Shown here: piece after piece, positions 1 through 64,000 of the stretch
Position numbering within the stretch: the first letter of the stretch is position 1
How the letters are laid out: every line of letters begins with the position of its first letter
Origin: Polyangiaceae bacterium
GTDB taxonomy: Bacteria > Myxococcota_A > Polyangia > Polyangiales > Polyangiaceae
DNA: 64,000 nt
Direction of reading: 5' to 3'
NCBI GenBank assembly: GCA_019637265.1
Contig: JAHBVY010000004.1
Span: 248,001 to 312,000 of the forward strand
The notes under the pieces: generated by a model
What the model saw: only the letters and a program-made list of their open reading frames with translations
Database searches by the model: none
What the model was told of the DNA's origin: nothing
Made by a program: the position numbers and the translations under genes

Positions 1-1302
1 CAGGGCGCGCGACGTGGCGGTCATCTGACCCCCGTGGTGCGCCAGGGCCTCCTCCAAGATGGTGCGCTCGGCCTCCTCCACCAGCACGCGGAACGGCACA
101 TCGGGGCGATAGAGCCCCGCGGCGCGCGGTAGTGCACCGGCGCCCAGCGCGCGCTTCACGTCACCTTCGCTGATGGTGTCGTCAGGGCTCAAGATCACGA
201 GGCGCTCAATCAGGTTCTTCAGCTCGCGCACGTTGCCAGGGAAGGCGTGGCTCGTGAGGCCTTCGAGCGCCGCGGGCGCCAGCGTGACCCCCGGACGATC
301 GTGAGTGCGCCGCGCGGCCTCCAAGAACCGCGTGGCGAGCAGCGGGATGTCCTCGCGCCGCGCGCGGAGCGGCGGCAGCGCGAGCGGCACCACGTTCAGC
401 CGATCGTAGAGATCCGGGCGGAACTCGCCTTCTTCACAGGCGCGCGTGAGATCACGATTGGTGGCGGCCACCACCCGGACGTCCACTTGAAACGTCTCGC
501 TGCCCCCCACGCGCTCCACCTCACGCTCTTGCAGCACGCGCAGCAGCTTGGCCTGCATCGCGAGCGGCATGTCGCCCACCTCGTCCAAGAACAAGGTGCC
601 GAGGCTTGCGCGCTCAAATTTTCCACGTCGTAATTTAGTGGCGCCGGTGAAGGCCCCTGCCTCGTGGCCGAACAGCTCGCTCTCGATCAGGTCCTTGGGC
701 ACCGCGGCGCAGTTCAGCTTCTCCAGCGGGCCAAGGCTACGCGATGAGGCGCGGTGCAGCGCGCGCGCCACCAGCTCCTTCCCGGTGCCGCGCTCCCCTG
801 TCACCAGGATGTCCGCCTGAGAGCGCGCCGCGCGCTCGATCTGCTCGCGCAGCGCCCGCATCGCGTGGCTCTCACCCACCAGCTCATCGAAGTAGCCCGC
901 GCTCGCCTTGAGCTCCCGAGCTTCGGCTTCGGCGCGCACCAGGCGCAGGGTGTTGTCCACCACCAGGAGCAGCCGATCGGTCGAGAGCGGCTTCTCCAGG
1001 AAGTCGAGCGCGCCGAGCCGAGTGGCGCGCACCGCGGCGTCGATCGTCGCGTGCCCGCTCATCATGATCGCGGCGGTGTCATTGCCCTCGCGCCGCAGCT
1101 GCTCGAGCAGGTCCACCCCATCGCCGTCCGGCAGGGCGACGTCGAGGATCATGAGATCGTAGCTGCCGCGCCGCAGTCGCTCGAGCGCGACGCCGACACC
1201 CCCCGCGACGTCCACGGAGTAGCCCTCCAGGGTGAGCGCCTTCTTGAGGGTGCTCAGGATGGCGACCTCGTCGTCTAGGACCAAGATGTGGGCGCGGGAC
1301 AC
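1..1302 (-). CDS. NtrC-family sigma-54-dependent response regulator (C-terminus outside window)
   Basis: Phosphorylation-controlled activator of sigma-54 promoters. The reading frame stays open from a GTG at 1302 to the window edge, 434 codons. Residues 1-120 form a receiver domain with the acidic pair LDDE and phospho-acceptor Asp54 in LILDVALPDGDG-like context. The AAA+ domain (about 145-375) carries Walker A GERGTGKE near residue 168 and the sigma-54 contact loop GAFTGA near residue 214 (preceded by ESELFGHEA), plus a FLDEVGDMP Walker B. The start of the C-terminal DNA-binding domain is visible (ILEEALAHHGGQMTATSRAL) but is cut by the window. No partner histidine kinase is visible on this side; it may lie to the left. 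Assignment is secure at family level; the target genes are unknown. Confidence 0.93.
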   Translation of the reverse strand, partial: MSRAHILVLDDEVAILSTLKKALTLEGYSVDVAGGVGVALERLRRGSYDLMILDVALPDGDGVDLLEQLRREGNDTAAIMMSGHATIDAAVRATRLGALDFLEKPLSTDRLLLVVDNTLRLVRAEAEARELKASAGYFDELVGESHAMRALREQIERAARSQADILVTGERGTGKELVARALHRASSRSLGPLEKLNCAAVPKDLIESELFGHEAGAFTGATKLRRGKFERASLGTLFLDEVGDMPLAMQAKLLRVLQEREVERVGGSETFQVDVRVVAATNRDLTRACEEGEFRPDLYDRLNVVPLALPPLRARREDIPLLATRFLEAARRTHDRPGVTLAPAALEGLTSHAFPGNVRELKNLIERLVILSPDDTISEGDVKRALGAGALPRAAGLYRPDVPFRVLVEEAERTILEEALAHHGGQMTATSRAL

Positions 1303-1499
1303 CGGAGACAGGGTAGTCGCGCCTTGCCTGACGTAAAGCCGCGCCCTCGAGGCTGCGGGTGATGGCCTGCGGCGGAGAGGATGGCGCCGCGCTCGGAGCC
1401 GTCCGTCAGGTCTTTGGAGTTGGATGGCGCGGCCCGCCTCGAGGTGGCCGCGCGAAATCGGCGCGCAGGGGAGGCAGTGGAGCTAATCTACCCGCGCGC

Positions 1500-3206
1500 A
1501 TGAGCTCACCCGCCCCGATGGCCTCTGGGGTTCTCTCCAAGAATCCGCTGCCCAACGTGCTGCTCCAGCTACTGGAGCGCGAGCTGAGCGGCACCTTGGT
1601 GCTCGAGACGCGCCAAGGGGAGAAGAGCGCGGTGCTGCTCGCGCGCGGTGTGCCCGTGAAGGCGCGCACCAGCGAGCCCGTGATCTACTTGGGGCGGCTC
1701 TTGGTGGAGCGTGGGCTCATCACGCCCGAGGCCGAGGCGGACGCGCTCGCGCGGGTAGCCAAGGAACGGTGCTTGCTCGGGCAGGTGCTGGTGGAGCGTG
1801 GCGTGCTGCGCCGCGAGCAGCTGACTCAGGCGCTGGAAGAGCAGGTCTCACGCAAGCTCGTGTGGCTGGCGGGGCTGCCGGACAGCTCGCTCTACGGCTT
1901 CTACGAGGGGGTGGATTACCTCCAGCGCTTTGGGGGCGAGGTGACGCCGGTCGCGCCGCTCGCCGCGATTTGGGCGGGTGTGAGGCGGTTTGGTCCCGAC
2001 TCGCAGGTGGAGGCCGCGCTCGAGCGGCTCGGCGCTCGCACGCTCCGGCTCCACCCCGACGCGGCGATCAAGCACTTTGGCTTGAGCCCTGACGAACAGG
2101 CCGTCCTCGACGTGCTGCGCGCCCGGCCTCAGCCCTGGGAGTCGCTCATCGCGACGGGCCTCTTGCCGCCGGAGCAGGTGCGGCGGTTGATCTACATGCT
2201 GTTCATCAGCCGGCACCTGGACGTCGGTGGGCGGCCGATCGTCCCCGCGGAGGTCGCGCCGAGCTCCCGTCGGGGTGAGCACCGCCCGCTGCCGCGGCGC
2301 CCTCGGAGCGAGCCTTCCGCGCCGAGCGTCGGGCCGCCGCGCGCGCCCATGGGCTCCTTCCCTGGCGTCGACGTCGTGGCGGAGGAGCTGGAGCAGCGCT
2401 TCCGCGAGGTCGATCAGCAGAACTACTACGAGATCCTCGGAGTGGATCCGGAGGCGAGCAGCGCGCAGATCCAGGGCGCGTTCTTCCAGCTCGCCAAGCG
2501 TTTCCACCCGGATAAACTCCCCGCCGCGGAGCTGGAGCTGCGAAAGCGCGCGAGCAAGGTGTTCGCGCGCATCAGCGAGGCGCACCAGGTGCTCTCGGAC
2601 GACGAGCGGCGCGCGGAGTACGGCCGGCTCATCAAGGAGGGGGGCGCTAGCCCCGCCGAGCAAGAGAAGGTGCAGGCGGTGCTGCGCGCCGCGCAGCACT
2701 TCCAGAAGGCCGAGATCCTGTTCAAGAAGCGCGAGATGGTCCAGGCGGCGCAGCTCGCCCGGCGCGCGATGGAGGACGACCCAGAGCAGGTGGACTACGG
2801 CGCCTTCCACGCGTGGGTCTCGAGTCACCTGCCGGAGCGCCAGGGGTCCGGTCAGTTTGACGATCTGATCGCCACCTTGGATCGCGCGGTGGAGAAGGAG
2901 CCAGAGAACCAGCGCTGCCGCTGGTACCGCGGGCAGCTCTACAAGCGCGTGGGTGACACGCGTCGCGCGCTGCGCGACTTCCGTTGGTTGGTGGACCAAA
3001 ACCCGAACCACGTGGACGCGCTGCGCGAGGTGCGCCTCGCCGACATGCGCCGCCAGACGCGCACGAGCACCGGGCGGACCCACACGGGCGCTGGGCGCCG
3101 CACGAGTCAGCCAGGGAAGGGCGCCTCACAAGCCCCCGCCAAAGCCGGGAGCGACGATCTGGGGCAGATTTGGGGCAAGCTGTTCCGGCGCGGGAAGGAC
3201 AAGTGA
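1500..3206 (+). CDS. PATAN (DUF4388)-J domain-TPR protein
   Basis: Probable signalling or scaffold protein of 568 residues. The N-terminus has the PATAN/DUF4388 pattern (LPNVLLQLLERELSGTLVLE). Two repeats follow (LGRLLVERGLIT and LGQVLVERGVLR) that resemble MshEN-type c-di-GMP binding repeats. A J domain lies at about 300-370 with an intact HPD motif (KRFHPDKL), so it could stimulate a DnaK-type ATPase. TPR-like helices follow, and the tail is basic and Ser/Thr-rich. The frame extends upstream to 1359, but those 47 codons are low-complexity and Gly/Arg-rich, so I chose the ATG at 1500; the ATG at 1518 is also possible. It ends 7 bp from the convergent next gene. The cellular role is unknown. 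Confidence 0.85.
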   Translation: MSSPAPMASGVLSKNPLPNVLLQLLERELSGTLVLETRQGEKSAVLLARGVPVKARTSEPVIYLGRLLVERGLITPEAEADALARVAKERCLLGQVLVERGVLRREQLTQALEEQVSRKLVWLAGLPDSSLYGFYEGVDYLQRFGGEVTPVAPLAAIWAGVRRFGPDSQVEAALERLGARTLRLHPDAAIKHFGLSPDEQAVLDVLRARPQPWESLIATGLLPPEQVRRLIYMLFISRHLDVGGRPIVPAEVAPSSRRGEHRPLPRRPRSEPSAPSVGPPRAPMGSFPGVDVVAEELEQRFREVDQQNYYEILGVDPEASSAQIQGAFFQLAKRFHPDKLPAAELELRKRASKVFARISEAHQVLSDDERRAEYGRLIKEGGASPAEQEKVQAVLRAAQHFQKAEILFKKREMVQAAQLARRAMEDDPEQVDYGAFHAWVSSHLPERQGSGQFDDLIATLDRAVEKEPENQRCRWYRGQLYKRVGDTRRALRDFRWLVDQNPNHVDALREVRLADMRRQTRTSTGRTHTGAGRRTSQPGKGASQAPAKAGSDDLGQIWGKLFRRGKDK

Positions 3207-3213
3207 CGCGCAG

Positions 3214-5151
3214 CTACGGCGTGCGGCGGATCTCGAAGCTGCGGAGGTGACTGGGCGCCGCGCCCGCTGCGCCGAGGCTCACCCGCACGCGGTGCTGCGC
3301 CAGCTCTGGGAACGTGCAGCGCTGGCTGACGCCGCCCGCCGTGAGCACCACGTCGGCCCCCGCGCGCCGCACTTCGAGGCTCCCTGGCGTCCCGTTGGTC
3401 CCCGTAGGGGCAGGCCCCTGTGCCTGCCCCCCATGCTGAGGCCATGGGCAGGCCGCGCCACCCAGTTGCACCTCGAGCGATGCGTCGTCAGCGTGCAGCA
3501 CCACGAGCGGCGCGGGGCCCGCTTGCCATTGAATCGTCAGCGTGAGCGCGCGGTAGCGCGTGTCCGTGAGGTGCACCGCCCCGCGCCCGCTCAGGCTCAG
3601 CCCCTGGGCGTCGTAGCGCACCTCACCGCCCTCGCTGCCTCCGCTGCCGCGGAGCGGCGCGCTCGGCGTCACCTGGGTGCCGACGCCCGGCTGCGCGAGG
3701 AGCAGCGGACCCAAGTCACTCGCGTAGCTGCCCCGCACGTCGAAGCGGTGCCCCGTGAGCTGACCATCAGTCAGCCATACTAATGTGCCCCCGTCGAGGT
3801 TCAGCGCCTGCTCACTCGGCGGCGCCGGAGCTAGCGCGCGTGGCACGAAGGCGCCGTCCCACGCCGACAGCTCATACACGCGCCGCGCGCTGCCGCTGCC
3901 GGTGACGAGCCAGGGCGCGCCGCGGCTCGCGGGTAGCAACACGGGCTGCTCCAGGTCTCCTGGCAGCGGCGCGAGCGCGTGCGCTCGCCCCCACGCGTCG
4001 ATCCACGCGGCCGCCGCCTGCGGCCGCTCACAGGGACTGGCGCAAGCGCCCACCACCACCACCGAGCCACCTGGCAGGGGGGCGAAGCGCGCGGCGCCAG
4101 AGACGTGGAGGCGCGTGGTACCCAGGTGCTCGCTCGCGTCGCTGCTCAGCCACTCCACGGTTTGCACCGGTTGGTTCGTCGCGTCAGTGCCTCCGCCAAC
4201 GAAGACCCGGCCATCGTCGAGGACGAAGCTCTGCGGGTCGCGCCGGCGGTGCGTGAGCTCCGTGAGCCCCACGAGGCGCGCGCTGTGCGTCTCCGGGGAC
4301 ACCGCCTCCAAGGTGGCGAGCGCAGGGGTCTCCGGGCTGCGCCCGCCGATGAGCAGGGTGTCGCCGGAGCGGATCCGCACCGCTGCGTGGTTCGCTCGGG
4401 GTGAGATGGTGATCTGACGATTGGGATCGAAGCGGCCCAGCGCGGGGTCGTAGTGGCTCGCGCTGCGGAGCGGCGTGGCGAGGTTGAAGTCGCCGCCCAG
4501 TCGCTCGCGTGGGTCGACGCCGCCGCTCAACAGGAAACCGTCGCCGAACGGCGTGATCTGCGCCCCGGCGCGGGCGGGGAGCAGGCCACCTGGGACTTCG
4601 CGCGCCTCGCCGGTGCCCAGGCTGACCAGGGCGACACGCGCGGCTCCTGGGCTGGCGACGAAGCCTCCCGCGACGAGCAGCTCGCGCGTCTCCGGGTGGT
4701 AGCCCAGGCTGCTGTCCGCGCGTGGAAAGGTGCTCTGACTAAATAGAGCGCACGGCTCACGCGCGGGCCACAGGAGCAGCTCGGCGCCGCTCCGATTCGT
4801 GGGGGCGGCGCCATGCCAAGCACCGCGCGGCGAGCTCGCGCGCGCCTCCAGGGCGAGGGCGCCGAGCGGCAGGCCGAGCTCACGCGGCTCGCCCAGGGGC
4901 AGCGACTCGGCGCTGGTCAGGTCGCTGTCGAAGTCGCCCAGCGCCACCAGATCCAAGGTGGCGCTCGGGTCCACCGGGCAGCCGCTGAGCGTGTGGAGCT
5001 GGATTGGCTGCAGCACGTCGGGCTCCGGCTCCGGGTGGCACCCCGCGCCGAGCAGCGCGCCGAGCAGCGCCGCTCGAACGACTCGCGACGCGCCGGGCCA
5101 CGCTGGGGTGAGCCGCGCTGCGGGGCGAAGAGGGTGCAAGCGTTGGCCCAC
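3214..5151 (-). CDS. Kelch-like lipoprotein
   Basis: Predicted outer-surface or periplasmic lipoprotein of 645 residues with a GTG start. The N-terminus has a signal peptide ending in lipobox LGAGC. The middle shows repeated beta-propeller-like blades, each with a hydrophobic strand followed by Gly-Gly (FLLSGG, LLIGGRSP, VFVGGGTDA, VVVVG), as in kelch or galactose-oxidase propellers. The C-terminal third (from about residue 520) looks like a separate beta-sandwich (LTIQWQAGP, VVLHADD). A GTAGGGGC-family palindrome at 3404-3430 lies inside the coding sequence and encodes GGQAQGPAPTG. The gene is divergent from the Ser/Thr kinase that starts at 5202, 50 bp away, so the two may share a control region. 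The ligand is unknown. Confidence 0.75.
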   Translation of the reverse strand: MGQRLHPLRPAARLTPAWPGASRVVRAALLGALLGAGCHPEPEPDVLQPIQLHTLSGCPVDPSATLDLVALGDFDSDLTSAESLPLGEPRELGLPLGALALEARASSPRGAWHGAAPTNRSGAELLLWPAREPCALFSQSTFPRADSSLGYHPETRELLVAGGFVASPGAARVALVSLGTGEAREVPGGLLPARAGAQITPFGDGFLLSGGVDPRERLGGDFNLATPLRSASHYDPALGRFDPNRQITISPRANHAAVRIRSGDTLLIGGRSPETPALATLEAVSPETHSARLVGLTELTHRRRDPQSFVLDDGRVFVGGGTDATNQPVQTVEWLSSDASEHLGTTRLHVSGAARFAPLPGGSVVVVGACASPCERPQAAAAWIDAWGRAHALAPLPGDLEQPVLLPASRGAPWLVTGSGSARRVYELSAWDGAFVPRALAPAPPSEQALNLDGGTLVWLTDGQLTGHRFDVRGSYASDLGPLLLAQPGVGTQVTPSAPLRGSGGSEGGEVRYDAQGLSLSGRGAVHLTDTRYRALTLTIQWQAGPAPLVVLHADDASLEVQLGGAACPWPQHGGQAQGPAPTGTNGTPGSLEVRRAGADVVLTAGGVSQRCTFPELAQHRVRVSLGAAGAAPSHLRSFEIRRTP

Positions 5152-5201
5152 GGGGCTCAGGATACTAGAGTCGGCCGCGCGGATGGGCCGCAGGCGCGTC
5201 G

Positions 5202-7169
5202 ATGTTCCCTCAGATCTTCGGAAAATACGTGCTCGAGCGGGCGATCGCGTCCGGCGGGATGGCGCACGTGTACCTGGCGACCTTGAGAGGCGCCGTGGGC
5301 TTCCGCAAGCGCCTGGTGGTCAAGCAGATCCGCCCGGAGCTCGCGTCGGACCCAGCGTTCGTCGAGCGCTTCGTGGAGGAGGCGAAGACCACCGTCGGCC
5401 TGAACCACCCGAACATCGTGCCGGTGTACGAGCTGGGGGTCGAGCTGGGGGTCTACTACATCGCGCTCGAGTTCTGCGAGGGCATCACCCTGGGCGATCT
5501 GCTGACGCAGTCGGGGCCGCTCAGCGCGAGCGAGGGCGCTTACCTCGGCGTGGAGATCTGCCGCGCGCTCGACTACGCGCATCGCCGCGCACAGGTCATC
5601 CACCGCGACGTGACGCCGCGCAACGTGCTGATCGACGAAGAGGGCGCGGTGCGCGTGATCGATTTCGGCATCGCCGCCCCAGTGGAGAGCGATGGGGAGC
5701 TGAAGGAGGTGTTCGGCTCGCCGGGGCACATGCCGCCCGAGCAGCTCGCGGGGCGCGTCACGCCGGCGACGGACGTGTTCGCGGTGGGCGCGCTGCTGCT
5801 CGAGGCTTGGAGCGGGCGCGCGCCGTTTCGACGTGGCAACGCGAAGGAGTCTCACGCCGCGGCGAGGGCGGGTGAAGCGCCGCCGCCCTCTGCCGCGCAC
5901 CCAGAGCTGGCCGAGCTCGACCGCGTGCTCCTCACCGCCGTGGCGCCGGAGATGGCCGAGCGGCTGGAGAACGCGGAGCTGCTCGGCCGCGCGCTCCGCG
6001 ATTTCTTGCGGCGCGACGACGTGGGGGACATCGCGCGGCGCCTGGGTGAGCGGGTGCGCGCCGCGCGGCGCAAGGCGGCGGGCTCGGTGGCCTCCATCCC
6101 CGATTTGGAGCGCAGCCCCGGCGTGAGTGAGCTGCCGTCGGTGCCGGACGGCAGCACGCAGACCTTCGCGGCGCACCAGGCGATCGAGGTGTGGACCCGG
6201 CGCGTCGACGGCGGCGAGCTCGCGGTGGATCAGCTGCTCACGCAGACCCCCGAAGCGCGCTGGGAGACTGACGAGGTGGGTCAGACGCCGCCCAGCGCCG
6301 CGCGCCGCGACGAAGCGCAGGCCGACGCCGAGCTGGGCCACACCCCCAAGATGGCGCAGGCCGAGGGCGAGCCGGGTCACACGCCCAGGATGGCCGTGCG
6401 GCTCGCAGAGGTCAGTCCAGCAGACGAACAAGGTCATTCATCAGGGAAACGTACCTCAGCGCCGCGCTCCTCGTCCGGCGGCGAGCCTTCCAACAGCAAG
6501 CCCCCCACTGGTGAGCCTTCCAGCAGCGAGCCTTCCAGTGACGAGCCAGCCGTCACGGCGATACCCGGGGGCTGGCGGGCTCTTGCCGTGGTCTTGCTGG
6601 CGTTCGGCGGCTTCAGCGTCTGGTTTTGGGGGTTTGGCAGGTCGCCTCGAGGCGACGTTCAGGCTCCTCCCACCGCGAGCATGCCCGCCGCGCTGGAGAC
6701 GCCCCCCACGGCCTCCGCTGGGTCAGTCAATGTGCCTGATGAAAAGCGCGAAGCAGGTGCCCAGGCAACCAACGGACCCGAGATGCGCGAAGCAGGTGCC
6801 GATGTAGTCAATGAGACTGACGCTGCGCCTCGCCCATCAGCTCCCACCCCTGCACCGGGCGCAGCCCCCTCGACACACCCCAAGCCCCCGAGCAGCGCCG
6901 TCACCAGCGCCTCCGCCGACGCGCCCGCCGCTGAGTTAGGCTACCTGACGTTCACCGCCGTCCCCGCCGCGCAGGTGACGGTCGGCGGGCGCGCCCGCGG
7001 CACCACCCCCCTCATGGCCCTGGGGCTCAGGCCAGGCAGCTACAGCGTGGTCTTCAGCAGCGCGTCCCTGGGGGAGAGCGTCTCCACCCAGGTGCAGCTG
7101 CGCGGCGGCCAAGCGTACACGCTGCACGCCGACTTCACCGGCGCCACCCCGCGCATCATCCAGCGCTGA
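5202..7169 (+). CDS. Hanks-type Ser/Thr protein kinase with C-terminal PEGA domain
   Basis: Membrane-anchored kinase of 655 residues. Visible kinase motifs are the glycine loop ASGGMAHVY (about 16-24), invariant Lys41 in VVKQIRPE, catalytic loop HRDVTPRN (about 132-139; Thr replaces the common Lys, as in many myxobacterial kinases), DFG (about 153) and the APE-like MPPEQL. A long polar linker with repeated LGHTPKM and PGHTPRM segments follows. One TM helix (about 457-478, LAVVLLAFGGFSVWFWG) precedes a Pro/Ser-rich spacer and a PEGA-like domain (about 580-650, VGGRARGTTPL). The kinase is therefore cytoplasmic and the PEGA domain extracytoplasmic. Part of the TM helix is encoded by a copy of the dispersed GGTTTTGGGGG motif. 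Substrates are unknown. Confidence 0.92.
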   Translation: MFPQIFGKYVLERAIASGGMAHVYLATLRGAVGFRKRLVVKQIRPELASDPAFVERFVEEAKTTVGLNHPNIVPVYELGVELGVYYIALEFCEGITLGDLLTQSGPLSASEGAYLGVEICRALDYAHRRAQVIHRDVTPRNVLIDEEGAVRVIDFGIAAPVESDGELKEVFGSPGHMPPEQLAGRVTPATDVFAVGALLLEAWSGRAPFRRGNAKESHAAARAGEAPPPSAAHPELAELDRVLLTAVAPEMAERLENAELLGRALRDFLRRDDVGDIARRLGERVRAARRKAAGSVASIPDLERSPGVSELPSVPDGSTQTFAAHQAIEVWTRRVDGGELAVDQLLTQTPEARWETDEVGQTPPSAARRDEAQADAELGHTPKMAQAEGEPGHTPRMAVRLAEVSPADEQGHSSGKRTSAPRSSSGGEPSNSKPPTGEPSSSEPSSDEPAVTAIPGGWRALAVVLLAFGGFSVWFWGFGRSPRGDVQAPPTASMPAALETPPTASAGSVNVPDEKREAGAQATNGPEMREAGADVVNETDAAPRPSAPTPAPGAAPSTHPKPPSSAVTSASADAPAAELGYLTFTAVPAAQVTVGGRARGTTPLMALGLRPGSYSVVFSSASLGESVSTQVQLRGGQAYTLHADFTGATPRIIQR

Positions 7170-7236
7170 TCTGCCAGCTCTGCGTGGGCGCTTCACGGGT
7201 TTGCCTGGACCTCGCTGTCAGCAAGCGCCGCACGCC

Positions 7237-8070
7237 CTAGGAATTAGCCAGGAATAGCCGCACGACGCTTCCAACCCCCAAACCCGGGAGCACGTCCACC
7301 GCGCGCGCGTCGCGCGCTGCTATTTCCAAGGTGTCGAAGGAGCTGATAAGGCCACACGCCGCGCCCGGCGTCACGTCCGCGTAGGTGCGCACGAGCGGCA
7401 GGCGGCGGCCCGACACCTCCACCACGAAGCGCTCGGGGTGCTCGAGCACCTTGGGGCACCAGCGTTGGGGCGAGAGCGCCGTGATGGCGTTGCCGAAGCG
7501 ATCCACCCGAATGATTTCCGCAAGGAATTTGATGCTCCCCGCCGGATCTTCCTCCCGCGTCACCCCCGAGGGCGGCGCTGGCTGGGGCTCGGCCAAGGGA
7601 GCGCCCAGCTCGCTGATCGACGCTCCGGAGGCGAGCCAGGCCCCGAGCGGCGCGAACACGTCGCGACCGTGGAAGGTGCGGCTCCGCAGCGAGAGGCCGA
7701 GCGCCGGCGCGAACACGTCCACCAAGACGGCCCGCCGCTCCCCAAGCGAGGCGCCCGCCCACACCTCACCGATGAGGCCATTGTCCGGTGCGATGAAGCG
7801 GTGCCCGCCGATCTCCGCCGCGACCACCCCGCGCGCCGTCCCCACCCCTGGGTCCACCACCGCCACGTGCACGGTTCCGTGCGGAAACCACTCCACGCTG
7901 CGCGCCCAGTAGAACCCCGCCACCCGCACGTCGCCCGGCGGCACCCCGTGGGTCAAGTCCACCACCCGCGCCGTGGGCAGGCGCTGGAGCAGCACCCCGT
8001 GCAGCACCCCCACGTACGGATCCTCGAGGCCGAAATCCGTGAGGAGCGTGATGACCGGGCAGCTCACCAT
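7237..8070 (-). CDS. SAM hydroxide adenosyltransferase (DUF62 family)
   Basis: 277-residue protein of the SAM hydrolase/fluorinase/chlorinase fold. Hydrolases of this family convert S-adenosylmethionine plus water to adenosine and methionine. Family motifs are present: LLTDFGLEDPYVG at the N-terminus, VDLTHGVPPGDV, HVAVVDPGVGT, FIAPDNGL and, in the C-terminal domain, VDRFGNAIT. The motifs match the hydrolase rather than the halogenases by general pattern, but this is inference. Length is normal for the family (about 250-280). It is the last of three minus-strand genes (TetR, unknown, this one), with 18 bp between it and the previous gene. A CCAACCCCCAAA copy of the dispersed motif lies within the last codons. 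Confidence 0.88.
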   Translation of the reverse strand: MVSCPVITLLTDFGLEDPYVGVLHGVLLQRLPTARVVDLTHGVPPGDVRVAGFYWARSVEWFPHGTVHVAVVDPGVGTARGVVAAEIGGHRFIAPDNGLIGEVWAGASLGERRAVLVDVFAPALGLSLRSRTFHGRDVFAPLGAWLASGASISELGAPLAEPQPAPPSGVTREEDPAGSIKFLAEIIRVDRFGNAITALSPQRWCPKVLEHPERFVVEVSGRRLPLVRTYADVTPGAACGLISSFDTLEIAARDARAVDVLPGLGVGSVVRLFLANS

Positions 8071-8088
8071 ACCTTCAGCGTCCCTGCT

Positions 8089-8505
8089 TCACTCCTCACC
8101 CGCCTGAGGCCCCGCGAGCCGCCGCGCGGCCACCTCCACCTTCCCCTCGGGCTCCGCGCGCCACCGCGTGACCCGCCTCGGGAAATGAGCGGTGATCGGC
8201 TCCTCAGCGCCCGCCTGGCGGGCCTTCGACCAACCGCGCCAGGCCGAGCGCAGCGCCGCCCACACCTGCTCGATCAGCCACCCGGGCGGCTCCTCAGCGC
8301 GCTGCTCGTCAGTATCACGCCGATTCACGCGACGCCAGTCAGCCTCACGTACCACCGCGCCATCCGCCAAGGCAACGGACAGCTCACCTGCCCACTCCGC
8401 CTCCGGGAGCATCAGCATCACGTCGTAGTGAAGGCGCTCTGCCTCGTGCGGCCCACGCACCAAGGTGAAGCGCCCACCAAACTCAGGCCGCCCGACGTCG
8501 CCCAT
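8089..8505 (-). CDS. Unknown protein, weakly LigD phosphoesterase-like
   Basis: 138 residues from an ATG at 8505, which has a purine-rich AGGGG ribosome site just upstream. The frame extends to 8610, but that part is Arg-rich and unlike protein. The segment RFTLVRGPHEAERLHYDVML resembles the start of the LigD 3'-phosphoesterase domain, where a basic strand is followed by H-Y-D; the usual catalytic pattern is not complete here. The C-terminus is Arg/Ala/Glu rich. It sits 18 bp upstream of the SAM hydrolase gene and is probably co-transcribed with it. I cannot assign a function with confidence. Confidence 0.6.
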   Translation of the reverse strand: MGDVGRPEFGGRFTLVRGPHEAERLHYDVMLMLPEAEWAGELSVALADGAVVREADWRRVNRRDTDEQRAEEPPGWLIEQVWAALRSAWRGWSKARQAGAEEPITAHFPRRVTRWRAEPEGKVEVAARRLAGPQAGEE

Positions 8506-8646
8506 CGTGCCCCTGCGATAGCAACAGCCCGACGCGCGAACAACGCGATCTGCTAGCGACCCACGATCCCACCGACGACGTGACCCGCGGGCACCCTCAC
8601 GGGTGCCCACTCCAGCGCCTGATGGCCCCGATTCAGCGACCCCGAG

Positions 8647-9333
8647 CTACTTGCCGAGCAGCTTGCGGATCGACGCGGTCAGCTCGTCCTGATCCTGCAT
8701 GATGCCGATCTCGCGCAACAGCATCTCGCCCTGCGCCAGCGCGAGCAGCGCGTAGGCCACGGTCTCGAAGTCCAGATCCGCGCGGACGCTACCGTCCCTG
8801 GCGGAGGCCTGGAGCACGTTCGAGACGTAACGAACGCACACGGCCAGCGACTCCGCCTGCAGCTGACCCAGCTCCGGGAAGCGGGCCGCGGCGTCGAGCC
8901 GCTGCGAGGTGGAGAGCAGCGAATCGGCGTCGGCGAACATCCGCTCGAACAGCGTCTCCAGCGTCTCCTGGGGCTCGGTGCAGTAGGTGATCTGACGCTG
9001 TGCGCGCTCGATCTCCGCCTCAGCCACCGCGCAGATCAGGTTCTCGCGAGTGCCGAAGTGGACGTAGAACGCGCCGCGCGTGTAGCCAGCCTCACTGCAG
9101 ATGCTGTCCAAGCTCGGGCGGTCGAAGCCGAACTCGCGGAACTGGTTTGCACCCGCCTCGAGGAGCGAGCGCCGAGTCTCAGCCTTCGACTCCAGCGCCC
9201 TGGCAGACAACGTCCGACGACGGTGACTGGAGGGGCGGCCGGGCGCCTGATAGCGAGAACGGATGGAGCTGGGGACGTCATCCACACCGTGAACACGGGT
9301 GGGGAACTTGGGGATGATGAATTTGTGGGCCAC
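8647..9333 (-). CDS. TetR-family transcriptional regulator
   Basis: 228-residue repressor-type protein. The helix-turn-helix region (about residues 50-95) shows the family pattern: LLEAGANQFREFGFDRPSLD, then SICSEAGYTRGAFYVHFGTR and ENLICAV. The first 45 residues form a basic extension beyond the usual TetR start. The ligand-binding half is helical without a recognisable subfamily. It is upstream of the unknown gene and the SAM hydrolase on the same strand, with a 141-bp gap, so it may have its own transcript. The 165-bp space upstream (9334-9498) contains only an A/T-G tract of the dispersed TTTTTTGGGGGTTGG type at 9420-9439. Confidence 0.85.
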   Translation of the reverse strand: MAHKFIIPKFPTRVHGVDDVPSSIRSRYQAPGRPSSHRRRTLSARALESKAETRRSLLEAGANQFREFGFDRPSLDSICSEAGYTRGAFYVHFGTRENLICAVAEAEIERAQRQITYCTEPQETLETLFERMFADADSLLSTSQRLDAAARFPELGQLQAESLAVCVRYVSNVLQASARDGSVRADLDFETVAYALLALAQGEMLLREIGIMQDQDELTASIRKLLGK

Positions 9334-9498
9334 GGTCAGCTTGTACCGTTGGATTCAAGGTAGTGCAAGCCATCCCGCAGGTGTAAGGTGTTATCCGCCC
9401 AAACGGGTGATTCACACGGGTTTTTTGGGGGTTGGGGGTCGCCTCCAGCGTCCTCGACGCCCGCTCGTCAGCGCGGAGCTGCGGGGGATCTGGTGTAG

Positions 9499-11628
9499 TC
9501 AGCCTCGCGAGCTGAAGTCGACGGTGATGGTTCGGCGCTCCCCGTCCGAGGTGCTCTCCCCCTCGACGCGGTCATCGTCAGGGCCATCGACCCAAGTGTC
9601 GGGGACCTGGGCGTCATCCAACGCGCCCAGCGGCGCCTCGCCCACGTGAGCCTGACTCTGTGCTTGCCACCAGCGCTCCGCCTCCGCGCGTGACCACACG
9701 GGCACGCCCGGGAGCTGCTCGAGCAGCGAGACCACCTCGCGCGCCGAGCCAGGCCGATGATTGGGATCCTTCGCCAAGAGCGAGAGCACCAGCTGCTCGA
9801 GCGCCTCGGGCAGCGGCTGCCCCAGGCGCTTGGAGGGCGGCTCGGGCGTGTGGTTCAGGTGCCCCATGCACACCTCCACCGCGGTGGGAGCGTGAAAGGG
9901 TGGGGTGCCAGTGAGCAGGTAGTACGCAAGGGCGCCGAGCGCGTAGAGATCGGCCTGAGGCGTGACGATGTCGTCACGGATCTGCTCGGGCGCCATGTAC
10001 TCCGGGGTGCCGACGGGCGCATCGCGCCCGCTCAGCGTGACCTTGCCCGTCAGGTCACGCACCAAGCCGAAGTCGAGCACCGTCACGAAGTCAGGCTCCC
10101 CACCTTTGTTCTGGAGCATCACGTTGCCCGGCTTGATGTCGCGGTGCACCAGGCCCGCGGCGTGCGCCTCCCCCAAGGAGCCGGCTATCTGCTTCAGGAG
10201 GTGCACCGCGCGCGCCGGCGGGAGCGGGCCGTAGCGGCGCACCAACGCCGACAGGCTGATCCCGCTGATGAGCTCCATCGCGTAGTAGAGCGAACCGTCA
10301 GGGGTGCGCCCATAGTCGTACACCGCCACGGTGTTGGGGTGACGGAGCCGCGAGGTGACCAGCGCCTCACGCTCGAAGCGCTCTTGGAGCCGCTCGCTCG
10401 GCAGCGAGAGCAGCTTCACCGCGGTGGCGCGCCGCAAGGTCGCGTGACGCGCCTTGTAAACGACGCCCATGCCGCCGCGCCCGATCTCCTCCAAGATCTC
10501 GTACTGGCCCAGCTGATCCAGCGCGTGCGTCGCGCGCTGGATCACGCGGCGACCGCGCCACACCGCGAAGGCCAGCGCCACCACCAGCGTCACCCCAAAG
10601 CCCCCGAGGGCGAGGTGAAAGCGATAGCTCGGGCTCAGCCGCGCGAAGCTGGGGCGCGGCGCGAAGGCCACCTGCCATTGCCGGTCTCCCACCCGAATCG
10701 GCATCCGCGCGGAGATGGGCGCGACGTCGACCCCGATCGAAGCGCCGAGCGCGCTCTCATACAGCACGCGCTCATCCTCGGAGGTCGCTGAACGGTCCGT
10801 CAGGCTGACGTCCAAATGCTCGAGATCCACCTCCGCCAAGCCCTCGCGCACCAGCTGCGCCGGCACCCACACGCTCGAGACCACGCCGCGGAACGCCTCG
10901 CGTCGCTGTGACTCCGAGCTCTGCGGCTGGCCCACGGCGTACACCGGCTGATACACCGCGATCGCAGTCACCGGTCGCTGCGACTCGATCAGCTCGAAGC
11001 GCCCCGTCACCAGCGTCTTGCCCTGATCACGGCTCTGCTCGATCGCCGCGCGCCGTGAGTCCTCGCTCCACAGATCGAAGCCGACGATCTCCTTGTTCGG
11101 CGGCTCACAGTAGCGGACTGGCAGGTACGTCGCGCGCACCGCCGCCGGCACGAAGAGCCCCGCGCCACGCGCCTCACGGATCTGGTAGCTGGGGTGCCCT
11201 GACGCCTTCGCCGCGGCCTCGAACCGAGCGCGCTCTTCTTCGGTCACCCGCGGCGCCCACTGCACCGCCGCGTTGGCGATCTTGGCGAGCCGCACGAAGC
11301 GAACGAACTCCGCCTCGGTGAGGTCGGGCTTCACGCTGAAGGCGGCGGGCACCGTCTGCATCAGCTCGAGGGAGCGATCGAGGCGACGCTGGAGCGAGAT
11401 GCCGTGGAGCCGCGTGTGATGCCGGAAGGCGTCGAGCTCCCGCTCCTCGTCTTGAATCCCCGCCCAGTAGTAGAGCGCCGAGGTCAGCCCGAGGCCCACC
11501 AGCACCACCCAGCTGGCCCCATCGAGCCCGATGCGGCGCGCCATGCGGGCGATCCCCGTTCGATCGAGGCTGACGCGTCGATCAGCTGGCCGCGGCGGGG
11601 ACATCGGCCGAGGGTTAGCGCGGAGCAC
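9499..11628 (-). CDS. Ser/Thr protein kinase with N-terminal CHASE sensor domain
   Basis: 709-residue receptor kinase. TM1 (about 38-57, VVLVGLGLTSALYYWAG) is followed by a CHASE-type extracytoplasmic domain (about 75-300), recognised from LTEAEFVRFVRLAK, QWAPRVTEEERARFEA, YLPVRYCEPPN, FDLWSEDSRRAAIEQSRD and the final VTAIAVYQPVY. TM2 lies at about 334-356. The kinase domain (about 375-640) has IGRGGMGVVYKA, a VAI-type Lys in TAVKLLS, HRDIKPGN near 493, DFGLVRD near 518 and GTPEYMAPEQ. All catalytic motifs are intact. CHASE domains are usually attached to histidine kinases or cyclases, so this fusion is notable. The start is 23 bp from a divergent small gene. The ligand is unknown. Confidence 0.9.
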   Translation of the reverse strand: MLRANPRPMSPPRPADRRVSLDRTGIARMARRIGLDGASWVVLVGLGLTSALYYWAGIQDEERELDAFRHHTRLHGISLQRRLDRSLELMQTVPAAFSVKPDLTEAEFVRFVRLAKIANAAVQWAPRVTEEERARFEAAAKASGHPSYQIREARGAGLFVPAAVRATYLPVRYCEPPNKEIVGFDLWSEDSRRAAIEQSRDQGKTLVTGRFELIESQRPVTAIAVYQPVYAVGQPQSSESQRREAFRGVVSSVWVPAQLVREGLAEVDLEHLDVSLTDRSATSEDERVLYESALGASIGVDVAPISARMPIRVGDRQWQVAFAPRPSFARLSPSYRFHLALGGFGVTLVVALAFAVWRGRRVIQRATHALDQLGQYEILEEIGRGGMGVVYKARHATLRRATAVKLLSLPSERLQERFEREALVTSRLRHPNTVAVYDYGRTPDGSLYYAMELISGISLSALVRRYGPLPPARAVHLLKQIAGSLGEAHAAGLVHRDIKPGNVMLQNKGGEPDFVTVLDFGLVRDLTGKVTLSGRDAPVGTPEYMAPEQIRDDIVTPQADLYALGALAYYLLTGTPPFHAPTAVEVCMGHLNHTPEPPSKRLGQPLPEALEQLVLSLLAKDPNHRPGSAREVVSLLEQLPGVPVWSRAEAERWWQAQSQAHVGEAPLGALDDAQVPDTWVDGPDDDRVEGESTSDGERRTITVDFSSRG

Positions 11629-11650
11629 GCGCCGCAGCCAGACTAAGCTC

Positions 11651-12229
11651 GTGACCGCCCCCTACCGCGTGTTCTCCCAAGTGGCGCTGGACCCTGCCGC
11701 GCTCGTACGGGGGGCTCGGGGCCTGGGGCGTGGCCTGGTGCCGCCGCTCGATTTGGAAGTGCAGGGGGTGCATCCGGCTTTGGCGCTGCCCGATCCTCAC
11801 GATTTTTTGGGGGTTGGGGCGCGCCCTACCGCCCTGGGGCACACCGTCGGAGCACCCGTCAGTAGCCCTGACACTACCGAGGGAGACGTCAGCCTACCTC
11901 ATGACATGGAGGCGCCCTTCATCCTGCTCTGCGCGGCGCGCGGCGATGAGGCCGCTGACTACCGCCTGATCCAGCGGCTCCCCACGGAGGGAGATTGGGA
12001 CGCCGCGCGGCGCGCCGAGGCCGCGAGCCGAGCGTACGGCATGGCCGACCTCGCCCGTCGCTGCCCCCAGCTGTGGGAGCTCCACCCGCTGCCACCGGCC
12101 TCCGCCGAGGTGCCGCTCACCCTGCTCCTGTGCGCCGTCGCCGCCAGCGTGGCGCTGGGCCCGGTGCTGCCCGCCGATGAAGCGGCGCTGTTCGGCGTGC
12201 GCGGCGCGCGGCTCCGCGCCGGCGTTTGA
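11651..12229 (+). CDS. Unknown protein
   Basis: 192 residues from a GTG at 11651 (VTAPYRVFSQVALDP). The frame is open further upstream, but that part is antisense to the kinase N-terminus and Arg-rich, so the GTG is preferred. No family is recognised. The N-terminal half is hydrophobic/Gly-rich and includes DPHDFLGVGARP, encoded by a TTTTTTGGGGGTTGGGG copy of the dispersed motif at 11803-11819. The C-terminal half is helical with ALFGVRGARLRAGV at the end. It is divergent from the CHASE kinase, 22 bp away, so the two may be co-regulated. Codon pattern is consistent with real coding. Confidence 0.55.
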   Translation: MTAPYRVFSQVALDPAALVRGARGLGRGLVPPLDLEVQGVHPALALPDPHDFLGVGARPTALGHTVGAPVSSPDTTEGDVSLPHDMEAPFILLCAARGDEAADYRLIQRLPTEGDWDAARRAEAASRAYGMADLARRCPQLWELHPLPPASAEVPLTLLLCAVAASVALGPVLPADEAALFGVRGARLRAGV

Positions 12230-12249
12230 CGGGCAAGCGCCGATTGATG

Positions 12250-12315
12250 GGCAGGCACGGGGCGAATAAGGGCAGGCACGGGGTGATGAGGGCAGGCACG
12301 GGGGCCTGCCCCTAC
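12250..12315. repeat. Tandem GGCAGGCACGGGG units ending in a GTAGGGGC-family palindrome
   Basis: Three copies of GGCAGGCACGGGG start at 12250, 12271 and 12291, spaced about 21 bp. The last copy forms the left arm of a palindrome (GGGCAGGC ... GCCTGCCC) that ends in CCTAC at 12315. The family also occurs at 3404, 13970, 14016, 17295 and 20806. It lies between an unknown gene and mscS. Confidence 0.8.
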
Positions 12316-12368
12316 GGGGTCCGGGCGGCGCGCGGCGCGTTGGCGCGGGTGTGGTACGGCCTCCCGCG

Positions 12369-13973
12369 ATGCTCGGCCGCTCCCTCCCTCGCCCGCTGAT
12401 GTGGCTGCTCGGCGCGCTGCTCGGCCTGCTCCTCGTGCCGTGGCTGGTCACGGGCACCCTGGCCAACCCTGGCCTCGGCAAGCCACCGCCAGGGCTCGAC
12501 CTCTCCACGCCCCGACGCAGCGTGGACTATTTCCTCACGGCAACTCGTGACGGCCGCTTCGAGGACGCCGCCTTCGCCCTCGACCTCCAGGGCGTCGCGC
12601 CACAACATCAGCGGCGCGTTGGCGCCGCCGCCGCGCGGCAGCTCCGCTACGTGCTCGATCGCAAGCTGTGGCTCGACGTCCAGAGCTTGAGCGACGACAG
12701 CGCGGGGAACCCGGATGATGGCCTGCACACGGAGACCCTCGGCAGCGTGCCGCTCGGGAGCACGCAGGTGCCGATCCGGCTCCAGCGCGTGTCCACCGGG
12801 GCGGCGGCTAGCTGGCGCCTGTCGCGCGGCACCGTCTCCGCCGCCGAGGCGCTCTACGACGAGCACGGACCGGGGTGGCTGGGGCAGCACCTGCCCGAGT
12901 GGACGCAACGAACATCGCTGTTTCAAGTCGCGCTGTGGCAGTGGGCAGGGCTGCTGCTCAGCTTGGTGCTCAGCCTGCTCCTGGCGTTCGCGATCACGAG
13001 CCTCACGCTGAAGGTCCTCCGCCCCCTCGCGGAGCGCACCGTCAACAAGCTGGACGACGCGCTGGTGGTGCGCGCGCGCGGCCCGCTCCGGTGGCTGCTC
13101 ACCACGCTCCTGCTGACGCTCGCGGTGGAGTTCTTGAAGCTGCCGGCGCCCGCCGCCGCCGTGCTCGACAGCTCGCTCTCCGCCCTGGGGATCCTCGGCC
13201 TCGCCTGGCTAGCGACGCGCGCGGTGTACGCGATCGCCGACGTGGTGGAGCAAGCCCTCACGGTGGCGGATCCCAGCAATGAGGCGCTGATCCGCCACGG
13301 GCAGCGCACCCGCATCCGGGTGGCGCGCCAAGCGGTGAACGGCGTGATCTTCCTCGTCGCCGGGGCGCTCTTGCTCACCCAGTTCGACATGCTGCGCAAG
13401 CTCGGGGTATCGCTCTTGGCATCAGCAGGTGTGCTGACGGTCGTCGTGGGCCTCGCAGCGCAAAAATCCGTAGGGAATCTCATCGCCGGCATCCAGATCA
13501 CCACGGCGCAGCCGATCCGCATCGGGGACCGCGTGAAGATCGCGGAGGACATCGGGTGGATCGAGGAGATCACGCTGACCTACGTCACCATGAAGACGTG
13601 GGACGGGCGCCGCCGCGTGTTCCCCATCACCTACTTCCTCGAGAACCATTTCGAGAACTGGACCAAGACCTCCACCCAGAAGACCGCTCAGGTGCTGATC
13701 CACGCGGATCACCGGCTGCCGGTGACGCTGCTGCGTGAGGAGTTCATGCGGCTCTTGCAGTCGATCCCGGAGTGGGATGGCGACGTGGCGCGGCTGGTGG
13801 TGTTCGACGTCACGGCGCAGAGCTTGGTGCTGCGCGCCACCGCCTCGGCGGTGGACGCCGCCGCCGCCTTCGAGGTGTCCGCGGCGCTGCGCGAGGGCCT
13901 GATGGACTACCTGCGCGAGCTCGAAGGCGGCCGCTACCTACCGCGCACCCGGATCGATCTGCCCACCATGTAG
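12369..13973 (+). CDS. MscS-family mechanosensitive ion channel
   Basis: Inner-membrane channel of 534 residues from an ATG at 12369; a GTG at 12351 in the same frame is less likely. A signal or TM segment at the N-terminus precedes a polar domain of about 150 residues. Four further hydrophobic helices follow, ending in the pore helix and the conserved MscS beta domain: LTVVVGLAAQKSVGNLIAGI, RIGDRVKIAEDIGWIEEI, YVTMKTWDGRRRVFPITYFL. The C-terminal alpha/beta part is complete. Such channels release solutes on hypo-osmotic shock; the long N-terminal domain is typical of larger family members. The TAG stop codon is supplied by the first GTAGGGGC palindrome (13970-14003). Confidence 0.9.
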   Translation: MLGRSLPRPLMWLLGALLGLLLVPWLVTGTLANPGLGKPPPGLDLSTPRRSVDYFLTATRDGRFEDAAFALDLQGVAPQHQRRVGAAAARQLRYVLDRKLWLDVQSLSDDSAGNPDDGLHTETLGSVPLGSTQVPIRLQRVSTGAAASWRLSRGTVSAAEALYDEHGPGWLGQHLPEWTQRTSLFQVALWQWAGLLLSLVLSLLLAFAITSLTLKVLRPLAERTVNKLDDALVVRARGPLRWLLTTLLLTLAVEFLKLPAPAAAVLDSSLSALGILGLAWLATRAVYAIADVVEQALTVADPSNEALIRHGQRTRIRVARQAVNGVIFLVAGALLLTQFDMLRKLGVSLLASAGVLTVVVGLAAQKSVGNLIAGIQITTAQPIRIGDRVKIAEDIGWIEEITLTYVTMKTWDGRRRVFPITYFLENHFENWTKTSTQKTAQVLIHADHRLPVTLLREEFMRLLQSIPEWDGDVARLVVFDVTAQSLVLRATASAVDAAAAFEVSAALREGLMDYLRELEGGRYLPRTRIDLPTM

Positions 13974-14003
13974 GGGCGGCTCCCCGTGGCCGCCCTCGCC
14001 TAC
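13970..14003. repeat. GTAGGGGC-family palindrome, copy 1 of a pair
   Basis: Runs from GTAGGGGCGG to CGCCTAC with inner arms GGGGCGGC and GCCGCCC. The TAG in its first bases is the stop codon of the MscS gene. A near-identical copy follows at 14016, so the pair sits exactly between two convergent genes and may act as a bidirectional terminator. Confidence 0.9.
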
Positions 14004-14015
14004 ACAGCAACCCAT

Positions 14016-14049
14016 GTAGGGGCGGCTCCCCGTGGCCGCCCTCGCCTAC
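14016..14049. repeat. GTAGGGGC-family palindrome, copy 2 of a pair
   Basis: Same 34 bp as the copy at 13970. Its right end reads CCTAC; on the minus strand this gives TAG at 14048-14046, which is the stop codon of the lipoate-ligase-like gene. Both convergent genes therefore end inside repeat copies. Confidence 0.9.
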
Positions 14050-15146
14050 AGCCCGCTCAGGAGTGACACGAGATCGCTCACGCGCGCGCCCTCGAACGGC
14101 ACCTCGCCGAGCGCCGCGAGCGCCTCGGCCTCCGTGAGCGACGGAGAGGCCTCGAAGACGCGCGCGACGCGCGCGAGCGCCGACGCGCTGGTGAGCACAT
14201 CACCGCGCACCAGGAGCGCGCCGGAAGGCGCGCGCGCCGCCTCCAACACGCCGATCGGCACCTCCCGGGTACGCCAATCGAGGGCGGCTTCGTCCGTGTC
14301 TACGATGGAAGCCATGACAGAGCCGCTGACGGACTGCGCGGAAGGCTCCAAAGCAGCGCCGCTGACTGGCTGGCCCCCACCGACTCCGCAGCGCGGTGCC
14401 GTCCAACCCCCAAAAAATAAAAGGCTCGAGTCAGCATCACTGACGAGCAGCTCCCTGGACTGTGAGTCAGCATCACTGACAGACTGCGCGTCCTTCGTAT
14501 CACCGCTCATGGACGCGAGCTCGAGCGGCTCCGCGCCGCCCCAAGCGGCCAGCGCGCGCTCGTGGACGCGCTCTGCGATCTCCAAGGGACTGCGGTGTTT
14601 CCACGCGGAACCCAAGGCCTCGAGCAGCGGGCGGAGCGCCGCGGGGGGCTGGCGCCCCGCGGCGGGCGCCGGATGCAAAACGCCGACCAGCGCCTCCAGC
14701 AGCAGTACGCCGCCTGCCAGCGATTCCAACCCCAAAACCCCCGCGGGGCGCCTTTGAAGGTGCAGGCATTCGCGACCGAAGTAGCTGGCCGTGAGGCCCA
14801 CCCCAAAGTAGCCGCGGAGCAGGCCGCGCACGTTGCGATTGATGAAATTGCTCGGCGTTCCATCGGCGAACAGCGCCGCCGCGTGGGGTAAAGCGAGCAC
14901 GTGGTGGAGCGCTGGGCCGAGCACCCGCGCCTCGGTCCCCGTCGTGAAGCGGTGGACCACGCTCCCCGACGCGTGAGGCAGCCGCGCGCCGCGCTGAAGC
15001 GCGCCGAGCACCCACGCGTCCGCCTCGACCACGCTGGTCGCGAACACGGGGCGCTCCGCGCGCCGCGCCTGATCAGCGACTCGCGCCGCGAGCCCGAGCG
15101 CCTCCGTCAACTCACGCGCCGCCGGCGCGACCGCCAGCACGCTCAC
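14046..15146 (-). CDS. Lipoate-protein ligase-like protein with an internal low-complexity insert
   Basis: 366 residues from a GTG at 15146 that overlaps the TGA of the upstream di-iron gene (GTGA), which supports both the start and translational coupling. The N-terminal half resembles the biotin/lipoate ligase fold: VFATSVVEADAWVLGAL, VVHRFTTGTEARVLG, SNFINRNVRGLLRGY and TASYFGREC. The assignment rests on overall pattern and is tentative. Residues at about 225-290 are Ser/Asp rich (SVSDADSQS, LVSDADSSLL, SVSGSVMAS), encoded by AT-richer DNA (14290-14520). This insert includes a 25-nt perfect copy of the dispersed motif and repeated GTCAGTGATGCTGAC. The last 60 residues look structured again. 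Confidence 0.5.
   Translation of the reverse strand: MSVLAVAPAARELTEALGLAARVADQARRAERPVFATSVVEADAWVLGALQRGARLPHASGSVVHRFTTGTEARVLGPALHHVLALPHAAALFADGTPSNFINRNVRGLLRGYFGVGLTASYFGRECLHLQRRPAGVLGLESLAGGVLLLEALVGVLHPAPAAGRQPPAALRPLLEALGSAWKHRSPLEIAERVHERALAAWGGAEPLELASMSGDTKDAQSVSDADSQSRELLVSDADSSLLFFGGWTAPRCGVGGGQPVSGAALEPSAQSVSGSVMASIVDTDEAALDWRTREVPIGVLEAARAPSGALLVRGDVLTSASALARVARVFEASPSLTEAEALAALGEVPFEGARVSDLVSLLSGL
14393..14417. repeat. Dispersed motif, 25-nt copy inside a coding region
   Basis: GCGGTGCCGTCC followed directly by AACCCCC and AAAAAA. It is identical over 25 nt to the reverse complement of 49282-49306. It lies in frame inside the low-complexity insert of the lipoate-ligase-like gene, encoding part of LLFFGGWTAPRCG. 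Confidence 0.85.
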
Positions 15147-16174
15147 TCGGCGGCGGTGGCCTGCTCTGCCTCTTGCTCGGCCTCCGCGCGGCTCAACGAC
15201 TCGAACGGATCTTCCCAACCCTCGTACTGGAGGATGCCCAGCGCCTCGAAGCGCTCACGTTGGCGATCCGACAGCAGGCCGATGCGCTTCACCGCGGGGA
15301 CGATCTTCGTGAAGAGCAGCTGACGGAACTGCCGCTGGCCCTCGTTGTTCATCGCCACCTGGCAGCACTCGTCCACCGGCAGGCCCATCTTCTCCCACAC
15401 CTGCTGGAACAAGAAGCGGTCACGCATCAGCACGGCGGCCTCATAGATGAAGTCCTCGCGCTCGAGCCGCTCGCTCTCCTTCATGTCGCCATACACGTCG
15501 CGCAGCGAGAGCACGCCGTACGCGACGTGCCGCGCCTCATCCTGGATCACGTAGGTGGTGAGGTTGCGCAGCAGCGGCTCCTCCACCGTCTTCGCGGTGA
15601 CCCCGAACGCCGCCAAGGCGAGCCCCTCCACCATGATCTGCATGCCGAGCAGCTTCATGTCCCAGCGGCTATCCAGCAAAATCAGATCGAGGAGCTTCTT
15701 CAGGTAGGGGCTCACCGGGTAGGAGAAACCCACCTTGGTGTGGAGGTAACGGTCGAACACCTCCACGTGCCGCGCCTCGTCCACCACCTGCGTGGACGCA
15801 TAGAGCTTGGAGTCGTAGTCGGGCACCGAGTTGACGAGCTGTGAGGCCGCGAGCAGCGCGCCTTGCTCCCCATGGAGGAACTGCGACTGCATCCAAGAGG
15901 CCATCTCCGCCCGCATCTGCCGGTGCTCACGCTCCGTCAGCTTGGTGTACAGCTCCGAGCCGTAGAGCGGGTGCATGAAGTCGGGCACCGACTGGCGCTC
16001 GACGTCCACGTCTTGGCTCCAGTCGAGCCGCACCTCACCATCCCACTGAAGGCGCTTGGCCTTGCGGTACAGATCCCGAAGGTCCTTCCGCGTCTCCTGG
16101 TACGACCAATTGAAGGTCACATCCAGCTCGGCCATGATGTGCTCGATGTCGATCGTCGGCGCCGCTTGAGTCAT
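15143..16174 (-). CDS. Ferritin-like di-iron oxygenase/oxidase-like protein
   Basis: 343-residue soluble helical protein with the di-iron carboxylate pattern: an E in HGEQGALLAASQ, then DEARHVEVF (about residue 130) and a second QDEARHVAYG (about 225). Two ExxH motifs on a four-helix bundle are typical of R2-like ligand-binding oxidases, AurF-type oxygenases and related ferritin-like proteins; the exact reaction cannot be read from sequence. Start is the ATG at 16174. It is divergent from a TetR gene with a 241-bp intergenic region containing inverted and direct repeats, so repression by that TetR is likely. It overlaps the following lipoate-ligase-like gene by 4 bp. Confidence 0.8.
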   Translation of the reverse strand: MTQAAPTIDIEHIMAELDVTFNWSYQETRKDLRDLYRKAKRLQWDGEVRLDWSQDVDVERQSVPDFMHPLYGSELYTKLTEREHRQMRAEMASWMQSQFLHGEQGALLAASQLVNSVPDYDSKLYASTQVVDEARHVEVFDRYLHTKVGFSYPVSPYLKKLLDLILLDSRWDMKLLGMQIMVEGLALAAFGVTAKTVEEPLLRNLTTYVIQDEARHVAYGVLSLRDVYGDMKESERLEREDFIYEAAVLMRDRFLFQQVWEKMGLPVDECCQVAMNNEGQRQFRQLLFTKIVPAVKRIGLLSDRQRERFEALGILQYEGWEDPFESLSRAEAEQEAEQATAAE

Positions 16175-16310
16175 CGGTCACTCCTTGATGCGTGGGTGCG
16201 TTGAACGTGTTGGGGGTCCTGGCGGAGGCGAACGTGCCGCGCTGGGGCAAGGCTCAGCGAAGGGGCTTGCAGTGCTGCCACTTGCAGGGTGTGAGGAGAA
16301 CATGAACTGA

Positions 16311-16357
16311 GCTTCACTTTCTGTCCAAACAAAAAGCGAAGCAGGCTTCACTTTTTT
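16311..16357. promoter_or_regulatory. Putative TetR operator between divergent genes
   Basis: GCTTCACTTT (16311-16320) and AAAAGCGAAGC (16332-16342) form an inverted repeat with one mismatch. A direct repeat GCTTCACTTTTTT follows at 16345-16357. The block is AT-rich against its surroundings and lies between the di-iron gene and its divergent TetR gene. Operator function is inferred. Confidence 0.5.
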
Positions 16358-16415
16358 GAAAAATGGGCTAAATCAGTGACTTACGCGCGCTTCGTGCCGC
16401 GCTCGAGCGCCCCTC

Positions 16416-17180
16416 ATGCAGCACCCCACCTCACCACAGCGCTCAGTGACACAGCAGCGAGCGCCCACTCCGCGCGTGAGCCGCGCCGCTTCACCGGACG
16501 AGCCAGCGCCGCCCAGCGCTCGGTTGCTCCAGCTGCGGGAGGCAGCGCCTCGGCCGCGGGAGCCGCGCGTCTTCAACCAACGGCGCGCGCAGGAGACGTA
16601 CGCCGCGCTGCTCCGCGCCGCGACGCAGGTGTTCCAAGACGTGGGGTTCGAGGCCGCGCAGAGCACTGACATCGCGCTCGCCGCCAAGGTGAGCGTGGGC
16701 ACCTTCTATCGCTACTTCTCGGACAAGCGCCAAGCCTTCATCGAGGTGATCCAGCAGCACCTGGACGAGATGGATGAGCGCGTCATCGCGCGGCTCACCG
16801 CGGAGCTGTTCGGCGCCGGCCGTGGTCCGGAGAACCGCGCCGCCGCCGTGGAGGTCACCCTCAAGGTGCTGTTCGAGCAAGCCGCGCGGCACCCCGCGCT
16901 GCAGCGCGTGTTCTTCGCGATGTCGCTGCGCGACCCCGAGGTCGCACAAATCCGCGCGGCATTTGAGCAGCGCACGCGGAGCGCGCTCACCCTCATCATC
17001 CGCGAAATCGTCCCCGAGGATCGCGTCCCCGACGCGGCCGCCGCGGCCGCGGTGATCCAAGCCGCCGCCGAGGGCGTGGCCTTCTCCCTCGCGTGCGAAG
17101 CGAGCGAGGCCCAGAGCGCCGCCCTGCGCGAAGCGCTCGGCACCATGATCACCCGCTACCTGTTCGCCGAAGCAAAGTAG
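16416..17180 (+). CDS. TetR-family transcriptional regulator
   Basis: 254 residues. A disordered basic/Pro-rich N-terminus of about 55 residues precedes the DNA-binding domain: AALLRAATQVFQDVGFEAAQ, STDIALAAKVSVGTFYRYFSDKRQAFIEV. The C-terminal half is helical and includes a TetR-C-like core (VFFAMSLRDPEVAQIRAAFE). Start at 16416 is an ATG; the long N-terminal tail means an internal start is possible. It is divergent from the di-iron gene and probably autoregulates through the 16311-16357 repeats. Downstream are a hairpin and a palindromic repeat rather than a clear terminator. Confidence 0.87.
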   Translation: MQHPTSPQRSVTQQRAPTPRVSRAASPDEPAPPSARLLQLREAAPRPREPRVFNQRRAQETYAALLRAATQVFQDVGFEAAQSTDIALAAKVSVGTFYRYFSDKRQAFIEVIQQHLDEMDERVIARLTAELFGAGRGPENRAAAVEVTLKVLFEQAARHPALQRVFFAMSLRDPEVAQIRAAFEQRTRSALTLIIREIVPEDRVPDAAAAAAVIQAAAEGVAFSLACEASEAQSAALREALGTMITRYLFAEAK

Positions 17181-17212
17181 CTCCCCTTCGCGGTGCTCCA
17201 GTCGCCGACATG

Positions 17213-17244
17213 AGCACGGCGAACGGCAGCCCGTGGGTCGTGCT
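17213..17244. repeat. Standalone AGSACGAC hairpin
   Basis: Arms AGCACGGC and GTCGTGCT (8 bp with one G-T pair), with an inner ACGG/CCGT stem and loop CAGC. It belongs to the hairpin family that opens the large elements at 38857 and 44700. It lies downstream of the TetR gene. Confidence 0.65.
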
Positions 17245-17294
17245 AGGTTCTGGGGATGTTGGACGCCAGCTCATGGGTGTCATCCAGTAGGTGT

Positions 17295-17322
17295 GTGGGG
17301 GCGCAGCGTGCTGCGCCTCTAC
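17295..17322. repeat. GTAGGGGC-family palindrome
   Basis: Reads GTGGGGGCGCAGC ... GCTGCGCCTCTAC with 8-bp arms around GT. Its right end overlaps the stop codon of the kinase-tail remnant on the opposite strand. Confidence 0.75.
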
Positions 17323-17414
17323 GGACAGGGACGCAGGATCTTCGGGTCGTCCACCTGCTCGCACACCTTGGTTTGCGCGGGGCCGGGGATCGGCTGGGGA
17401 CGGGGCGCGGCCTC
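17319..17414 (-). pseudogene. Orphan copy of a kinase C-terminus
   Basis: On the minus strand the frame reads EAAPRPQPIPGPAQTK, then VCEQVDDPKILRPCP and TAG. The kinase at 23580-25331 ends AAPRPQPTPGPAQTK, MCEVEVDGLKILRPCP, TAG. The nucleotide match is also high through the stop codon. No kinase or other gene body precedes it on this strand: the upstream part is antisense to a lipoprotein with a convincing signal peptide. It is best read as a duplicated or decayed gene end. A short functional peptide is not excluded. Confidence 0.6.
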
Positions 17415-17432
17415 CTGCTCGAGGCAGGTGGG

Positions 17433-17993
17433 GTGCAGAGGCCGCACCGCGGGAAGATCGGGAGCCTGACTGCTGGGGCCGCTCTGGGCCTCCTCGCGCT
17501 GGCCTTGGGTTGCTCGGCGACGCCCCCGCCCAGCTGGCAACAGGGCGGCGCGCCGCTCGCGCTCACGGACGCCCGTTGGGATCGCGGGGACGACGATCTC
17601 ATCGAGCTGCGCGCGGATGGTCAGGTGCTGGAAGATGGCGACGTGATCTTCGTGCTCGACGTGGCGGGGCGCGTGGTGGACGACGACCACGACCCCGTGG
17701 CCATCTTGCTGCCCGATGGTTTCGTCGCCGGCACTGACGATCGCCTGCTCGGCCGGGTTGGGGTGTCGAACGCCTCACCACCGGGCGGCGCCACGGCGTG
17801 GCTGGCGCTGATGCCGGATGGCTCGGTGGTGCACTACGACGGCGACGGTGATCCCCATAGCGGAGGGCGCTGGCAGGGCTGCGACGGCCCGGCCCGGCGC
17901 ACCTGCACCCTGGTGACTCACTTGGTGCGCGTGCGGCAGCTCCAGCGCCAACCGAGGACGCGCGTCGGCATTGGCATCGGCATCGGGTTCTGA
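17433..17993 (+). CDS. Small lipoprotein
   Basis: 186 residues from a GTG at 17433. The N-terminus is a classic lipoprotein signal: basic QRPHRGK, hydrophobic LTAGAALGLLALAL, lipobox LALGC. The mature part is acidic (LDVAGRVVDDDHDP, HYDGDGDPHSGG) and may bind divalent cations, which is inference. It contains a short hydrophobic strand pattern typical of beta structure and a basic C-terminus ending in VGIGIGIGF. The frame extends upstream to 17256, but that part overlaps repeats and is rejected. No family is recognised. Confidence 0.65.
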   Translation: MQRPHRGKIGSLTAGAALGLLALALGCSATPPPSWQQGGAPLALTDARWDRGDDDLIELRADGQVLEDGDVIFVLDVAGRVVDDDHDPVAILLPDGFVAGTDDRLLGRVGVSNASPPGGATAWLALMPDGSVVHYDGDGDPHSGGRWQGCDGPARRTCTLVTHLVRVRQLQRQPRTRVGIGIGIGF

Positions 17994-18123
17994 CGGCGCC
18001 CTTTCATTGGGGTTTTGGGGTTTGACGGCGCACCTCGGCGCGCGCCCGCGCCCGCGCGCCTGACGTCACCCGATCGCGGCTTTTTTGCCTGTTCGAGCCG
18101 CTCAGGCGTACCGAGAGGCTCGC

Positions 18124-18753
18124 ATGCGCTTCCGCCCTCACGTCGCCTCAGAGTTCCCCAACGACAACCCGGAGCTGCACCTCGGCGCGCGCTGGGTGTG
18201 CCTGGTGCCCACGGCGAGGCCGCGCGCGGTACGCAGGCCGCTGCCGCAGAGCGCCGTCGAAGCGCCAACGAGCGAGGTGCGCCAGGAAGAGTCCAGCGTA
18301 CCCCCACCGGTAGCGGCGCTGTGCGAGCGCTTCACGCCCCACGAAGTGCCCCACGATCCGCTGCTCGATGAGGCCCTCGACGAGGCGCTGATCGAGGTGC
18401 TCCAAGGCATGGAGGCGGCCGCGCCGACGGCGACGCGCGCGCTCGATAGTCAGACTCAATCACTGATCGAGGACCTCGCCGACACCGTCGCCAGCGCCCT
18501 CACCTGGGACCTCGATGAGCCCGCGGCGCGCGCGCTGCCCGCCGTCGCGACCTGCGCCCCGGAGCTCCCGAGCGACCCGCCCAGTGACGTCACGGAGCGC
18601 GCCACCGCTCACGCCGCGAAGCTCGAGCCCTGCGACGCCGAGCTGGACCGCGCCCCACCGAAGCGGCGCCGTGCGCCGAGCCGCGGTCGCTCCCCACGCT
18701 TCCTCACCACCCTGATCCGCGACGTCACCGACCCCGGCGCCATCGCCGTGTGA
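18124..18753 (+). CDS. Unknown acidic/helical protein
   Basis: 209 residues starting at the ATG at 18124 (MRFRPHVASEF). The central region is helical and acidic (LLDEALDEALIEVLQGMEA, SLIEDLADTVASALTWDLD); the C-terminus is strongly basic (PPKRRRAPSRGRSPRF). No known family is recognised. It is 40 bp upstream of serS on the same strand and may be co-transcribed with it. Codon choice looks coding, but confidence is moderate because there are no homologous motifs. Confidence 0.5.
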   Translation: MRFRPHVASEFPNDNPELHLGARWVCLVPTARPRAVRRPLPQSAVEAPTSEVRQEESSVPPPVAALCERFTPHEVPHDPLLDEALDEALIEVLQGMEAAAPTATRALDSQTQSLIEDLADTVASALTWDLDEPAARALPAVATCAPELPSDPPSDVTERATAHAAKLEPCDAELDRAPPKRRRAPSRGRSPRFLTTLIRDVTDPGAIAV

Positions 18754-18784
18754 CCTTCGCGCGCCGTGAGTCGGCGCGCTATAA

Positions 18785-20110
<1,326 letters not shown>

Positions 20111-20177
20111 GCCGTTTGGGATCCGCCGCGGCGCGGGCAGGCGCCTTATTTTTTGGGGGTTTGCCTGAACGCCGCCG

Positions 20178-20207
20178 CGCGCAGCGGGCCAGGCTGTTCG
20201 CTGCGCG
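20178..20207 (+). terminator. Candidate serS terminator hairpin
   Basis: A 9-bp perfect stem (CGCGCAGCG with CGCTGCGCG) with a 12-nt loop is followed by GCTGCATTTTA, a weak T-rich tail. It lies 68 bp after the serS stop and follows a TTTTTTGGGGG copy of the dispersed motif at 20149-20164. Confidence 0.45.
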
Positions 20208-20258
20208 GCTGCATTTTATGGCGAGCATTGGCCGGAGCCCGGCGATAGGCTAGGCGCC

Positions 20259-20750
20259 ATGCAACGTCCCGTTTGGATTGGGCTCGCCGCCTTCTCGCTC
20301 TGCTTCGCACAGGCGTCGCTCGCCGAAGCGCAGATCAAGCGGCCCGGCGCCCACATCGACTACGACTTCGAGGCAGAGCCGCACCTGCTGCTCGGTCCCA
20401 TCACCCCCATCGACGATGACGACGACCTCGGCATCGGCTTCCGCGGCACCTTGGAGCTGGTCGACAACGGCTTCGTCAAGAGCATCAACAACACGGTCGG
20501 CATCGGCTTCGGCTTCGACCACAACGACCACGTCACGCGCCTCCCCGTGGTGATGCAATGGAACTTCTGGCTGCACCGGAGCTTCTCCGTGTTCGGCGAG
20601 CCCGGCGTCGCCCTGCGGCTGCGCAGCGGTCGTCGCTTCGACCCGTTCGTGCTCTACGCTGGCGGGCGCTGGCACTTCACCGACTGGGGCGCGCTCACGT
20701 TTCGCATCGGTCACCCCGTGGCGAGCATCGGGGTGTCCTTCTTCCTGTGA
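20259..20750 (+). CDS. Exported beta-rich protein
   Basis: 163 residues with a signal peptide (WIGLAAFSLCFAQASLAEAQ) and alternating hydrophobic strands (GIGFRGTLELVDNGF, VGIGFGFDH, MQWNFWLHRSFSVFGEPG), ending in VASIGVSFFL with a terminal aromatic/hydrophobic residue. This pattern fits a small outer-membrane beta-barrel or periplasmic protein. An acidic cluster (IDDDDDLG) could bind cations. No family is recognised. It shows a general resemblance to the exported protein at 40867-41469 but no shared motif that I can point to. It stands alone on the plus strand between serS and the lipoprotein cluster. Confidence 0.6.
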   Translation: MQRPVWIGLAAFSLCFAQASLAEAQIKRPGAHIDYDFEAEPHLLLGPITPIDDDDDLGIGFRGTLELVDNGFVKSINNTVGIGFGFDHNDHVTRLPVVMQWNFWLHRSFSVFGEPGVALRLRSGRRFDPFVLYAGGRWHFTDWGALTFRIGHPVASIGVSFFL

Positions 20751-20805
20751 GGGTCAGCTGAGCTGACCGCGTCCAGACAACGTCAGCCAGGCTGGTCACT
20801 CCATG

Positions 20806-20833
20806 GTGGGGGCGACCGGCCGGTCGCCCTTAC
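20806..20833. repeat. GTAGGGGC-family palindrome
   Basis: GTGGGGGCGACCGG directly joined to CCGGTCGCCCTTAC, a near-perfect palindrome without a loop. It sits between the convergent ends of the barrel-like gene and the lipoprotein cluster, a position that would suit a bidirectional terminator. Confidence 0.8.
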
Positions 20834-20848
20834 CAGTCAGTTGACCTG

Positions 20849-21199
20849 TCAGTCGGCGAGGTCGCTGTCGGTAGCGTCCGCATCAGCATCGACGAGGTCC
20901 GCATCGCTCGTGTCGCCGTCCGCCGCATCGAGCTCTGCATCCCCTGCATCGCCCGCGTCGCTGTCCATCAACGCGGCGTCACCATCCGTGTGCCCTGGTG
21001 CGTCACCGCCCGCGTCGCGCACGCCGCTACCGCCGCTACCTCCAGAGGCGCCGCTACCTCCGGCGCCACCGTTCGCGTCCGCGTTCGAGAACTCGGCCGG
21101 GGGCTCGGGCTGGGGATTCAAGGCGCAGGCCGCGGCGAGCAGCGATGCCAGCGCGGCCACGACGACCGCGCGGAACCACCTGCTCGCCTCGAGGCTCAC
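20849..21199 (-). CDS. NPQPEPP lipoprotein, acidic
   Basis: 116-residue lipoprotein, GTG start overlapping the previous stop (GTGA). The signal peptide AVVVAALASLLAAAC is followed at once by ALNPQPEPPAEFSN. The mature chain has a Gly/Ser segment (NGGAGGSGASGGSGGSG) and then an Asp/Ala tail (DADLVDADADATDSDLAD). The family signature LNPQPEPP is shared with the two upstream genes, so these are paralogues with unrelated C-terminal parts. An acidic surface or Ca-binding role is speculation. It is last in the three-gene set. Confidence 0.7.
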   Translation of the reverse strand: MSLEASRWFRAVVVAALASLLAAACALNPQPEPPAEFSNADANGGAGGSGASGGSGGSGVRDAGGDAPGHTDGDAALMDSDAGDAGDAELDAADGDTSDADLVDADADATDSDLAD

Positions 21200-21765
21200 G
21201 GCGTGCCCCCGGCGCCCGCCGCGCCTGCCGCGCCGCCAACCCCCGAAGCACCGCTGACCCCGCCAGCGCCCGCCGCGCCGGCAGCACCCGACGTGCCACC
21301 CACACCACCGGCGCCCGCCGCACCTGCCGCGCCGCCAACCCCCGCGGAGCCCGCGGCGCCCGCCGCACCACCCGTGCCCGCAGCGCCACCCACACCACCA
21401 GCGCCCGCGGCTCCACCCGTACCCGCAGCGCCACCCGTGCCTGCGGCTCCACCCGTGCCCGCCGTGCTTCCACCGGTGCCCGCGGTGCCGCCGACACCAG
21501 CCGCAGCGCCACTGCCGCCACTGCCGCCTGTACCAGCACTGCCGGCCGTGCCAGCACTGCCGCCCGTGCCGCCCGCAGCGGCGCTCCCGCCACTACCACC
21601 CGCGCCGCCCGTACCGCCGCTACCGCCGAGGCCCCCAGACCCACCGGTCGCGCCCGCGCCCGCGACCGCACCGGAGCCTCCATCGCCCGTCGGCGGCTCA
21701 GGCTGCGGGTTCAGCGAGCACGCGCTGAACAGCCCCAACCACACGAGCCAAGTGAGCCGCTTCAT
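21196..21765 (-). CDS. NPQPEPP lipoprotein with long Gly-rich region
   Basis: 189 residues from the ATG at 21765 (MKRLTWLVWLGLFSAC). The frame is open to 21846, but the shorter start gives a proper signal peptide. The lipobox FSAC is followed by SLNPQPEPPTGDGG. The rest is almost wholly Gly/Ala/Ser/Thr in short repeats (GGTGGAAGTGGAAGTGG), resembling a flexible, collagen-like or silk-like stalk. No folded domain is visible. The high GC imperfect-repeat DNA makes length variation likely. It overlaps the next gene by 4 bp, so the two are translationally coupled. Confidence 0.65.
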   Translation of the reverse strand: MKRLTWLVWLGLFSACSLNPQPEPPTGDGGSGAVAGAGATGGSGGLGGSGGTGGAGGSGGSAAAGGTGGSAGTAGSAGTGGSGGSGAAAGVGGTAGTGGSTAGTGGAAGTGGAAGTGGAAGAGGVGGAAGTGGAAGAAGSAGVGGAAGAAGAGGVGGTSGAAGAAGAGGVSGASGVGGAAGAAGAGGTP

Positions 21766-21892
21766 GAGTGAGGCAGAGTGTACCACGTCGCACGCCTTCA
21801 GCGAGCATGTGCCACTACTCGCATTTGGCACATTGACTTGAGCCACTGAGCCACCAACGGCTCAGATGACACAGTTGGCACAAACCGAGATC

Positions 21893-22333
21893 TCAACCGC
21901 CCACAGCGTCCATCGGGCAGCTCTCCCCGGCCTCAGGCCCCGCGTCCACTGGGGCGCCCGCCGCACCGGCAGCGCCCCCAGTGCCTGCCACGCCCGCGGC
22001 GCCGCCAGTCCCCGCGGCACCACCAGCACCACCAGTGCCCCCGACGCCCCCAGCGCCGGCCGCAGCGGTGTTACCAGCTGCTCCCGCCGTCCCTGAATCG
22101 AGGCCAGTGTGAGGCGAGCCCGCTCCAGCGCCGCCCGATCCATCCTCGATGCCAGCCACGCCACCGTGCCCTGGCATCCTGCCACCACCTGCATCCTCGT
22201 GGAACGAGGTGCCGCCAGCACCATGCGTCTCCTCGGCCGGCGGCTCTGGCTGTGGGTTGAGCCCGCACGCCACCGCCCAGCCCAACGCCAAGGCGAGGCT
22301 AACCCCACGCGTGAAATGCCCGAGCACCGCCAT
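21893..22333 (-). CDS. NPQPEPP lipoprotein with Gly/Asp-rich tail
   Basis: 146 residues. Signal peptide VSLALALGWAVAC is followed by GLNPQPEPPAEETHG. A His/Gly segment (SFHEDAGGGRMPGHGG) and Gly/Ala repeats follow, and the C-terminus ends DAGPEAGESCPMDAVGG with one extra Cys. It is the first of three paralogues in the same orientation. The 127-bp gap to the next start contains several TTGGCAC-like words but no promoter I can defend. A degenerate AGCACG...CGTGCT hairpin lies upstream at 22377-22423. Confidence 0.65.
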   Translation of the reverse strand: MAVLGHFTRGVSLALALGWAVACGLNPQPEPPAEETHGAGGTSFHEDAGGGRMPGHGGVAGIEDGSGGAGAGSPHTGLDSGTAGAAGNTAAAGAGGVGGTGGAGGAAGTGGAAGVAGTGGAAGAAGAPVDAGPEAGESCPMDAVGG

Positions 22334-22376
22334 CCACCAACGAGCCTAGCAAACTTCCTGCCAGCGCGGTGCACCG

Positions 22377-22423
22377 AGCACGGCGCGCACCAACGCGACG
22401 CAAGGTGACCGCTTGGTCGTGCT
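22377..22423. repeat. Degenerate AGSACGAC hairpin
   Basis: AGCACGGC at the left and GGTCGTGCT at the right match the ends of the hairpin at 17213, but the interior is longer and not well paired. It lies upstream of the first NPQPEPP gene. Confidence 0.4.
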
Positions 22424-22443
22424 ACTGGAGCGGTGCCGTCCAA

Positions 22444-22554
22444 CCCCCTGAAGAACATGGGCGGAGCGAGTCAGCGCCGCACTGCTCCGAGGACGACTCG
22501 AAGCGACTCAGCGCACCCCCTGAAGAACATGGGCGGAGCGAGTCAGCGCCGCAC
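22444..22554. repeat. Perfect 39-bp direct repeat, 72-bp period
   Basis: The 39-bp unit starts CCCCCTGAAGAACATGGGCG. Copies occupy 22444-22482 and 22516-22554 with a 33-bp spacer. The second copy contains the last codons and stop of the DAHP-synthase-like gene; the first lies just after the gene. The left flank is GCGGTGCCGTCCAA, a copy of the dispersed motif. Confidence 0.85.
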
Positions 22555-23409
22555 GGCCTCACCGATCGCGAGGAGCTTGCCCGCGAGGTCCACGGCATCT
22601 TGCCAACTCAGGGTGGCGGGCTGCGTGGCTGGCGCGCCGGGTGGCCCTGCCCACACCCGCAGCACCACGCCGTCAGCGCCTGCACCGATCGCAGCGCACG
22701 CCACCGCGGCGCAGTAGCGCGCCCGCTGCGCGATGGTCGGCACGTCCACCACGATGGGCAGGTGCGTGCGCAGCTTGGCGCGCGCGATGGCCGCCACCTC
22801 CAGCGTGCGCGCGCCGTTTGGGTACTCACCCCCCGCCTCCACCAGCACCACGCTCTGGTTGTGCGCCAGCTGCCGCTCCGCAGCGCCAATCCACTTGTTC
22901 GCGCCCCAGCTCGGCTCACGCACCACGAACTGCATGGGCCACTTGGGTGACTCCGGCGAGGGATGCAGGCTGACCCAAGACAGCGCGCCGAGCGCCTCCG
23001 GCACCCGGCGCTCACGGCTCACCGCAGCATCGAACGGGCGCCCCGCGGCGATGGCGTACGGCAAGCTGGCGGGGCCCTCTTCACCGTTCGCCTGCGGGAT
23101 GCCGATGGGCTCCAGCGCGATCCAGGGGCGCTCACCGCCGATGCTCCCAAAGTCCCCGCTCACCACCGTGGAGCGCTGGCGGAAGCGGCGTGAAGCGAGG
23201 CGATAGGGCTCACTCACCCGCACCACCTCGGCCACGGCCTCGAGCTCACGCACGATGGCTACGTCTTCATCGGTGACGCGACCCACCACACCGAGCAGCG
23301 TCTGGTTCTGGCCGCTCGAGCGGTGCACATCGAACTTCGCCTCCGCCAAGTGGGCGATCACCGCCTCGATGGCGGATTCGGGCGCTTCGGCTTCCATCAC
23401 GACGATCAT
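22543..23409 (-). CDS. DAHP synthase-like protein lacking catalytic motifs
   Basis: 289 residues from the ATG at 23409 (MIVVMEAEAPESAIEAVIAH). The N-terminal ferredoxin-like domain matches the type I-beta DAHP synthase start (IVVM, GQNQTLLGVVGRV, VSEPYRLASRRFR). The barrel is shorter than usual (family about 335-350 residues). From memory of the family, GPCSVE is replaced by LEPIGIP, the KPRTSP segment is absent, and DPSHSGG is replaced by DVPTIAQ in LPIVVDVPTIAQRARYCAA. The metal and phosphoenolpyruvate ligands therefore appear lost, so it is probably not a working DAHP synthase. A regulatory or altered role is possible. The reading frame upstream to 23520 is not used. Confidence 0.65.
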   Translation of the reverse strand: MIVVMEAEAPESAIEAVIAHLAEAKFDVHRSSGQNQTLLGVVGRVTDEDVAIVRELEAVAEVVRVSEPYRLASRRFRQRSTVVSGDFGSIGGERPWIALEPIGIPQANGEEGPASLPYAIAAGRPFDAAVSRERRVPEALGALSWVSLHPSPESPKWPMQFVVREPSWGANKWIGAAERQLAHNQSVVLVEAGGEYPNGARTLEVAAIARAKLRTHLPIVVDVPTIAQRARYCAAVACAAIGAGADGVVLRVWAGPPGAPATQPATLSWQDAVDLAGKLLAIGEAVRR

Positions 23410-23579
23410 GGGGCCTGGCAGAATACAGGAACTCTGGAGCGCTCGACTCAAAACCAACGTGGCGGAGCGAATGGCTGGCGGCCTCCAGGTCAGGCGGCCT
23501 CCAGCTGGCGGGCTCTCCACAAACCGGTTACCCAGCCCGTGTTCCGCGCTAACCTACGCGCACCCCGAAGGACCCCCGC

Positions 23580-25331
23580 GTGCTCGACCAGACTCCCGAC
23601 CCGTTGATCGACACCCTCGTGGCCGATCGCTACCGCGTGGTGAGGCGCCTCGGCGAAGGTGGCATGGGCGAGGTCTACCTCGCGATGCACGAGGCCATCG
23701 AGAAGAAGGTGGCGCTCAAGGTGCTCCGCCCGGAGTTCTCTCAGAAGGCGGACATCGTCAGCCGCTTCCAGCAAGAGGCGATCAGCGCCTCGCGCATCAA
23801 GCACCCGAACGTGCTCGAGATCTTCGATTTCGGGCAGCTCGAGAACGGCGCCTTCTACCTGGCGATGGAGTTCCTGGAGGGGCACGACCTCGCGGATGAG
23901 CTCCAGCGCCTGCACGTGATGCCCCCGGCGGACGGCGTGCGTATCGCCTTGCAAATCTGCCGGGCGCTCGCGGCGGCGCACAAACAGGGGGTGGTGCACC
24001 GCGACATGAAGCCGGAGAACGTGTTCCTCCAGCGCGTCGCGGATGGCGAAGAAATCGTCAAAATCGTGGATTTTGGCATCGCGCAGCTGCGCACCACGGA
24101 GGAGGCCGAGAAGCAGCAGCCCACGCGCAGGCGCCTCACCAAGACCGGCATGATCTTCGGTACGCCGGAGTACATGTCGCCCGAGCAGGCGGCAGGTAAG
24201 AAGGCTGACCAGCGCGTCGATATCTACGCCACCGGGATCATCATGTACGAGATGTTCACCGGGGCGGTGCCGTTCACCGGTGAGACCTTCATGGCGGTGC
24301 TGGCGGCGCACTTGAACGACACACCGCCCCCCATGCGCACGCTGGTGCCCGACTTACCCCTCTCGCCGGAGCTGGAGGCGGTGGTGATGCGCGCGCTGGA
24401 GAAGAAGCCGGACGCGCGCTTCCAGACCATGAACGAGCTGATGCAGGCGATTTTGGGGACGCCCGAGGCCGCCGGGATGGGTCCCGCGACACGTCAGCTC
24501 AGCGAACCACCGCTCAGCGTGCTCGCCGGCGGCTATCAACCGAATCAGCCGCCAGGCGCCGTCACGGGGCACCAGTTCGGCGCGCCAGGTGGCGCGGCGG
24601 GGCCGCAAACGGCCGCGCAGTTCGGCCCAGGCGCGGCGGACGCGAGCGGCTCTTACTCGGCGCCCACCGCCATCTCACCAGGTCAGTCTTACGGACCACC
24701 GAGCGTGGTGCCGCCCTACCCGGGGCACAGCACCCAAGGCCAGTTCGAGGCACACACCCGGGCAGAGACGCGCCTCGACGCCAGCACCACGCAGCCCCCT
24801 GAGCGCCAACGCTCCAAGCTGGGCTGGGTGGTCGGCGGTGGCTTGCTCCTCACGGCGGCCGCGGTGGGCGCGGTGGTGGTGCTCCCGAAGCTCAGCGCCG
24901 CTGACCATGCCGCCCCCGCGGAGCAACCGAGCGCAGCGCCCGAGCCGGCTCTCTCCGCGGCACCGGTCGCGACGCCCAGCGCACCCGTCTCGGATCCACC
25001 GCCCGAGCCCCCCAAGCCGACCAAGCTCACCTTGAAGATCACCACGGAGCCGTCGGGCGCGGTGATCCACAAAGAGGGCTTCCAGGTGTGCGACACCACA
25101 CCCTGTGATCTGGTGCTGGACCCTGACGAGGCCATCGAGCTCACCGCCACCAAGGGCGCGATGAAGGGCAGCGAGAAGGTGCTGGCGCAGCGCGATGGGC
25201 AGGCGGTGCTGATCAAGCTGAAGGGCGCCGCCGTGGCCGCGCCCCGCCCCCAGCCGACCCCCGGCCCCGCGCAGACCAAGATGTGCGAGGTGGAGGTGGA
25301 CGGCCTGAAGATCCTGCGCCCCTGTCCATAG
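23580..25331 (+). CDS. Hanks-type Ser/Thr protein kinase with C-terminal PEGA-like domain
   Basis: 583 residues, GTG start. Kinase motifs are all intact: LGEGGMGEVYLA (about 24-35), VALKVLRPE, HRDMKPEN (about 139), VDFGIAQ (about 162) and GTPEYMSPEQ. A Gly/Pro/Gln-rich linker (about 300-410) follows. One TM helix (about 414-436, WVVGGGLLLTAAAVGAVVV) leads to a Pro/Ala spacer and a PEGA-like domain (about 482-545, ITTEPSGAVIHKEGF). Two Cys flank TTP (CDTTPC). The final 30 residues are duplicated as an orphan fragment at 17319-17414. It ends 4 bp from the convergent cyclic-nucleotide-binding gene. Confidence 0.93.
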   Translation: MLDQTPDPLIDTLVADRYRVVRRLGEGGMGEVYLAMHEAIEKKVALKVLRPEFSQKADIVSRFQQEAISASRIKHPNVLEIFDFGQLENGAFYLAMEFLEGHDLADELQRLHVMPPADGVRIALQICRALAAAHKQGVVHRDMKPENVFLQRVADGEEIVKIVDFGIAQLRTTEEAEKQQPTRRRLTKTGMIFGTPEYMSPEQAAGKKADQRVDIYATGIIMYEMFTGAVPFTGETFMAVLAAHLNDTPPPMRTLVPDLPLSPELEAVVMRALEKKPDARFQTMNELMQAILGTPEAAGMGPATRQLSEPPLSVLAGGYQPNQPPGAVTGHQFGAPGGAAGPQTAAQFGPGAADASGSYSAPTAISPGQSYGPPSVVPPYPGHSTQGQFEAHTRAETRLDASTTQPPERQRSKLGWVVGGGLLLTAAAVGAVVVLPKLSAADHAAPAEQPSAAPEPALSAAPVATPSAPVSDPPPEPPKPTKLTLKITTEPSGAVIHKEGFQVCDTTPCDLVLDPDEAIELTATKGAMKGSEKVLAQRDGQAVLIKLKGAAVAAPRPQPTPGPAQTKMCEVEVDGLKILRPCP

Positions 25332-25335
25332 GGCC

Positions 25336-25851
25336 CTACGGGCGGCGACGGCGCGCGACGTAGGTGGGCACCAGGCTCGTCACGAAATCCGCCAGGATGC
25401 CGTCCGTCACCCGCAGGCGTCGGCTCAGCTCACGCGCGATGTTGAGCACCACCAGCGCGTACGCCTTCAGGTCGAAGCGGTAGAGCGCGTCCAAATCCGC
25501 CGCGCGGATCTTGAGCAGGCGCGAGGGCGCCAGCGCGCGCACCGTAGCGGAGCGCGGCTGCACGTCGATCACGCTCATCTCCCCGAACCAATCGCCGACC
25601 CCGAGCAGCGCGACCCGCGCGTCCACCCCCGTCTTGCTCTGCTTGACGACCTCCACCTCACCCTCGAGCAGCACGTAGAACTCGCTGGCCGTCTCCCCCT
25701 CACTGAAGATGACCTCCCCGCTGCCGGGCGTCACCACCGTCAGGTTGGCTGACAGGTGCTGGAGCGCCTCACTCGACAGGGCACCGAACAAACCAATGCG
25801 CTGGAGCTCGTCGGCGCTGACTGATGAAACCGAGGGCTGCATCGGTTGCAA
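25336..25851 (-). CDS. Cyclic nucleotide-binding domain protein
   Basis: 171-residue single-domain protein. The cNMP-binding fold is clear: IGLFGALSSEALQHLSANL, GEVIFSEGETASEFYVLLEGEVEVV, and the phosphate-binding cassette GEMSVIDVQPRSATVRAL with the Gly-Glu and Arg-Ser pair. The C-terminal helices (LNIARELSRRLRVTDG) are present, but no helix-turn-helix is visible, so it is unlikely to be a CRP-type regulator by itself. It may bind cAMP or c-di-GMP or act as a partner to other proteins. Start is ATG at 25851; ATG at 25842 is an alternative. Confidence 0.88.
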   Translation of the reverse strand: MQPMQPSVSSVSADELQRIGLFGALSSEALQHLSANLTVVTPGSGEVIFSEGETASEFYVLLEGEVEVVKQSKTGVDARVALLGVGDWFGEMSVIDVQPRSATVRALAPSRLLKIRAADLDALYRFDLKAYALVVLNIARELSRRLRVTDGILADFVTSLVPTYVARRRRP

Positions 25852-26343
25852 GGCTAGCAGGCCGCGCCGCGCGAGGCTCGCGACCCCTCAGCGCATGGGA
25901 TCGCGCACGGCACTTCATGAAGCGCGGCGTGCAGCGCCTCACGGTGACTACCCGTCCAACCGGCTCTTCAACGCTTCGAGGCTCTACAAAAGCGCTCTTT
26001 CAAGGCCGCGCGGAGACGCCCATGAGGTCGACGACCGTGACCCAAGCGGCGCGCGGCACTTCATGAAGCGCGGCGTGTAGCGCTTCGCGGTGACTACCCG
26101 TCCAACCCCCCGATCGAACCTCTCATGAAGCTCCGTGCGGCTCAGCCAGCAGGACCTAGCGAAGCAAGCGCTTGGATATCGCTGATGCAGCTCAGCGAGC
26201 AGGGCCTGGGGGTTGGGGGGGCTCAGCGCGGCGACCCACGGCGCGTCACGGCTCAGCGAGCCCACGCCGGCACCGCGCTTCGAGCGCACACGACGCCGAG
26301 CCGCATCGTCGAGAGCAGCTCTCGAAGCCAGCGGCGGAGAAGC
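25852..26343. other. Gene-free repeat-rich interval
   Basis: About 490 bp without a convincing gene. It holds the 53-bp direct repeat at 25909/26055, a CCCATGAGGTCGA word (26019) also found at 39946, several CTCAGCGAGC units, and a GGGGGTTGGGGGGG tract (26207-26221). No terminator or promoter is defensible. Confidence 0.6.
25909..26107. repeat. 53-bp imperfect direct repeat pair
   Basis: Copies at 25909-25961 and 26055-26107 start GGCACTTCATGAAGCGCGGC and end CGGTGACTACCCGTCCAACC; they differ at a few positions. TTCATGAA within the unit is itself a palindrome. The end is related to the GCGGTGCCGTCCAACC dispersed motif. Confidence 0.8.
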
Positions 26344-27156
26344 TCAGCGCTCCTCTGAGTCCGCCGAGGTGTGATAGAGCGGCGCCCGCTCCTCACAGAA
26401 GCGCTGAATCGCCTCGAGATCCGCCTCGCGGAGCTGCTCGAAGGCGACGCCCATCCCGGGAGGCTGCGCCTGACTCGCGCGCCGCGCCCAGCGCACCACG
26501 CCCTGCGCCTCCACCACGTGCCCGCCGGGGAGCACGAAGTAGAGCCCCACCAGAGTCCCCACGGGCTGCGGTTGGTAAGTCGCGATGAACACGCCACCGG
26601 TCGAGAGATCTTGGCTGAGCCCCGTGTAGAAGTGTGAGTGGCTCGTGAGGCCGATGTCCGCCTCCACGAACACGCGCTCCCCATGGGAGCGCAGCTCGCG
26701 CCCTCGAAAACTCGGCGTCTCGATGCGCGGACGCCCTGGCGGTGGCGCCTCTGGAATGGAAGGCGGGCGCCCATCGCGCCGCCCCAGATCAGAGAACACC
26801 ACGTTCTTTCGCGCGCGCTGATGCGCTTGGGCCACGGGGTAGAGCAGCGCCAAGGTGCGCGCGAACGTCTCGCTGGAGGCGACCACGGCAGGATCGCTCG
26901 GCGCGTGCTCCTGAGTGAGCTCCAGCGCCTGGGCGAGCTGCTCGATCGCCTCACGGATGCGATCCAGTGCGCCCGGCTCACCCACCTCGATGCGATAGAG
27001 CTCGCTGGAGGCGTTCGCGGCGTGCTCCACCGCCTTGAGCACCGAGGCTGTCTGGCCAGCGCGCAGCTGGAGCCGCTCGAGCGCGCCGCTCAGCAGCCGC
27101 CGCGCCTCACGCGCGGGCCCTGAAGCGGGTTGGCTCTCCGGGGCGTCTTCCGTCAC
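26344..27156 (-). CDS. PilZ-domain protein
   Basis: 270 residues from a GTG at 27156, 9 bp after the upstream acetyltransferase gene ends. The N-terminal half is helical (LLSGALERLQLRAGQTASVL) without a known fold. The C-terminal PilZ domain (about 150-270) shows the myxobacterial variant: LTSHSHFYTGLSQDLSTGGVF, then PVGTLVGLYFVLPGGHVVEAQ and VVRWARR with GMGVAFEQL. DxSxGG is present; an RxxxR in the canonical position is not obvious (the linker is RGRELRSHGERVF), so c-di-GMP binding is uncertain. It probably shares an operon with the GNAT gene. Confidence 0.83.
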   Translation of the reverse strand: MTEDAPESQPASGPAREARRLLSGALERLQLRAGQTASVLKAVEHAANASSELYRIEVGEPGALDRIREAIEQLAQALELTQEHAPSDPAVVASSETFARTLALLYPVAQAHQRARKNVVFSDLGRRDGRPPSIPEAPPPGRPRIETPSFRGRELRSHGERVFVEADIGLTSHSHFYTGLSQDLSTGGVFIATYQPQPVGTLVGLYFVLPGGHVVEAQGVVRWARRASQAQPPGMGVAFEQLREADLEAIQRFCEERAPLYHTSADSEER

Positions 27157-27164
27157 GCAGGCTC

Positions 27165-27605
27165 TCAGGTGAGGGTTTTGTTGAACACCACGCGGGGGCG
27201 CGCTGGACCAGCGTAATCGTCGACGTGGGACACCGTCCACCCCGCGGCTTTATGGAAGGCGATGGAGCCCTCGTTGCCTGGGTTGGTGATCCCCTTGAGC
27301 CGGGTGCAGCCCGCTCGAGCGCAGTCCTCCTCGAAGGTTTGGTAGAGCACCTTACCAACCCCGCGGCGGCGATAGTCAGGGTGGATGCCTACCAAGTGCA
27401 CGTAGCCGGTCTTCGGTGGACCGGGCGCGATGAAGCCGAACAGGAACCCCACCAGGATACCGTCGTGCTCCACCACCCGCGCCAACTGCCCCAGCTCGTA
27501 GAAATAAATGGGGTGTGCGAGCGCGCTGGTCGGGCCGCCCCACCAGCGATCGATCACCTGGACGATGTGGTCGTAGTCCTGCTTACCGAGGGGTCGGGTG
27601 ATCAT
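27165..27605 (-). CDS. GNAT-family N-acetyltransferase
   Basis: 146 residues of the acetyl-CoA-dependent GNAT fold. The acetyl-CoA pyrophosphate loop is clear in VHLVGIHPDYRRRGVGKVLY (R/Q-x-x-G-x-G/A form RRRGVG). ITNPGNEGSIAFHKAAGW matches the C-terminal strand/helix of amino-group acetyltransferases. The substrate cannot be inferred. It lies just upstream of the PilZ gene on the minus strand and is probably co-transcribed. The 270 bp to the divergent rpe gene contain nothing recognisable. Confidence 0.9.
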   Translation of the reverse strand: MITRPLGKQDYDHIVQVIDRWWGGPTSALAHPIYFYELGQLARVVEHDGILVGFLFGFIAPGPPKTGYVHLVGIHPDYRRRGVGKVLYQTFEEDCARAGCTRLKGITNPGNEGSIAFHKAAGWTVSHVDDYAGPARPRVVFNKTLT

Positions 27606-27879
27606 AGCGGCAGCTCCGAGGGGACGCGCGCCACCACCTTACCCGGGCGGCCAGCGACTTCAACCGAAAGCGGGCGGCGCGGGTCGTCAGTCGCTCGGTG
27701 CGCAGCTCGGTTCTGAGCCACCGGTCAAACCAGTGCGCCGCCACACCGTTCGAAGCGGACCGCGCTCGCGTCGCGGCCCGCCGGCGCCGCCATGACCCTC
27801 GAGCGGCTGCGCCACGAAGCGCAGGGCGAACGGCGGCCCGCGCCTGGCTTCAAGGGGACCCGTCGTGTATGTGCCTGCC

Positions 27880-28569
27880 ATGGCAGCCCCGGTGTTGATC
27901 GCACCTTCGATCCTCAGCGCAGACTTTGCACGCCTTGGTGACGAGGTGCGTGATGCAGTACGCGCCGGGGCGGACTGGGTGCACGTGGACGTGATGGACG
28001 GGCGCTTCGTGCCGAACCTCACGCTGGGCCCGCCCATCGTGCAGAGCCTCCGCGCGGTGACGGACCGACCGCTCGACGTCCACCTGATGATCGTGGAGCC
28101 CGAGCGCCTCATCGAGGCCTTCGCCAAGGCAGGCGCGGACACCATCAGCGTGCACGTGGAGGCGTCCACCCACCTCCAGCGCACCCTCGCCGAGATCCGC
28201 CGGCTCGGGAAGCGCGCGGGGGTGGTGTTGAACCCGCACACTCATGACAGCGTGCTTGACTACGTGCTGGAAGACGTCGACCTCATCCTGGTGATGAGCG
28301 TCAATCCGGGCTTCGGTGGGCAGGCCTTCTTACCGCAGGTGCTCCCCAAGATTGAACGGCTGCGCGAGCGCGTCACGCGGCTCGGGCTGAAGGTAGACAT
28401 CGAGGTGGACGGCGGCATCACCCACGTCACGGCGCCCCAGGTGGTCTCCGCCGGCGCGAACGTGCTGGTGGCTGGCTCCGCGGTGTTTGGTGAGGCGGAC
28501 CGCACCGCCGCCATCGCGCGCATCCGCGAGGCGACGGCGCGAGCGGCTCACGGGGAGGTGATGGCGTGA
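27880..28569 (+). CDS. rpe: Ribulose-phosphate 3-epimerase
   Basis: 229-residue TIM-barrel enzyme interconverting D-ribulose 5-phosphate and D-xylulose 5-phosphate in the pentose phosphate pathway. Catalytic and metal-binding segments are intact: IAPSILSADFARLGDEV, WVHVDVMDGRFVPNLTLGP, LDVHLMIVEPE, LVMSVNPGFGGQAF and IEVDGGIT, ending with VAGSAVFG for phosphate binding. Start is taken at the ATG at 27880; a GTG five codons upstream is possible. Its stop overlaps the next start as GTGA, coupling it to a metallopeptidase-like lipoprotein. Confidence 0.97.
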   Translation: MAAPVLIAPSILSADFARLGDEVRDAVRAGADWVHVDVMDGRFVPNLTLGPPIVQSLRAVTDRPLDVHLMIVEPERLIEAFAKAGADTISVHVEASTHLQRTLAEIRRLGKRAGVVLNPHTHDSVLDYVLEDVDLILVMSVNPGFGGQAFLPQVLPKIERLRERVTRLGLKVDIEVDGGITHVTAPQVVSAGANVLVAGSAVFGEADRTAAIARIREATARAAHGEVMA

Positions 28570-29861
28570 GGCGGCCATATCTGAACACGCCAGCTACCCT
28601 GACTAGCCTCCTGCTGGGGTTCGCTACGAGCTGCGCCCCGAAGCCCCCGGAGCCGACCGCACCGCCGACCGCCCCCAGCGCGTCCACACCCGAAGCACAA
28701 ACTCCCCCGGAGAGCGGCCCCTTCGCCAAGGAGCTCGCGGAGGTGGCGAAGGTGCGTGGCCTCGGCGCCAAGCACGCGGTGGCGGGTCGCCGCGTTTCCC
28801 GTGAGGAAATGATGCGTGAGGTGGACGCCGAGCTCGAGCGGGAGGTGCCCCCCTCCGTGGTCACCGGGCTCACGGCGGCGCTGGTCGCGCTGCGCCTGGC
28901 GCCGAGCGACTTCGACTACATGAGCGCGGTGCGCAGCCTGATGGGGGAGAAGCTGGCGGGCTTCTACCAGCCGCGCACCAAGACCCTGTTCATCGCGCAA
29001 GATCTCCCGGAGAACGAGCAGATCGCGACGCTCCACCACGAGCTGGTGCACGCCCTCCAGGATCAGCACTTCGACCTGGGCCCGCGCGTCGCCTACCGCG
29101 AAGGCGCCGGTGACGAGCAAGCGGCGCTGCATGCTTTGGCCGAGGGCGAGGCGATGCACGTGATGGTCGACCTGATGCTCGCGCCCTACGGCAAGAGCGC
29201 CCTCGACCTCAGTGAAGAGCAGCTGGCCGCGATGGAAGCGGACCAAACGGTGGACGTCGACGTGCCGCCCGTCTTGGTGCGCTCCCTGGTGTCGCCCTAC
29301 TTCGATGGTCAGCGCTTCGTACAAGCGCTGCGGCGCCGCGGCGGTTGGGGGGCGGTGACCAAGGCGTGGAGCGCGCCGCCGATGAGCAGCGAACAGCTGC
29401 TCCACATCGCGAAATACGACGCCAAGGAGCCACCCATTCAAGTGACCGCGGCGCCGCCGCCCTCCGCGGAGTACCGCCGCGAGTTTCGCGACGTGATGGG
29501 TGAGCAAGGGCTGCGCGCGGTGCTGCAAGAGTGGCACTCGGCGCCGGTGGGGGCGGCGCTCGCCAGCGGCTGGGGCGGTGACCAGCTGGCGGTGTATGAT
29601 TCCGCGGGGAAACGCGCCGTCGCCTGGCTGATCGTGATGGACACCGAGGCCTTCGCCGGGCGACTCGAGAAGGGCTTGGTGCCGGGCCTGGTGCCCAGCG
29701 CCGCCCCCGCGGCCGATGGCAGCCGCTGTGAGGAGTCGCCCCGCGGTCCCACGGCGCTGCTCCGCGACGGCCGCCGCCTCGTGGTGGCGGTGTTGCCGGA
29801 CGGCAGCTGCACGGCCGCGCGGTCCTGGGCGACGGCTGCCGTGGCCGCCGCGCCTCAGTAG
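28566..29861 (+). CDS. HExxH lipoprotein, putative metallopeptidase
   Basis: 431 residues, GTG start in a GTGA overlap with rpe. A signal peptide with lipobox-like FATSC precedes a Pro/Thr/Ala spacer. The core shows a zincin motif, LHHELVHALQDQHFDL, in which HELVH is HExxH, followed about 30 residues later by EGEAMHVMVDL, a plausible third-ligand Glu region. FYQPRTKTLFIA precedes the motif as in neutral-zinc lipoprotein families. The C-terminal half has no family I recognise. It is probably anchored to the envelope and acts on protein or peptide substrates; whether it is active is not shown by sequence. Confidence 0.72.
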   Translation: MRRPYLNTPATLTSLLLGFATSCAPKPPEPTAPPTAPSASTPEAQTPPESGPFAKELAEVAKVRGLGAKHAVAGRRVSREEMMREVDAELEREVPPSVVTGLTAALVALRLAPSDFDYMSAVRSLMGEKLAGFYQPRTKTLFIAQDLPENEQIATLHHELVHALQDQHFDLGPRVAYREGAGDEQAALHALAEGEAMHVMVDLMLAPYGKSALDLSEEQLAAMEADQTVDVDVPPVLVRSLVSPYFDGQRFVQALRRRGGWGAVTKAWSAPPMSSEQLLHIAKYDAKEPPIQVTAAPPPSAEYRREFRDVMGEQGLRAVLQEWHSAPVGAALASGWGGDQLAVYDSAGKRAVAWLIVMDTEAFAGRLEKGLVPGLVPSAAPAADGSRCEESPRGPTALLRDGRRLVVAVLPDGSCTAARSWATAAVAAAPQ

Positions 29862-30187
29862 CTGTGACGTGAGCGGCACGGGTGGGGCTTCGAGGCCCCA
29901 GCCCTTGGAACCAGAGTCCTGACGCCAGCCGCGCGCGGTGGCTGCATGAACCGGTGCGCCCCGTTGAAGTGACGGGCGCGATCGCGCCGTCATGGCCGCC
30001 ATGACTCAGCGGCCGGCGGCCACGAGACGCACTTCGGTGGAATGCATGTACACGTGAGGGGGTGGGGCTCGATACCAAGCGCTGCGTGGCTTCTTTTCTT
30101 GGGGTTTGGCAGCACGCTGCGTGGTGATGGGGCTAGCGCCGGACGGGTGGTTGCGCTGGCACGCAACGTGCTTACGTTGCTTCGTTC
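29862..30187. other. Gene-free interval
   Basis: 326 bp without a convincing reading frame. It contains CTTGGGGTTTGGCAG (within 30097-30113), a member of the dispersed G-tract motif, and several GCTGCGTGG words. Nothing else is recognised. Confidence 0.5.
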
Positions 30188-30718
30188 ATGGCTCCGCTCC
30201 CACTGCCCCGCTCCTTACGCGACGCCGCCGCCGGCGCGTCGTGGCTGGCGTTGGTGGCGGCCACCAGCTTGGGGGTGAGCCAAGTGGGGCGCGTGCGGGC
30301 GCAGGTCTCCGGGGAGGTGCTCGGGGATGGCGCGCCGCGGGGTGGCCACCAAGCGCTGGGTGAGGGTGCTCGCACGAAGAGCGGCAGGAGCACCGCGCTG
30401 AAGCGCGCCGCCAAGCCCCATGACTCAGCAAATTATCGTTTGATTGTGCACACTTACAAGCGCGCCGCGGGCAAAGCCCGCGCCTACGCGGGGCGGCCGC
30501 TCGCCAGCGTGCAGCGTGAGGTCACGCTGGCCGAGCTACGCGAAGGCCTCTCGGTGGACCTGGTGAGCCTGGGTGGCGGCAGTGAAGACCAAGTGGTGGT
30601 GGCCTGGGTGGAGCCCGGCGCGGCCACCTTGGAGCTCGACGGCCTCACCGCAGTGCCACCCCAAGGCGCTCGTGTCGCCGCGGTGCGTGGCCAGGTGGCC
30701 ACGATCGCGTTCGGGTGA
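30188..30718 (+). CDS. Unknown exported protein
   Basis: 176 residues with an N-terminal hydrophobic segment (AAAGASWLALVAATSLGVSQVG) that fits a signal peptide or anchor. The C-terminal half is beta-rich (VDLVSLGGGSEDQVVVAWVE, TLELDGLTAVPPQGARVAAV). No family is recognised. It ends 3 bp before the convergent end of the transglutaminase gene, leaving no room for a separate terminator. Confidence that it is a real gene is moderate and rests on the codon pattern and signal. Confidence 0.5.
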   Translation: MAPLPLPRSLRDAAAGASWLALVAATSLGVSQVGRVRAQVSGEVLGDGAPRGGHQALGEGARTKSGRSTALKRAAKPHDSANYRLIVHTYKRAAGKARAYAGRPLASVQREVTLAELREGLSVDLVSLGGGSEDQVVVAWVEPGAATLELDGLTAVPPQGARVAAVRGQVATIAFG

Positions 30719-30721
30719 GGG

Positions 30722-32902
30722 CTACTGCGGCCCGTGCGCGTGAGCCTCGGGGGGCGGTGCGGCGGGTGGTGGGGGCGGTGGCAGTTGATGCAGCGCCTTC
30801 ACGCGTTGGTGAAAGGACTGGGCGAGGGGGGCGTCCAGTGGGCGGCCTCCGAAGCGCACCTCCAGGTACAGCTGGGTGAGCGCGATGATCTCGTCGGCGT
30901 CGGGGTGACCCAGGGCGGCTAGCTGCTCTGCGTGGCGCAGCGGGGGCACGCTGAGTGGGCGCGGCACGCCGCGCCTCGTGAGGGCCGTCTCGAGCTGCTC
31001 GTAGAGCGTCGCCGCGCGCCGCATGGCCAGGCGCGCCCCGGCGTCATCCCGCGCCCGCCGTGGACGCGCTCGATGACGACGCAGGTAGACCAGCGCGCCC
31101 CCCACCAAGAGCGCCCCAGCCAGCAGCAACGCCAAGCGCCGGGGCGCGGCGATCGGGCTGCTCAAAAGCTTCGACCGGCTCCGGGCCTCACTGTAGGCGC
31201 GGCTGATGGAGCTCAAGATCCCGAGCTGCTGCTGCAAATCATAACCCACCACGTGGCGGTTCCAGCGCTGACTCGAGGCCTCCATCAGGTCGCGCACGAA
31301 CGTCAGGAGGCCACCCAGATCACCGCGCGGCGTGGCGTTGCCAGGCGGCGTGGGATCGAAGCGCACCCAACCGCGGCCCTCCAGGTACACCTCCACCCAG
31401 CTGTGCGCGTCCCCTTGCCTCACCGCGTAGAAGCGCCCGAAGCGGTTGTAGCTGCCACCAATGAAGCCGGTCACGTTGCGCGTCGGCACCGACAGCGTGC
31501 GCAGCAGCACCGCCATGGCCGTGGAGTAGTATTCGCAGTGGCCGCGCTTCGACTCGAACAGGAAGTCGTCGAGTGGATCTTCGGCGGCGCCCGAGGGTGA
31601 CGCCAGATCATAGCTGTACTCGGTGCGCAGCTGCCGTTCGATGAGGCGCGCTTGCTCCAAGGGGGACGTCTCGGCGCCTACCCAGCGACGCGCGAGCGCC
31701 GCGACGCGTGGGGGGAGGTTCGGCGGCAACGTGAGGTAGCGCGCGCGATCGACCGCCGAGAGCTCCCGCACCGGCACGGGCACCTCGGTGGACACCCACA
31801 CGTCGTACTGAACGCCGCGCTCGTCCCGCGTGTGGTACTTGAACTCCCCCTCGGGCCCAGTGAAGAGCGCGGGTGGGCTCCCCGCGCGCTCACCCTGCGC
31901 CATGAGGTCCACCGCCACCGCGTCGGGTGGCAAGAAGAGCACCGGCGGATCGATCGGCATCAGCTCGATCCGGATCCGCCGATCGGTGACGTTCACCGCA
32001 CGCGTCAGCACGTAGTTGCCGCTGAGCCGCGGCGTGGGCGTGCGGTGCGTCTCCGTGCGTGACCAAGAGCGCCCGTCGTACTGATCGAAGGCAGTGCCGC
32101 GCAGGTACAGCGCGAGCCGCGGGGGTGGGTCCTCCGGGAGCTCGTCGTAGCTGACGCGCAGCGCGATGGTGGGGTCGCTGCGGAGCGTGCCAACCCCACC
32201 CAAATCCACGCGATCACTGAAGCCCACCATCCGCTCCGAGCGGCCGCTGTTGAGCATCATCAGCGACAAACCCACCCGCGGGAACATCAGGAAGATGAGC
32301 GCCGTGAAGATGAAGATGGGCACCGAGAGCAGGCAGGTAAACAGCAAGAACTGCCTGCCGATCACGCGGCGGCTGCGCAGGATGCGTGGGACGTCCACCG
32401 GCAACCCGGTGCGATCACGCGCCCCCTGACGGTAGTTGCCCTCCACCTCGCGGCGCAGGTGGCTCAGCGTCAAGGCGCCCGGCGCCACCACCAAGAAGCC
32501 AAGGAAACACAGGCCGTACGCCAGCCCGCTGCCCAGCACCGTGCCGGCGATCAGGTGCAGCAGCGCCAGCACGATCACCTGCTGGTCGTGCGCCGCCCCT
32601 CGCCGGGTCACGAGCCGCACGATCTGCAGACCCGCGGCGAGCTCCACCGCGATGCTCAACACCGGCGCGCCCAGGAACAGCCGCACCGCCTGGGTGACGA
32701 GCAACAGGATCGGCGTGGCGAGGCCGAGCTGCCGCAAGATCAGCCGATCTTGAAAGCGCTCCGGGAGCAGGATGGCGACGAGCAGCCCCACCACCAAGAG
32801 CACGCTCACCCACTGCGCGAGCTCACCGCTCGTGATCAGCGACAGCAGCCCGAGCGCCGCCAGCGCGTCGGTCATCACGCGGTGGACTAACCCGAAGCGC
32901 AC
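30722..32902 (-). CDS. Membrane transglutaminase-like protein (TgpA/DUF3488 type)
   Basis: 726 residues from a GTG at 32902 with a strong GAGGGGGG ribosome site. Five to six TM helices at the N-terminus (DUF3488 part) are followed by a periplasmic transglutaminase-like domain with the Cys-His-Asp triad: KRGHCEYYSTAMAVLLRTL, GDAHSWVEVYLEG, WVRFDPTPP. A final TM (LALLLAGALLVGGALVYL) and a cytoplasmic domain ending Pro-rich complete it. Such proteins sit with MoxR ATPases and DUF58 proteins, as here, and are linked to envelope functions; the substrate is unknown. It is the third gene of a moxR-DUF58-tgpA operon. Confidence 0.93.
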   Translation of the reverse strand: MRFGLVHRVMTDALAALGLLSLITSGELAQWVSVLLVVGLLVAILLPERFQDRLILRQLGLATPILLLVTQAVRLFLGAPVLSIAVELAAGLQIVRLVTRRGAAHDQQVIVLALLHLIAGTVLGSGLAYGLCFLGFLVVAPGALTLSHLRREVEGNYRQGARDRTGLPVDVPRILRSRRVIGRQFLLFTCLLSVPIFIFTALIFLMFPRVGLSLMMLNSGRSERMVGFSDRVDLGGVGTLRSDPTIALRVSYDELPEDPPPRLALYLRGTAFDQYDGRSWSRTETHRTPTPRLSGNYVLTRAVNVTDRRIRIELMPIDPPVLFLPPDAVAVDLMAQGERAGSPPALFTGPEGEFKYHTRDERGVQYDVWVSTEVPVPVRELSAVDRARYLTLPPNLPPRVAALARRWVGAETSPLEQARLIERQLRTEYSYDLASPSGAAEDPLDDFLFESKRGHCEYYSTAMAVLLRTLSVPTRNVTGFIGGSYNRFGRFYAVRQGDAHSWVEVYLEGRGWVRFDPTPPGNATPRGDLGGLLTFVRDLMEASSQRWNRHVVGYDLQQQLGILSSISRAYSEARSRSKLLSSPIAAPRRLALLLAGALLVGGALVYLRRHRARPRRARDDAGARLAMRRAATLYEQLETALTRRGVPRPLSVPPLRHAEQLAALGHPDADEIIALTQLYLEVRFGGRPLDAPLAQSFHQRVKALHQLPPPPPPAAPPPEAHAHGPQ

Positions 32903-33002
32903 GGGAGCCCCCCTCGCCCAAGACAATCAGACTGACTGACTATGAAGACATCACGGCTGCCATTCGCTTCGGTCGTGGGGCAAGCGATATAGACAGCGCC
33001 AC

Positions 33003-34412
33003 TCATGAAACCACCCCCTCGCTCGACGTGACCGCAGCCACCTCCGGCAGCGCGTCACCGTCCACCGCAGCTTCGGGATCCGAGACGGGCGCCACGGTCA
33101 CTTCAGGAGCAGCAGCAGCCGCTTCCAGCTCGATAGGAGCCACCAACACCGCAGCCACTTCTGAAGCAGCAGCCACTTCTGCTGAAGTTGGCGTCGCGGC
33201 CACTTCTGAAGCAGGAGCAAGAGCCTCGGCCACTTCTGAAGCAGGAGCCGCTTCTAGCTCGACAGGAGCCACGGACGCAGCAGCCACTTCTGAAGCAGGA
33301 GCAGCCACCGCTTCTGAAGCCACAGCCGCTTCTGAAGCAGGAGCCGCTACGGACGCAGCAGCTCCAGCACCACCCATGGCAGCCAGCGCGGGCGCCGGCT
33401 CCACCAGCGCCAAGAACCGCAGGATGGGGTCCGCCCCCTGCGAGCCATCGGCGCGCGCGCGCTCACCGTAAGTGGTACGTACCAACACGGCGTCGCCGCG
33501 CTTCAGGTGCGCCACGGAGCGCGAGGCGATCTCCCGGATGTTGCGCTCGAAGCGCTCACGCCAGGCGTCGTCCGCGCCCCCCGCCGGCTGATACACGTCG
33601 AGCACCTGCTCCACCGTGCGCTGCGTCTCCTCCGCGCGCTCCCGCATCACCAGCTGCGGCCCGGCGCTCTTGCGCCAGTAGATGTCACGCGGGTCGTCCC
33701 CCTCACGGTAATTCCGCAGAGAAAAGATCTCGTCCCCGCCGCCGCGACTCAGCGCCCCGGACTGCCCCTCGTGGCGCCCCCGCGACAGCGCCGGGAGCTT
33801 CACCGCGTCCACCGCCGGGTAGATGATGAGCTCCCCATCCGCCGCGAGCTCGCGCGACTTCTCGAACAGCCCGAACGGGAACCGCGTGGCCACCCGGAAG
33901 CCGATGTGATGATCCCGCCCGCGCCGCGCCGGCGTCCGCCGATACGCCGCGATCTGGGCCGAGCGCGGGCTAATTTTCAGGAAGAAGCAGCGCTTGTCTG
34001 CTGGCTGCCCTGCCCGCAAATCCTCGATCTCGATGGCGTAGCTCGGGACGCGCCGCTTGTGGTTGTAGACCTCGATCTCCACCATGTGCGGCCGCGCCAC
34101 CTGCGCGCGCGGAGGGAGCCGACGCACCACCGTGATCGCGCGCAGGCTCAGCTCACTCATCACGCCGCTCACGATGATCAGCGACAGCAGCATCCCGAGC
34201 AGCAGGTAAAGCAGGTTGTTCCCGGTGTTCACCGCCGCGAAGCCGACGCCAAACGTGATCCCGATGAAGTATTTGCCCTCGCGCGTGAGCTTGATGAAGC
34301 GCGGCGGACGCACGCGCGCGAGGAAGCGCCTCACGCGCCCGGCGCCTGGAGGAGGCTCGCGCCGAAGCGCCTGCTGCACGTCTGGGTGCGTGAACAGCCG
34401 CCCGACCGCCAT
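33003..34412 (-). CDS. DUF58 domain protein with repetitive Ala/Glu/Ser tail
   Basis: 469 residues. Two TM helices (about 45-90, YFIGITFGVGFAAVNTGNNL, LYLLLGMLLSLIIVSGV) anchor it. The DUF58 core includes RFPFGLFEKSRE, LIIYPAVD and the signature SLRNYREGDDPRDIYWRKSA. The C-terminal 115 residues are repeats of APASEVAAAS type. These are encoded by tandem CTTCTGAAGCAGGAGC-like units on the plus strand (about 33105-33365), which suggests repeat expansion by slippage. It is encoded 6 bp after moxR. DUF58 proteins are commonly found with MoxR ATPases, acting as scaffold or partner. Confidence 0.92.
   Translation of the reverse strand: MAVGRLFTHPDVQQALRREPPPGAGRVRRFLARVRPPRFIKLTREGKYFIGITFGVGFAAVNTGNNLLYLLLGMLLSLIIVSGVMSELSLRAITVVRRLPPRAQVARPHMVEIEVYNHKRRVPSYAIEIEDLRAGQPADKRCFFLKISPRSAQIAAYRRTPARRGRDHHIGFRVATRFPFGLFEKSRELAADGELIIYPAVDAVKLPALSRGRHEGQSGALSRGGGDEIFSLRNYREGDDPRDIYWRKSAGPQLVMRERAEETQRTVEQVLDVYQPAGGADDAWRERFERNIREIASRSVAHLKRGDAVLVRTTYGERARADGSQGADPILRFLALVEPAPALAAMGGAGAAASVAAPASEAAVASEAVAAPASEVAAASVAPVELEAAPASEVAEALAPASEVAATPTSAEVAAASEVAAVLVAPIELEAAAAAPEVTVAPVSDPEAAVDGDALPEVAAVTSSEGVVS
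33105..33365. repeat. Minisatellite in the DUF58 gene tail
   Basis: Imperfect units of GCCACTTCTGAAGCAGGAGC-like sequence repeat about a dozen times. The TTCTGAA core is palindromic. The units encode the ASEVAA repeats of the DUF58 tail. Confidence 0.8.
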
Positions 34413-34418
34413 AAGCCC

Positions 34419-35384
34419 TCAGAGTGGCGTGGGCACCCGTGAGATGACGTCGCGCACCACCGCCTCCGCCTCTTCACGGCTCGGGGTGTAGCCCTCGGCG
34501 TGCGCCGCGAGGCGCACGCGGTGAGCGAGCACGGGGACCGCCAGCTCGTAGATGTCGTCCGCGATGCAGTAACGACGGCCGTGGAGCAGCGCGCGAGCCC
34601 GCGCCGCGCGTGACAGGTTCATGCCGGCGCGAGTGGAGGCGCCGAGGGCGATGGACGGGGAGGAGCGCGTCGCCGCGACCAGCGCCTGCAGGTAAGTCGC
34701 CAAAGCGCCGTCCACCTCCACGCGCATCACCTGACGCTGCAGCTCCACCAGGCTCTGCGGGTCGAGCACCTGGTGCACCCGCGCGACACGATCCGTATCG
34801 GGGCTGAGCATCAGCCGCGCCTCCACGTCGGGCGGCGGGTACCCAATGCGGATCCGCACCATGAAGCGATCCAGCTGGCTCTCGGGGAGCGGGAAGGTGC
34901 CCGTGAAGTCCGACGGGTTCTGAGTGGCGATGACGAGGAACGGATCCGGCAAAGGGATCGTCTGGCCATCCAGCGACACCTGCCCCTCGTTCATCGCCTC
35001 GAGCAGCGCGCTCTGAGTGCGCGGGCTGGCGCGGTTGATCTCGTCCGCCAGCAAGATGTTGTTGAAGATGGGCCCCTGCTTCAGCGTGAACTCACCCGTG
35101 CGCTGCTGAAACACCGACACACCAAGCACGTCGCTCGGCAACAGATCGCTCGTGAACTGGATGCGCGCCAGGTCGCCGCCCACGGCGCGTGCGATGGCGC
35201 GCGCCAGCGTGGTCTTGCCGACCCCCGGCACGTCCTCGATCAGCACGTGGCCATGCGCGAGCAGCGCCACCAGCGAGAGCTCCACCGCGCGCGGCTTGCC
35301 CTCGAGCGCCTGCTCCACCGCCCGGCGAAGGTCCACCAGGCGCTCCAGATGCTGGGTGTCCGCCGCCACCGCGGAAGTGCTCAT
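34419..35384 (-). CDS. MoxR-family AAA+ ATPase
   Basis: 321 residues, ATG start. Walker A VPGVGKTTLARAIA, a MoxR-type pore segment (RIQFTSDLLPSDVLGVSVFQ), Walker B LLADEINRASPRTQSALLEA, sensor 1 ATQNP and PLPESQLDRFM are intact. The C-terminal lid domain contains the common SPSIALGASTRAGMNLSRAA. MoxR proteins act as chaperone-like ATPases, usually with VWA or DUF58 partners, and here it heads an operon with DUF58 and a TgpA-type protein. A perfect-arm hairpin (35397-35425) lies 13 bp upstream of its start and may lie in its 5' leader. Confidence 0.96.
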   Translation of the reverse strand: MSTSAVAADTQHLERLVDLRRAVEQALEGKPRAVELSLVALLAHGHVLIEDVPGVGKTTLARAIARAVGGDLARIQFTSDLLPSDVLGVSVFQQRTGEFTLKQGPIFNNILLADEINRASPRTQSALLEAMNEGQVSLDGQTIPLPDPFLVIATQNPSDFTGTFPLPESQLDRFMVRIRIGYPPPDVEARLMLSPDTDRVARVHQVLDPQSLVELQRQVMRVEVDGALATYLQALVAATRSSPSIALGASTRAGMNLSRAARARALLHGRRYCIADDIYELAVPVLAHRVRLAAHAEGYTPSREEAEAVVRDVISRVPTPL

Positions 35385-35396
35385 CGCCGGCAGCCT

Positions 35397-35425
35397 AGCA
35401 CGACAAACGGGTGACCCGTCGTGCT
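35397..35425. repeat. Standalone AGSACGAC hairpin
   Basis: AGCACGAC and GTCGTGCT form 8-bp perfect arms; the interior also pairs as ACGGG/CCCGT around TGA. Compared with the elements at 38857 and 44700, the third and third-from-last bases are swapped together (C-G for G-C), keeping the stem. Confidence 0.75.
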
Positions 35426-35535
35426 CAGGGCACCAACGGCCGGTGTCAGGATGGGCTCCAAGGGGGTTGGGGGTTGGCTCACGCTCGGCGCCCCCGGGTG
35501 ACGCTCGCGGGGTAAGCCGTACGGCGAATCACAGC

Positions 35536-35559
35536 GCGGTTCCGTCCAACCCCCAAAAA
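35536..35559. repeat. Dispersed motif, GCGGTTCCGTCC copy
   Basis: GCGGTTCCGTCC followed by AACCCCC and an A run, one change from the 25-nt copies at 14393 and 49282. Confidence 0.8.
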
Positions 35560-35734
35560 CCCGCACCACGCGCCCAAAGGGAGATCTCGCGGGCGCGGAT
35601 CCGTGAAGCAACGAGCGTCCGCCCCCCGAAAACCCTGCGCCATGCGGCAACAGACCTCGAGGCCCCGCGATCCTTGGGAGGCGCGTTCGCCCGCTGCGCT
35701 GGTGGGGAGCGGGGCGGTGCTTTAGAAGGGGCGC

Positions 35735-36364
<630 letters not shown>

Positions 36365-36631
36365 GGTAGCGCGAGGAGGAAGGGCGAGGCGAAGGGCTTG
36401 GGTGGAGGAGGCGAGGGGTGGGGGCGATGAGGGGCTGGGGGGAAGCGATGGGAGGCTTGGGTGTGTTTCTATGTGGCAATGATTAGGGTTGGGGTTGGGG
36501 GTTGGGGGTTGGCTCGAAGCGAGCGGCGCTGCCCGGCGATCGCTGGGTACACCGGAAGACGCCGGGGCGGCCGCGTTGAGCGATCCTGGGACGGCACCTT
36601 GCGGCGGAGGCCCTGAGCGCTAAACGGTGGC
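36365..36631. other. G-rich gene-free interval
   Basis: 267 bp upstream of bioF. The first 100 bp are almost pure purine with many GGGG and GAGG runs on the plus strand, followed by a T-rich break and the TTGGGG array at 36483. Quadruplex or triplex formation is plausible. No gene is seen. Confidence 0.6.
36483..36513 (+). repeat. Telomere-like TTAGGG/TTGGGG array
   Basis: Reads TTAGGGTTGGGGTTGGGGGT then TGGGGGTTGG, that is, four G runs of 3-5 separated by TT. This meets the classical four-tract quadruplex pattern. It is the densest version of the dispersed G-tract motif. Confidence 0.8.
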
Positions 36632-37759
36632 ATGAGCCTCGCGTTCTTGGCGGACCGATTGGCGCAGCTCCAAGCCGCCAACCTCAAGCGCACGCCCGAT
36701 CAGATGCCGCCCGCGGGGCTCGACTGCGCGAGCAACGACTACCTGGGCTACGCGCGTGAAGCGCTCGAGAGCTGGGGCGCTGGCGCTTCGCGCTCCATCT
36801 TCGGCACGCATCCGACGCACCTCGCGCTGGAGCAGGCGTTGGCCTCCTGGGTGGGCCTCGAGGGCGCGCTGCTGTTCAGCAGCGGGTACGCCGCGAACGT
36901 GGGGGTGCTTCAGGCGCTCGCCTTGCCAGGCGAGCTCATCCTGAGCGACGCCCTGAACCACGCGAGCGTCATCGATGGGTGCCGCCTGAGCCGCGCCGAG
37001 GTGTGCGTGTTGCCCCACTTGGACCTCGAGGCCCTGGAGCAGGCGCTGAGCACCACGCCAGGGCGCCGCGCGTGGTTCGTCACCGAGTCCTACTTCTCGA
37101 TGGATGGCGATGGGCCCGACTTGAAGGCGCTCGCCGCGGTGATCCAGCGTCACCCGCACGCCGCGTGGATCGTCGATGAGGCGCACGCACTAGGGGTCTA
37201 CGGAGTGTCCGGCGCGGGTCGCTGCGCGGCGAGCGGCGTACGCCCCGATGTGCTCGTGGGCACCCTGGGCAAGGCGCTCGGCAGCTCCGGGGCGTTCGTC
37301 GCCGGGGAGGGGGTGCTCCGCGACTGGCTCTGGAACAAGGCGCGGAGCTTCGTCTTCTCCACCGCCACCAGCCCCGCCCAGGCGCACGCCACGCGCGCGC
37401 TGCTCGAACGCTGCCAGCGCGACGACGAGGCGCGCGGCGCCCTGAAGCGCGCCGCCACCTGGCTCCACGCGGAGCTCTGGGAAGCCGGCCTACCGTTCCC
37501 CCGCGGCTACCTCACGGGCCCCATCTTCCCCATCGTGTGCGGCAGCTCCGAGGCTGCCCTGAGCGCCGCTTCCAAGCTCGCGAGCCATGGCTTCGTCGCT
37601 CGAGCCATCCGTCCCCCTACCGTGCCGCCCGGCACCGCGCGCCTCCGCATCACCCTGCGCCCTTCCATCAGCATGGAGGCGCTGAGCCAGCTCGCTTCGC
37701 TCCTGATCGACGCCTGGCGCCAGTCGCAGTGCGTCCCGGAGGGCTGGGTGCGGCTGTAG
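36632..37759 (+). CDS. bioF: 8-amino-7-oxononanoate synthase
   Basis: 375-residue PLP-dependent enzyme of the alpha-oxoamine synthase family. In biotin synthesis it joins pimeloyl-thioester and L-alanine to 8-amino-7-oxononanoate. Family segments are clear: LDCASNDYLGYA, GAGASRSIFGTHPTHLALEQ, LLFSSGYAANVGV, the cofactor Asp in WIVDEAHALGVYG and the Schiff-base Lys in LVGTLGKALGSSGAF. bioD is 1.3 kb downstream, separated by a CPBP protease gene. An exact parS site follows the stop by 9 bp. Related enzymes (KBL, ALAS) share the fold, but biotin context favours BioF. Confidence 0.92.
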   Translation: MSLAFLADRLAQLQAANLKRTPDQMPPAGLDCASNDYLGYAREALESWGAGASRSIFGTHPTHLALEQALASWVGLEGALLFSSGYAANVGVLQALALPGELILSDALNHASVIDGCRLSRAEVCVLPHLDLEALEQALSTTPGRRAWFVTESYFSMDGDGPDLKALAAVIQRHPHAAWIVDEAHALGVYGVSGAGRCAASGVRPDVLVGTLGKALGSSGAFVAGEGVLRDWLWNKARSFVFSTATSPAQAHATRALLERCQRDDEARGALKRAATWLHAELWEAGLPFPRGYLTGPIFPIVCGSSEAALSAASKLASHGFVARAIRPPTVPPGTARLRITLRPSISMEALSQLASLLIDAWRQSQCVPEGWVRL

Positions 37760-37768
37760 CAAGCCCGA

Positions 37769-37784
37769 TGTTTCACGTGAAACA
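37769..37784. promoter_or_regulatory. parS centromere site
   Basis: The 16-bp palindrome TGTTTCACGTGAAACA matches the conserved bacterial parS sequence exactly. It is 9 bp after the bioF stop. A second exact copy is at 39193. ParB-CTP clamps load at such sites for chromosome segregation. Confidence 0.92.
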
Positions 37785-37944
37785 TCGTCCTTCCCGGAGG
37801 AAGCGAGCGCCAGGCTGAAGCGCGGCGGCTCCGCGACAGTTGAACCCAACCCCTAAACCCATCGACGGAGACCGACTCCTGAGGCGTGAGACGCTCCGCT
37901 CCCCACGCAAGCTCTCCGTGGCCTGAGGGTGCCCCAAAGGTCCT

Positions 37945-38796
37945 GTGAGCGCGCCCGAGGTGGCCACTAACCGGAACTTTCGGAAACCCCCGGGTGTCGA
38001 TCTCCGAATGCCCCGCGATGGGACGCTGAAATTCTTCACCCTAACCTTCTTGTTCACTTGGGGACTTCAGGTGCCCGCCGTCCTGCTTGGGGAGGCTTGG
38101 GTACCCCTTGCCGCGCTCGGGATCCTGGGCCCTCTCGCAGCCGCGACCTTCCTCACCAGGCACGGCGAAGGCTGGGTTGGCGTCCGCGCGTTGTTTGGGC
38201 GACTGCTGCCGCGACCAGGTCAATGGCCCTCGTACGTCGTTGCGTTCGCCCTGCCGGCTGCGCTCCTCGCGGCGATGCTCTACGCCATGAGGCTCGCTGG
38301 ACACCCCGGCGACCTGCTCTTGAACCGTGGCCCCGCGATGCTGGCCATGGGCCTGGCCCTGTCGGTCGCGGAGGAGGTAGGGTGGCGTGGCTACGCGCTC
38401 CCTCGCCTTCGCGCTCGATTCGGCGCCGTCATGGGTTCGGCGATCCTCGGAGTGGTGTGGCTGGTCTGGCACGTTCCGATGTTCGTCGGTCAGGGCGTGC
38501 CGCTGTCTCTGATGGTCCCCATGCTGTGGCTGTTCATCGGTGGGAGCCTGTTCTTCACGTGGCTAGATGCGCGCACATCCGGCAGCCTCTTCGTGGCGGT
38601 GCTGGCGCACCTTGGTCTCCACTTCAACAACTCTCACATCGCGCTTCCGGCTGATGTGCTTCCGTTGCTCTGCCAATCGGTCGTCTTCGCCGCGCTCGGC
38701 GTCGCGGTCTTGACGTTCGATCGTCGCGCCTTCCCGGAGCTTCGAATGAGACGGCCGAGGACTCCAAGCGGAGCGCAGCCAATCCTCCCCCCGTAG
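37945..38796 (+). CDS. CPBP-family intramembrane metalloprotease
   Basis: 283 residues with about seven or eight TM helices. The CPBP/Abi motifs are present: EEVGWRGYALPRLRAR (motif 1, Glu-Glu and Arg), WLVWHVPMF (motif 2 His) and LFVAVLAHLGLHFNNSHI (motif 3 with His and Asn). It therefore looks catalytically competent; substrates of bacterial CPBP proteins are mostly unknown. Start is a GTG at 37945; an ATG at 38008 is equally plausible. It separates bioF and bioD and sits between the two parS sites. Its codon use appears slightly lower in GC than its neighbours, which may indicate later insertion. Confidence 0.85.
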   Translation: MSAPEVATNRNFRKPPGVDLRMPRDGTLKFFTLTFLFTWGLQVPAVLLGEAWVPLAALGILGPLAAATFLTRHGEGWVGVRALFGRLLPRPGQWPSYVVAFALPAALLAAMLYAMRLAGHPGDLLLNRGPAMLAMGLALSVAEEVGWRGYALPRLRARFGAVMGSAILGVVWLVWHVPMFVGQGVPLSLMVPMLWLFIGGSLFFTWLDARTSGSLFVAVLAHLGLHFNNSHIALPADVLPLLCQSVVFAALGVAVLTFDRRAFPELRMRRPRTPSGAQPILPP

Positions 38797-38856
38797 CCGT
38801 TCCCATCACCTCTCGGGCGGCTTGCCTCCTAGCTAGCAAGCCAGTCATCGGTCCCT

Positions 38857-39015
38857 AGGACGACAAACGGTTTGCCGTTGGTCGTCCTCAAATCCGACAG
38901 CTTTCGCTGTGTGAAGGGAAGTAGCACCGAACAGAGGACCAGGGAAACCGAGCCCTCGCTCCGCATGGGGGCGGTTCCCTGGTCCGTCTCGCGGCAAACT
39001 GATCGCCGCTCTAGG
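38857..39015 (+). ncRNA. Three-hairpin intergenic element, copy 1 (upstream of bioD)
   Basis: Hairpin 1 has arms AGGACGAC and GTCGTCCT with an inner AACGG/CCGTT stem. Hairpin 2 (38936-38985) has about 14 pairs (GGACCAGGGA... with ...TCCCTGGTCC). Hairpin 3 is GCGGC with GCCGC around AAACTGATC. The order, spacing and loops match the copy at 44700. The last conserved base lies 41 bp before the bioD ATG, exactly as for dapF. It could be a cis-regulatory RNA, a small RNA or a mobile repeat; ncRNA is used only as the closest category. Confidence 0.7.
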
Positions 39016-39055
39016 GCTGTATGCTTCACCACAAAAGAGTGCCAAACTCGGTCCC

Positions 39056-39721
39056 ATGAAGGGCTGTGTGGTGCTCGGCGCCGGGACTGGTTTGGGCAAA
39101 ACGTACTTGGCCTGTGCGCTGGCACGCGCAGCTCGAGAGCGCGGGACCACCCGCGCGCTCAAGCCGGTGGAGACGGGCGTGCCCCACGCCGCTGTTTCAC
39201 GTGAAACATCTCGCTCCGCCGCCGACGCACAGGCGCTGGCGGACGCCGCCGGGCACCCCTACATCGCGCCCCATCGCTCGCTGGAGCTACCCGCCTCACC
39301 CCACCTCGCAACCCCCGAGAGCCACCCCATCGATCTCGACGCGGCGCTCGAGTGGACTCGAGAGGCCGCAGCCGGCGCTGACTACGTCGTCGTCGAGACC
39401 GCGGGCGGCGCCTTCACCCCGGTGAACCTCCAGCAGTACAACATCGATCTCGCCGCGCGCCTGAGCAACGCCCTGAACCTACCGTGGCTGCTCGTGGTGG
39501 AAGACCGCCTGGGCACCCTGCACGACGCCCTCGCCGTACTCTGGGGCGCCACCGCGCGCCAAGCTCCAGCCCCAGTGGCCCTCGTCGTCTCCCACGTCAC
39601 CGACCACCCTCCAGGCCTCGGTAACGCCCACGAGCTAACGCGCCTCCAACCAGCCCCCGTCTTCGACCTGAAGCACGGCACAAGCCCCGATGTGGCGCTG
39701 ATCGAGCTGCTCTTCGGCTAG
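39056..39721 (+). CDS. bioD: Dethiobiotin synthetase
   Basis: 221-residue ATP-dependent carboxylase that closes the ureido ring of dethiobiotin from 7,8-diaminopelargonic acid. P-loop GAGTGLGKTYLACAL is intact, as are the substrate segment ALKPVETGV and a VVETAGGAFTPV segment where many enzymes have VEGAGGLLVP. The carboxylate/Mg residues in the P-loop region are in place. An exact parS palindrome (39193-39208) is embedded in frame and encodes AVSRET in a surface-like loop after KPVETGVPHA, so ParB binding inside a gene is likely. The start follows the structured element by 40 bp. Confidence 0.92.
   Translation: MKGCVVLGAGTGLGKTYLACALARAARERGTTRALKPVETGVPHAAVSRETSRSAADAQALADAAGHPYIAPHRSLELPASPHLATPESHPIDLDAALEWTREAAAGADYVVVETAGGAFTPVNLQQYNIDLAARLSNALNLPWLLVVEDRLGTLHDALAVLWGATARQAPAPVALVVSHVTDHPPGLGNAHELTRLQPAPVFDLKHGTSPDVALIELLFG
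39193..39208. promoter_or_regulatory. parS centromere site inside bioD
   Basis: TGTTTCACGTGAAACA, identical to the site at 37769, lies within the bioD reading frame (AVSRET). The distance between the two sites is 1424 bp. Confidence 0.92.
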
Positions 39722-40064
39722 CCGCTGGTCACGACCCTGACCGAGCCGCGCTTGGATAGACCGACAGGGAGAGGGACCTACCGAAGGCTGCTCTGCGGCA
39801 TTAGTCAGTTACATTGTTCAACTAAGCGTAGCGCCGGATCCGGCATCGTCCAACGACTCACGAGTCACCGCTCGCGGTGCTGCTCGATGCGGTGCCGTCC
39901 AACCCGATACCCCTGCTTGGTGTTCTCCAAGACCGTAGGGAGTCACCCATGAGGTCGAGGACCATAACGAGAGCGACGCCTGACGCTTGAAACAGCGAGG
40001 CCATTGCGGAAACCTAGCTCGTCAGGTTTACTGACTACGTGCGATCTCGCTGGGGCTTCAAGGC
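39722..40064. other. Gene-free interval with dispersed repeats
   Basis: 343 bp with no gene. It holds GCGGTGCCGTCCAACCC (39889-39905), a CCCATGAGGTCGA word shared with 26019, and two TAGTCAGTTAC-like words. No promoter or terminator can be defended. Confidence 0.55.
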
Positions 40065-40670
40065 TCAAGCGTCATCGCGGCCTGGCCGCTCCGTTTCGCC
40101 CCGTAGCTCTGACAGGCGGCGGCGGCGCACTTCCGCTAGGGCGTCACCGCGCTGGAGGCCCTCCGCCTCCGCGCTGGGTGATGCGCTCGACAGCGCCGGC
40201 GCCGCGTGCTCCGCTTCGCGCCCGGTCAACGGTACCTGCGGCCCGCCGTGCGGAGCGCGCCGCTCTACCTCCGGTGCGCCCGGCGACTCGTGCACCACCC
40301 CGTTACCGAGCGATTCGTGCAGCACCTCCAGCGACGCGAGCGACGCGCCCAGGTCATGTGCGCCGCCGAGCGACGCGCCGTCGCCGAGCAATGCGTCCAG
40401 CCGCGCGACCACGGTGCGGAGCATCTGCTTGGCGCGCTCCTCCGCTGCCACGCGGCGCGCGCGCTCCTCCTCCAGGTCGTTGGCGAGCGACATCGCCGCG
40501 AGCAAGAGCGCCTGCGGTGTGCCGGCCCGGGCGCCTTGGTAGGCCTTCAGCTTGGCGTCCACCGCGTCCGCCAAGCGAAGCAGCGTCGCCTCGGTGGCGG
40601 TGGCCTTCACCCGGTAGGTCTCGCCACCCACGCGCAGCTCCACGGGGCTCTGCTGGGGCGGCCGCTCCAT
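40065..40670 (-). CDS. zapA: ZapA-family cell division protein with long C-terminal extension
   Basis: 201 residues. The N-terminal 85 residues match ZapA: VELRVGGETYRVKATATEAT, LLRLADAVDAKL, and the coiled-coil LLLAAMSLANDLEEER. ZapA binds FtsZ and stabilises the division ring. The rest, about 100 residues, is a disordered Pro/Glu/Ser extension not seen in ordinary ZapA proteins (about 100 residues). The upstream 196 bp have no obvious structure. I rate the domain assignment high and the extension's meaning unknown. Confidence 0.85.
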   Translation of the reverse strand: MERPPQQSPVELRVGGETYRVKATATEATLLRLADAVDAKLKAYQGARAGTPQALLLAAMSLANDLEEERARRVAAEERAKQMLRTVVARLDALLGDGASLGGAHDLGASLASLEVLHESLGNGVVHESPGAPEVERRAPHGGPQVPLTGREAEHAAPALSSASPSAEAEGLQRGDALAEVRRRRLSELRGETERPGRDDA

Positions 40671-40866
40671 GCCGGCGACGGTAGCACCCGCGCCCGTCCA
40701 TGGAAATCCTCACGCTGCTCCACACAGCGACGCGGCGAAATTCGCAGGAGATCCCCGGCTTTCGGGATTGCGGCGCCGCTGCCCATCGTCCAGGCCGGCG
40801 CTTTGCCTCAGGAGCACCCGCCAAGACCTCGAGCGCAGGGGAGCACCGGCCAACGCCTTGAACGGG

Positions 40867-41469
40867 CTACTCCGACGGTGAGCCCTTGATCCAGCTGTAG
40901 ATGAACATCGCGGGTAGCCACAGCGCGGAGGAGTCGATGTTGAGCGCGAGGATGACGCTCGCCTCGCGCGAGTCGCCGAGGCCGTAGCGCGCGCCGAGGC
41001 TCAGGCCCATGGCGATCACGTAGGCGGAGTGGAAGTTGTAGCTGCGCGAGCCGATGAAGAGGTCCGCCGCGACGCCCGGGGTCCAGCTGCCGTCGTCCGC
41101 CTTCGCGTAGCCACCCAGCGAGAGCACCGCGGGGACATAGGGATGCACCGGCAAGTGGAGGCTACCGCCGCCACCCAAACGCAGGTCGTCGAAGCCGAAG
41201 GTGCTGACGTCCAGGTAGGGGCCGAGCCCGATGTCCGCGTTGCGCTCGCGCCCGAACAGCACGTCACCGCGTAGGCCGTTGTACCAATGGGTGCTATGCC
41301 AAATGTCGCCGCGCTCACCCTCGCCAGCGACGCCCATCTGGATCGATACGTTTCCCTGCGGAGACGCAAGCGCCGGGCCACTGACAGTCAGTGCACCGAC
41401 CAACGCCGCGCAGCCAGCGCACGCCGCCGCGCGGAACCTCCCGCCCGCCTGGTGACGCGCGAGCCCCAT
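40867..41469 (-). CDS. Exported beta-barrel-like protein
   Basis: 200 residues with a cleavable signal peptide (CAALVGALTVSGPALASPQG). Amphipathic strands follow (GDVLFGRERNADIGLGPYLD, GGGGSLHLPVHPYVPAVLSL, YVIAMGLSLGARYGLG), the pattern of small outer-membrane barrels. The C-terminus is WLPAMFIYSWIKGSPSE and does not end in the usual aromatic residue. It begins 6 bp after the upstream lipoprotein gene and is presumably co-transcribed with it. No family is recognised. Confidence 0.65.
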   Translation of the reverse strand: MGLARHQAGGRFRAAACAGCAALVGALTVSGPALASPQGNVSIQMGVAGEGERGDIWHSTHWYNGLRGDVLFGRERNADIGLGPYLDVSTFGFDDLRLGGGGSLHLPVHPYVPAVLSLGGYAKADDGSWTPGVAADLFIGSRSYNFHSAYVIAMGLSLGARYGLGDSREASVILALNIDSSALWLPAMFIYSWIKGSPSE

Positions 41470-41475
41470 CTGGGC

Positions 41476-42204
41476 TCAGGGAGTGACGCCGTTCAGCGCC
41501 GCGGTGCACGCCGCCGCCGCGGCGGGGTTGGACGAGCCAGCGCACTCGCGGCAGTCCACGTTCTCATCGATGCCGAGCTGACACACGGCGGTGCTGTTCG
41601 GCGGATCCGCCGGGCAGGAGATGAGGCAGCCAGAGCAAACGGTGATGGGGTAGGTGAGCGCCGCGGAGGTGATCTCCGAGCCGCCCAGGGTGTCACCGTA
41701 CACGCGCACCTCGACCACCACCGTCAGGGTGCGGCCGCCCGTCACCTGACCTGCCAAGGTGTTCCCGGTGGCCGGGTCGATGAGGGTCACGGACGCCGTC
41801 CCGTAGGCCGCGTTGGTCCCCACCGACTGATCGACGAAGCCGGTCGCCGGCACCGAGAACTCGCTGATGAGCTGGTCCTGCGCCGTGAGGATCTTCACCT
41901 CCGCCCCGCGGATCGCGATGCGTGAGGTCTCCGTCTTGAGCTCGTCGCGGTTACCTCGCTGGGTCAGCTGGTTGCCGATGAGGAGCGCGCCGACGTAGGT
42001 GTTGGTGAACAGGGTGTCCATCACGCCACCCAGGCGCAGCGCAGCGCCCTGATCCGCCGTGACGGAGCACGAAGGCGGCGCGTCCGGCACCAGCACACCT
42101 TGCACGAAGAACTGACTCTCGTTGTCCGCGCAGCCCGGGGTGAGCGCGGCGACGCCGAGCGCGAGAGTGGTCAGGCCAGCAAACTGGTAGCCGATGTGAC
42201 GCAT
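41476..42204 (-). CDS. Lipoprotein with Cys-rich C-terminus
   Basis: 242 residues from the ATG at 42204 (MRHIGYQFAGLTTLALGVAA); the longer frame to 42288 is not used. The lipobox LTPGC follows the hydrophobic segment. The mature part is beta-rich (GAEVKILTAQDQLISEFSVP, SVTLIDPATGNTLAGQVTGG), ending in a Cys cluster (VCSGCLISCPADPP, DCRECAG) that may form disulfides or bind metal. It is the first gene of a two-gene operon with the barrel-like protein, which suggests an envelope complex. No family is recognised. Confidence 0.65.
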   Translation of the reverse strand: MRHIGYQFAGLTTLALGVAALTPGCADNESQFFVQGVLVPDAPPSCSVTADQGAALRLGGVMDTLFTNTYVGALLIGNQLTQRGNRDELKTETSRIAIRGAEVKILTAQDQLISEFSVPATGFVDQSVGTNAAYGTASVTLIDPATGNTLAGQVTGGRTLTVVVEVRVYGDTLGGSEITSAALTYPITVCSGCLISCPADPPNSTAVCQLGIDENVDCRECAGSSNPAAAAACTAALNGVTP

Positions 42205-42444
42205 GGTGAACCTCAGTTGGGGTGGCGGTGCCGGCATGCGCACCACCAGCTGCCGCCCGCCAGCGCGCTGACGCCGAGCGAGGGGCACGATGGAGAGTCT
42301 ACCGAGCGGCGTGAGCCCGCGCCAAACTATCGGTCGCTTCCATAAGCGGGCACGCTCTGCCGACGGGGGGCGCTGGCCGTGAGGTTCGCTGGCGCTGGGT
42401 GAGGCTCCTCGCGAGATAGCCAGCTCGTCACGTTCGGGAGCGGG

Positions 42445-42461
42445 TTTTTTGGGGGTTTGGC
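42445..42461. repeat. Dispersed motif, TTTGGCAG subtype
   Basis: TTTTTTGGGGGTTTGGCAG-like tract between the aroKB stop and the upstream lipoprotein. TTTTGGGGGTTTGGCAG is shared with 6624 (coding) and, reversed, 62874 (coding). Confidence 0.75.
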
Positions 42462-42465
42462 AGTG

Positions 42466-44187
42466 CTACAGGGTGGCCGCGTCGTCGACCAACGGGGCCC
42501 ACGGGATCGCCTCCGTGAAGACTTGGCCCGGAGCTGCCACGAACACGAAGCGCACGCGGTCACCTTGACGCTTCTTGTCATGAGCGATGAGCCGCGCCGC
42601 GGCGCCCAGCTGATGTGCGGCGGGGTCGGTGGGCAAGCCCAGGCGCGCGAGCAGCGCCTCCACGCGCGTGGCCAGGGCGGCGGGCGTGTGGCCACGGCGG
42701 ACGCCGAGCCGAAGCGCCGCCACCAGACCGACGCTCACCGCTTCCCCGTGGGTGAGCCGCCCGTAGCCCCCGTGCGCCTCCACCGCGTGCCCCAGGGTGT
42801 GCCCCAGATTCAGGTGGGCGCGAGGGCCACGCTCATGGGGATCCAAGCTGACGATGCGCGCCTTCACCCGCACCGAGCGCTCCACCACCGGCGCGAGCCG
42901 CAGCGGGTCACGCCAAGCCTCCGGGGGCTCGGACTCGAGCAGCTCGAGCAGCGCTGGATCGCCGATCAGCGCCGTCTTCACCACCTCCGCCAGCGCGCTC
43001 ACCAAGCCGCGCTCGGGCTCCGTCGCGAGCAGCGCCACGTCGCACAGCACCCCCGAAGGCTGCCAGAAGGCGCCCACGGCGTTCTTCGCCGCGCCGAGAT
43101 CGACGCCCGTCTTCCCGCCTACGGAGGCGTCCACCATCGCGAGCAGGGTGCTCGGGAGCCCGACCCAACGCACGCCGCGCATCCACGTCGCCGCCGCGAA
43201 GCCCGTCACGTCGCTGACCACACCGCCGCCTAGCGCCAGCAGGAGCCCGCGCCGATCGAGCCCGATCTCCAGGCAACGCTGATACAGCGGCGCGAGCGCC
43301 GCGAGCGCCTTGTGCTCTTCTCCCGGAGCGAGGACATGCGCCGTTTCCTCACGGAATCGATCTACAGCCAGTGAAACTGACGAATCCTCTGGTTCCGCGC
43401 GGAACCCAGCACTAGCCAGCTCTCCCTGACTAGAATCTATTTCCTTACGATAATTTTCAGAGCCACCCGGTGCACCCAACTCGCGCGCCAGCCCCCGGCG
43501 GAGCGCCCCGTGGTGGCGCTCCACGTTCTCGTCGGTCACCCACAGCGCGCCCGTGACCGCCGGCCGGAGGCTCCGAATCAGCCGCGGGAGCTGCTCCGCG
43601 AGCAAGCCGTGCCCCACCCAGACGCCATAGCTCTCGAGCCCAGACGCCACGAGGACCGGCGGCCTCTGCCAAAGCGCGAGGCAAGCCTCCGCCGCCTCAT
43701 CCACGGCGAGCCCATCCACCTCCAGCTGATGGTGCGCCTCCCCGTAGCTCGCCGCCCGCTGCTCGAGCAGCGCTTCGATCCGCGCTCGCGGGTCTCTACC
43801 TCGAAGCAGCGGGCGCACCTCGTGAGACGCCGTCAAGCGCCGCGTGAGCTCCTCCGCCGATGCCCTGAGGCACACCACCAGAGCCCGCTCGAGCACCCAG
43901 AGCCGCAACGCGCGACTCAACAGCGCACCGCCACCGAGCGCGATCACCCGCCGCTTCGCGCCGCTCGAGGCGTCGCTCAGGAGCTCGCGCAGCGTGCGCT
44001 CCTCCAGCTCACGGAACGTCGATTCTCCACGTTGAAACAGCGCCTCGAGCGAGCCATGCCGCGCCTCGATCAGCGCGTCCAGGTCGATGAGCTCGGCGCC
44101 CGCTCGCGCCGCCACCCTGCGCCCGAGCGTCGTCTTCCCCACGCCCATGAACCCGGTGAGCACGAGCGGGCAGTCAGGGTCCGTCAC
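42466..44187 (-). CDS. aroKB: Fused shikimate kinase / 3-dehydroquinate synthase
   Basis: Bifunctional shikimate-pathway enzyme, 573 residues from a GTG at 44187; the frame opens at a TTG at 44229. The AroK part (about 1-165) has the P-loop GFMGVGKTTLGR, DLDALIEARHG, FRELEERTLRELL, ALGGGAL and lid RPLLRGRDPRARI. The AroB part has LGGGVVSDVTGFAAATW, LPSTLLAMVDASVGGKTGV, LAEVVKTALI and the zinc-site LNLGHTLGHAVEA with HGEAVSVGL. About 40 residues (SENYRKEIDSSQGELASAGF onward) are inserted in AroB's nucleotide-binding domain, encoded by AT-richer DNA (43360-43470) containing the palindrome GGTTCCGCGCGGAACC (43391-43406). Confidence 0.95.
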   Translation of the reverse strand: MTDPDCPLVLTGFMGVGKTTLGRRVAARAGAELIDLDALIEARHGSLEALFQRGESTFRELEERTLRELLSDASSGAKRRVIALGGGALLSRALRLWVLERALVVCLRASAEELTRRLTASHEVRPLLRGRDPRARIEALLEQRAASYGEAHHQLEVDGLAVDEAAEACLALWQRPPVLVASGLESYGVWVGHGLLAEQLPRLIRSLRPAVTGALWVTDENVERHHGALRRGLARELGAPGGSENYRKEIDSSQGELASAGFRAEPEDSSVSLAVDRFREETAHVLAPGEEHKALAALAPLYQRCLEIGLDRRGLLLALGGGVVSDVTGFAAATWMRGVRWVGLPSTLLAMVDASVGGKTGVDLGAAKNAVGAFWQPSGVLCDVALLATEPERGLVSALAEVVKTALIGDPALLELLESEPPEAWRDPLRLAPVVERSVRVKARIVSLDPHERGPRAHLNLGHTLGHAVEAHGGYGRLTHGEAVSVGLVAALRLGVRRGHTPAALATRVEALLARLGLPTDPAAHQLGAAARLIAHDKKRQGDRVRFVFVAAPGQVFTEAIPWAPLVDDAATL

Positions 44188-44278
44188 ACGGAGCACGCTA
44201 CGAAGCGGGTCGCCCGAGCGCAAACCCAACGACTGTTAGTCAGCTAGCCTGATGCAGGTTCTCTCGTCATGCTCGGGC

Positions 44279-44581
44279 ATGCACCGGCTCGAGCTCCAGG
44301 AGCAACCCGACGCGGTGGCGCTCCGCGTGTTCGCCAAGCCGCGCGCCAGCCGGAGCCGTGTGCTCGGGGTGCGCGAGGGGGCGCTGGAGGTCGCGCTCGC
44401 AGCGCCCCCGGTGGACGGCGCCGCGAATCAGGAGCTGGTGGCCACCTTGGCGCGGGCCCTCGGCGTGCCGCGGCGCCAGGTGGAGCTGGTGCGGGGGGAC
44501 ACGTCGAAGCACAAGCTGGTGCGGGTCCAGGGTTTGGGGGTTGGGGAGCTCCGGGAGCGGCTGGCCGGCGCAACCAAGTAG
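44279..44581 (+). CDS. DUF167 (YggU-family) protein
   Basis: 100 residues from the ATG at 44279 (MHRLELQEQPDAVALRVFAK). The family pattern is clear: VFAKPRASRSRVLGVREGAL, VALAAPPVDGAANQELVATL, LGVPRRQVELVRGDTSKHKLV. YggU proteins are small, soluble and of unknown function. The segment VRVQGLGVGELRERL is encoded by GGTTTGGGGGTTGGGG, a dispersed-motif copy within the gene. It is divergent from aroKB; the gap between the starts is about 90 bp. Confidence 0.9.
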   Translation: MHRLELQEQPDAVALRVFAKPRASRSRVLGVREGALEVALAAPPVDGAANQELVATLARALGVPRRQVELVRGDTSKHKLVRVQGLGVGELRERLAGATK

Positions 44582-44897
44582 CCTGGAGCCAGCTCCCATC
44601 GTCTCCCGGCGCCTTCGTTCTGCCGCGGAGCGCCGCTCAGCGCACCCGAACCCCCCAAAACAAGCCTGAAGCCATAATACACTGCGGCCACGTGTCGCCA
44701 GGACGACAACGGCTTGCCGTTGGTCGTCCTCAAATCCAGCAACTAGAGCGACGCGAAGGAAGCAGCGCCGAGCAGAGGACCAGGAAAACCGCGCCCTCGC
44801 CCCGCACGGGGGCGGTTTCCCGGGTCCGTCTTTCGGCGAACTGATCGCCGCTCTAGGCTCGCGGGGACGACGGCGTTTTCGGTAAGCTCCGGTCGGC
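44582..44897. other. Intergenic region upstream of dapF
   Basis: 316 bp. It holds a CCCCCCAAAA tract (44649-44661) and then the three-hairpin element (44700-44857). No reading frame of note is present. Confidence 0.6.
44700..44857 (+). ncRNA. Three-hairpin intergenic element, copy 2 (upstream of dapF)
   Basis: Hairpin 1: AGGACGAC/GTCGTCCT with inner AACGG/CCGTT and loop CTTG. Hairpin 2: from GGACCAGGAAAACCGC to GCGGTTTCCCGGGTCC. Hairpin 3: CGGCGA/TCGCCG around ACTGA. The final TCGCCGCTCTAGG is shared with copy 1. It ends 41 bp before the dapF ATG. Differences between copies in the stems tend to keep pairing, which suggests selection on structure or recent spread from a structured source. Function is unproven. 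Confidence 0.7.
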
Positions 44898-45733
<836 letters not shown>

Positions 45734-45734
<1 letters not shown>

Positions 45735-47428
45735 TGGACGGGAAGCTGTCCATCGTCGCGATCGTCGGTGACCCTGACCAAGCGGCGCTGTTCGTCCGCG
45801 TGTTCGAGGCCGCGGGCGATCACTGCGTGGTGGCGGAGGACCTCACCGAGGGCTTGGCGGAGGCATCGCACGCGGTGCCCGACCTGGTGTTCGTGGAGGT
45901 GGCGCTCGGCGCGGGCGGCGGGGTCGCCTTGATCCATCACCTGCGCGCGCTGGCTCCAAGCGCGGTGATCTACGCGATGGCGCCGGAGGCGCAGGTGCGC
46001 TTGGCGGCGGAGGCCGTGGCGCTCGGCGCCGCCGGGCTGTTGGTGCTGCCAGCGAGCGGCGATGAGCTGCTCACGGTGGCCGCGCTGGTGCGCTCGCGGA
46101 TCGCAGAGCGGGCCCAGCTGGAGCAGGTGACGCGAGAGGCCGAGGCGGCGCGGACGGCGCTCGACTACCTAGCGCGCATCGCTGAGCTAGGCAGAGAAAC
46201 TGACCGTAGTGCCGCGGCGCGTGGCCTCGCGCGGCTCTTCATGGAGGCGGCTCACGCGAGCTCGGCCTGGGTCTACCTACCCACCAGCGATCGCGATCGG
46301 CAGCTGATGTGCGCGGCGACGGTGGGTGAGGGGCTCAGCGCGCCGAGCTTCTGTGAGGAGCTGGAGCTGTCGAGCTTCGCCGCCCAGGCGCACCTCCTGG
46401 AGCTGCCGCTCGCCGCGGGCAGCGTGCGGAGCGGCTTCGTGTTGCTCGGTGGTACGTCTCCCGAACAAGAGCGCCTGGCGGCGTGGCTCGCGACTCAGGC
46501 AGCGACGGCGCTCGCCTGGGTGGCCGAGCGCGAGCACTCGCACAGCGGCGCGATGAAGGATCCTTCCTCCAGCGCCTACACCTTCGCTTACTTCGTGGAC
46601 GTCGCGGGCCGCGAGATAGACAAAGCGCGGCGCCACGGCAGGCGCTTCGCCCTCGCCACCATCTCGGCTGACGGCCCCGGCGCGCTCCGCGCGGAGGCGG
46701 TGGAGCAGATGCTCTCCGCGGTGCGCGACACCGACGTGCTGGCGCGCGTGGACGGTGGTGAGTTCTACTTACTGTTGCCGGAGACGGGCGGCATCGGCGC
46801 CCACACCTGCCGTCGCCGGGTGCTGCGCCGCGGCGCCGCCGTCGCGCGGCGCCCGGGTGATATCCAAGAGGAGCTGGTGATGGGCGTCGCCACCTACCCT
46901 CACGACGGGACCGACCTCTCACGCCTGCTCCGCGCCGCCAAGCACCGCGCCGACGTGAGCCGGCGCTCAGTGGTGAAGCAGCTCGAGCGTACGTCAGGCA
47001 CACTGTCTGATGTGCTGGAGGCGCTGCTGTGGGAGGCAGGCGCGCCCGGCGCCGAGCAGCCGCGCATCATCGAGCTGCCCCAGATGGACTTCTTGGGGGT
47101 CTCCGTCGCCGCGGTGACGGACGCCGTGCGCTCTGGGCGCACGCGGGTGGTGGTCACGCAGCGGAGCGGGGTGAGCGTGGGGATGGCGGTGAAGGCGCAG
47201 CTGCGGGAGCGCGAAGGGGTGGAGTTCACCGCGGTGGACCTGAGTGAGGAGCTGGGGCTCGCTGACCTCGAGCTGATGGCGGTGGTCGCGGAGCACGGCT
47301 CTTATCTGCTCTTCGGGCGCGTGCTGCGCGGCGGGGTGATCCGCGCGGTGCACGCCTCGGACCCGGCGCTGGTGGACTGGGTGATTGACCGTTTGGGTGA
47401 GGCCGCGGGCCTCCGGCTGATGGAGTAG
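45734..47428 (+). CDS. Degenerate receiver-GAF-GGDEF-like signalling protein
   Basis: 564 residues, start ATG at 45734 overlapping the dapF stop. Residues 1-120 have a receiver-like fold, but the phospho-acceptor position reads VFVEVALGAGGG with Glu in place of Asp. A GAF-like region (about 160-270) follows. The third region resembles GGDEF: IDKARRHGRRFALATISADG, ARVDGGEFYLLLPETGG (signature reduced to DGGEF) and MGVATYPHDGTDLSRLLRAA. The C-terminal 130 residues (LGVSVAAVTDAVRSGRTRVV) are not recognised. A cyclase activity is unlikely; a structural or regulatory role is more plausible. Confidence 0.75.
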
Positions 47429-47430
47429 GC

Positions 47431-49161
47431 ATGTCGCGCTCGGTGCTGGTGGTGGACTTCGATCTCGACGCGCTGGGTGAGCTGGCCTCCGCGCTGCGCA
47501 CCCGCGGGCTCGACGTCTCGGTGGCGACGGACCCCGAGCGCGCCGTGGAGCGGGCGCGGCGGCTGCGCCCGGATGTGCTCGTCCTCACCGAGCAAGTGGC
47601 GACGGAGAGCGATCTGATCGCGCGTTTTGCGGCGGATCGTGGCCTCCGGCGCCTGCCCGGCTTCGTGCTGGTGGCGGCTTACAGCGAGCGCTTTCCGGAG
47701 CCCTTCACCCCGCCCGCTGACCATACGGCGGAGGCCAAGCGCCTGGCGGCCATGGCGCCGCTCAATAGCCTGCCGCCTGGCGAACCCCCAAACCCGCTCG
47801 GGGAAGACTGGAGCGCACCGGATGCGCTGGTCGCAGACCATTCCCGCAGCGCGCCGTCCGTCGACCTGACCGCCAATCCCATCAGCTCATCTGTCCACTA
47901 CGGGAGCAGCTCATCAGGCCCCTCCAGCGCGCCGCCCGTCAGCTCATCTGCTCACTCCGCCTCAGGCCCCTCCAGCGCTCCGCCCGTCAGCTCACCCGTG
48001 AGCGCCCCGCAGAGCGGCGTCAGCAGCGCGCCACCCTCCGGGCCCAGCGCGGCCTTCGTGCCGCTCCTGCTTGGCGACGTGGACCTCATCGCGCGGCGCG
48101 TGATGGCGCTGCCCAAGCAGCGCGCCCGCGACGTGAAGGCGGAGAGCGGCGATTTCCGCGGGGATTTAGATCAAGTCAGCGTGATGGACTTGTTGCAGCT
48201 GCTCGGCATGAACCAGCGCACGGGTGCGCTCATCCTCACCACGCGGAGCGGCATCGGCGAGGTGCGGCTCCAGAGCGGCGAGATCGTGGACGCGGTGTAT
48301 CGCCAGCTCGAGGGTGAGAAGGCGCTTTATCGCCTGTTTGGGGAGCGCGAAGGGAGCTTCACCTTCACGAGCGGCTACGCCTCGGCGCTCCGGCGCGTGC
48401 AGGTGCCGACGCACACGCTCTTGATGGAGGGGATGCGGCGCGTGGATGAGGTGCGCGTGGCGCGGGACGCGCTGCCGAGCAGCGACGCGCTCCTGCTCTT
48501 GTGCCCGGCGGGGGAGCGCGCACCGGAGATCGAGCGGGTGGTGAGCGATGCCTTGGCGTCACCGCGCACGGTGGACGAGCTGCTCGATGAGCTGCCGCAA
48601 GGCGACCTGGAGGTGCTGCTCGCGCTGCGCTCGATGCTCAGTCAGGGGCTCGTACGGTTGATCCCGAAGGGCGCGGTGCAGGCGGTGCTCGCCGAGCCGG
48701 AGCAGCAGTCCGTGCTGGCGGCGATGGTGGCGCGGCTCGCGCGGCCAGGTTTCGCCGGCAATCCACGGATTTTGTTCGCGGCCACCCCCGCGCGCCTGGC
48801 TGGCTTCGGTCACGCGACGCGGCGCATCGCCGATGCGGTGCCGCCCCAAGAGCCGACCCCCGCGGCGCCGGTGCCCCACCTGCTCGCGTCGCTGCGCATC
48901 GGGGAGCAAGAGCTCGACGTGGTGGCGCTGCCAACGCTCGAGGCCTACGCGCCGCTTTGGTCACTCAGCCTGCCCGGATCCGCCGCCGTGGTGCGCCTCG
49001 ACGAGCACGACTGCCCCGCGCTGGAGGAGGCCTGCGCCGTCACCGAGGTGCCGCTGCTCGAGGCCTACGCGCTGCTCGGCGACGTGGATGAGGCCGACCC
49101 AGTGCAGGTCGCCGCGCTGCTCCGCGCGAGCGTGGAGCAAGTGGCCGGGCAGGGCCCGTGA
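47431..49161 (+). CDS. Receiver-like / PATAN (DUF4388) protein
   Basis: 576 residues, 2 bp after the previous stop. Residues 1-90 resemble a receiver (SVLVVDFDLDALGELASALR), but the expected phospho-Asp is replaced in VLVLTEQVATES. A Ser/Pro-rich linker (about 110-205) contains imperfect repeats (SGPSSAPPVSS). The PATAN domain follows: GDFRGDLDQVSVMDLLQLLG, MNQRTGALILTTRSGIGEV, GSFTFTSGYA. The C-terminus (RIGEQELDVVALPTLEAYAP) vaguely resembles a degenerate small-GTPase fold, a weak guess. It likely functions with the preceding gene product. Confidence 0.75.
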   Translation: MSRSVLVVDFDLDALGELASALRTRGLDVSVATDPERAVERARRLRPDVLVLTEQVATESDLIARFAADRGLRRLPGFVLVAAYSERFPEPFTPPADHTAEAKRLAAMAPLNSLPPGEPPNPLGEDWSAPDALVADHSRSAPSVDLTANPISSSVHYGSSSSGPSSAPPVSSSAHSASGPSSAPPVSSPVSAPQSGVSSAPPSGPSAAFVPLLLGDVDLIARRVMALPKQRARDVKAESGDFRGDLDQVSVMDLLQLLGMNQRTGALILTTRSGIGEVRLQSGEIVDAVYRQLEGEKALYRLFGEREGSFTFTSGYASALRRVQVPTHTLLMEGMRRVDEVRVARDALPSSDALLLLCPAGERAPEIERVVSDALASPRTVDELLDELPQGDLEVLLALRSMLSQGLVRLIPKGAVQAVLAEPEQQSVLAAMVARLARPGFAGNPRILFAATPARLAGFGHATRRIADAVPPQEPTPAAPVPHLLASLRIGEQELDVVALPTLEAYAPLWSLSLPGSAAVVRLDEHDCPALEEACAVTEVPLLEAYALLGDVDEADPVQVAALLRASVEQVAGQGP

Positions 49162-49281
49162 GAATCACTGACGATTGACGGATCCCTCTGCCGGGCGCTG
49201 TGTGCTTCGGTCTTCCGGGGTGTTGGCGCTCGGTGTGCGAGGCGTGGACGAACGCGTGGACCGCAGGACCCTGCGCGTTTG

Positions 49282-49306
49282 TTTTTTGGGGGTTGGACGG
49301 CACCGC
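49282..49306. repeat. Dispersed motif, 25-nt copy
   Basis: TTTTTTGGGGGTTGGACGGC then ACCGC, the exact reverse complement of 14393-14417. It lies about 125 bp upstream of leuB. Confidence 0.85.
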
Positions 49307-49361
49307 GATGGGTGACGCTGCTCGATCATGCGGGTCGGCGACGCGCGGCGTTGGGGTGCCC

Positions 49362-49389
49362 TTTCGAGCGTACAGCCCTGCACTATACT
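49362..49389 (+). promoter_or_regulatory. Candidate sigma-70-type promoter of leuB
   Basis: TTTCGA, a 16-bp spacer, then TATACT, located 40 bp before the leuB ATG. The -10 hexamer is close to consensus; the -35 is weaker. Confidence 0.5.
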
Positions 49390-49429
49390 GCGCATTGAAC
49401 CGTGGAAGCTGCACTCGTATGCAGGCCGC

Positions 49430-50497
49430 ATGGCAGAGAAGCTGATCGCGCTCATCCCTGGTGACGGCATTGGTCCGGAAGTCACGCGTGAGGCGCGACG
49501 GCTCCTCGAGTGGTACCAGGGCCAGGGGCTGCCGCTCACGTTGTGGGACCTCGACCTCGGCGCCGAGCGCTACCTGAAGGACGGCACCACCTTCCCCAAG
49601 GAGGTGTCGGATAAAATCCGCGCGGAATGTAGCGCTGTGTTCCTGGGCGCGCTGGGGGACCCCCGGGTGCCCGACATGAGCCACGCGCGCGATATCCTGT
49701 TCGGGCTCCGTTTTGGCTTCGACCTCTACGCCAACATCCGCCCCGTGCGCGCGCTGAGCGATCGCCTGGTGCCGCTGAAGGGCCGCACCCGCGCCGACGT
49801 GGACTTCGTGGTGTTCCGTGAGAACACGGAGGGTGTTTACGTCGGCGTGGGCGGGCAAGTGCGCCGCGGCACGCCCCATGAGATCGCGATCAACGAGGAC
49901 ATCAACACGCGCTTTGGCGTGGAGCGCATCATCGTCGCGGCGTTCGAGCACGCCAAGCAGCACGGGAAGAAGCGCGTGCACATGGCCGACAAATCCAACG
50001 CCATGCGCCACGCCCACGAGCTGTGGCTTCGCGTGTTCGATGAGGTGGGGCAGCGTTACCCTGGCATCGAGCGGCAGCACGTCTACGTGGACGCTCTCTG
50101 CCTCTACCTGCTGCAAGATCCGAGTCAGTTCGAGGTCGTCGTCACCAACAACCTCTTCGGCGACATCGTCACCGATTTGGGCGCTGGCCTCCAAGGTGGC
50201 CTCGGCATGGCTTGCTCCGCCAACGTGCACCCCGCGGACCCCACGCGGCTCGGCCTGTTCGAGCCAGTGCACGGCTCCGCCCCACCCCTCGCTGGCAAGA
50301 ACGTCGCCAACCCGTTCGCGTCCCTACTCACCGTGGGCGCACTGTTGAGCCACCTGGGCTACCCAGAGCACGAGCGCCACATCGAGCGCGCCATCACCGA
50401 GGCGGTGGACAGCGGCCAAGTGACGCGTGATTTAGGCGGTGACCTGACCACCACTCAGGCCGCCGACTGGGTGATCGAGCGCATCAAGACGGCGTGA
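49430..50497 (+). CDS. leuB: 3-isopropylmalate dehydrogenase-family enzyme
   Basis: 355 residues from the ATG at 49430 (MAEKLIALIPGDGIGPEVTR). NAD-dependent decarboxylating dehydrogenase fold: LYANIRPVRALSDRL, VVFRENTEGVYVG, MADKSNAM, NNLFGDIVTDLGAGLQGGLG and FEPVHGSAPPLAGKNVANPF. The pattern fits LeuB of leucine synthesis best; isocitrate, homoisocitrate or tartrate dehydrogenases share many of these residues, so specificity is inferred. No other leucine genes are adjacent. It stands alone between two regulatory proteins and a convergent LysR gene. Confidence 0.85.
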   Translation: MAEKLIALIPGDGIGPEVTREARRLLEWYQGQGLPLTLWDLDLGAERYLKDGTTFPKEVSDKIRAECSAVFLGALGDPRVPDMSHARDILFGLRFGFDLYANIRPVRALSDRLVPLKGRTRADVDFVVFRENTEGVYVGVGGQVRRGTPHEIAINEDINTRFGVERIIVAAFEHAKQHGKKRVHMADKSNAMRHAHELWLRVFDEVGQRYPGIERQHVYVDALCLYLLQDPSQFEVVVTNNLFGDIVTDLGAGLQGGLGMACSANVHPADPTRLGLFEPVHGSAPPLAGKNVANPFASLLTVGALLSHLGYPEHERHIERAITEAVDSGQVTRDLGGDLTTTQAADWVIERIKTA

Positions 50498-50513
50498 GCT
50501 GCGCCTCGAGACC

Positions 50514-51428
50514 TCATGGGTGCGCGGCCTCGGGTGGGCTGGCGGCGCGCTCCAGGGCGCGCGTCACTTGCTCTGCCACCGCGCGGATCCGCGGCACGGC
50601 GAGCGCGGATTTGGCTGCGACGAGGTGGAGGCTCGAGCGCGCGTGGGGACCAAGGTCGAGGTGGAGGCGCTGGAGGGCGCTTCTGTGATGGGCCGCGTGC
50701 GGCAGCGCGAGGTGACTCACGGCGAGGAAGATGGCGCCGACCGACGCCTCTGCCGCGCGGATTTGAATCAGGAAATCGTCAGAGGCAAAGACCGGTGTGA
50801 AGCCGGGTAGCATCTCAGTGAGCTCACGATTGGGGCTCAAGGTGTCATATGGCGGTGCCCAAGCGATGAAGCCGATGTCGGCCAAGGTGTGAGGCCGGGG
50901 GAGGCGCGCGATGTACTCAGGGGTGGCGAAGGCGTCAGCCTCTAACTCGACCCGCGCCACCTCGACGAGGTCGCGCTGAGTGGGTGGCCGCGTGCGCAGC
51001 GCGAGGTCAGCCTCACGCCGTATCAGATCCAGGTAGTCGACGCGCGACTGGACGTGGAGGCGCACGAAGGGGAGCTTCGTCGCCAGCTCGCCCGCGAGCG
51101 GCGCGATGATGCTGTAGGCCATGCCGGGGGGCGCTGTGATGCGCACGACCCCGCGGGGTCGCAGATCATCCCCGGTGACGAGCGGCTCGATCTCTCGAGC
51201 CCACTCGGCCATCCGCTTCGCGGGATCGATGAGCCGCTCGCCAAGCGCGGTGGGCGTGAACCCCCGCACGCTGCGCTCGAACAGCGCCGCCCCGAGCTGA
51301 TCTTCCAGCTGAGCGATGCGGCGCGAGACGGTCGGCTGCGACAGCCGAAGCTGCCGAGCCGCCTTCAAGGTGCTCCCGGCCTCCACGACCGCCAGGAACA
51401 GGCGAAGATCGTCCCAAGGTATATTCAC
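50514..51428 (-). CDS. LysR-family transcriptional regulator
   Basis: 304 residues, GTG start (NIPWDDLRLFLAVVEAGSTL). The helix-turn-helix is clear (KAARQLRLSQPTVSRRIAQL, EDQLGAALFERSVRGF) and the substrate-binding part follows (GVVRITAPPGMAYSIIAPLA). The start codon lies inside a perfect 6-bp inverted repeat (51422-51437). The divergent metallo-beta-lactamase lipoprotein gene is the natural target; both share a 66-bp region with two inverted repeats. Confidence 0.92.
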   Translation of the reverse strand: MNIPWDDLRLFLAVVEAGSTLKAARQLRLSQPTVSRRIAQLEDQLGAALFERSVRGFTPTALGERLIDPAKRMAEWAREIEPLVTGDDLRPRGVVRITAPPGMAYSIIAPLAGELATKLPFVRLHVQSRVDYLDLIRREADLALRTRPPTQRDLVEVARVELEADAFATPEYIARLPRPHTLADIGFIAWAPPYDTLSPNRELTEMLPGFTPVFASDDFLIQIRAAEASVGAIFLAVSHLALPHAAHHRSALQRLHLDLGPHARSSLHLVAAKSALAVPRIRAVAEQVTRALERAASPPEAAHP

Positions 51429-51483
51429 TAATGAATAATACCATGCGAACTCTGTCGGTTACGATACATAATCAGTGGGATTA
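51422..51483. promoter_or_regulatory. Divergent LysR operator region
   Basis: TATTCA-CTAA-TGAATA at 51422-51437 overlaps the LysR start codon. TAATC-AGTGG-GATTA at 51469-51483 lies 11 bp before the lipoprotein start. Both are AT-rich palindromes in a GC-rich setting and suit LysR binding. Confidence 0.6.
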
Positions 51484-51494
51484 CCTCTGGGGGC

Positions 51495-52577
51495 ATGACA
51501 CACACCGCTGACCCTGCTCCGAGCCCCGAGATCCACAAAAGTAGCTTGACCGATGGTCCCAGCGAGCCGCGTGCTCCGGGCTCATCCGCGCTGAAACGCG
51601 CGTTCCAGTGCCTCGCCCTGGTTGGCCTCCTCCTGCCGCTGCTCACCTCGTGCAAGGTCTCGAGTCATCCCGTCGCGCCGTCTCCCATGGGCCAGGTGGT
51701 CTCCTCCGATGAGCTGGTCGCGCGGCTCGGCGAGCCAGGGCCCGTCACCGTCGAGACGGTGGTCGCGGCGGAGTGGATGGTGGACCGCGCCGGCCTCATC
51801 AACCTGGACCACGACGAAGCGAAGGCCCACGGGCTGACGTCGGGCGACGAGCCGATCCACATCGCGATGCACGTGCTGCGGCACCCCACGCGCGGGGTGT
51901 ACCTCGTCGACACGGGCGTGGAGCGTGCTTTCCGCACGGATAAAGGTAATGCGCTCATCCGAGGGTTCGTTGGCTCGGCGATGAACGTCGACGCCATGAA
52001 GGTCCACGTCGACACCGCGAGCTACCTCGCCGCGCACCGCATCGAGCCGCGCGGGGTGCTGCTCACCCACCTGCACGTCGATCACCTCACCGGCATGCGC
52101 GACATCCCGAACCAGGTGCCCGTCTACTTGGGGCCCGGAGAAACCGAAGCGCGAGGCTTCATGAACCTGTTCGTCCAAGGCATCACCGACGAAGCGCTCG
52201 AGGGCAAGGGGCCGCTGCTCGAGCTGCAGTACGCACGTGACCCAGCGGGCCGGTTCGCTGGCGTGATCGATCTGTTCGGCGACTCCTCCGTGTTCGCGCT
52301 GTGGGTCCCCGGTCACACCGCAGGCTCCACGGCTTATCTGGCTCGTACCCCTGACGGCCCCGTGTTGATGGTGGGCGACGCATGCCACACCGCGTGGGGC
52401 TGGGAGCACGATGTGGAGCCAGGCACCTTCTCGAACGACCCCGATGAGAGCGTCGTCAGCCTCCGGCGCCTACGCCAACTGGTCGCCGCGCACCCCCACA
52501 TCAACGTGCGCTTGGGCCACCAAACGCTCCCACCCCAAGCTCACGCCAGAGCCTCCCAGACCCCCAAGCAGCCCTGA
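51495..52577 (+). CDS. Metallo-beta-lactamase-fold lipoprotein
   Basis: 360 residues. The N-terminal 50 residues hold a Ser/Pro-rich leader and a hydrophobic segment with lipobox LLTSC (ALVGLLLPLLTSC). The zinc motif THLHVDHLTGM (HxHxDH) is intact, followed by VPGHTAGSTAYLA and MVGDACHTAWGWEHD, giving further ligand His and Asp. The order resembles lactonase-type and glyoxalase-II-like enzymes. A role in hydrolysing a lactone or thioester outside the cytoplasm is inferred. It is divergent from the LysR gene, its probable regulator. Confidence 0.85.
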   Translation: MTHTADPAPSPEIHKSSLTDGPSEPRAPGSSALKRAFQCLALVGLLLPLLTSCKVSSHPVAPSPMGQVVSSDELVARLGEPGPVTVETVVAAEWMVDRAGLINLDHDEAKAHGLTSGDEPIHIAMHVLRHPTRGVYLVDTGVERAFRTDKGNALIRGFVGSAMNVDAMKVHVDTASYLAAHRIEPRGVLLTHLHVDHLTGMRDIPNQVPVYLGPGETEARGFMNLFVQGITDEALEGKGPLLELQYARDPAGRFAGVIDLFGDSSVFALWVPGHTAGSTAYLARTPDGPVLMVGDACHTAWGWEHDVEPGTFSNDPDESVVSLRRLRQLVAAHPHINVRLGHQTLPPQAHARASQTPKQP

Positions 52578-52609
52578 GCCGCCCAGCTCCGCTGGGGGAG
52601 TCTGGCCCG

Positions 52610-53347
<738 letters not shown>

Positions 53348-53437
53348 CCCACCAAGTCATTTGGCGCCGCTCCTCCCAGGCCCTCGCGCGCCAACGCGAC
53401 GACAGGGTCAACTTCGCTAACCGGAGATCCAGCTTCG

Positions 53438-54679
53438 CTACGGCGCCTTGGCGATAGCGGTGTCCAGCTCCTTCGCGACGTGGCTGTCCGTGCCCTTCGG
53501 CGCGTCGCCCAGCGGTTTACGGAGCTTCTGGAAGTCTGCCTTCGTCGCGCCGAGCTCAACCAGGGATTTGGTCGCGCCGGTGCGCGCCATCCAGTTGACC
53601 TTGCTATCGCCCACCACGGCGATGAGCGCCTTGCGGAGCGCGTCGGGCTTGTACCAAGTCGCCTTGGCCTTCCACTCCTTGAGCTTATCGTTCGTCTTGC
53701 TGCCCAAATGCCCGAACGTGCTCATCACGAACCACGGCGGGGTCTTGTCGGTGCGCGGGGTCTGCTCGAGCAGCTGCAGCGTGAGCTGGTACGCGCCCTG
53801 GTGTGAGTTGCCGTAGAGTGGGTAGTCAGCCCACATGGCTACAAGACCTTGGAAGCACTTCCCCCAAAGGTCCTCGTCACCCTTTTGCTTCAGCAGCTTC
53901 TGGTACGTCGCGAAGAGCTTGGCGTCGCCCAGCTTGCCCGCGTACTCACACGCCGCCTTGCGGACCCCAGCGTCGGCGTCACCCTCCATCATCGCGATCA
54001 GCTTCTCGGGGCCACCCTTCAGCTCGCGGTTCCAGGTCGAGCTCAGCGCGTACACCGCCTCCGTGCGGATCTTCGGGTTGGTGTGGTCCGCGAGCTCGAG
54101 CAGCAGCTTGCCCACGTCGGCGTTACGCGCACCATCGTTGCGGATGGTGCGGATCATCGCCGTGAGCACCGCTGGGTGCTGCTCCTTCCTCGCTGCCTCC
54201 ACCAAGACAGTTTGGCTGCTCTTCGCCGTGCCGAGCAGCGAGCCCATCATCTCCGCTGCCTTGATGCGCACCGCCGGCGAGCTGTGGCCGATCAGCTTCT
54301 GACCCAAGCTCGTGTTACCCCCGAACACATCCTTCGCGAGCTGTGAGCGGTTCATCGACTCCCGCAGGATCTTCACCGCCTCACACTTGCCGTCGATGCC
54401 ATTGTCGGTCACCTCGCAGGTGGCGTGCGCGAGGATGAGCTTCTCATACTGGGCAGCGGTGATCGGCTCACCCTCTTTGACGAGGTCCCTCACCTCGTCA
54501 ATCTTCACTTGAACGACCCCGGTTGGGTCGGCCTCGGCCTCCTGCTTGGCGTCCTCCTTCGAACCGCCTTTACAGGCGAGCAAGGTCGCCACGATGAACA
54601 GGGCGCGCGCGAGGTTGCGCCAGCGAGGGCAGGCCTGCGGTGCCGTAGTGATGGGTGAAGTCTTGGTTTTCGTGATCAT
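53438..54679 (-). CDS. HEAT-repeat lipoprotein
   Basis: 413 residues from the ATG at 54679 (MITKTKTSPITTAPQACPRW). A hydrophobic segment with lipobox TLLAC (ALFIVATLLAC) is followed by a charged spacer (KGGSKEDAKQEAEAD). The rest consists of HEAT-like helical pairs (SSPAVRIKAAEMMGSLLG, HPAVLTAMIRTIRNDGARNA, NPKIRTEAVYALSSTW, DADAGVRKAACEYAGKLG). Such repeats mediate protein contacts. The chain is richer in Lys than most in the window. It is monocistronic as far as visible; a GGGGCGCC hairpin lies upstream. Confidence 0.8.
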   Translation of the reverse strand: MITKTKTSPITTAPQACPRWRNLARALFIVATLLACKGGSKEDAKQEAEADPTGVVQVKIDEVRDLVKEGEPITAAQYEKLILAHATCEVTDNGIDGKCEAVKILRESMNRSQLAKDVFGGNTSLGQKLIGHSSPAVRIKAAEMMGSLLGTAKSSQTVLVEAARKEQHPAVLTAMIRTIRNDGARNADVGKLLLELADHTNPKIRTEAVYALSSTWNRELKGGPEKLIAMMEGDADAGVRKAACEYAGKLGDAKLFATYQKLLKQKGDEDLWGKCFQGLVAMWADYPLYGNSHQGAYQLTLQLLEQTPRTDKTPPWFVMSTFGHLGSKTNDKLKEWKAKATWYKPDALRKALIAVVGDSKVNWMARTGATKSLVELGATKADFQKLRKPLGDAPKGTDSHVAKELDTAIAKAP

Positions 54680-54756
54680 GCTAGGTTCTCGATCATGCTG
54701 AGTATCAGTCAAGTCAGTTATGCTGCTCAATAGTCGGCTGCCGTGCGATGAAAGAA

Positions 54757-54789
54757 GGGGCGCCCTGAGTCAGGTCACTACGGCGCCCC
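54757..54789. repeat. GGGGCGCC/GGCGCCCC inverted repeat
   Basis: 8-bp perfect arms with a 17-nt loop, 78 bp upstream of the HEAT lipoprotein start. Could be a leader hairpin or a terminator of something on the plus strand; no T tract follows. Confidence 0.6.
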
Positions 54790-54907
54790 GAAACGGCGCC
54801 ACGGCGGGAGTCAGGGAGCAGCCTCTCTCGGCGCACCGCCAAACCCGACCCCCTTCGTTGTGCGTTGCCCTCACCGCTCCTCCGCTCCTACATGGTAAAG
54901 CGCGCCG

Positions 54908-55014
54908 CCCTGACTCCTCCCAGGTCCCGCAGCGTGACGCAATTGGGCGACGCCGATGAGGAATCCGAACAAGAACATACCCTGACTCCTCCCAGGTCCC
55001 GTAGCGTGACGCAA
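54908..55014. repeat. 35-bp direct repeat, 72-bp period
   Basis: Unit starts CCCTGACTCCTCCCAGGTCC and ends AGCGTGACGCAA. Copies 54908-54942 and 54980-55014 differ at one base. The period equals that of the 22444 pair, though the sequences differ. Confidence 0.85.
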
Positions 55015-55228
55015 GGGCGCACGAAAACACCTGCAATTTCCAGCACTTACGCGGCCTCACGCCGACGCCCTAGCTCCACCGGCTTTTAGGGGTTGGCAGC
55101 TCACCCCACGGTGCTGTCAAGGCCTGCACCGAGACGCCCACCGCCAGGCTCCCGAACACCGACGCCCGAGGCTGGCGGCCAGGTACGAGCCAGGTAACTC
55201 TGCCCCCCCCCTATGGTAGCCTCGCTCC

Positions 55229-55561
55229 ATGCGGCTCTACGTCCGCCACACGGGGGGGCCAGCACCACTCCGGGGTGACCAGGAGTACACGCATCACTTC
55301 GATGAGCTCGCCGAGCCCCAGGCACGCTCGTTCGCTAATCTGACCACCCGCTACCTACTGCGCATCCCGTATCGGCAGCGAGGCTCCTGGGATGACTTCG
55401 GTATCGTGGAGCGCGAGGAGCAACAGGAGTTCCTCCTCACGCTCTTCAAGTCATCCAACCTCGACGCGCGCCTCGGCTACCCCGGAGAGCTCCTATTCCC
55501 CGACGAAGCCACCCAAGCACGAGCCGCACAGCTCCTGAAGGAAGCGCTCGGCGTGGAGTAG
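55229..55561 (+). CDS. Unknown small protein
   Basis: 110 residues (MRLYVRHTGGPAPLRGDQEY). Charged and well balanced in composition (FANLTTRYLLRIPYRQRGSW, REEQQEFLLTLFKSSNLDAR), so likely real. No family is recognised. It begins the accessory-looking stretch that includes the toxin-antitoxin pair, and could be a small effector or immunity protein, which is a guess from context only. No clear ribosome site precedes it. Confidence 0.5.
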   Translation: MRLYVRHTGGPAPLRGDQEYTHHFDELAEPQARSFANLTTRYLLRIPYRQRGSWDDFGIVEREEQQEFLLTLFKSSNLDARLGYPGELLFPDEATQARAAQLLKEALGVE

Positions 55562-55578
55562 ACGGCGCGACGCCAGCA

Positions 55579-56034
55579 CTAACCTCGCGATGCCGACTTC
55601 GACGTCCAATCGACTAGCGGCAGTGTCAGTCCAGACACCTTCATCAATCCGTTGAAATCTCGTCGATTGCGGGTGACTAGCGGAAGCTGCTGAGCTAACG
55701 CCGTTGCGGCGATCAAGATGTCCCCCAGGCCCTGACGCTGTGCCCGAGATGCGGCTGCCCAGATCGTCGCGGCGAACCCGGCCGCGCTTTCATCAAAGGG
55801 AATAACGAGGGAGTCGTTCACCAGAGCTTCGAACGCGCGCGACTGCTCATGGTACGGCTTCCCTGCGCGCAACGCGGCACAATACCCACGCCGGCGCTCA
55901 AAGACCGTGACTGAGCTAATCGTGAGTTTCCCGAACTGACCTAGATAGGCTCGAGCCCGAGCGACTGCACCAGGATGACCTCGACTGATCTCTGAAAGCG
56001 TGTCCGTGTCTAGCAGCACGGGACCGGGCAGCAT
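55579..56034 (-). CDS. PIN-domain toxin, VapC-type
   Basis: 151 residues from the ATG at 56034, 4 bp after the antitoxin stop. The PIN fold shows LLDTDTLSEISRGHPGAVAR with the first Asp pair, a Glu in SVTVFERRRGYCAA, and the last acidic residues in GLGDILIAATALAQQLPLVT and RNRRDFNGL. These Asp/Glu positions bind Mg in VapC ribonucleases. The target RNA is unknown. The longer frame to 56091 overlaps the antitoxin and is not used. Its codon use is more AT-rich than the surrounding genes, consistent with horizontal gain. Confidence 0.88.
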   Translation of the reverse strand: MLPGPVLLDTDTLSEISRGHPGAVARARAYLGQFGKLTISSVTVFERRRGYCAALRAGKPYHEQSRAFEALVNDSLVIPFDESAAGFAATIWAAASRAQRQGLGDILIAATALAQQLPLVTRNRRDFNGLMKVSGLTLPLVDWTSKSASRG

Positions 56035-56038
56035 GGCC

Positions 56039-56275
56039 CTAGCCCTCCTTGAGCTTCTCGGTGAGCCGGCGTGCGTCAAGGTCAGGGACATCAGCGAGGC
56101 TCGCCTGCGCTAGTCCAAGGATCTGGTCAGGGCTCGGTGCGATATCCACGTCCTCACCGTAGTGACGACGGAGTAACGCGAGCACCTGGCCCTCGAAGCT
56201 GCGGCCACAACGCTCGGCATCAAGCGTCAGCCGCTCTCTCAAGGCGGTGGGGAAGCGAATCGTACGCGCAACCAT
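56039..56275 (-). CDS. Ribbon-helix-helix antitoxin, VapB-like
   Basis: 78 residues from the ATG at 56275 (MVARTIRFPTALRERLTLDA). The start resembles Arc/CopG ribbon-helix-helix proteins: a beta strand ARTIRFP, then helices with RCGRSFEGQVLALLRRHYG. The C-terminal tail (DQILGLAQASLADVPDLDAR) likely binds the toxin. A GTG at 56305 in frame would put the start inside the operator, so the ATG is preferred. It is immediately upstream of the PIN toxin. Confidence 0.85.
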   Translation of the reverse strand: MVARTIRFPTALRERLTLDAERCGRSFEGQVLALLRRHYGEDVDIAPSPDQILGLAQASLADVPDLDARRLTEKLKEG

Positions 56276-56304
56276 GGCGTTCTGAGCAGAGGCAGTTCGA
56301 GTCA

Positions 56305-56339
56305 CACCAAAACAATACCACTTTGGTGAGACCGCGCAA
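56305..56339 (-). promoter_or_regulatory. vapBC promoter and operator
   Basis: On the minus strand, TTGCGC (56339-56334), a 16-bp spacer and TATTGT (56317-56312) form a promoter. The inverted repeat CACCAAA/TTTGGTG (56305-56328) covers the -10 region and is the likely autoregulatory site of the antitoxin. Confidence 0.65.
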
Positions 56340-56437
56340 CCAGGCTTGAAGCCAAGGACGCACAGGTGGTCGCGCGTTCGGGTTCAGGAGCGCGCCCACC
56401 TTGCGGTGGTGAGCGCTCCCCGCCGCACGAGGCGTCG

Positions 56438-57196
56438 CTACACGGAAGCCGGACCGGGCGGCGCCTGACCCCCGTAGAGGTGCTTTCGGCGTAGCGCGGC
56501 GATCTGAATCACGGCTGGGATGGTGACGCGATAGGCGGCCCCGGCCACGTCAATCGCGGTCCAGGCACCCGTGATGGCCCAGCCGACTGGCCCGGTGAGG
56601 AGGGCCATGGTCCTCGTCAGAGCCATGTTGCCCGCGAGCGTGAGCCCACGGCCCAGCAGGACCTTCGCTACGGCGTTCACGATGATGACAGTCAGCTGGT
56701 ACGATATGAACCCACCCATCCAGAAGGCCGCCTGAAACGCGGCGATCGCAGCCTCACCCCTAAAATCGTTCACGTTGGTGACACCCGTAGCCGCGGCGAG
56801 TTCCTTCAATTCTTGCGGGCTCATCCTCTCCAGCGCAACCGTCAAGATCTTCATGAGCAGGTTCCCCTCGATTTGCTCGACACTCGCGCTTCGGTTGTAG
56901 TTCACCTTCAACTTATCGCAAACATCGGTTAGTACCGTCTTATACGGTACGCCTACTCCACTTCTAAGGATGGTGGCGAACGTGTTGGCGCCGAAGCTCT
57001 GGATTTCAGCGGCGATCAAGTCCCAATACTTCTGATGATCTGGGTAAAGCTGCTGGTACCGTTGCCTGGACGTCAGCTCTTCAGTGAGCCTGGCTGAGCC
57101 ATCTCGATCGTACACCAGGCAGTGGACAAGGTCATTCAGGTCCTCAGACTTCATTTGACTGAGGAACTCTAGGTCGGGGTCGTGACGGTAGCGCAT
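56438..57196 (-). CDS. YaaW-family (UPF0174) protein
   Basis: 252 residues (MRYRHDPDLEFLSQMKSEDL). The family start DPDLEFL with EDLNDLVHCL and the C-terminal AYRVTIPAVIQIAALRRKH closely match E. coli YaaW as I recall it. A hydrophobic Gly/Ala-rich part lies at about 150-225 (FISYQLTVIIVNAVAKVLLG), so membrane association is possible. Function is unknown; YaaW-like genes are patchy in bacteria, often in variable islands. GC is visibly lower than the genome average. It neighbours the VapBC pair. Confidence 0.85.
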   Translation of the reverse strand: MRYRHDPDLEFLSQMKSEDLNDLVHCLVYDRDGSARLTEELTSRQRYQQLYPDHQKYWDLIAAEIQSFGANTFATILRSGVGVPYKTVLTDVCDKLKVNYNRSASVEQIEGNLLMKILTVALERMSPQELKELAAATGVTNVNDFRGEAAIAAFQAAFWMGGFISYQLTVIIVNAVAKVLLGRGLTLAGNMALTRTMALLTGPVGWAITGAWTAIDVAGAAYRVTIPAVIQIAALRRKHLYGGQAPPGPASV

Positions 57197-57641
57197 GGTT
57201 TTCCTTGGATCGCAGTTGGTTGATACAGGGTGTGTTGAGGCCTAAGCACGGTGCGTGCCAGCCCGAACGATGATTGAATGTCCGCATCCCTTCGATCTCT
57301 TGCCCCGGCTTGGTGATCGCGATCAGACGAACCTCGAGAGCGATCGATCGCGACTGGCGCAGGCCGCGCTCCTGCGCGGTGGCTCGTGAGCGCGGTGAAG
57401 CGCCACCTCCCAGCGCCTCGCCTGCTGGCTTCCGGGGCGAAACAGGCAAACCCCCGATCCTAGAAGCGCCCGCGGAGCGCTCCGATGCTTTTTCATGTCA
57501 CACGGCGGCTCCCTGCCTCGTCTTCACGACATGGCCCAGATCACCCGAGCAAACGGTCCCGAGGCACCCACCCGAGCGCTCGCCCCTGAGGCGCCCGGCT
57601 CGCATGCGCTTGTCCCGCGAGCGCGCCGCAAGCGAGGGCTC
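57197..57641. other. Region between YaaW and the CMD gene
   Basis: 445 bp without a defendable gene. The last 150 bp contain the ECF41-type promoter and the leader of the CMD gene. The frame of the CMD gene is open here (from 57495 and 57531), but its sequence is low-complexity. Confidence 0.55.
57496..57522 (+). promoter_or_regulatory. ECF41-type promoter
   Basis: TGTCACA (57496-57502), exactly 16 bp, then CGTC (57519-57522). This matches the consensus reported for ECF41 sigma factors. The gene controlled encodes a CMD-family protein followed by the sigma factor itself, so autoregulation is expected. Confidence 0.75.
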
Positions 57642-58175
57642 ATGGCGTGGTTGGCGAGGCCGTTCCTGGACGCGTTCGAGCGGCGCTACGACTACAATGT
57701 CGACTACCTTCGCGAGGTCGCGGGGACTAGCATGAGCGGCTTCGTTCGCTTCTCCTGTGCTTCCATGATGAGCAACTACCACCAAGGGGTCCCACTGGAG
57801 GCTTGGTTCGCCGCCAAGATCGTGGGCGCGCGCCATGAGGACTGCGGGCCATGCGTTCAGCTCGTGGTGCGGATGGCGGAGGAGGCCGGGGTGTCGCCGA
57901 AGGTGCTCAGAGCCATCATCGAAGGGAACGACGACGCGCTGACACCCGATGCGGCGTTGGGCCTCGCTTACGCGCGCTCGGTGCTCGAGCGTGATCTCAT
58001 GGCCAGTGACCAATTCCGCACGGAAGTGCGCGAGCGTTGGGGGGATGAGGCGCTGCTCTCGCTCGCCTTCGCGCTCACCTCGGCGCGGTTGTTCCCGACC
58101 CTCAAGTACGCGCTGGGGCATGGGCGCTCCTGCTCGCGGGTGGTCGTCTCGGGCGAGGAGCTCCACACCGGATGA
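57642..58175 (+). CDS. Carboxymuconolactone decarboxylase/AhpD-like protein
   Basis: 177 residues from the ATG at 57642 with GAGGG just upstream (MAWLARPFLDAFERRYDYNV). Alternative in-frame ATGs at 57495 and 57531 add a low-complexity leader; with the promoter at 57496-57522 the 57531 start would be nearly leaderless. The AhpD-like CxxC is present in GARHEDCGPCVQLVVRMAEE, and FAAKIVGARHEDC is typical of the CMD family. CMD proteins are the classic neighbours of ECF41 factors. It may act in peroxide or other redox stress; the substrate is unknown. Confidence 0.85.
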   Translation: MAWLARPFLDAFERRYDYNVDYLREVAGTSMSGFVRFSCASMMSNYHQGVPLEAWFAAKIVGARHEDCGPCVQLVVRMAEEAGVSPKVLRAIIEGNDDALTPDAALGLAYARSVLERDLMASDQFRTEVRERWGDEALLSLAFALTSARLFPTLKYALGHGRSCSRVVVSGEELHTG

Positions 58176-59053
58176 GCGACGTCGACCGCCGCGCGCTCGT
58201 CGGCCTAGCTTACCGAATGCTCGGTTCCCTGACGGAGGCCGAAGACATCGCGCAAGAGGCGCTCCTCCGCTGGCACCAGTACCCCGACAAGCACGCTGTT
58301 CAGAGCCCCAAGGCGTTCATCGAGCGAGTCGCGGCGCGGCTCTGCCTCGATCGGCTCAAGTCGGCGCGTGCGCGTCGCGAGGTCTACGTGGGTCCGTGGC
58401 TACCCGAGCCGCTCCTCGATGACGAGGGGATGCAGCCCGATGCCGAGCGCCTCAGCGAGCTCGCCTCCGACTTGTCAGTTGCCCTGTTACTCACCCTCGA
58501 GCGGCTCTCCCCGCTCGAGCGCGCCGCGTTCGTGCTGCACGACGTCTTCGACACCGACTGGCCGGACGTCGCGTCGACCCTCGGTCGCTCAGAGCCAGCA
58601 TGTCGTCAGCTTGCCTCACGCGCCCGTCAGCGCGTGCGCGAAGAGCACCGTCGCTTCCACCCCTCCCAAGAGACTCGCGAGCGCGTGATGGAGGCGTTCG
58701 CCGGAGCGCTCGCGACGGGCGACACCGCCTCCCTCGCGAGCCTCCTGGCAGAGGACGTCGTCTTCGTCTCCGACGGGGGGGGCCACGTGAGGGCCGCGTT
58801 GAAGCCCGTGCATGGTCGGGATCGCGTCACGCGGCTCGTCTTTGGGCTGTACACCAAAGGCAATATGGCAGAGGGCTTTGCGTTCCGCGCCGCGCGCATC
58901 AATGGCCTCGCCGGGATCATCGTGGAGCAGCACGGCGAGCCCCTCCAAGCAGCGGCCTTCGACATCGACGAGGACGCGTCGATTCAGGCGATCTACGTGG
59001 TGGTGAACCCGGAGAAGCTACGACACCTGGCCAGACTCAGGGATGATCCATGA
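58172..59053 (+). CDS. ECF41-group RNA polymerase sigma factor
   Basis: 293 residues, ATG overlapping the previous stop (ATGA). Sigma-2 region (RALVGLAYRMLGSLTEAEDI), the linker motif WLPEPL, sigma-4 (ERLSPLERAAFVLHDVFDTD) and a SnoaL-like C-terminal extension carrying DGGG (VSDGGGHVRAALKPVHG) and NPEKL (VVNPEKLRHLARL) are all visible. WLPEP, DGGG and NPDKL-like motifs are diagnostic of ECF41, whose C-terminal domain controls activity in place of a separate anti-sigma factor. The neighbouring CMD gene and promoter complete the usual module. Confidence 0.95.
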   Translation: MSDVDRRALVGLAYRMLGSLTEAEDIAQEALLRWHQYPDKHAVQSPKAFIERVAARLCLDRLKSARARREVYVGPWLPEPLLDDEGMQPDAERLSELASDLSVALLLTLERLSPLERAAFVLHDVFDTDWPDVASTLGRSEPACRQLASRARQRVREEHRRFHPSQETRERVMEAFAGALATGDTASLASLLAEDVVFVSDGGGHVRAALKPVHGRDRVTRLVFGLYTKGNMAEGFAFRAARINGLAGIIVEQHGEPLQAAAFDIDEDASIQAIYVVVNPEKLRHLARLRDDP

Positions 59054-59460
59054 ATAGCAAGTGAACATTGGGCGCTTCGCTCCTCCACCGGAGCTCGAGT
59101 CCCGTATGTGACGATGGCCTATCACAGTGTGTAGCCGCTTCACTTGTAGCCGAGATGCCAGCGGGCTGGTCGAGCCGGCGCATGGCGCGTGACGAAGGAT
59201 GAGTACCGCTAGTTCTGATACCGACGAATCGCGACTCGACGCGTTGATCGACGAGCGCGCCGCGCAGCGGCGGCGAGCTCGTGATGTACGCCTGGGAGGA
59301 GCCGCGGCTACCTGCTGACCTCAGTCAGGCCTTGGGCAAGGTGTTCCCCATGCTGCCCATCTGGGTAGTTGTGCGTGGGAGCGCTAGGGCGGCTCCCAGT
59401 CGCGCGCCGCTCCACGCCAGAAACGTGCCCGGTCCGCGCGCTGCGTGCTAGGGGCGCCCC
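59054..59460. other. Gene-free interval with possible gene remnant
   Basis: 407 bp between the sigma factor and the giant gene. It contains a short frame at 59199-59318 and another at 59284-59450, described separately. The rest shows nothing recognisable. Confidence 0.5.
59199..59450 (+). pseudogene. Possible decayed gene fragment
   Basis: A 39-codon frame (59199-59318, MSTASSDTDESRLDALIDER then AAQRRRARDV) is preceded by AAGG. An overlapping frame (59284-59450, MYAWEEPRLPADLSQALGKV) continues it in another phase. The composition of both looks protein-like, which suggests a frameshifted remnant. No family is recognised. Confidence 0.2.
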
Positions 59461-62400
59461 ATGGACGAGGGTGTAGCCAAGCCGGAGGTTGAGGACGCCG
59501 CGCGCGCCGAGTTCGTGGAGAGCCTTTCGCGGCGCCTGGAGTTCATCCGTAACCTCTTGGAATCATTGGATAATTCGCCGGAGTCGGGGGAGCGCCAGGC
59601 GTCGGCGCAGCGGCGCCTCCACGCGCTGAAGGCGGCCGCTCAGGTGCTGGCGTTCGACGGCTTGGCGAGCGCGGTAGCGAAGATCGAGGGGCAGGTCTCG
59701 GTGCCGATTTCGCCCGAGCTGGGGCGCCAGCTGGCCCGGCGGCTGGAGAGCCTGCCGTCCTTGGTGGTGAGCGGTTCTGGTCAGTCCATCGAGCCATTCG
59801 CGTCGCGACGCCCGGCGTACCCGCCCCACGCGCTGGTGTTCGGCACGCCGCCGCTCGCCGACTCGCTGCGGAGCGAGCTGGCGTTCGCGACCGGGCAGGC
59901 GCTGGAGTGCGATCGCACCGACAACCTGAGCCGCGCCCTCAGCCTGGTGGTCGATCACGGTCCTGACGTGGTGGTCGTGGACTACGACCGTCCCTCGGCG
60001 GAAGAGCTGGTGCAGCGGCTCACGGGGCTCGATCGCTCGCCGCCGCTGGTGGTGCTGGGGCACTTCGATTCACCCGAAGCGGCGGCCAAGCTGGCGCGCG
60101 CAGGCGTGACGCGGGTGCTGCCCAAGCCGGTCAGCCCAAGCACGCTGCGGGCCACGGTGCTCGACGTCTTTGGTCGCGACGGGGCGCGCCCGGAGCTGCC
60201 GCGAAGCCTCGGTGAGCTCACGGTGGATCAGCTCGCCGAGCGCGTGGCGGAGGAGCTCAAGGCAGGCCTCGCTGGCACGGTGGAGCCCACCACCCGCGGC
60301 CGCGCCGTGAACCTGGGTGACGGCGCGGAGGTGCGAGCAGCGGTGTGGGGCGCCATCGCGCGGATCCGTGAGGTGATGACCGTGCGCTCCGGCGGGCAGG
60401 TCCGCTTCGACCCACGAGGCCCTGAGGGCGCCATCCACGTCGCGCCCTGGTCCACGGGAGAGCGGCGCGCGGGGGAGCGGTCGCCGGTCGGCGCGCGCGC
60501 GGCGGACGACGTGAGCCTGGACGGGCGGTTGATTCTGGTGGCTGACGATGATCCGGCGGTCACCTGGTTCTTGAGCGGCTTGCTCCGCGGCGCGGGGGCG
60601 CGCGTGATGGAGGCGGGGGACGGCAAGCGCGCGCTGTCGCTGTGCCAGCGCTTCTGGCCGGACGCGGTGGTGAGCGACATCCTGATGCCAGAGCTCGACG
60701 GCTTCCAGCTGTGCCGGGAGATCAAGAGCGACATCGCGGTGCGCGACACGCCGGTGATCTTACTCTCGTGGAAAGAGGACATGCTCCAGCGCGTGCGCGA
60801 GCTGGGCGCCGAGGCCGACGGCTACCTGAAGAAGGAGGCCGACGGCTCGCTCATCGTGCAACGACTGCGCGAGGTGCTGCGCCCGCGGAGCCGCGTCGAG
60901 GCGCGCCTGACGCAAGGCGGTGAGGTGAAGGGGCGCCTCGGCGACATCACCCCGAGGCTCGTGCTCGAGCTCGCCTCACGGCGCATGGGTAGCTGTCAGA
61001 TCAGCATACGAGATGCGGCCTACCTGTATGAGGTGGAGGTGCGCGGGGGGCGCCCCGTGGCCGCCACGCGCACCGCGGAGGATGGCGGCAGCGTGCGGGG
61101 GAAGCCAGTGCTCGGCTCACTGCTCGGGGTGAGCGCCGGGCGCTTCGCGATTCGGCCCAGCGAAGGCGAGGTGCAGCGCGACTTTGAGCTGGATCTGTTC
61201 ATGACGCTCGAAGAGCCGATCAAGAGCGCGCGCGGCGCGCGCCGAGCGCTCGTAGGCGCGCAGCTGCTCGACGTGGAGCGCGTGGCGCTCGACCCAGGGG
61301 TGCTCGACGCCTACATGCGCGCGACGCCGGACAGCGCGCGCGACGTGGCGCGGCGCCTGGCCCAAGGTATTTCCGTGCGGCAACTCGTGCAGGGGGGCGC
61401 GGAGGTGAGCCTGGTGGAGGCGGTGCTGCTCGACCTGGCGCAGCACGGCGGCGTCCGGGCCGTGGTGACGGCGCGGGGCGACGACGTCTTGCCTCAGGCC
61501 GCCGCGCTGATGGCCGAAGTGACCGCTACGGGTGAGCCGCCCCCGGTGCGCGAGATCAGCGCGCCGCAGTTCACCTTGGAGTTCGAGTCGATGTCGCCCC
61601 CTGCCGCGGCGACGAGCGCCGCGCCCACCCACTTGGTGGTGAAGCGCGCCGAGGCGCCGCGCCTGACGCCCGAACAGGAAGAACAGGTGGACGCCCTGGT
61701 GTCCGTGCTCAGCGAGCACCCCAGCGAGGCGCCCCCCGATGTCGCGAGCGGCGACGCGAAGGAACCCAGCCAGGCGCTGCCAGCCGTCAGTGAGGCGAGC
61801 GAGCCCCATCCAGCGCCAGTCGTCAATGACACGGACGAAGCGCGCGGATCCTCGCAGACGACGGACGGCACCTCAGTATCCGTCAGTGACACAGACTCCG
61901 AGGAGCCCAGCGACGAAGGCGCCGAGGCGAGCTCGTCCGCTCCCGAGGCCGATGCTCGGACAAGCAGCGCAGCACCTGAGGCGCCCGTTCGTGACGTCGA
62001 GGAGAGCGGATCCCCGCTCCCCGTGGTGCGGATCCAGTTCGCGCCGATGGTGAGGCGCAAAGACCCCGCCACCGGCGCGCCGCCGCCCGTCGAAGCCGCC
62101 AAGCCTGCCACCGACGCGCCGCCGCCCGTCGAAGCCGCCAAGCCTGCCACCGACGCGCCACCAGCCATCGAAGTCGCCTCCGAAGCGCCACGGGCAGCTG
62201 ACACGAGCACCGAGCCAGGCGCCGCCGCACCCAGCGCCGAGGCCGTTGCAACCGTGCCCAGCACCGAAGCACCCAACGCCAAACCAAGCGCCTCGACTCC
62301 CAGCGCGGTAGCACCCCGCGTCGAGCCAGCTCCGGCTACCACCGTCACCCAAACCGCGCCCCCTATTGAAGTCAGATCCACTAACGAAGCACCGCAGGCA

Positions 62401-63999
62401 GCGCCCACCACGACCGTCGGGGCCACGCCGCCCACGAAGACGATCGCTGGCTTCCCAGCGCCCAAGCTGGGCGGCACGGCGCCGCTGCCCGAGGTACGCG
62501 AGATCGCAGCGCCCCCACGCCAAACAGCGGAGCCCTCGCGCCAAACAGCGGAGCCCTCGCGCCAAACAGCAGAGCCCTCGCGCCCCGCACAGGAAGCAGC
62601 ACCTGAGGCAGCCCTGCCCAAGGCCGCGCCGCGACCCAGCTCTCACACCGCGCCGCTGCCACCGACCAAGCCCATCGCGATGCCTCCGCGCGCGAGCGAG
62701 CCGCTCGCCGCCGCGCCCACCGTGACGATCGGTGCCCGGAGCGAGCCGGCAGAAGCAGCCGCGGAGAGCCACGCGGCTCGAGCCCAGAGCGAGCCGACGC
62801 CTGGCGTCGCTGAGCCTGCCGAGCGCGAAGCAGTGGACCCGCCCGGCGCCTCCACGGCGCCGAGCAGCGCGCTGCCAAACCCCCAAAACCCGATCCAGGA
62901 GGCGGCGAAGCTCGCGCCAGAGACCCAAGAGGTCACCCGCGCGCCCTCCATCGAGAGCACGGATAAGGTTAGTATTACTGACGCATCCGCGCCGCCCACT
63001 GACGAGTCTTCACGCGCTCCGTCCGCCGCAGCGCCCACGGACCGGGCGCCATCCGTCGCCAGGACACCTGACGAGTCTTCACGCGCTCCGTCCGCCGCAG
63101 CGCGTGAAGAGGCGCCCTCACTCAAGGCCCTCGCCGAGGAGCACCTGGCCCAGGCGAAGACCGACACGTCGAAGGAGACGGAGGCAGCGGAGCCTCGAGC
63201 CACGGAGGCTGCTGTCAAGTCTGAGTCACTGACTAAGCTGCCGACATCTCAGGCCGTAGCAGAGACGTCAGTCCCACAGCCCAAAGAGGCGCAGCCTGAA
63301 AAGCCAGCCGCCGAGAAGCCAGCCATCGGCCTCGCGTCTTTGGAGCGCCCGGAGCCCAGGCAGCTGGAGCCCAAGGCAGAGACCTCACAGCCAGAGCCCG
63401 CGAGCGCCGAGCCGGCCACACGCTCCATCCGCTTCGATGTGCCTCGCACGCGCCGCATCGATCGCGGGCCGATGCCTCGCTTGGAGGATGAGACCCCCGC
63501 GGCGCTCGCCGCCTCCGAGCCGAAGAAGAGCCGCGGCGGTTCGCGCTGGCTCAGGAGCCTGGGCACCGTGGGCGCAGCGGGCGCGGCGGCCGTGGTCGCT
63601 TACCTGGGCGTGCGGAGCCTGATGGCGCCGCTCACTGCGGAGCTGCCAGAGCCTCCCGCTGCGGCGGCCGTGGATCCCGCGGAGGTCCCGTCCGCACCCG
63701 CGGTGGTGCCACCCCCCGCGCCGGCGCCCGTACCCGAGCCAGCCGCCAAGCTCCAAGTGAGCTACGGCGACGCCCCGCAGGACATCACCCTGGACACCGA
63801 CAAAGGCCTACTCGAGCTGACGACTTCTCAGCGCCACTCGATCTACGTCGATCAGGTGTTCGTGGGGCGCGGCCCCAGGCGCCGAGTGCCGCTCGGCGCA
63901 GGTCGCCACGAAGTGCGCCTGAAGCTCAACACCACCGAGATCGTGCAAGAGATCGAGGTGCGCCCCGGCGCCACCACCTTGGTGCGACTCGCGGAGTAA
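59461..63999 (+). CDS. Giant HPt-REC-REC-PATAN protein with C-terminal TM and PEGA-like domain
   Basis: 1512 residues. An HPt-like helical N-terminus (LHALKAAAQVLAFDGLASAV) precedes a first receiver (about 122-245, VVVDYD, LPKPV) and a second, canonical receiver (about 356-480, LVADDDPAV, VVSDILMPELDG, ADGYLKKEADG). A PATAN/DUF4388 domain follows (about 485-640). Residues about 710-1355 are a Pro/Ala/Glu-rich linker with tandem repeats (RQTAEPS x3, PATDAPPPVEAAK x2, DESSRAPSAAA x2). One TM (GAAGAAAVVAYLGVRSLM) and a PEGA-like domain (IYVDQVFVGRGPRRRVPLGA) end the chain at a TAA. The TM near the C-terminus means the receivers are cytoplasmic and the PEGA domain outside. It probably integrates phosphotransfer with envelope binding. 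Confidence 0.85.
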   Translation: MDEGVAKPEVEDAARAEFVESLSRRLEFIRNLLESLDNSPESGERQASAQRRLHALKAAAQVLAFDGLASAVAKIEGQVSVPISPELGRQLARRLESLPSLVVSGSGQSIEPFASRRPAYPPHALVFGTPPLADSLRSELAFATGQALECDRTDNLSRALSLVVDHGPDVVVVDYDRPSAEELVQRLTGLDRSPPLVVLGHFDSPEAAAKLARAGVTRVLPKPVSPSTLRATVLDVFGRDGARPELPRSLGELTVDQLAERVAEELKAGLAGTVEPTTRGRAVNLGDGAEVRAAVWGAIARIREVMTVRSGGQVRFDPRGPEGAIHVAPWSTGERRAGERSPVGARAADDVSLDGRLILVADDDPAVTWFLSGLLRGAGARVMEAGDGKRALSLCQRFWPDAVVSDILMPELDGFQLCREIKSDIAVRDTPVILLSWKEDMLQRVRELGAEADGYLKKEADGSLIVQRLREVLRPRSRVEARLTQGGEVKGRLGDITPRLVLELASRRMGSCQISIRDAAYLYEVEVRGGRPVAATRTAEDGGSVRGKPVLGSLLGVSAGRFAIRPSEGEVQRDFELDLFMTLEEPIKSARGARRALVGAQLLDVERVALDPGVLDAYMRATPDSARDVARRLAQGISVRQLVQGGAEVSLVEAVLLDLAQHGGVRAVVTARGDDVLPQAAALMAEVTATGEPPPVREISAPQFTLEFESMSPPAAATSAAPTHLVVKRAEAPRLTPEQEEQVDALVSVLSEHPSEAPPDVASGDAKEPSQALPAVSEASEPHPAPVVNDTDEARGSSQTTDGTSVSVSDTDSEEPSDEGAEASSSAPEADARTSSAAPEAPVRDVEESGSPLPVVRIQFAPMVRRKDPATGAPPPVEAAKPATDAPPPVEAAKPATDAPPAIEVASEAPRAADTSTEPGAAAPSAEAVATVPSTEAPNAKPSASTPSAVAPRVEPAPATTVTQTAPPIEVRSTNEAPQAAPTTTVGATPPTKTIAGFPAPKLGGTAPLPEVREIAAPPRQTAEPSRQTAEPSRQTAEPSRPAQEAAPEAALPKAAPRPSSHTAPLPPTKPIAMPPRASEPLAAAPTVTIGARSEPAEAAAESHAARAQSEPTPGVAEPAEREAVDPPGASTAPSSALPNPQNPIQEAAKLAPETQEVTRAPSIESTDKVSITDASAPPTDESSRAPSAAAPTDRAPSVARTPDESSRAPSAAAREEAPSLKALAEEHLAQAKTDTSKETEAAEPRATEAAVKSESLTKLPTSQAVAETSVPQPKEAQPEKPAAEKPAIGLASLERPEPRQLEPKAETSQPEPASAEPATRSIRFDVPRTRRIDRGPMPRLEDETPAALAASEPKKSRGGSRWLRSLGTVGAAGAAAVVAYLGVRSLMAPLTAELPEPPAAAAVDPAEVPSAPAVVPPPAPAPVPEPAAKLQVSYGDAPQDITLDTDKGLLELTTSQRHSIYVDQVFVGRGPRRRVPLGAGRHEVRLKLNTTEIVQEIEVRPGATTLVRLAE

Positions 64000-64000
64000 T

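What the first reader, a model, noticed from the sequence alone, without database searches (positions are those of the whole stretch)
38857..39015. Duplicated three-hairpin element at identical distance from bioD and dapF starts
Two intergenic copies (38857-39015 and 44700-44857) share three consecutive hairpins, the loop AACTGATC and the end CTCTAGG. In both, the end lies 41 bp before the ATG (bioD 39056, dapF 44898). Substitutions in hairpin 2 tend to keep pairing. The remaining 40 bp before each ATG are not similar. This suggests a 5'-leader RNA element, perhaps linking biotin and diaminopimelate genes, or a small mobile repeat that prefers leaders. I do not recognise it as a described riboswitch.
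Basis: partly seen in the sequence, partly recalled or inferred. Interest (0 to 1): 0.85.

Follow-up and report, generated by a model that had tools for sequence, protein, structure and literature searches.

The report
Myxobacterial jumping hairpin at CTAG
The two matching hairpin stretches are copies of a 160-letter DNA repeat found about 30 times in this genome and likely several hundred times in a relative, where copies sit inserted exactly at the letters CTAG; it is likely a small jumping element moved by an enzyme made elsewhere, not a control switch for the two genes beside it.

Summary
In detail: two about 160-bp copies (38855-39014, 44698-44856), each 41 bp before an ATG. The leader-RNA reading does not. 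The genome carries 28 strong full-length copies and at least 5 weaker ones, in either orientation (right-hand gene: 15 starts, 15 stops facing), and dapF in three relatives lacks the element. Five of 108 genomes of the family (own included) carry it, in five genera, each with its own version; one carries roughly 450 copies. Copies are bounded by CTAG or its decayed forms, have imperfect terminal inverted repeats (18/20 in G060) and stems that keep pairing through two-sided changes. In G060, occupied and unoccupied copies of other repeats show exact insertion at CTAG with CTAG on both sides, in both orientations. In the window's genome three copies lie inside ORFs (trpC, an O-antigen-ligase-like gene, an M56-like gene) as in-frame insertions of about 52 residues that relatives lack, as Rickettsia palindromic elements do. 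I read this as a new MITE-like family in Myxococcota. No helper transposase was found; an IS5-like, CTAG-targeting enzyme is a guess.

The parts
38855..39014 (+). copy 1 of the element, CTAG to CTAG
   Evidence: 161.6 bits
38857..38888 (+). copy 1, hairpin 1 (overlaps the left terminal repeat)
38897..38910 (+). copy 1, small local hairpin ACAGC-TTTC-GCTGT where most other copies have CTAGAGC
38936..38985 (+). copy 1, hairpin 2
38991..39009 (+). copy 1, hairpin 3 with loop AAACTGATC
39011..39014 (+). copy 1, right-hand CTAG
44698..44856 (+). copy 2 of the element; left tetranucleotide CCAG, right CTAG
   Evidence: 161.5 bits
44700..44730 (+). copy 2, hairpin 1
44743..44753 (+). copy 2, inner repeat beginning CTAGAGC, 5' strand of the closing helix
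44777..44827 (+). copy 2, hairpin 2
44846..44856 (+). copy 2, right end CGCCGCTCTAG, 3' strand of the closing helix
17111..17246 (-). degenerate third copy
   Evidence: (G000:C16:265111-265246, 47.5 bits, E 3.4e-6), sequence
39056..39721 (+). neighbour: bioD-like ORF (the name is recalled; Pfam AAA_26)
44898..45734 (+). neighbour: dapF

Best explanation
The two copies belong to a family of about 160-bp DNA elements without a transposase gene, which in a relative's genome sit inserted exactly at CTAG with CTAG on both sides, and they were likely moved by a transposase encoded elsewhere. Shown: copy number, fixed limits, terminal repeats, insertion at CTAG in both orientations (relative G060), in-frame insertions in three ORFs of the window's genome that relatives lack, and kept pairing. 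Inferred: cut-and-paste (DDE-type) transposition in trans, perhaps by an IS5-like enzyme, because IS5 duplicates CTAG or YTAR. Also inferred: the location near bioD and dapF is incidental. The stems are kept either because transposition needs the folded strand or because template switching corrects palindromes; this was not separated.
Against: No autonomous copy or helper was found, but the look was limited: a short stretch beside 12 ends and 754 kb, about 9%, of G060. The unoccupied sites are other copies of dispersed repeats, not the same locus in another strain. Where an end tetranucleotide is not CTAG, left and right do not match above chance (p 1.0, 0.49 and 1.0 in G000, G010, G060). In G010 only 5 of 33 left and 14 of 33 right ends read CTAG, against 26 of 33 inner ones, which simple decay does not explain well. 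Conserved folding is not expected of a plain DDE-type miniature element. The same-genus genome G001 (82% complete) has none.
Confidence: 0.85

Rival explanations
1. A REP or BIME-like element moved as single-stranded DNA by a Y1 tyrosine transposase (RAYT or IS200/IS605 type): two hairpins with a tetranucleotide tail at each outer end and a structured spacer.
For: Architecture resembles head-head REP dimers (PMC3733652, passages); hairpin pairing is kept; CTAG supplies the TAG stop of a neighbour in 5 of 32 copies, as described for GTAG REPs (PMC3733652 section 15).
Against: Y1_Tnp (PF01797) is absent from G000, G003 and G010, although 8 of the 25 genomes searched have it (G042 and G060 not tested). 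The tail is CTAG, not GTAG. Terminal inverted repeats and a duplicated target are not features of that class (recalled). Orientation against GC skew is 19 to 14 (hand tally of 33 copies).
Confidence: 0.1
2. A 5'-leader RNA or riboswitch that controls bioD, dapF and other genes.
For: Both window copies lie 41 bp before a start codon; stems covary; a mild excess of right-hand distances at 41-43 bp, though two of those five are to stop codons.
Against: Right-hand gene starts face the element in only 15 of 32 copies and distances run from 21 to 772 bp; the stretch before dapF lacks it in three relatives; copies lie inside ORFs and at stop codons; no Rfam match.
Confidence: 0.03
3. A mobile element that its hosts now keep for a purpose, such as transcription termination or mRNA stabilisation between genes, with pairing kept by selection on RNA.
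For: 40 of 42 testable G060 copies are intergenic, against 172 of 272 sampled CTAG sites there (the sample includes CTAGs of the element itself, so the contrast is if anything understated); hairpins are stable and covarying.
Against: Depletion from genes is also what purifying selection gives; no orientation preference in G000; copies decay and lose parts.
Confidence: 0.12

Closest known systems
MITEs of bacteria (review PMC10969869, passages seen)
   Same: Short, no transposase gene, terminal inverted repeats, short target duplication, mostly between genes, sometimes fused in frame to genes.
   Different: No parent insertion sequence identified; the fold is kept and 160 bp is the commonest length in G000, G010 and G060 while sequence diverges; inner copy of the right end.
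Rickettsia palindromic elements (RPE; as described in PMC10969869 and PMC3733652, passages and section 15 seen)
   Same: About 150 bp, palindromic, inserted in frame inside unrelated protein genes.
   Different: Different phylum; PMC3733652 reports a CGTC end for R. conorii RPE sequences, here CTAG; most copies here are intergenic. Sequences were not compared.
GTAG- and CGTC-tagged REPs and REP dimers (PMC3733652; abstract, passages and section 15 seen)
   Same: Hairpins with a tetranucleotide at the outer ends, structured spacer, stop codons supplied by the terminal TAG, some copies within ORFs.
   Different: CTAG tag, 160 bp rather than 20-40 bp units, no Y1 transposase in the three carriers tested; 'ctag' and 'myxococc' occur 0 times in that paper's main text.
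IS5 family insertion sequences (target CTAG or YTAR; PMC10379815 and PMC10359306, passages seen)
   Same: 4-bp CTAG target duplication.
   Different: No IS5-type transposase was searched for or linked to these ends; the link is a guess.

Membership tests
MITE | short element without transposase gene | tested here: met
   155-162 bp in 28 complete G000 copies, too short for a transposase gene
MITE | terminal inverted repeats | tested here: met
   18/20 in G060, 15/20 G010; only 13/20 in G003 and G000 (12 or more in 3% of random pairs sharing CTAG)
MITE | target-site duplication | tested here: met
   occupied and unoccupied CTAG sites in G060; degenerate end pairs do not match each other above chance
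MITE | a related autonomous insertion sequence or helper | tested here: inconclusive
   none seen beside 12 ends or in 754 kb of G060; one candidate pair of ends 1481 bp apart encloses ORFs that read as ribosomal proteins L35 and L20 (recalled)
Rickettsia palindromic element | in-frame insertion inside protein genes | tested here: met
   TrpC, Wzy_C protein, M56-like protein in G000; not typical of G060 (2 of 42 in genes, both with an in-frame stop)
Rickettsia palindromic element | terminal CGTC motif as reported for R. conorii RPE | tested here: not met
   ends are CTAG or its decayed forms; motif taken from PMC3733652
REP/BIME with RAYT | GTAG tail | tested here: not met
   GTAG in 2 of 28 left ends in G000, 1 of 33 in G010, 0 of 21 in G060
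REP/BIME with RAYT | Y1 tyrosine transposase in carrier genomes | tested here: not met
   none in G000, G003, G010; G042 and G060 not tested
riboswitch or cis-regulatory leader | consistent place upstream of a gene set | tested here: not met
   15 starts and 15 stops facing, 2 without call, of 32
riboswitch or cis-regulatory leader | match to a described RNA family | tested here: not met
   no Rfam match

The most novel reading that the evidence does not exclude
A protein-tolerated mobile hairpin: the element has settled on a net length of 156 bp (52 codons) in three genera (18 of 30, 20 of 33 and 21 of 21 copies examined), so that it can lodge inside working genes as a spliced-in peptide, an independent counterpart in Myxococcota of the Rickettsia palindromic elements. 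Against it: 40 of 42 testable G060 copies are intergenic and both genic ones carry an in-frame stop; stop-free frames exceed shuffled sequence in G000 and G010 (2.2 against 1.3 and 1.5 against 1.0 per copy) but not in G060 (0.8 against 1.0); copies in G003 and G042 are not of one length. I lowered the probability from 0.2.
Probability: 0.15. Interest if true: 0.65.

Novelty: new member of a known kind. Interest (0 to 1): 0.45.

Why it matters
It adds to Myxococcota a mobile repeat family that reaches roughly 450 copies in one genome, inserts exactly at CTAG, and puts in-frame peptides into genes such as trpC. That gives a further bacterial setting in which the question raised by Rickettsia palindromic elements can be tested: do proteins with such insertions still work? 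The paired occupied and unoccupied sites and the several versions of the element should also help to find the missing transposase. And it warns that covarying stems before start codons need not be regulatory RNA.

Tried and rejected
Leader RNA: rejected on gene context and relatives. Y1 transposase as helper: absent in G000, G003 and G010. Strand bias: GC skew sampled along contig C1 and around copies on other contigs; element strand against skew is 19 to 14 by hand tally of 33 copies, no clear bias. Autonomous copy: an end pattern in three genomes (place list cut off for G010) gave 30 loci, of which I looked at 12, and only at about 215 bp beside each end; terminal repeats in 754 kb of G060 gave four pairs 250-4000 bp apart, three of them one cluster of degenerate copies on C45 (302-458 bp, no gene looked for) and one of 1481 bp on C205 enclosing ORFs that read as ribosomal proteins. 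Matching of degenerate end tetranucleotides: no excess over permutation.

False leads: seemed to show a free-standing half element in G060; most of these hits were antisense matches of full copies, and one search removed them. The loose end pairing was dropped as too permissive. One search aligned copies without orienting them and was redone. Alignment A3 contained antisense matches and was replaced by A4, built from a chosen subset of 32 loci.

Rows dropped: L021 and L028 (truncated) from the structural alignment; L056 and L057 (no anchor); 4 of 46 copies near contig ends; L021, L028, two without a call and distances under 10 bp from the spacing test.

Pattern search in named genomes: 25 stretches, 14 in SZUA-265, 3 in AS06rmzACSIP_372, 8 in others. 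By eye several of the 17 are only right ends or old copies, and none of the 8 others shows the element. Plasmids and phages: no match (with a G060 copy as query). Viral contigs: one match, a bare 20-mer without the element.

Literature: no description of this family was seen in the listings (MITE, Sorangium; myxobacteria, REP, MITE) or (Polyangiales and repeats); the library holds open-licence papers only. (RPE, IS5 targets) were listings.

Full report
What is there. The window holds two near-full copies of a 160-bp sequence, 38855-39014 and 44698-44856, and a degenerate third at 17111-17246 on the minus strand. Both full copies leave 41 bp to the next ATG. The genes are a bioD-like ORF (Pfam AAA_26; the name bioD is recalled) and dapF (Pfam DAP_epimerase).

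Copy number. A DNA search of the window's own genome gave 51 matches (40 of 82 first-look candidates scored), 30 of them at E 6e-24 or better; the weakest are reverse-strand matches of the palindromic hairpin. A covariance model built from 28 complete copies gave 60 matches: those 28 at 153-200 bits, as they must, 5 more at 89-125 bits, and weaker ones that include antisense matches of the same places (150 of 5468 candidates scored). The 28 copies start and end at nearly the same bases; lengths are 155-162, 25 of 28 being 159-161.

Anatomy. From the left: CTAG, hairpin 1, a linker, an inner repeat that begins CTAGAGC, a spacer, hairpin 2, then GGCRAACTGATCG and the right end GCTCTAG. The inner repeat can pair with the right end over 11 bp, closing a long-range helix round hairpin 2; hairpin 3 is the alternative partner of the right end. 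Copy 1 has lost the inner repeat. Of 44 pairs, 12 show a change on both sides that keeps the pair, and none of 500 shuffles reaches this; the closing helix is the weakest, with 86.5% of cells paired. In an alignment of 32 chosen copies from three genera, fitted to the structure and so leaning towards it, 27 of 44 pairs do. The closing helix itself changes between genera from GCGGCG/CGCCGC to GCACCG/CGGTGC.

Relatives. With a model of three genera, 5 of 108 family genomes, own included, had matches at E of 1e-4 or less: G000, G060, G010, G042 and G003, in five genera (at most 28 candidates scored per genome, so counts for G000, G010 and G060 are capped). The 28 places listed for G060 are each 160 bp; among copies examined, 18 of 30 in G000, 20 of 33 in G010 and 21 of 21 in G060 are 160 bp, while a profile search of 754 kb of G060 also finds copies of 150-161 bp and one of 207. 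A pattern for the 20-bp terminal repeat, with up to 3 mismatches, matches G060 935 times against 2 for the reversed pattern, which at two ends a copy means roughly 450 copies. In the 754 kb I found 46 full and 39 partial matches, some of the partial ones being pieces of one interrupted copy.

Place in the genome. With a home-made gene caller, the right-hand neighbour of 32 G000 copies faces the element with its start in 15 and with its stop in 15, and 2 have no call; the left-hand one gives 16 stops, 15 starts and 1 without call. In 5 of 32 the CTAG supplies the TAG stop of the neighbour. Five of 23 usable right-hand distances fall at 41-43 bp (three starts, two stops), a mild after-the-fact excess (P 0.015) that I leave unexplained. 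In G060, 40 of 42 testable full copies are intergenic (4 near contig ends were dropped), while 100 of 272 sampled CTAG sites, which include those of the element itself, and 443 of 600 random positions lie in genes. So survivors are mostly intergenic. The dapF upstream region lacks the element in G001 (aligned) and in the 260 bp printed for G003 and G010; bioD was not compared.

Insertions in genes. Three G000 copies lie within ORFs and keep the frame. TrpC: relative P0002, 86% identical in alignment A5, has a 52-column gap where the element is. A Wzy_C (O-antigen ligase) protein: the G010 homologue, 54-58% identical over three aligned pieces, lacks 52 residues there. An M56-like protein (Pfam score 28.6, below the cut-off of 31): one G022, one G010 and two G001 ORFs lack the stretch. 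A fourth, at the C-terminus of another ORF, was not confirmed. A net insertion of 156 bp is what one added element with one extra CTAG gives.

How it works. Best reading: a MITE-like element moved in trans by an unknown DDE-type transposase that targets CTAG. IS5 is known for CTAG or YTAR duplications (passages of PMC10379815 and PMC10359306); the link to IS5 is a guess. No autonomous copy was found in a limited look. The Y1 transposase of REP systems is absent from the three carriers tested. Kept pairing may mean that the folded strand matters for movement, or may result from template switching within palindromes; I could not separate these.

Relation to known things. It meets the features of a MITE except that no helper is known. 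It works like Rickettsia palindromic elements in the three in-frame insertions, but is not one by its ends. It resembles REP dimers in layout but lacks their tag, and the carriers tested lack their transposase. No description of it was seen in the searches.

Noticed in passing
window 14387-14421, 22426-22453, 35532-35559, 49278-49310: A second dispersed repeat, about 28-35 bp, reading GCGGTGCCGTCCAACCCCCAAAAA, in both orientations; similar sequence lies beside element copies L008 and L026.
   Followed up: partly
window 13966-14050; 3397-3429 with 12290-12322: Hairpin repeats that contain GTAGGGGC and look like REPs (resemblance recalled), although no Y1 transposase was found in this genome.
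   Followed up: no
G060: L324 11203-11519 (C376) and C101:47330-47659 (in L335): Another repeat of about 150 bp sits at the inner CTAG of several element copies and also alone elsewhere (23 matched stretches in 754 kb), suggesting a second CTAG-targeting family nested in the first.
   Followed up: partly
G060 contigs C41 and C32: These contigs end within an element copy, so the repeats probably break the assembly.
   Followed up: no
P0001 (TrpC of G000) and P0002: Both have a further stretch of roughly 25 residues before the element site that the other six aligned TrpCs lack, perhaps an older insertion.
   Followed up: no
L157 (G000:C1:869174-869233): Hairpin 1 alone between two CTAGs, a 36-bp near-perfect palindrome, directly followed by GTAGGGGCAGG-like repeat sequence.
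   Followed up: no
G000, 23 usable copies (distances): Five right-hand gene distances fall at 41-43 bp, three to starts and two to stops; P 0.015 after the fact, unexplained.
   Followed up: partly
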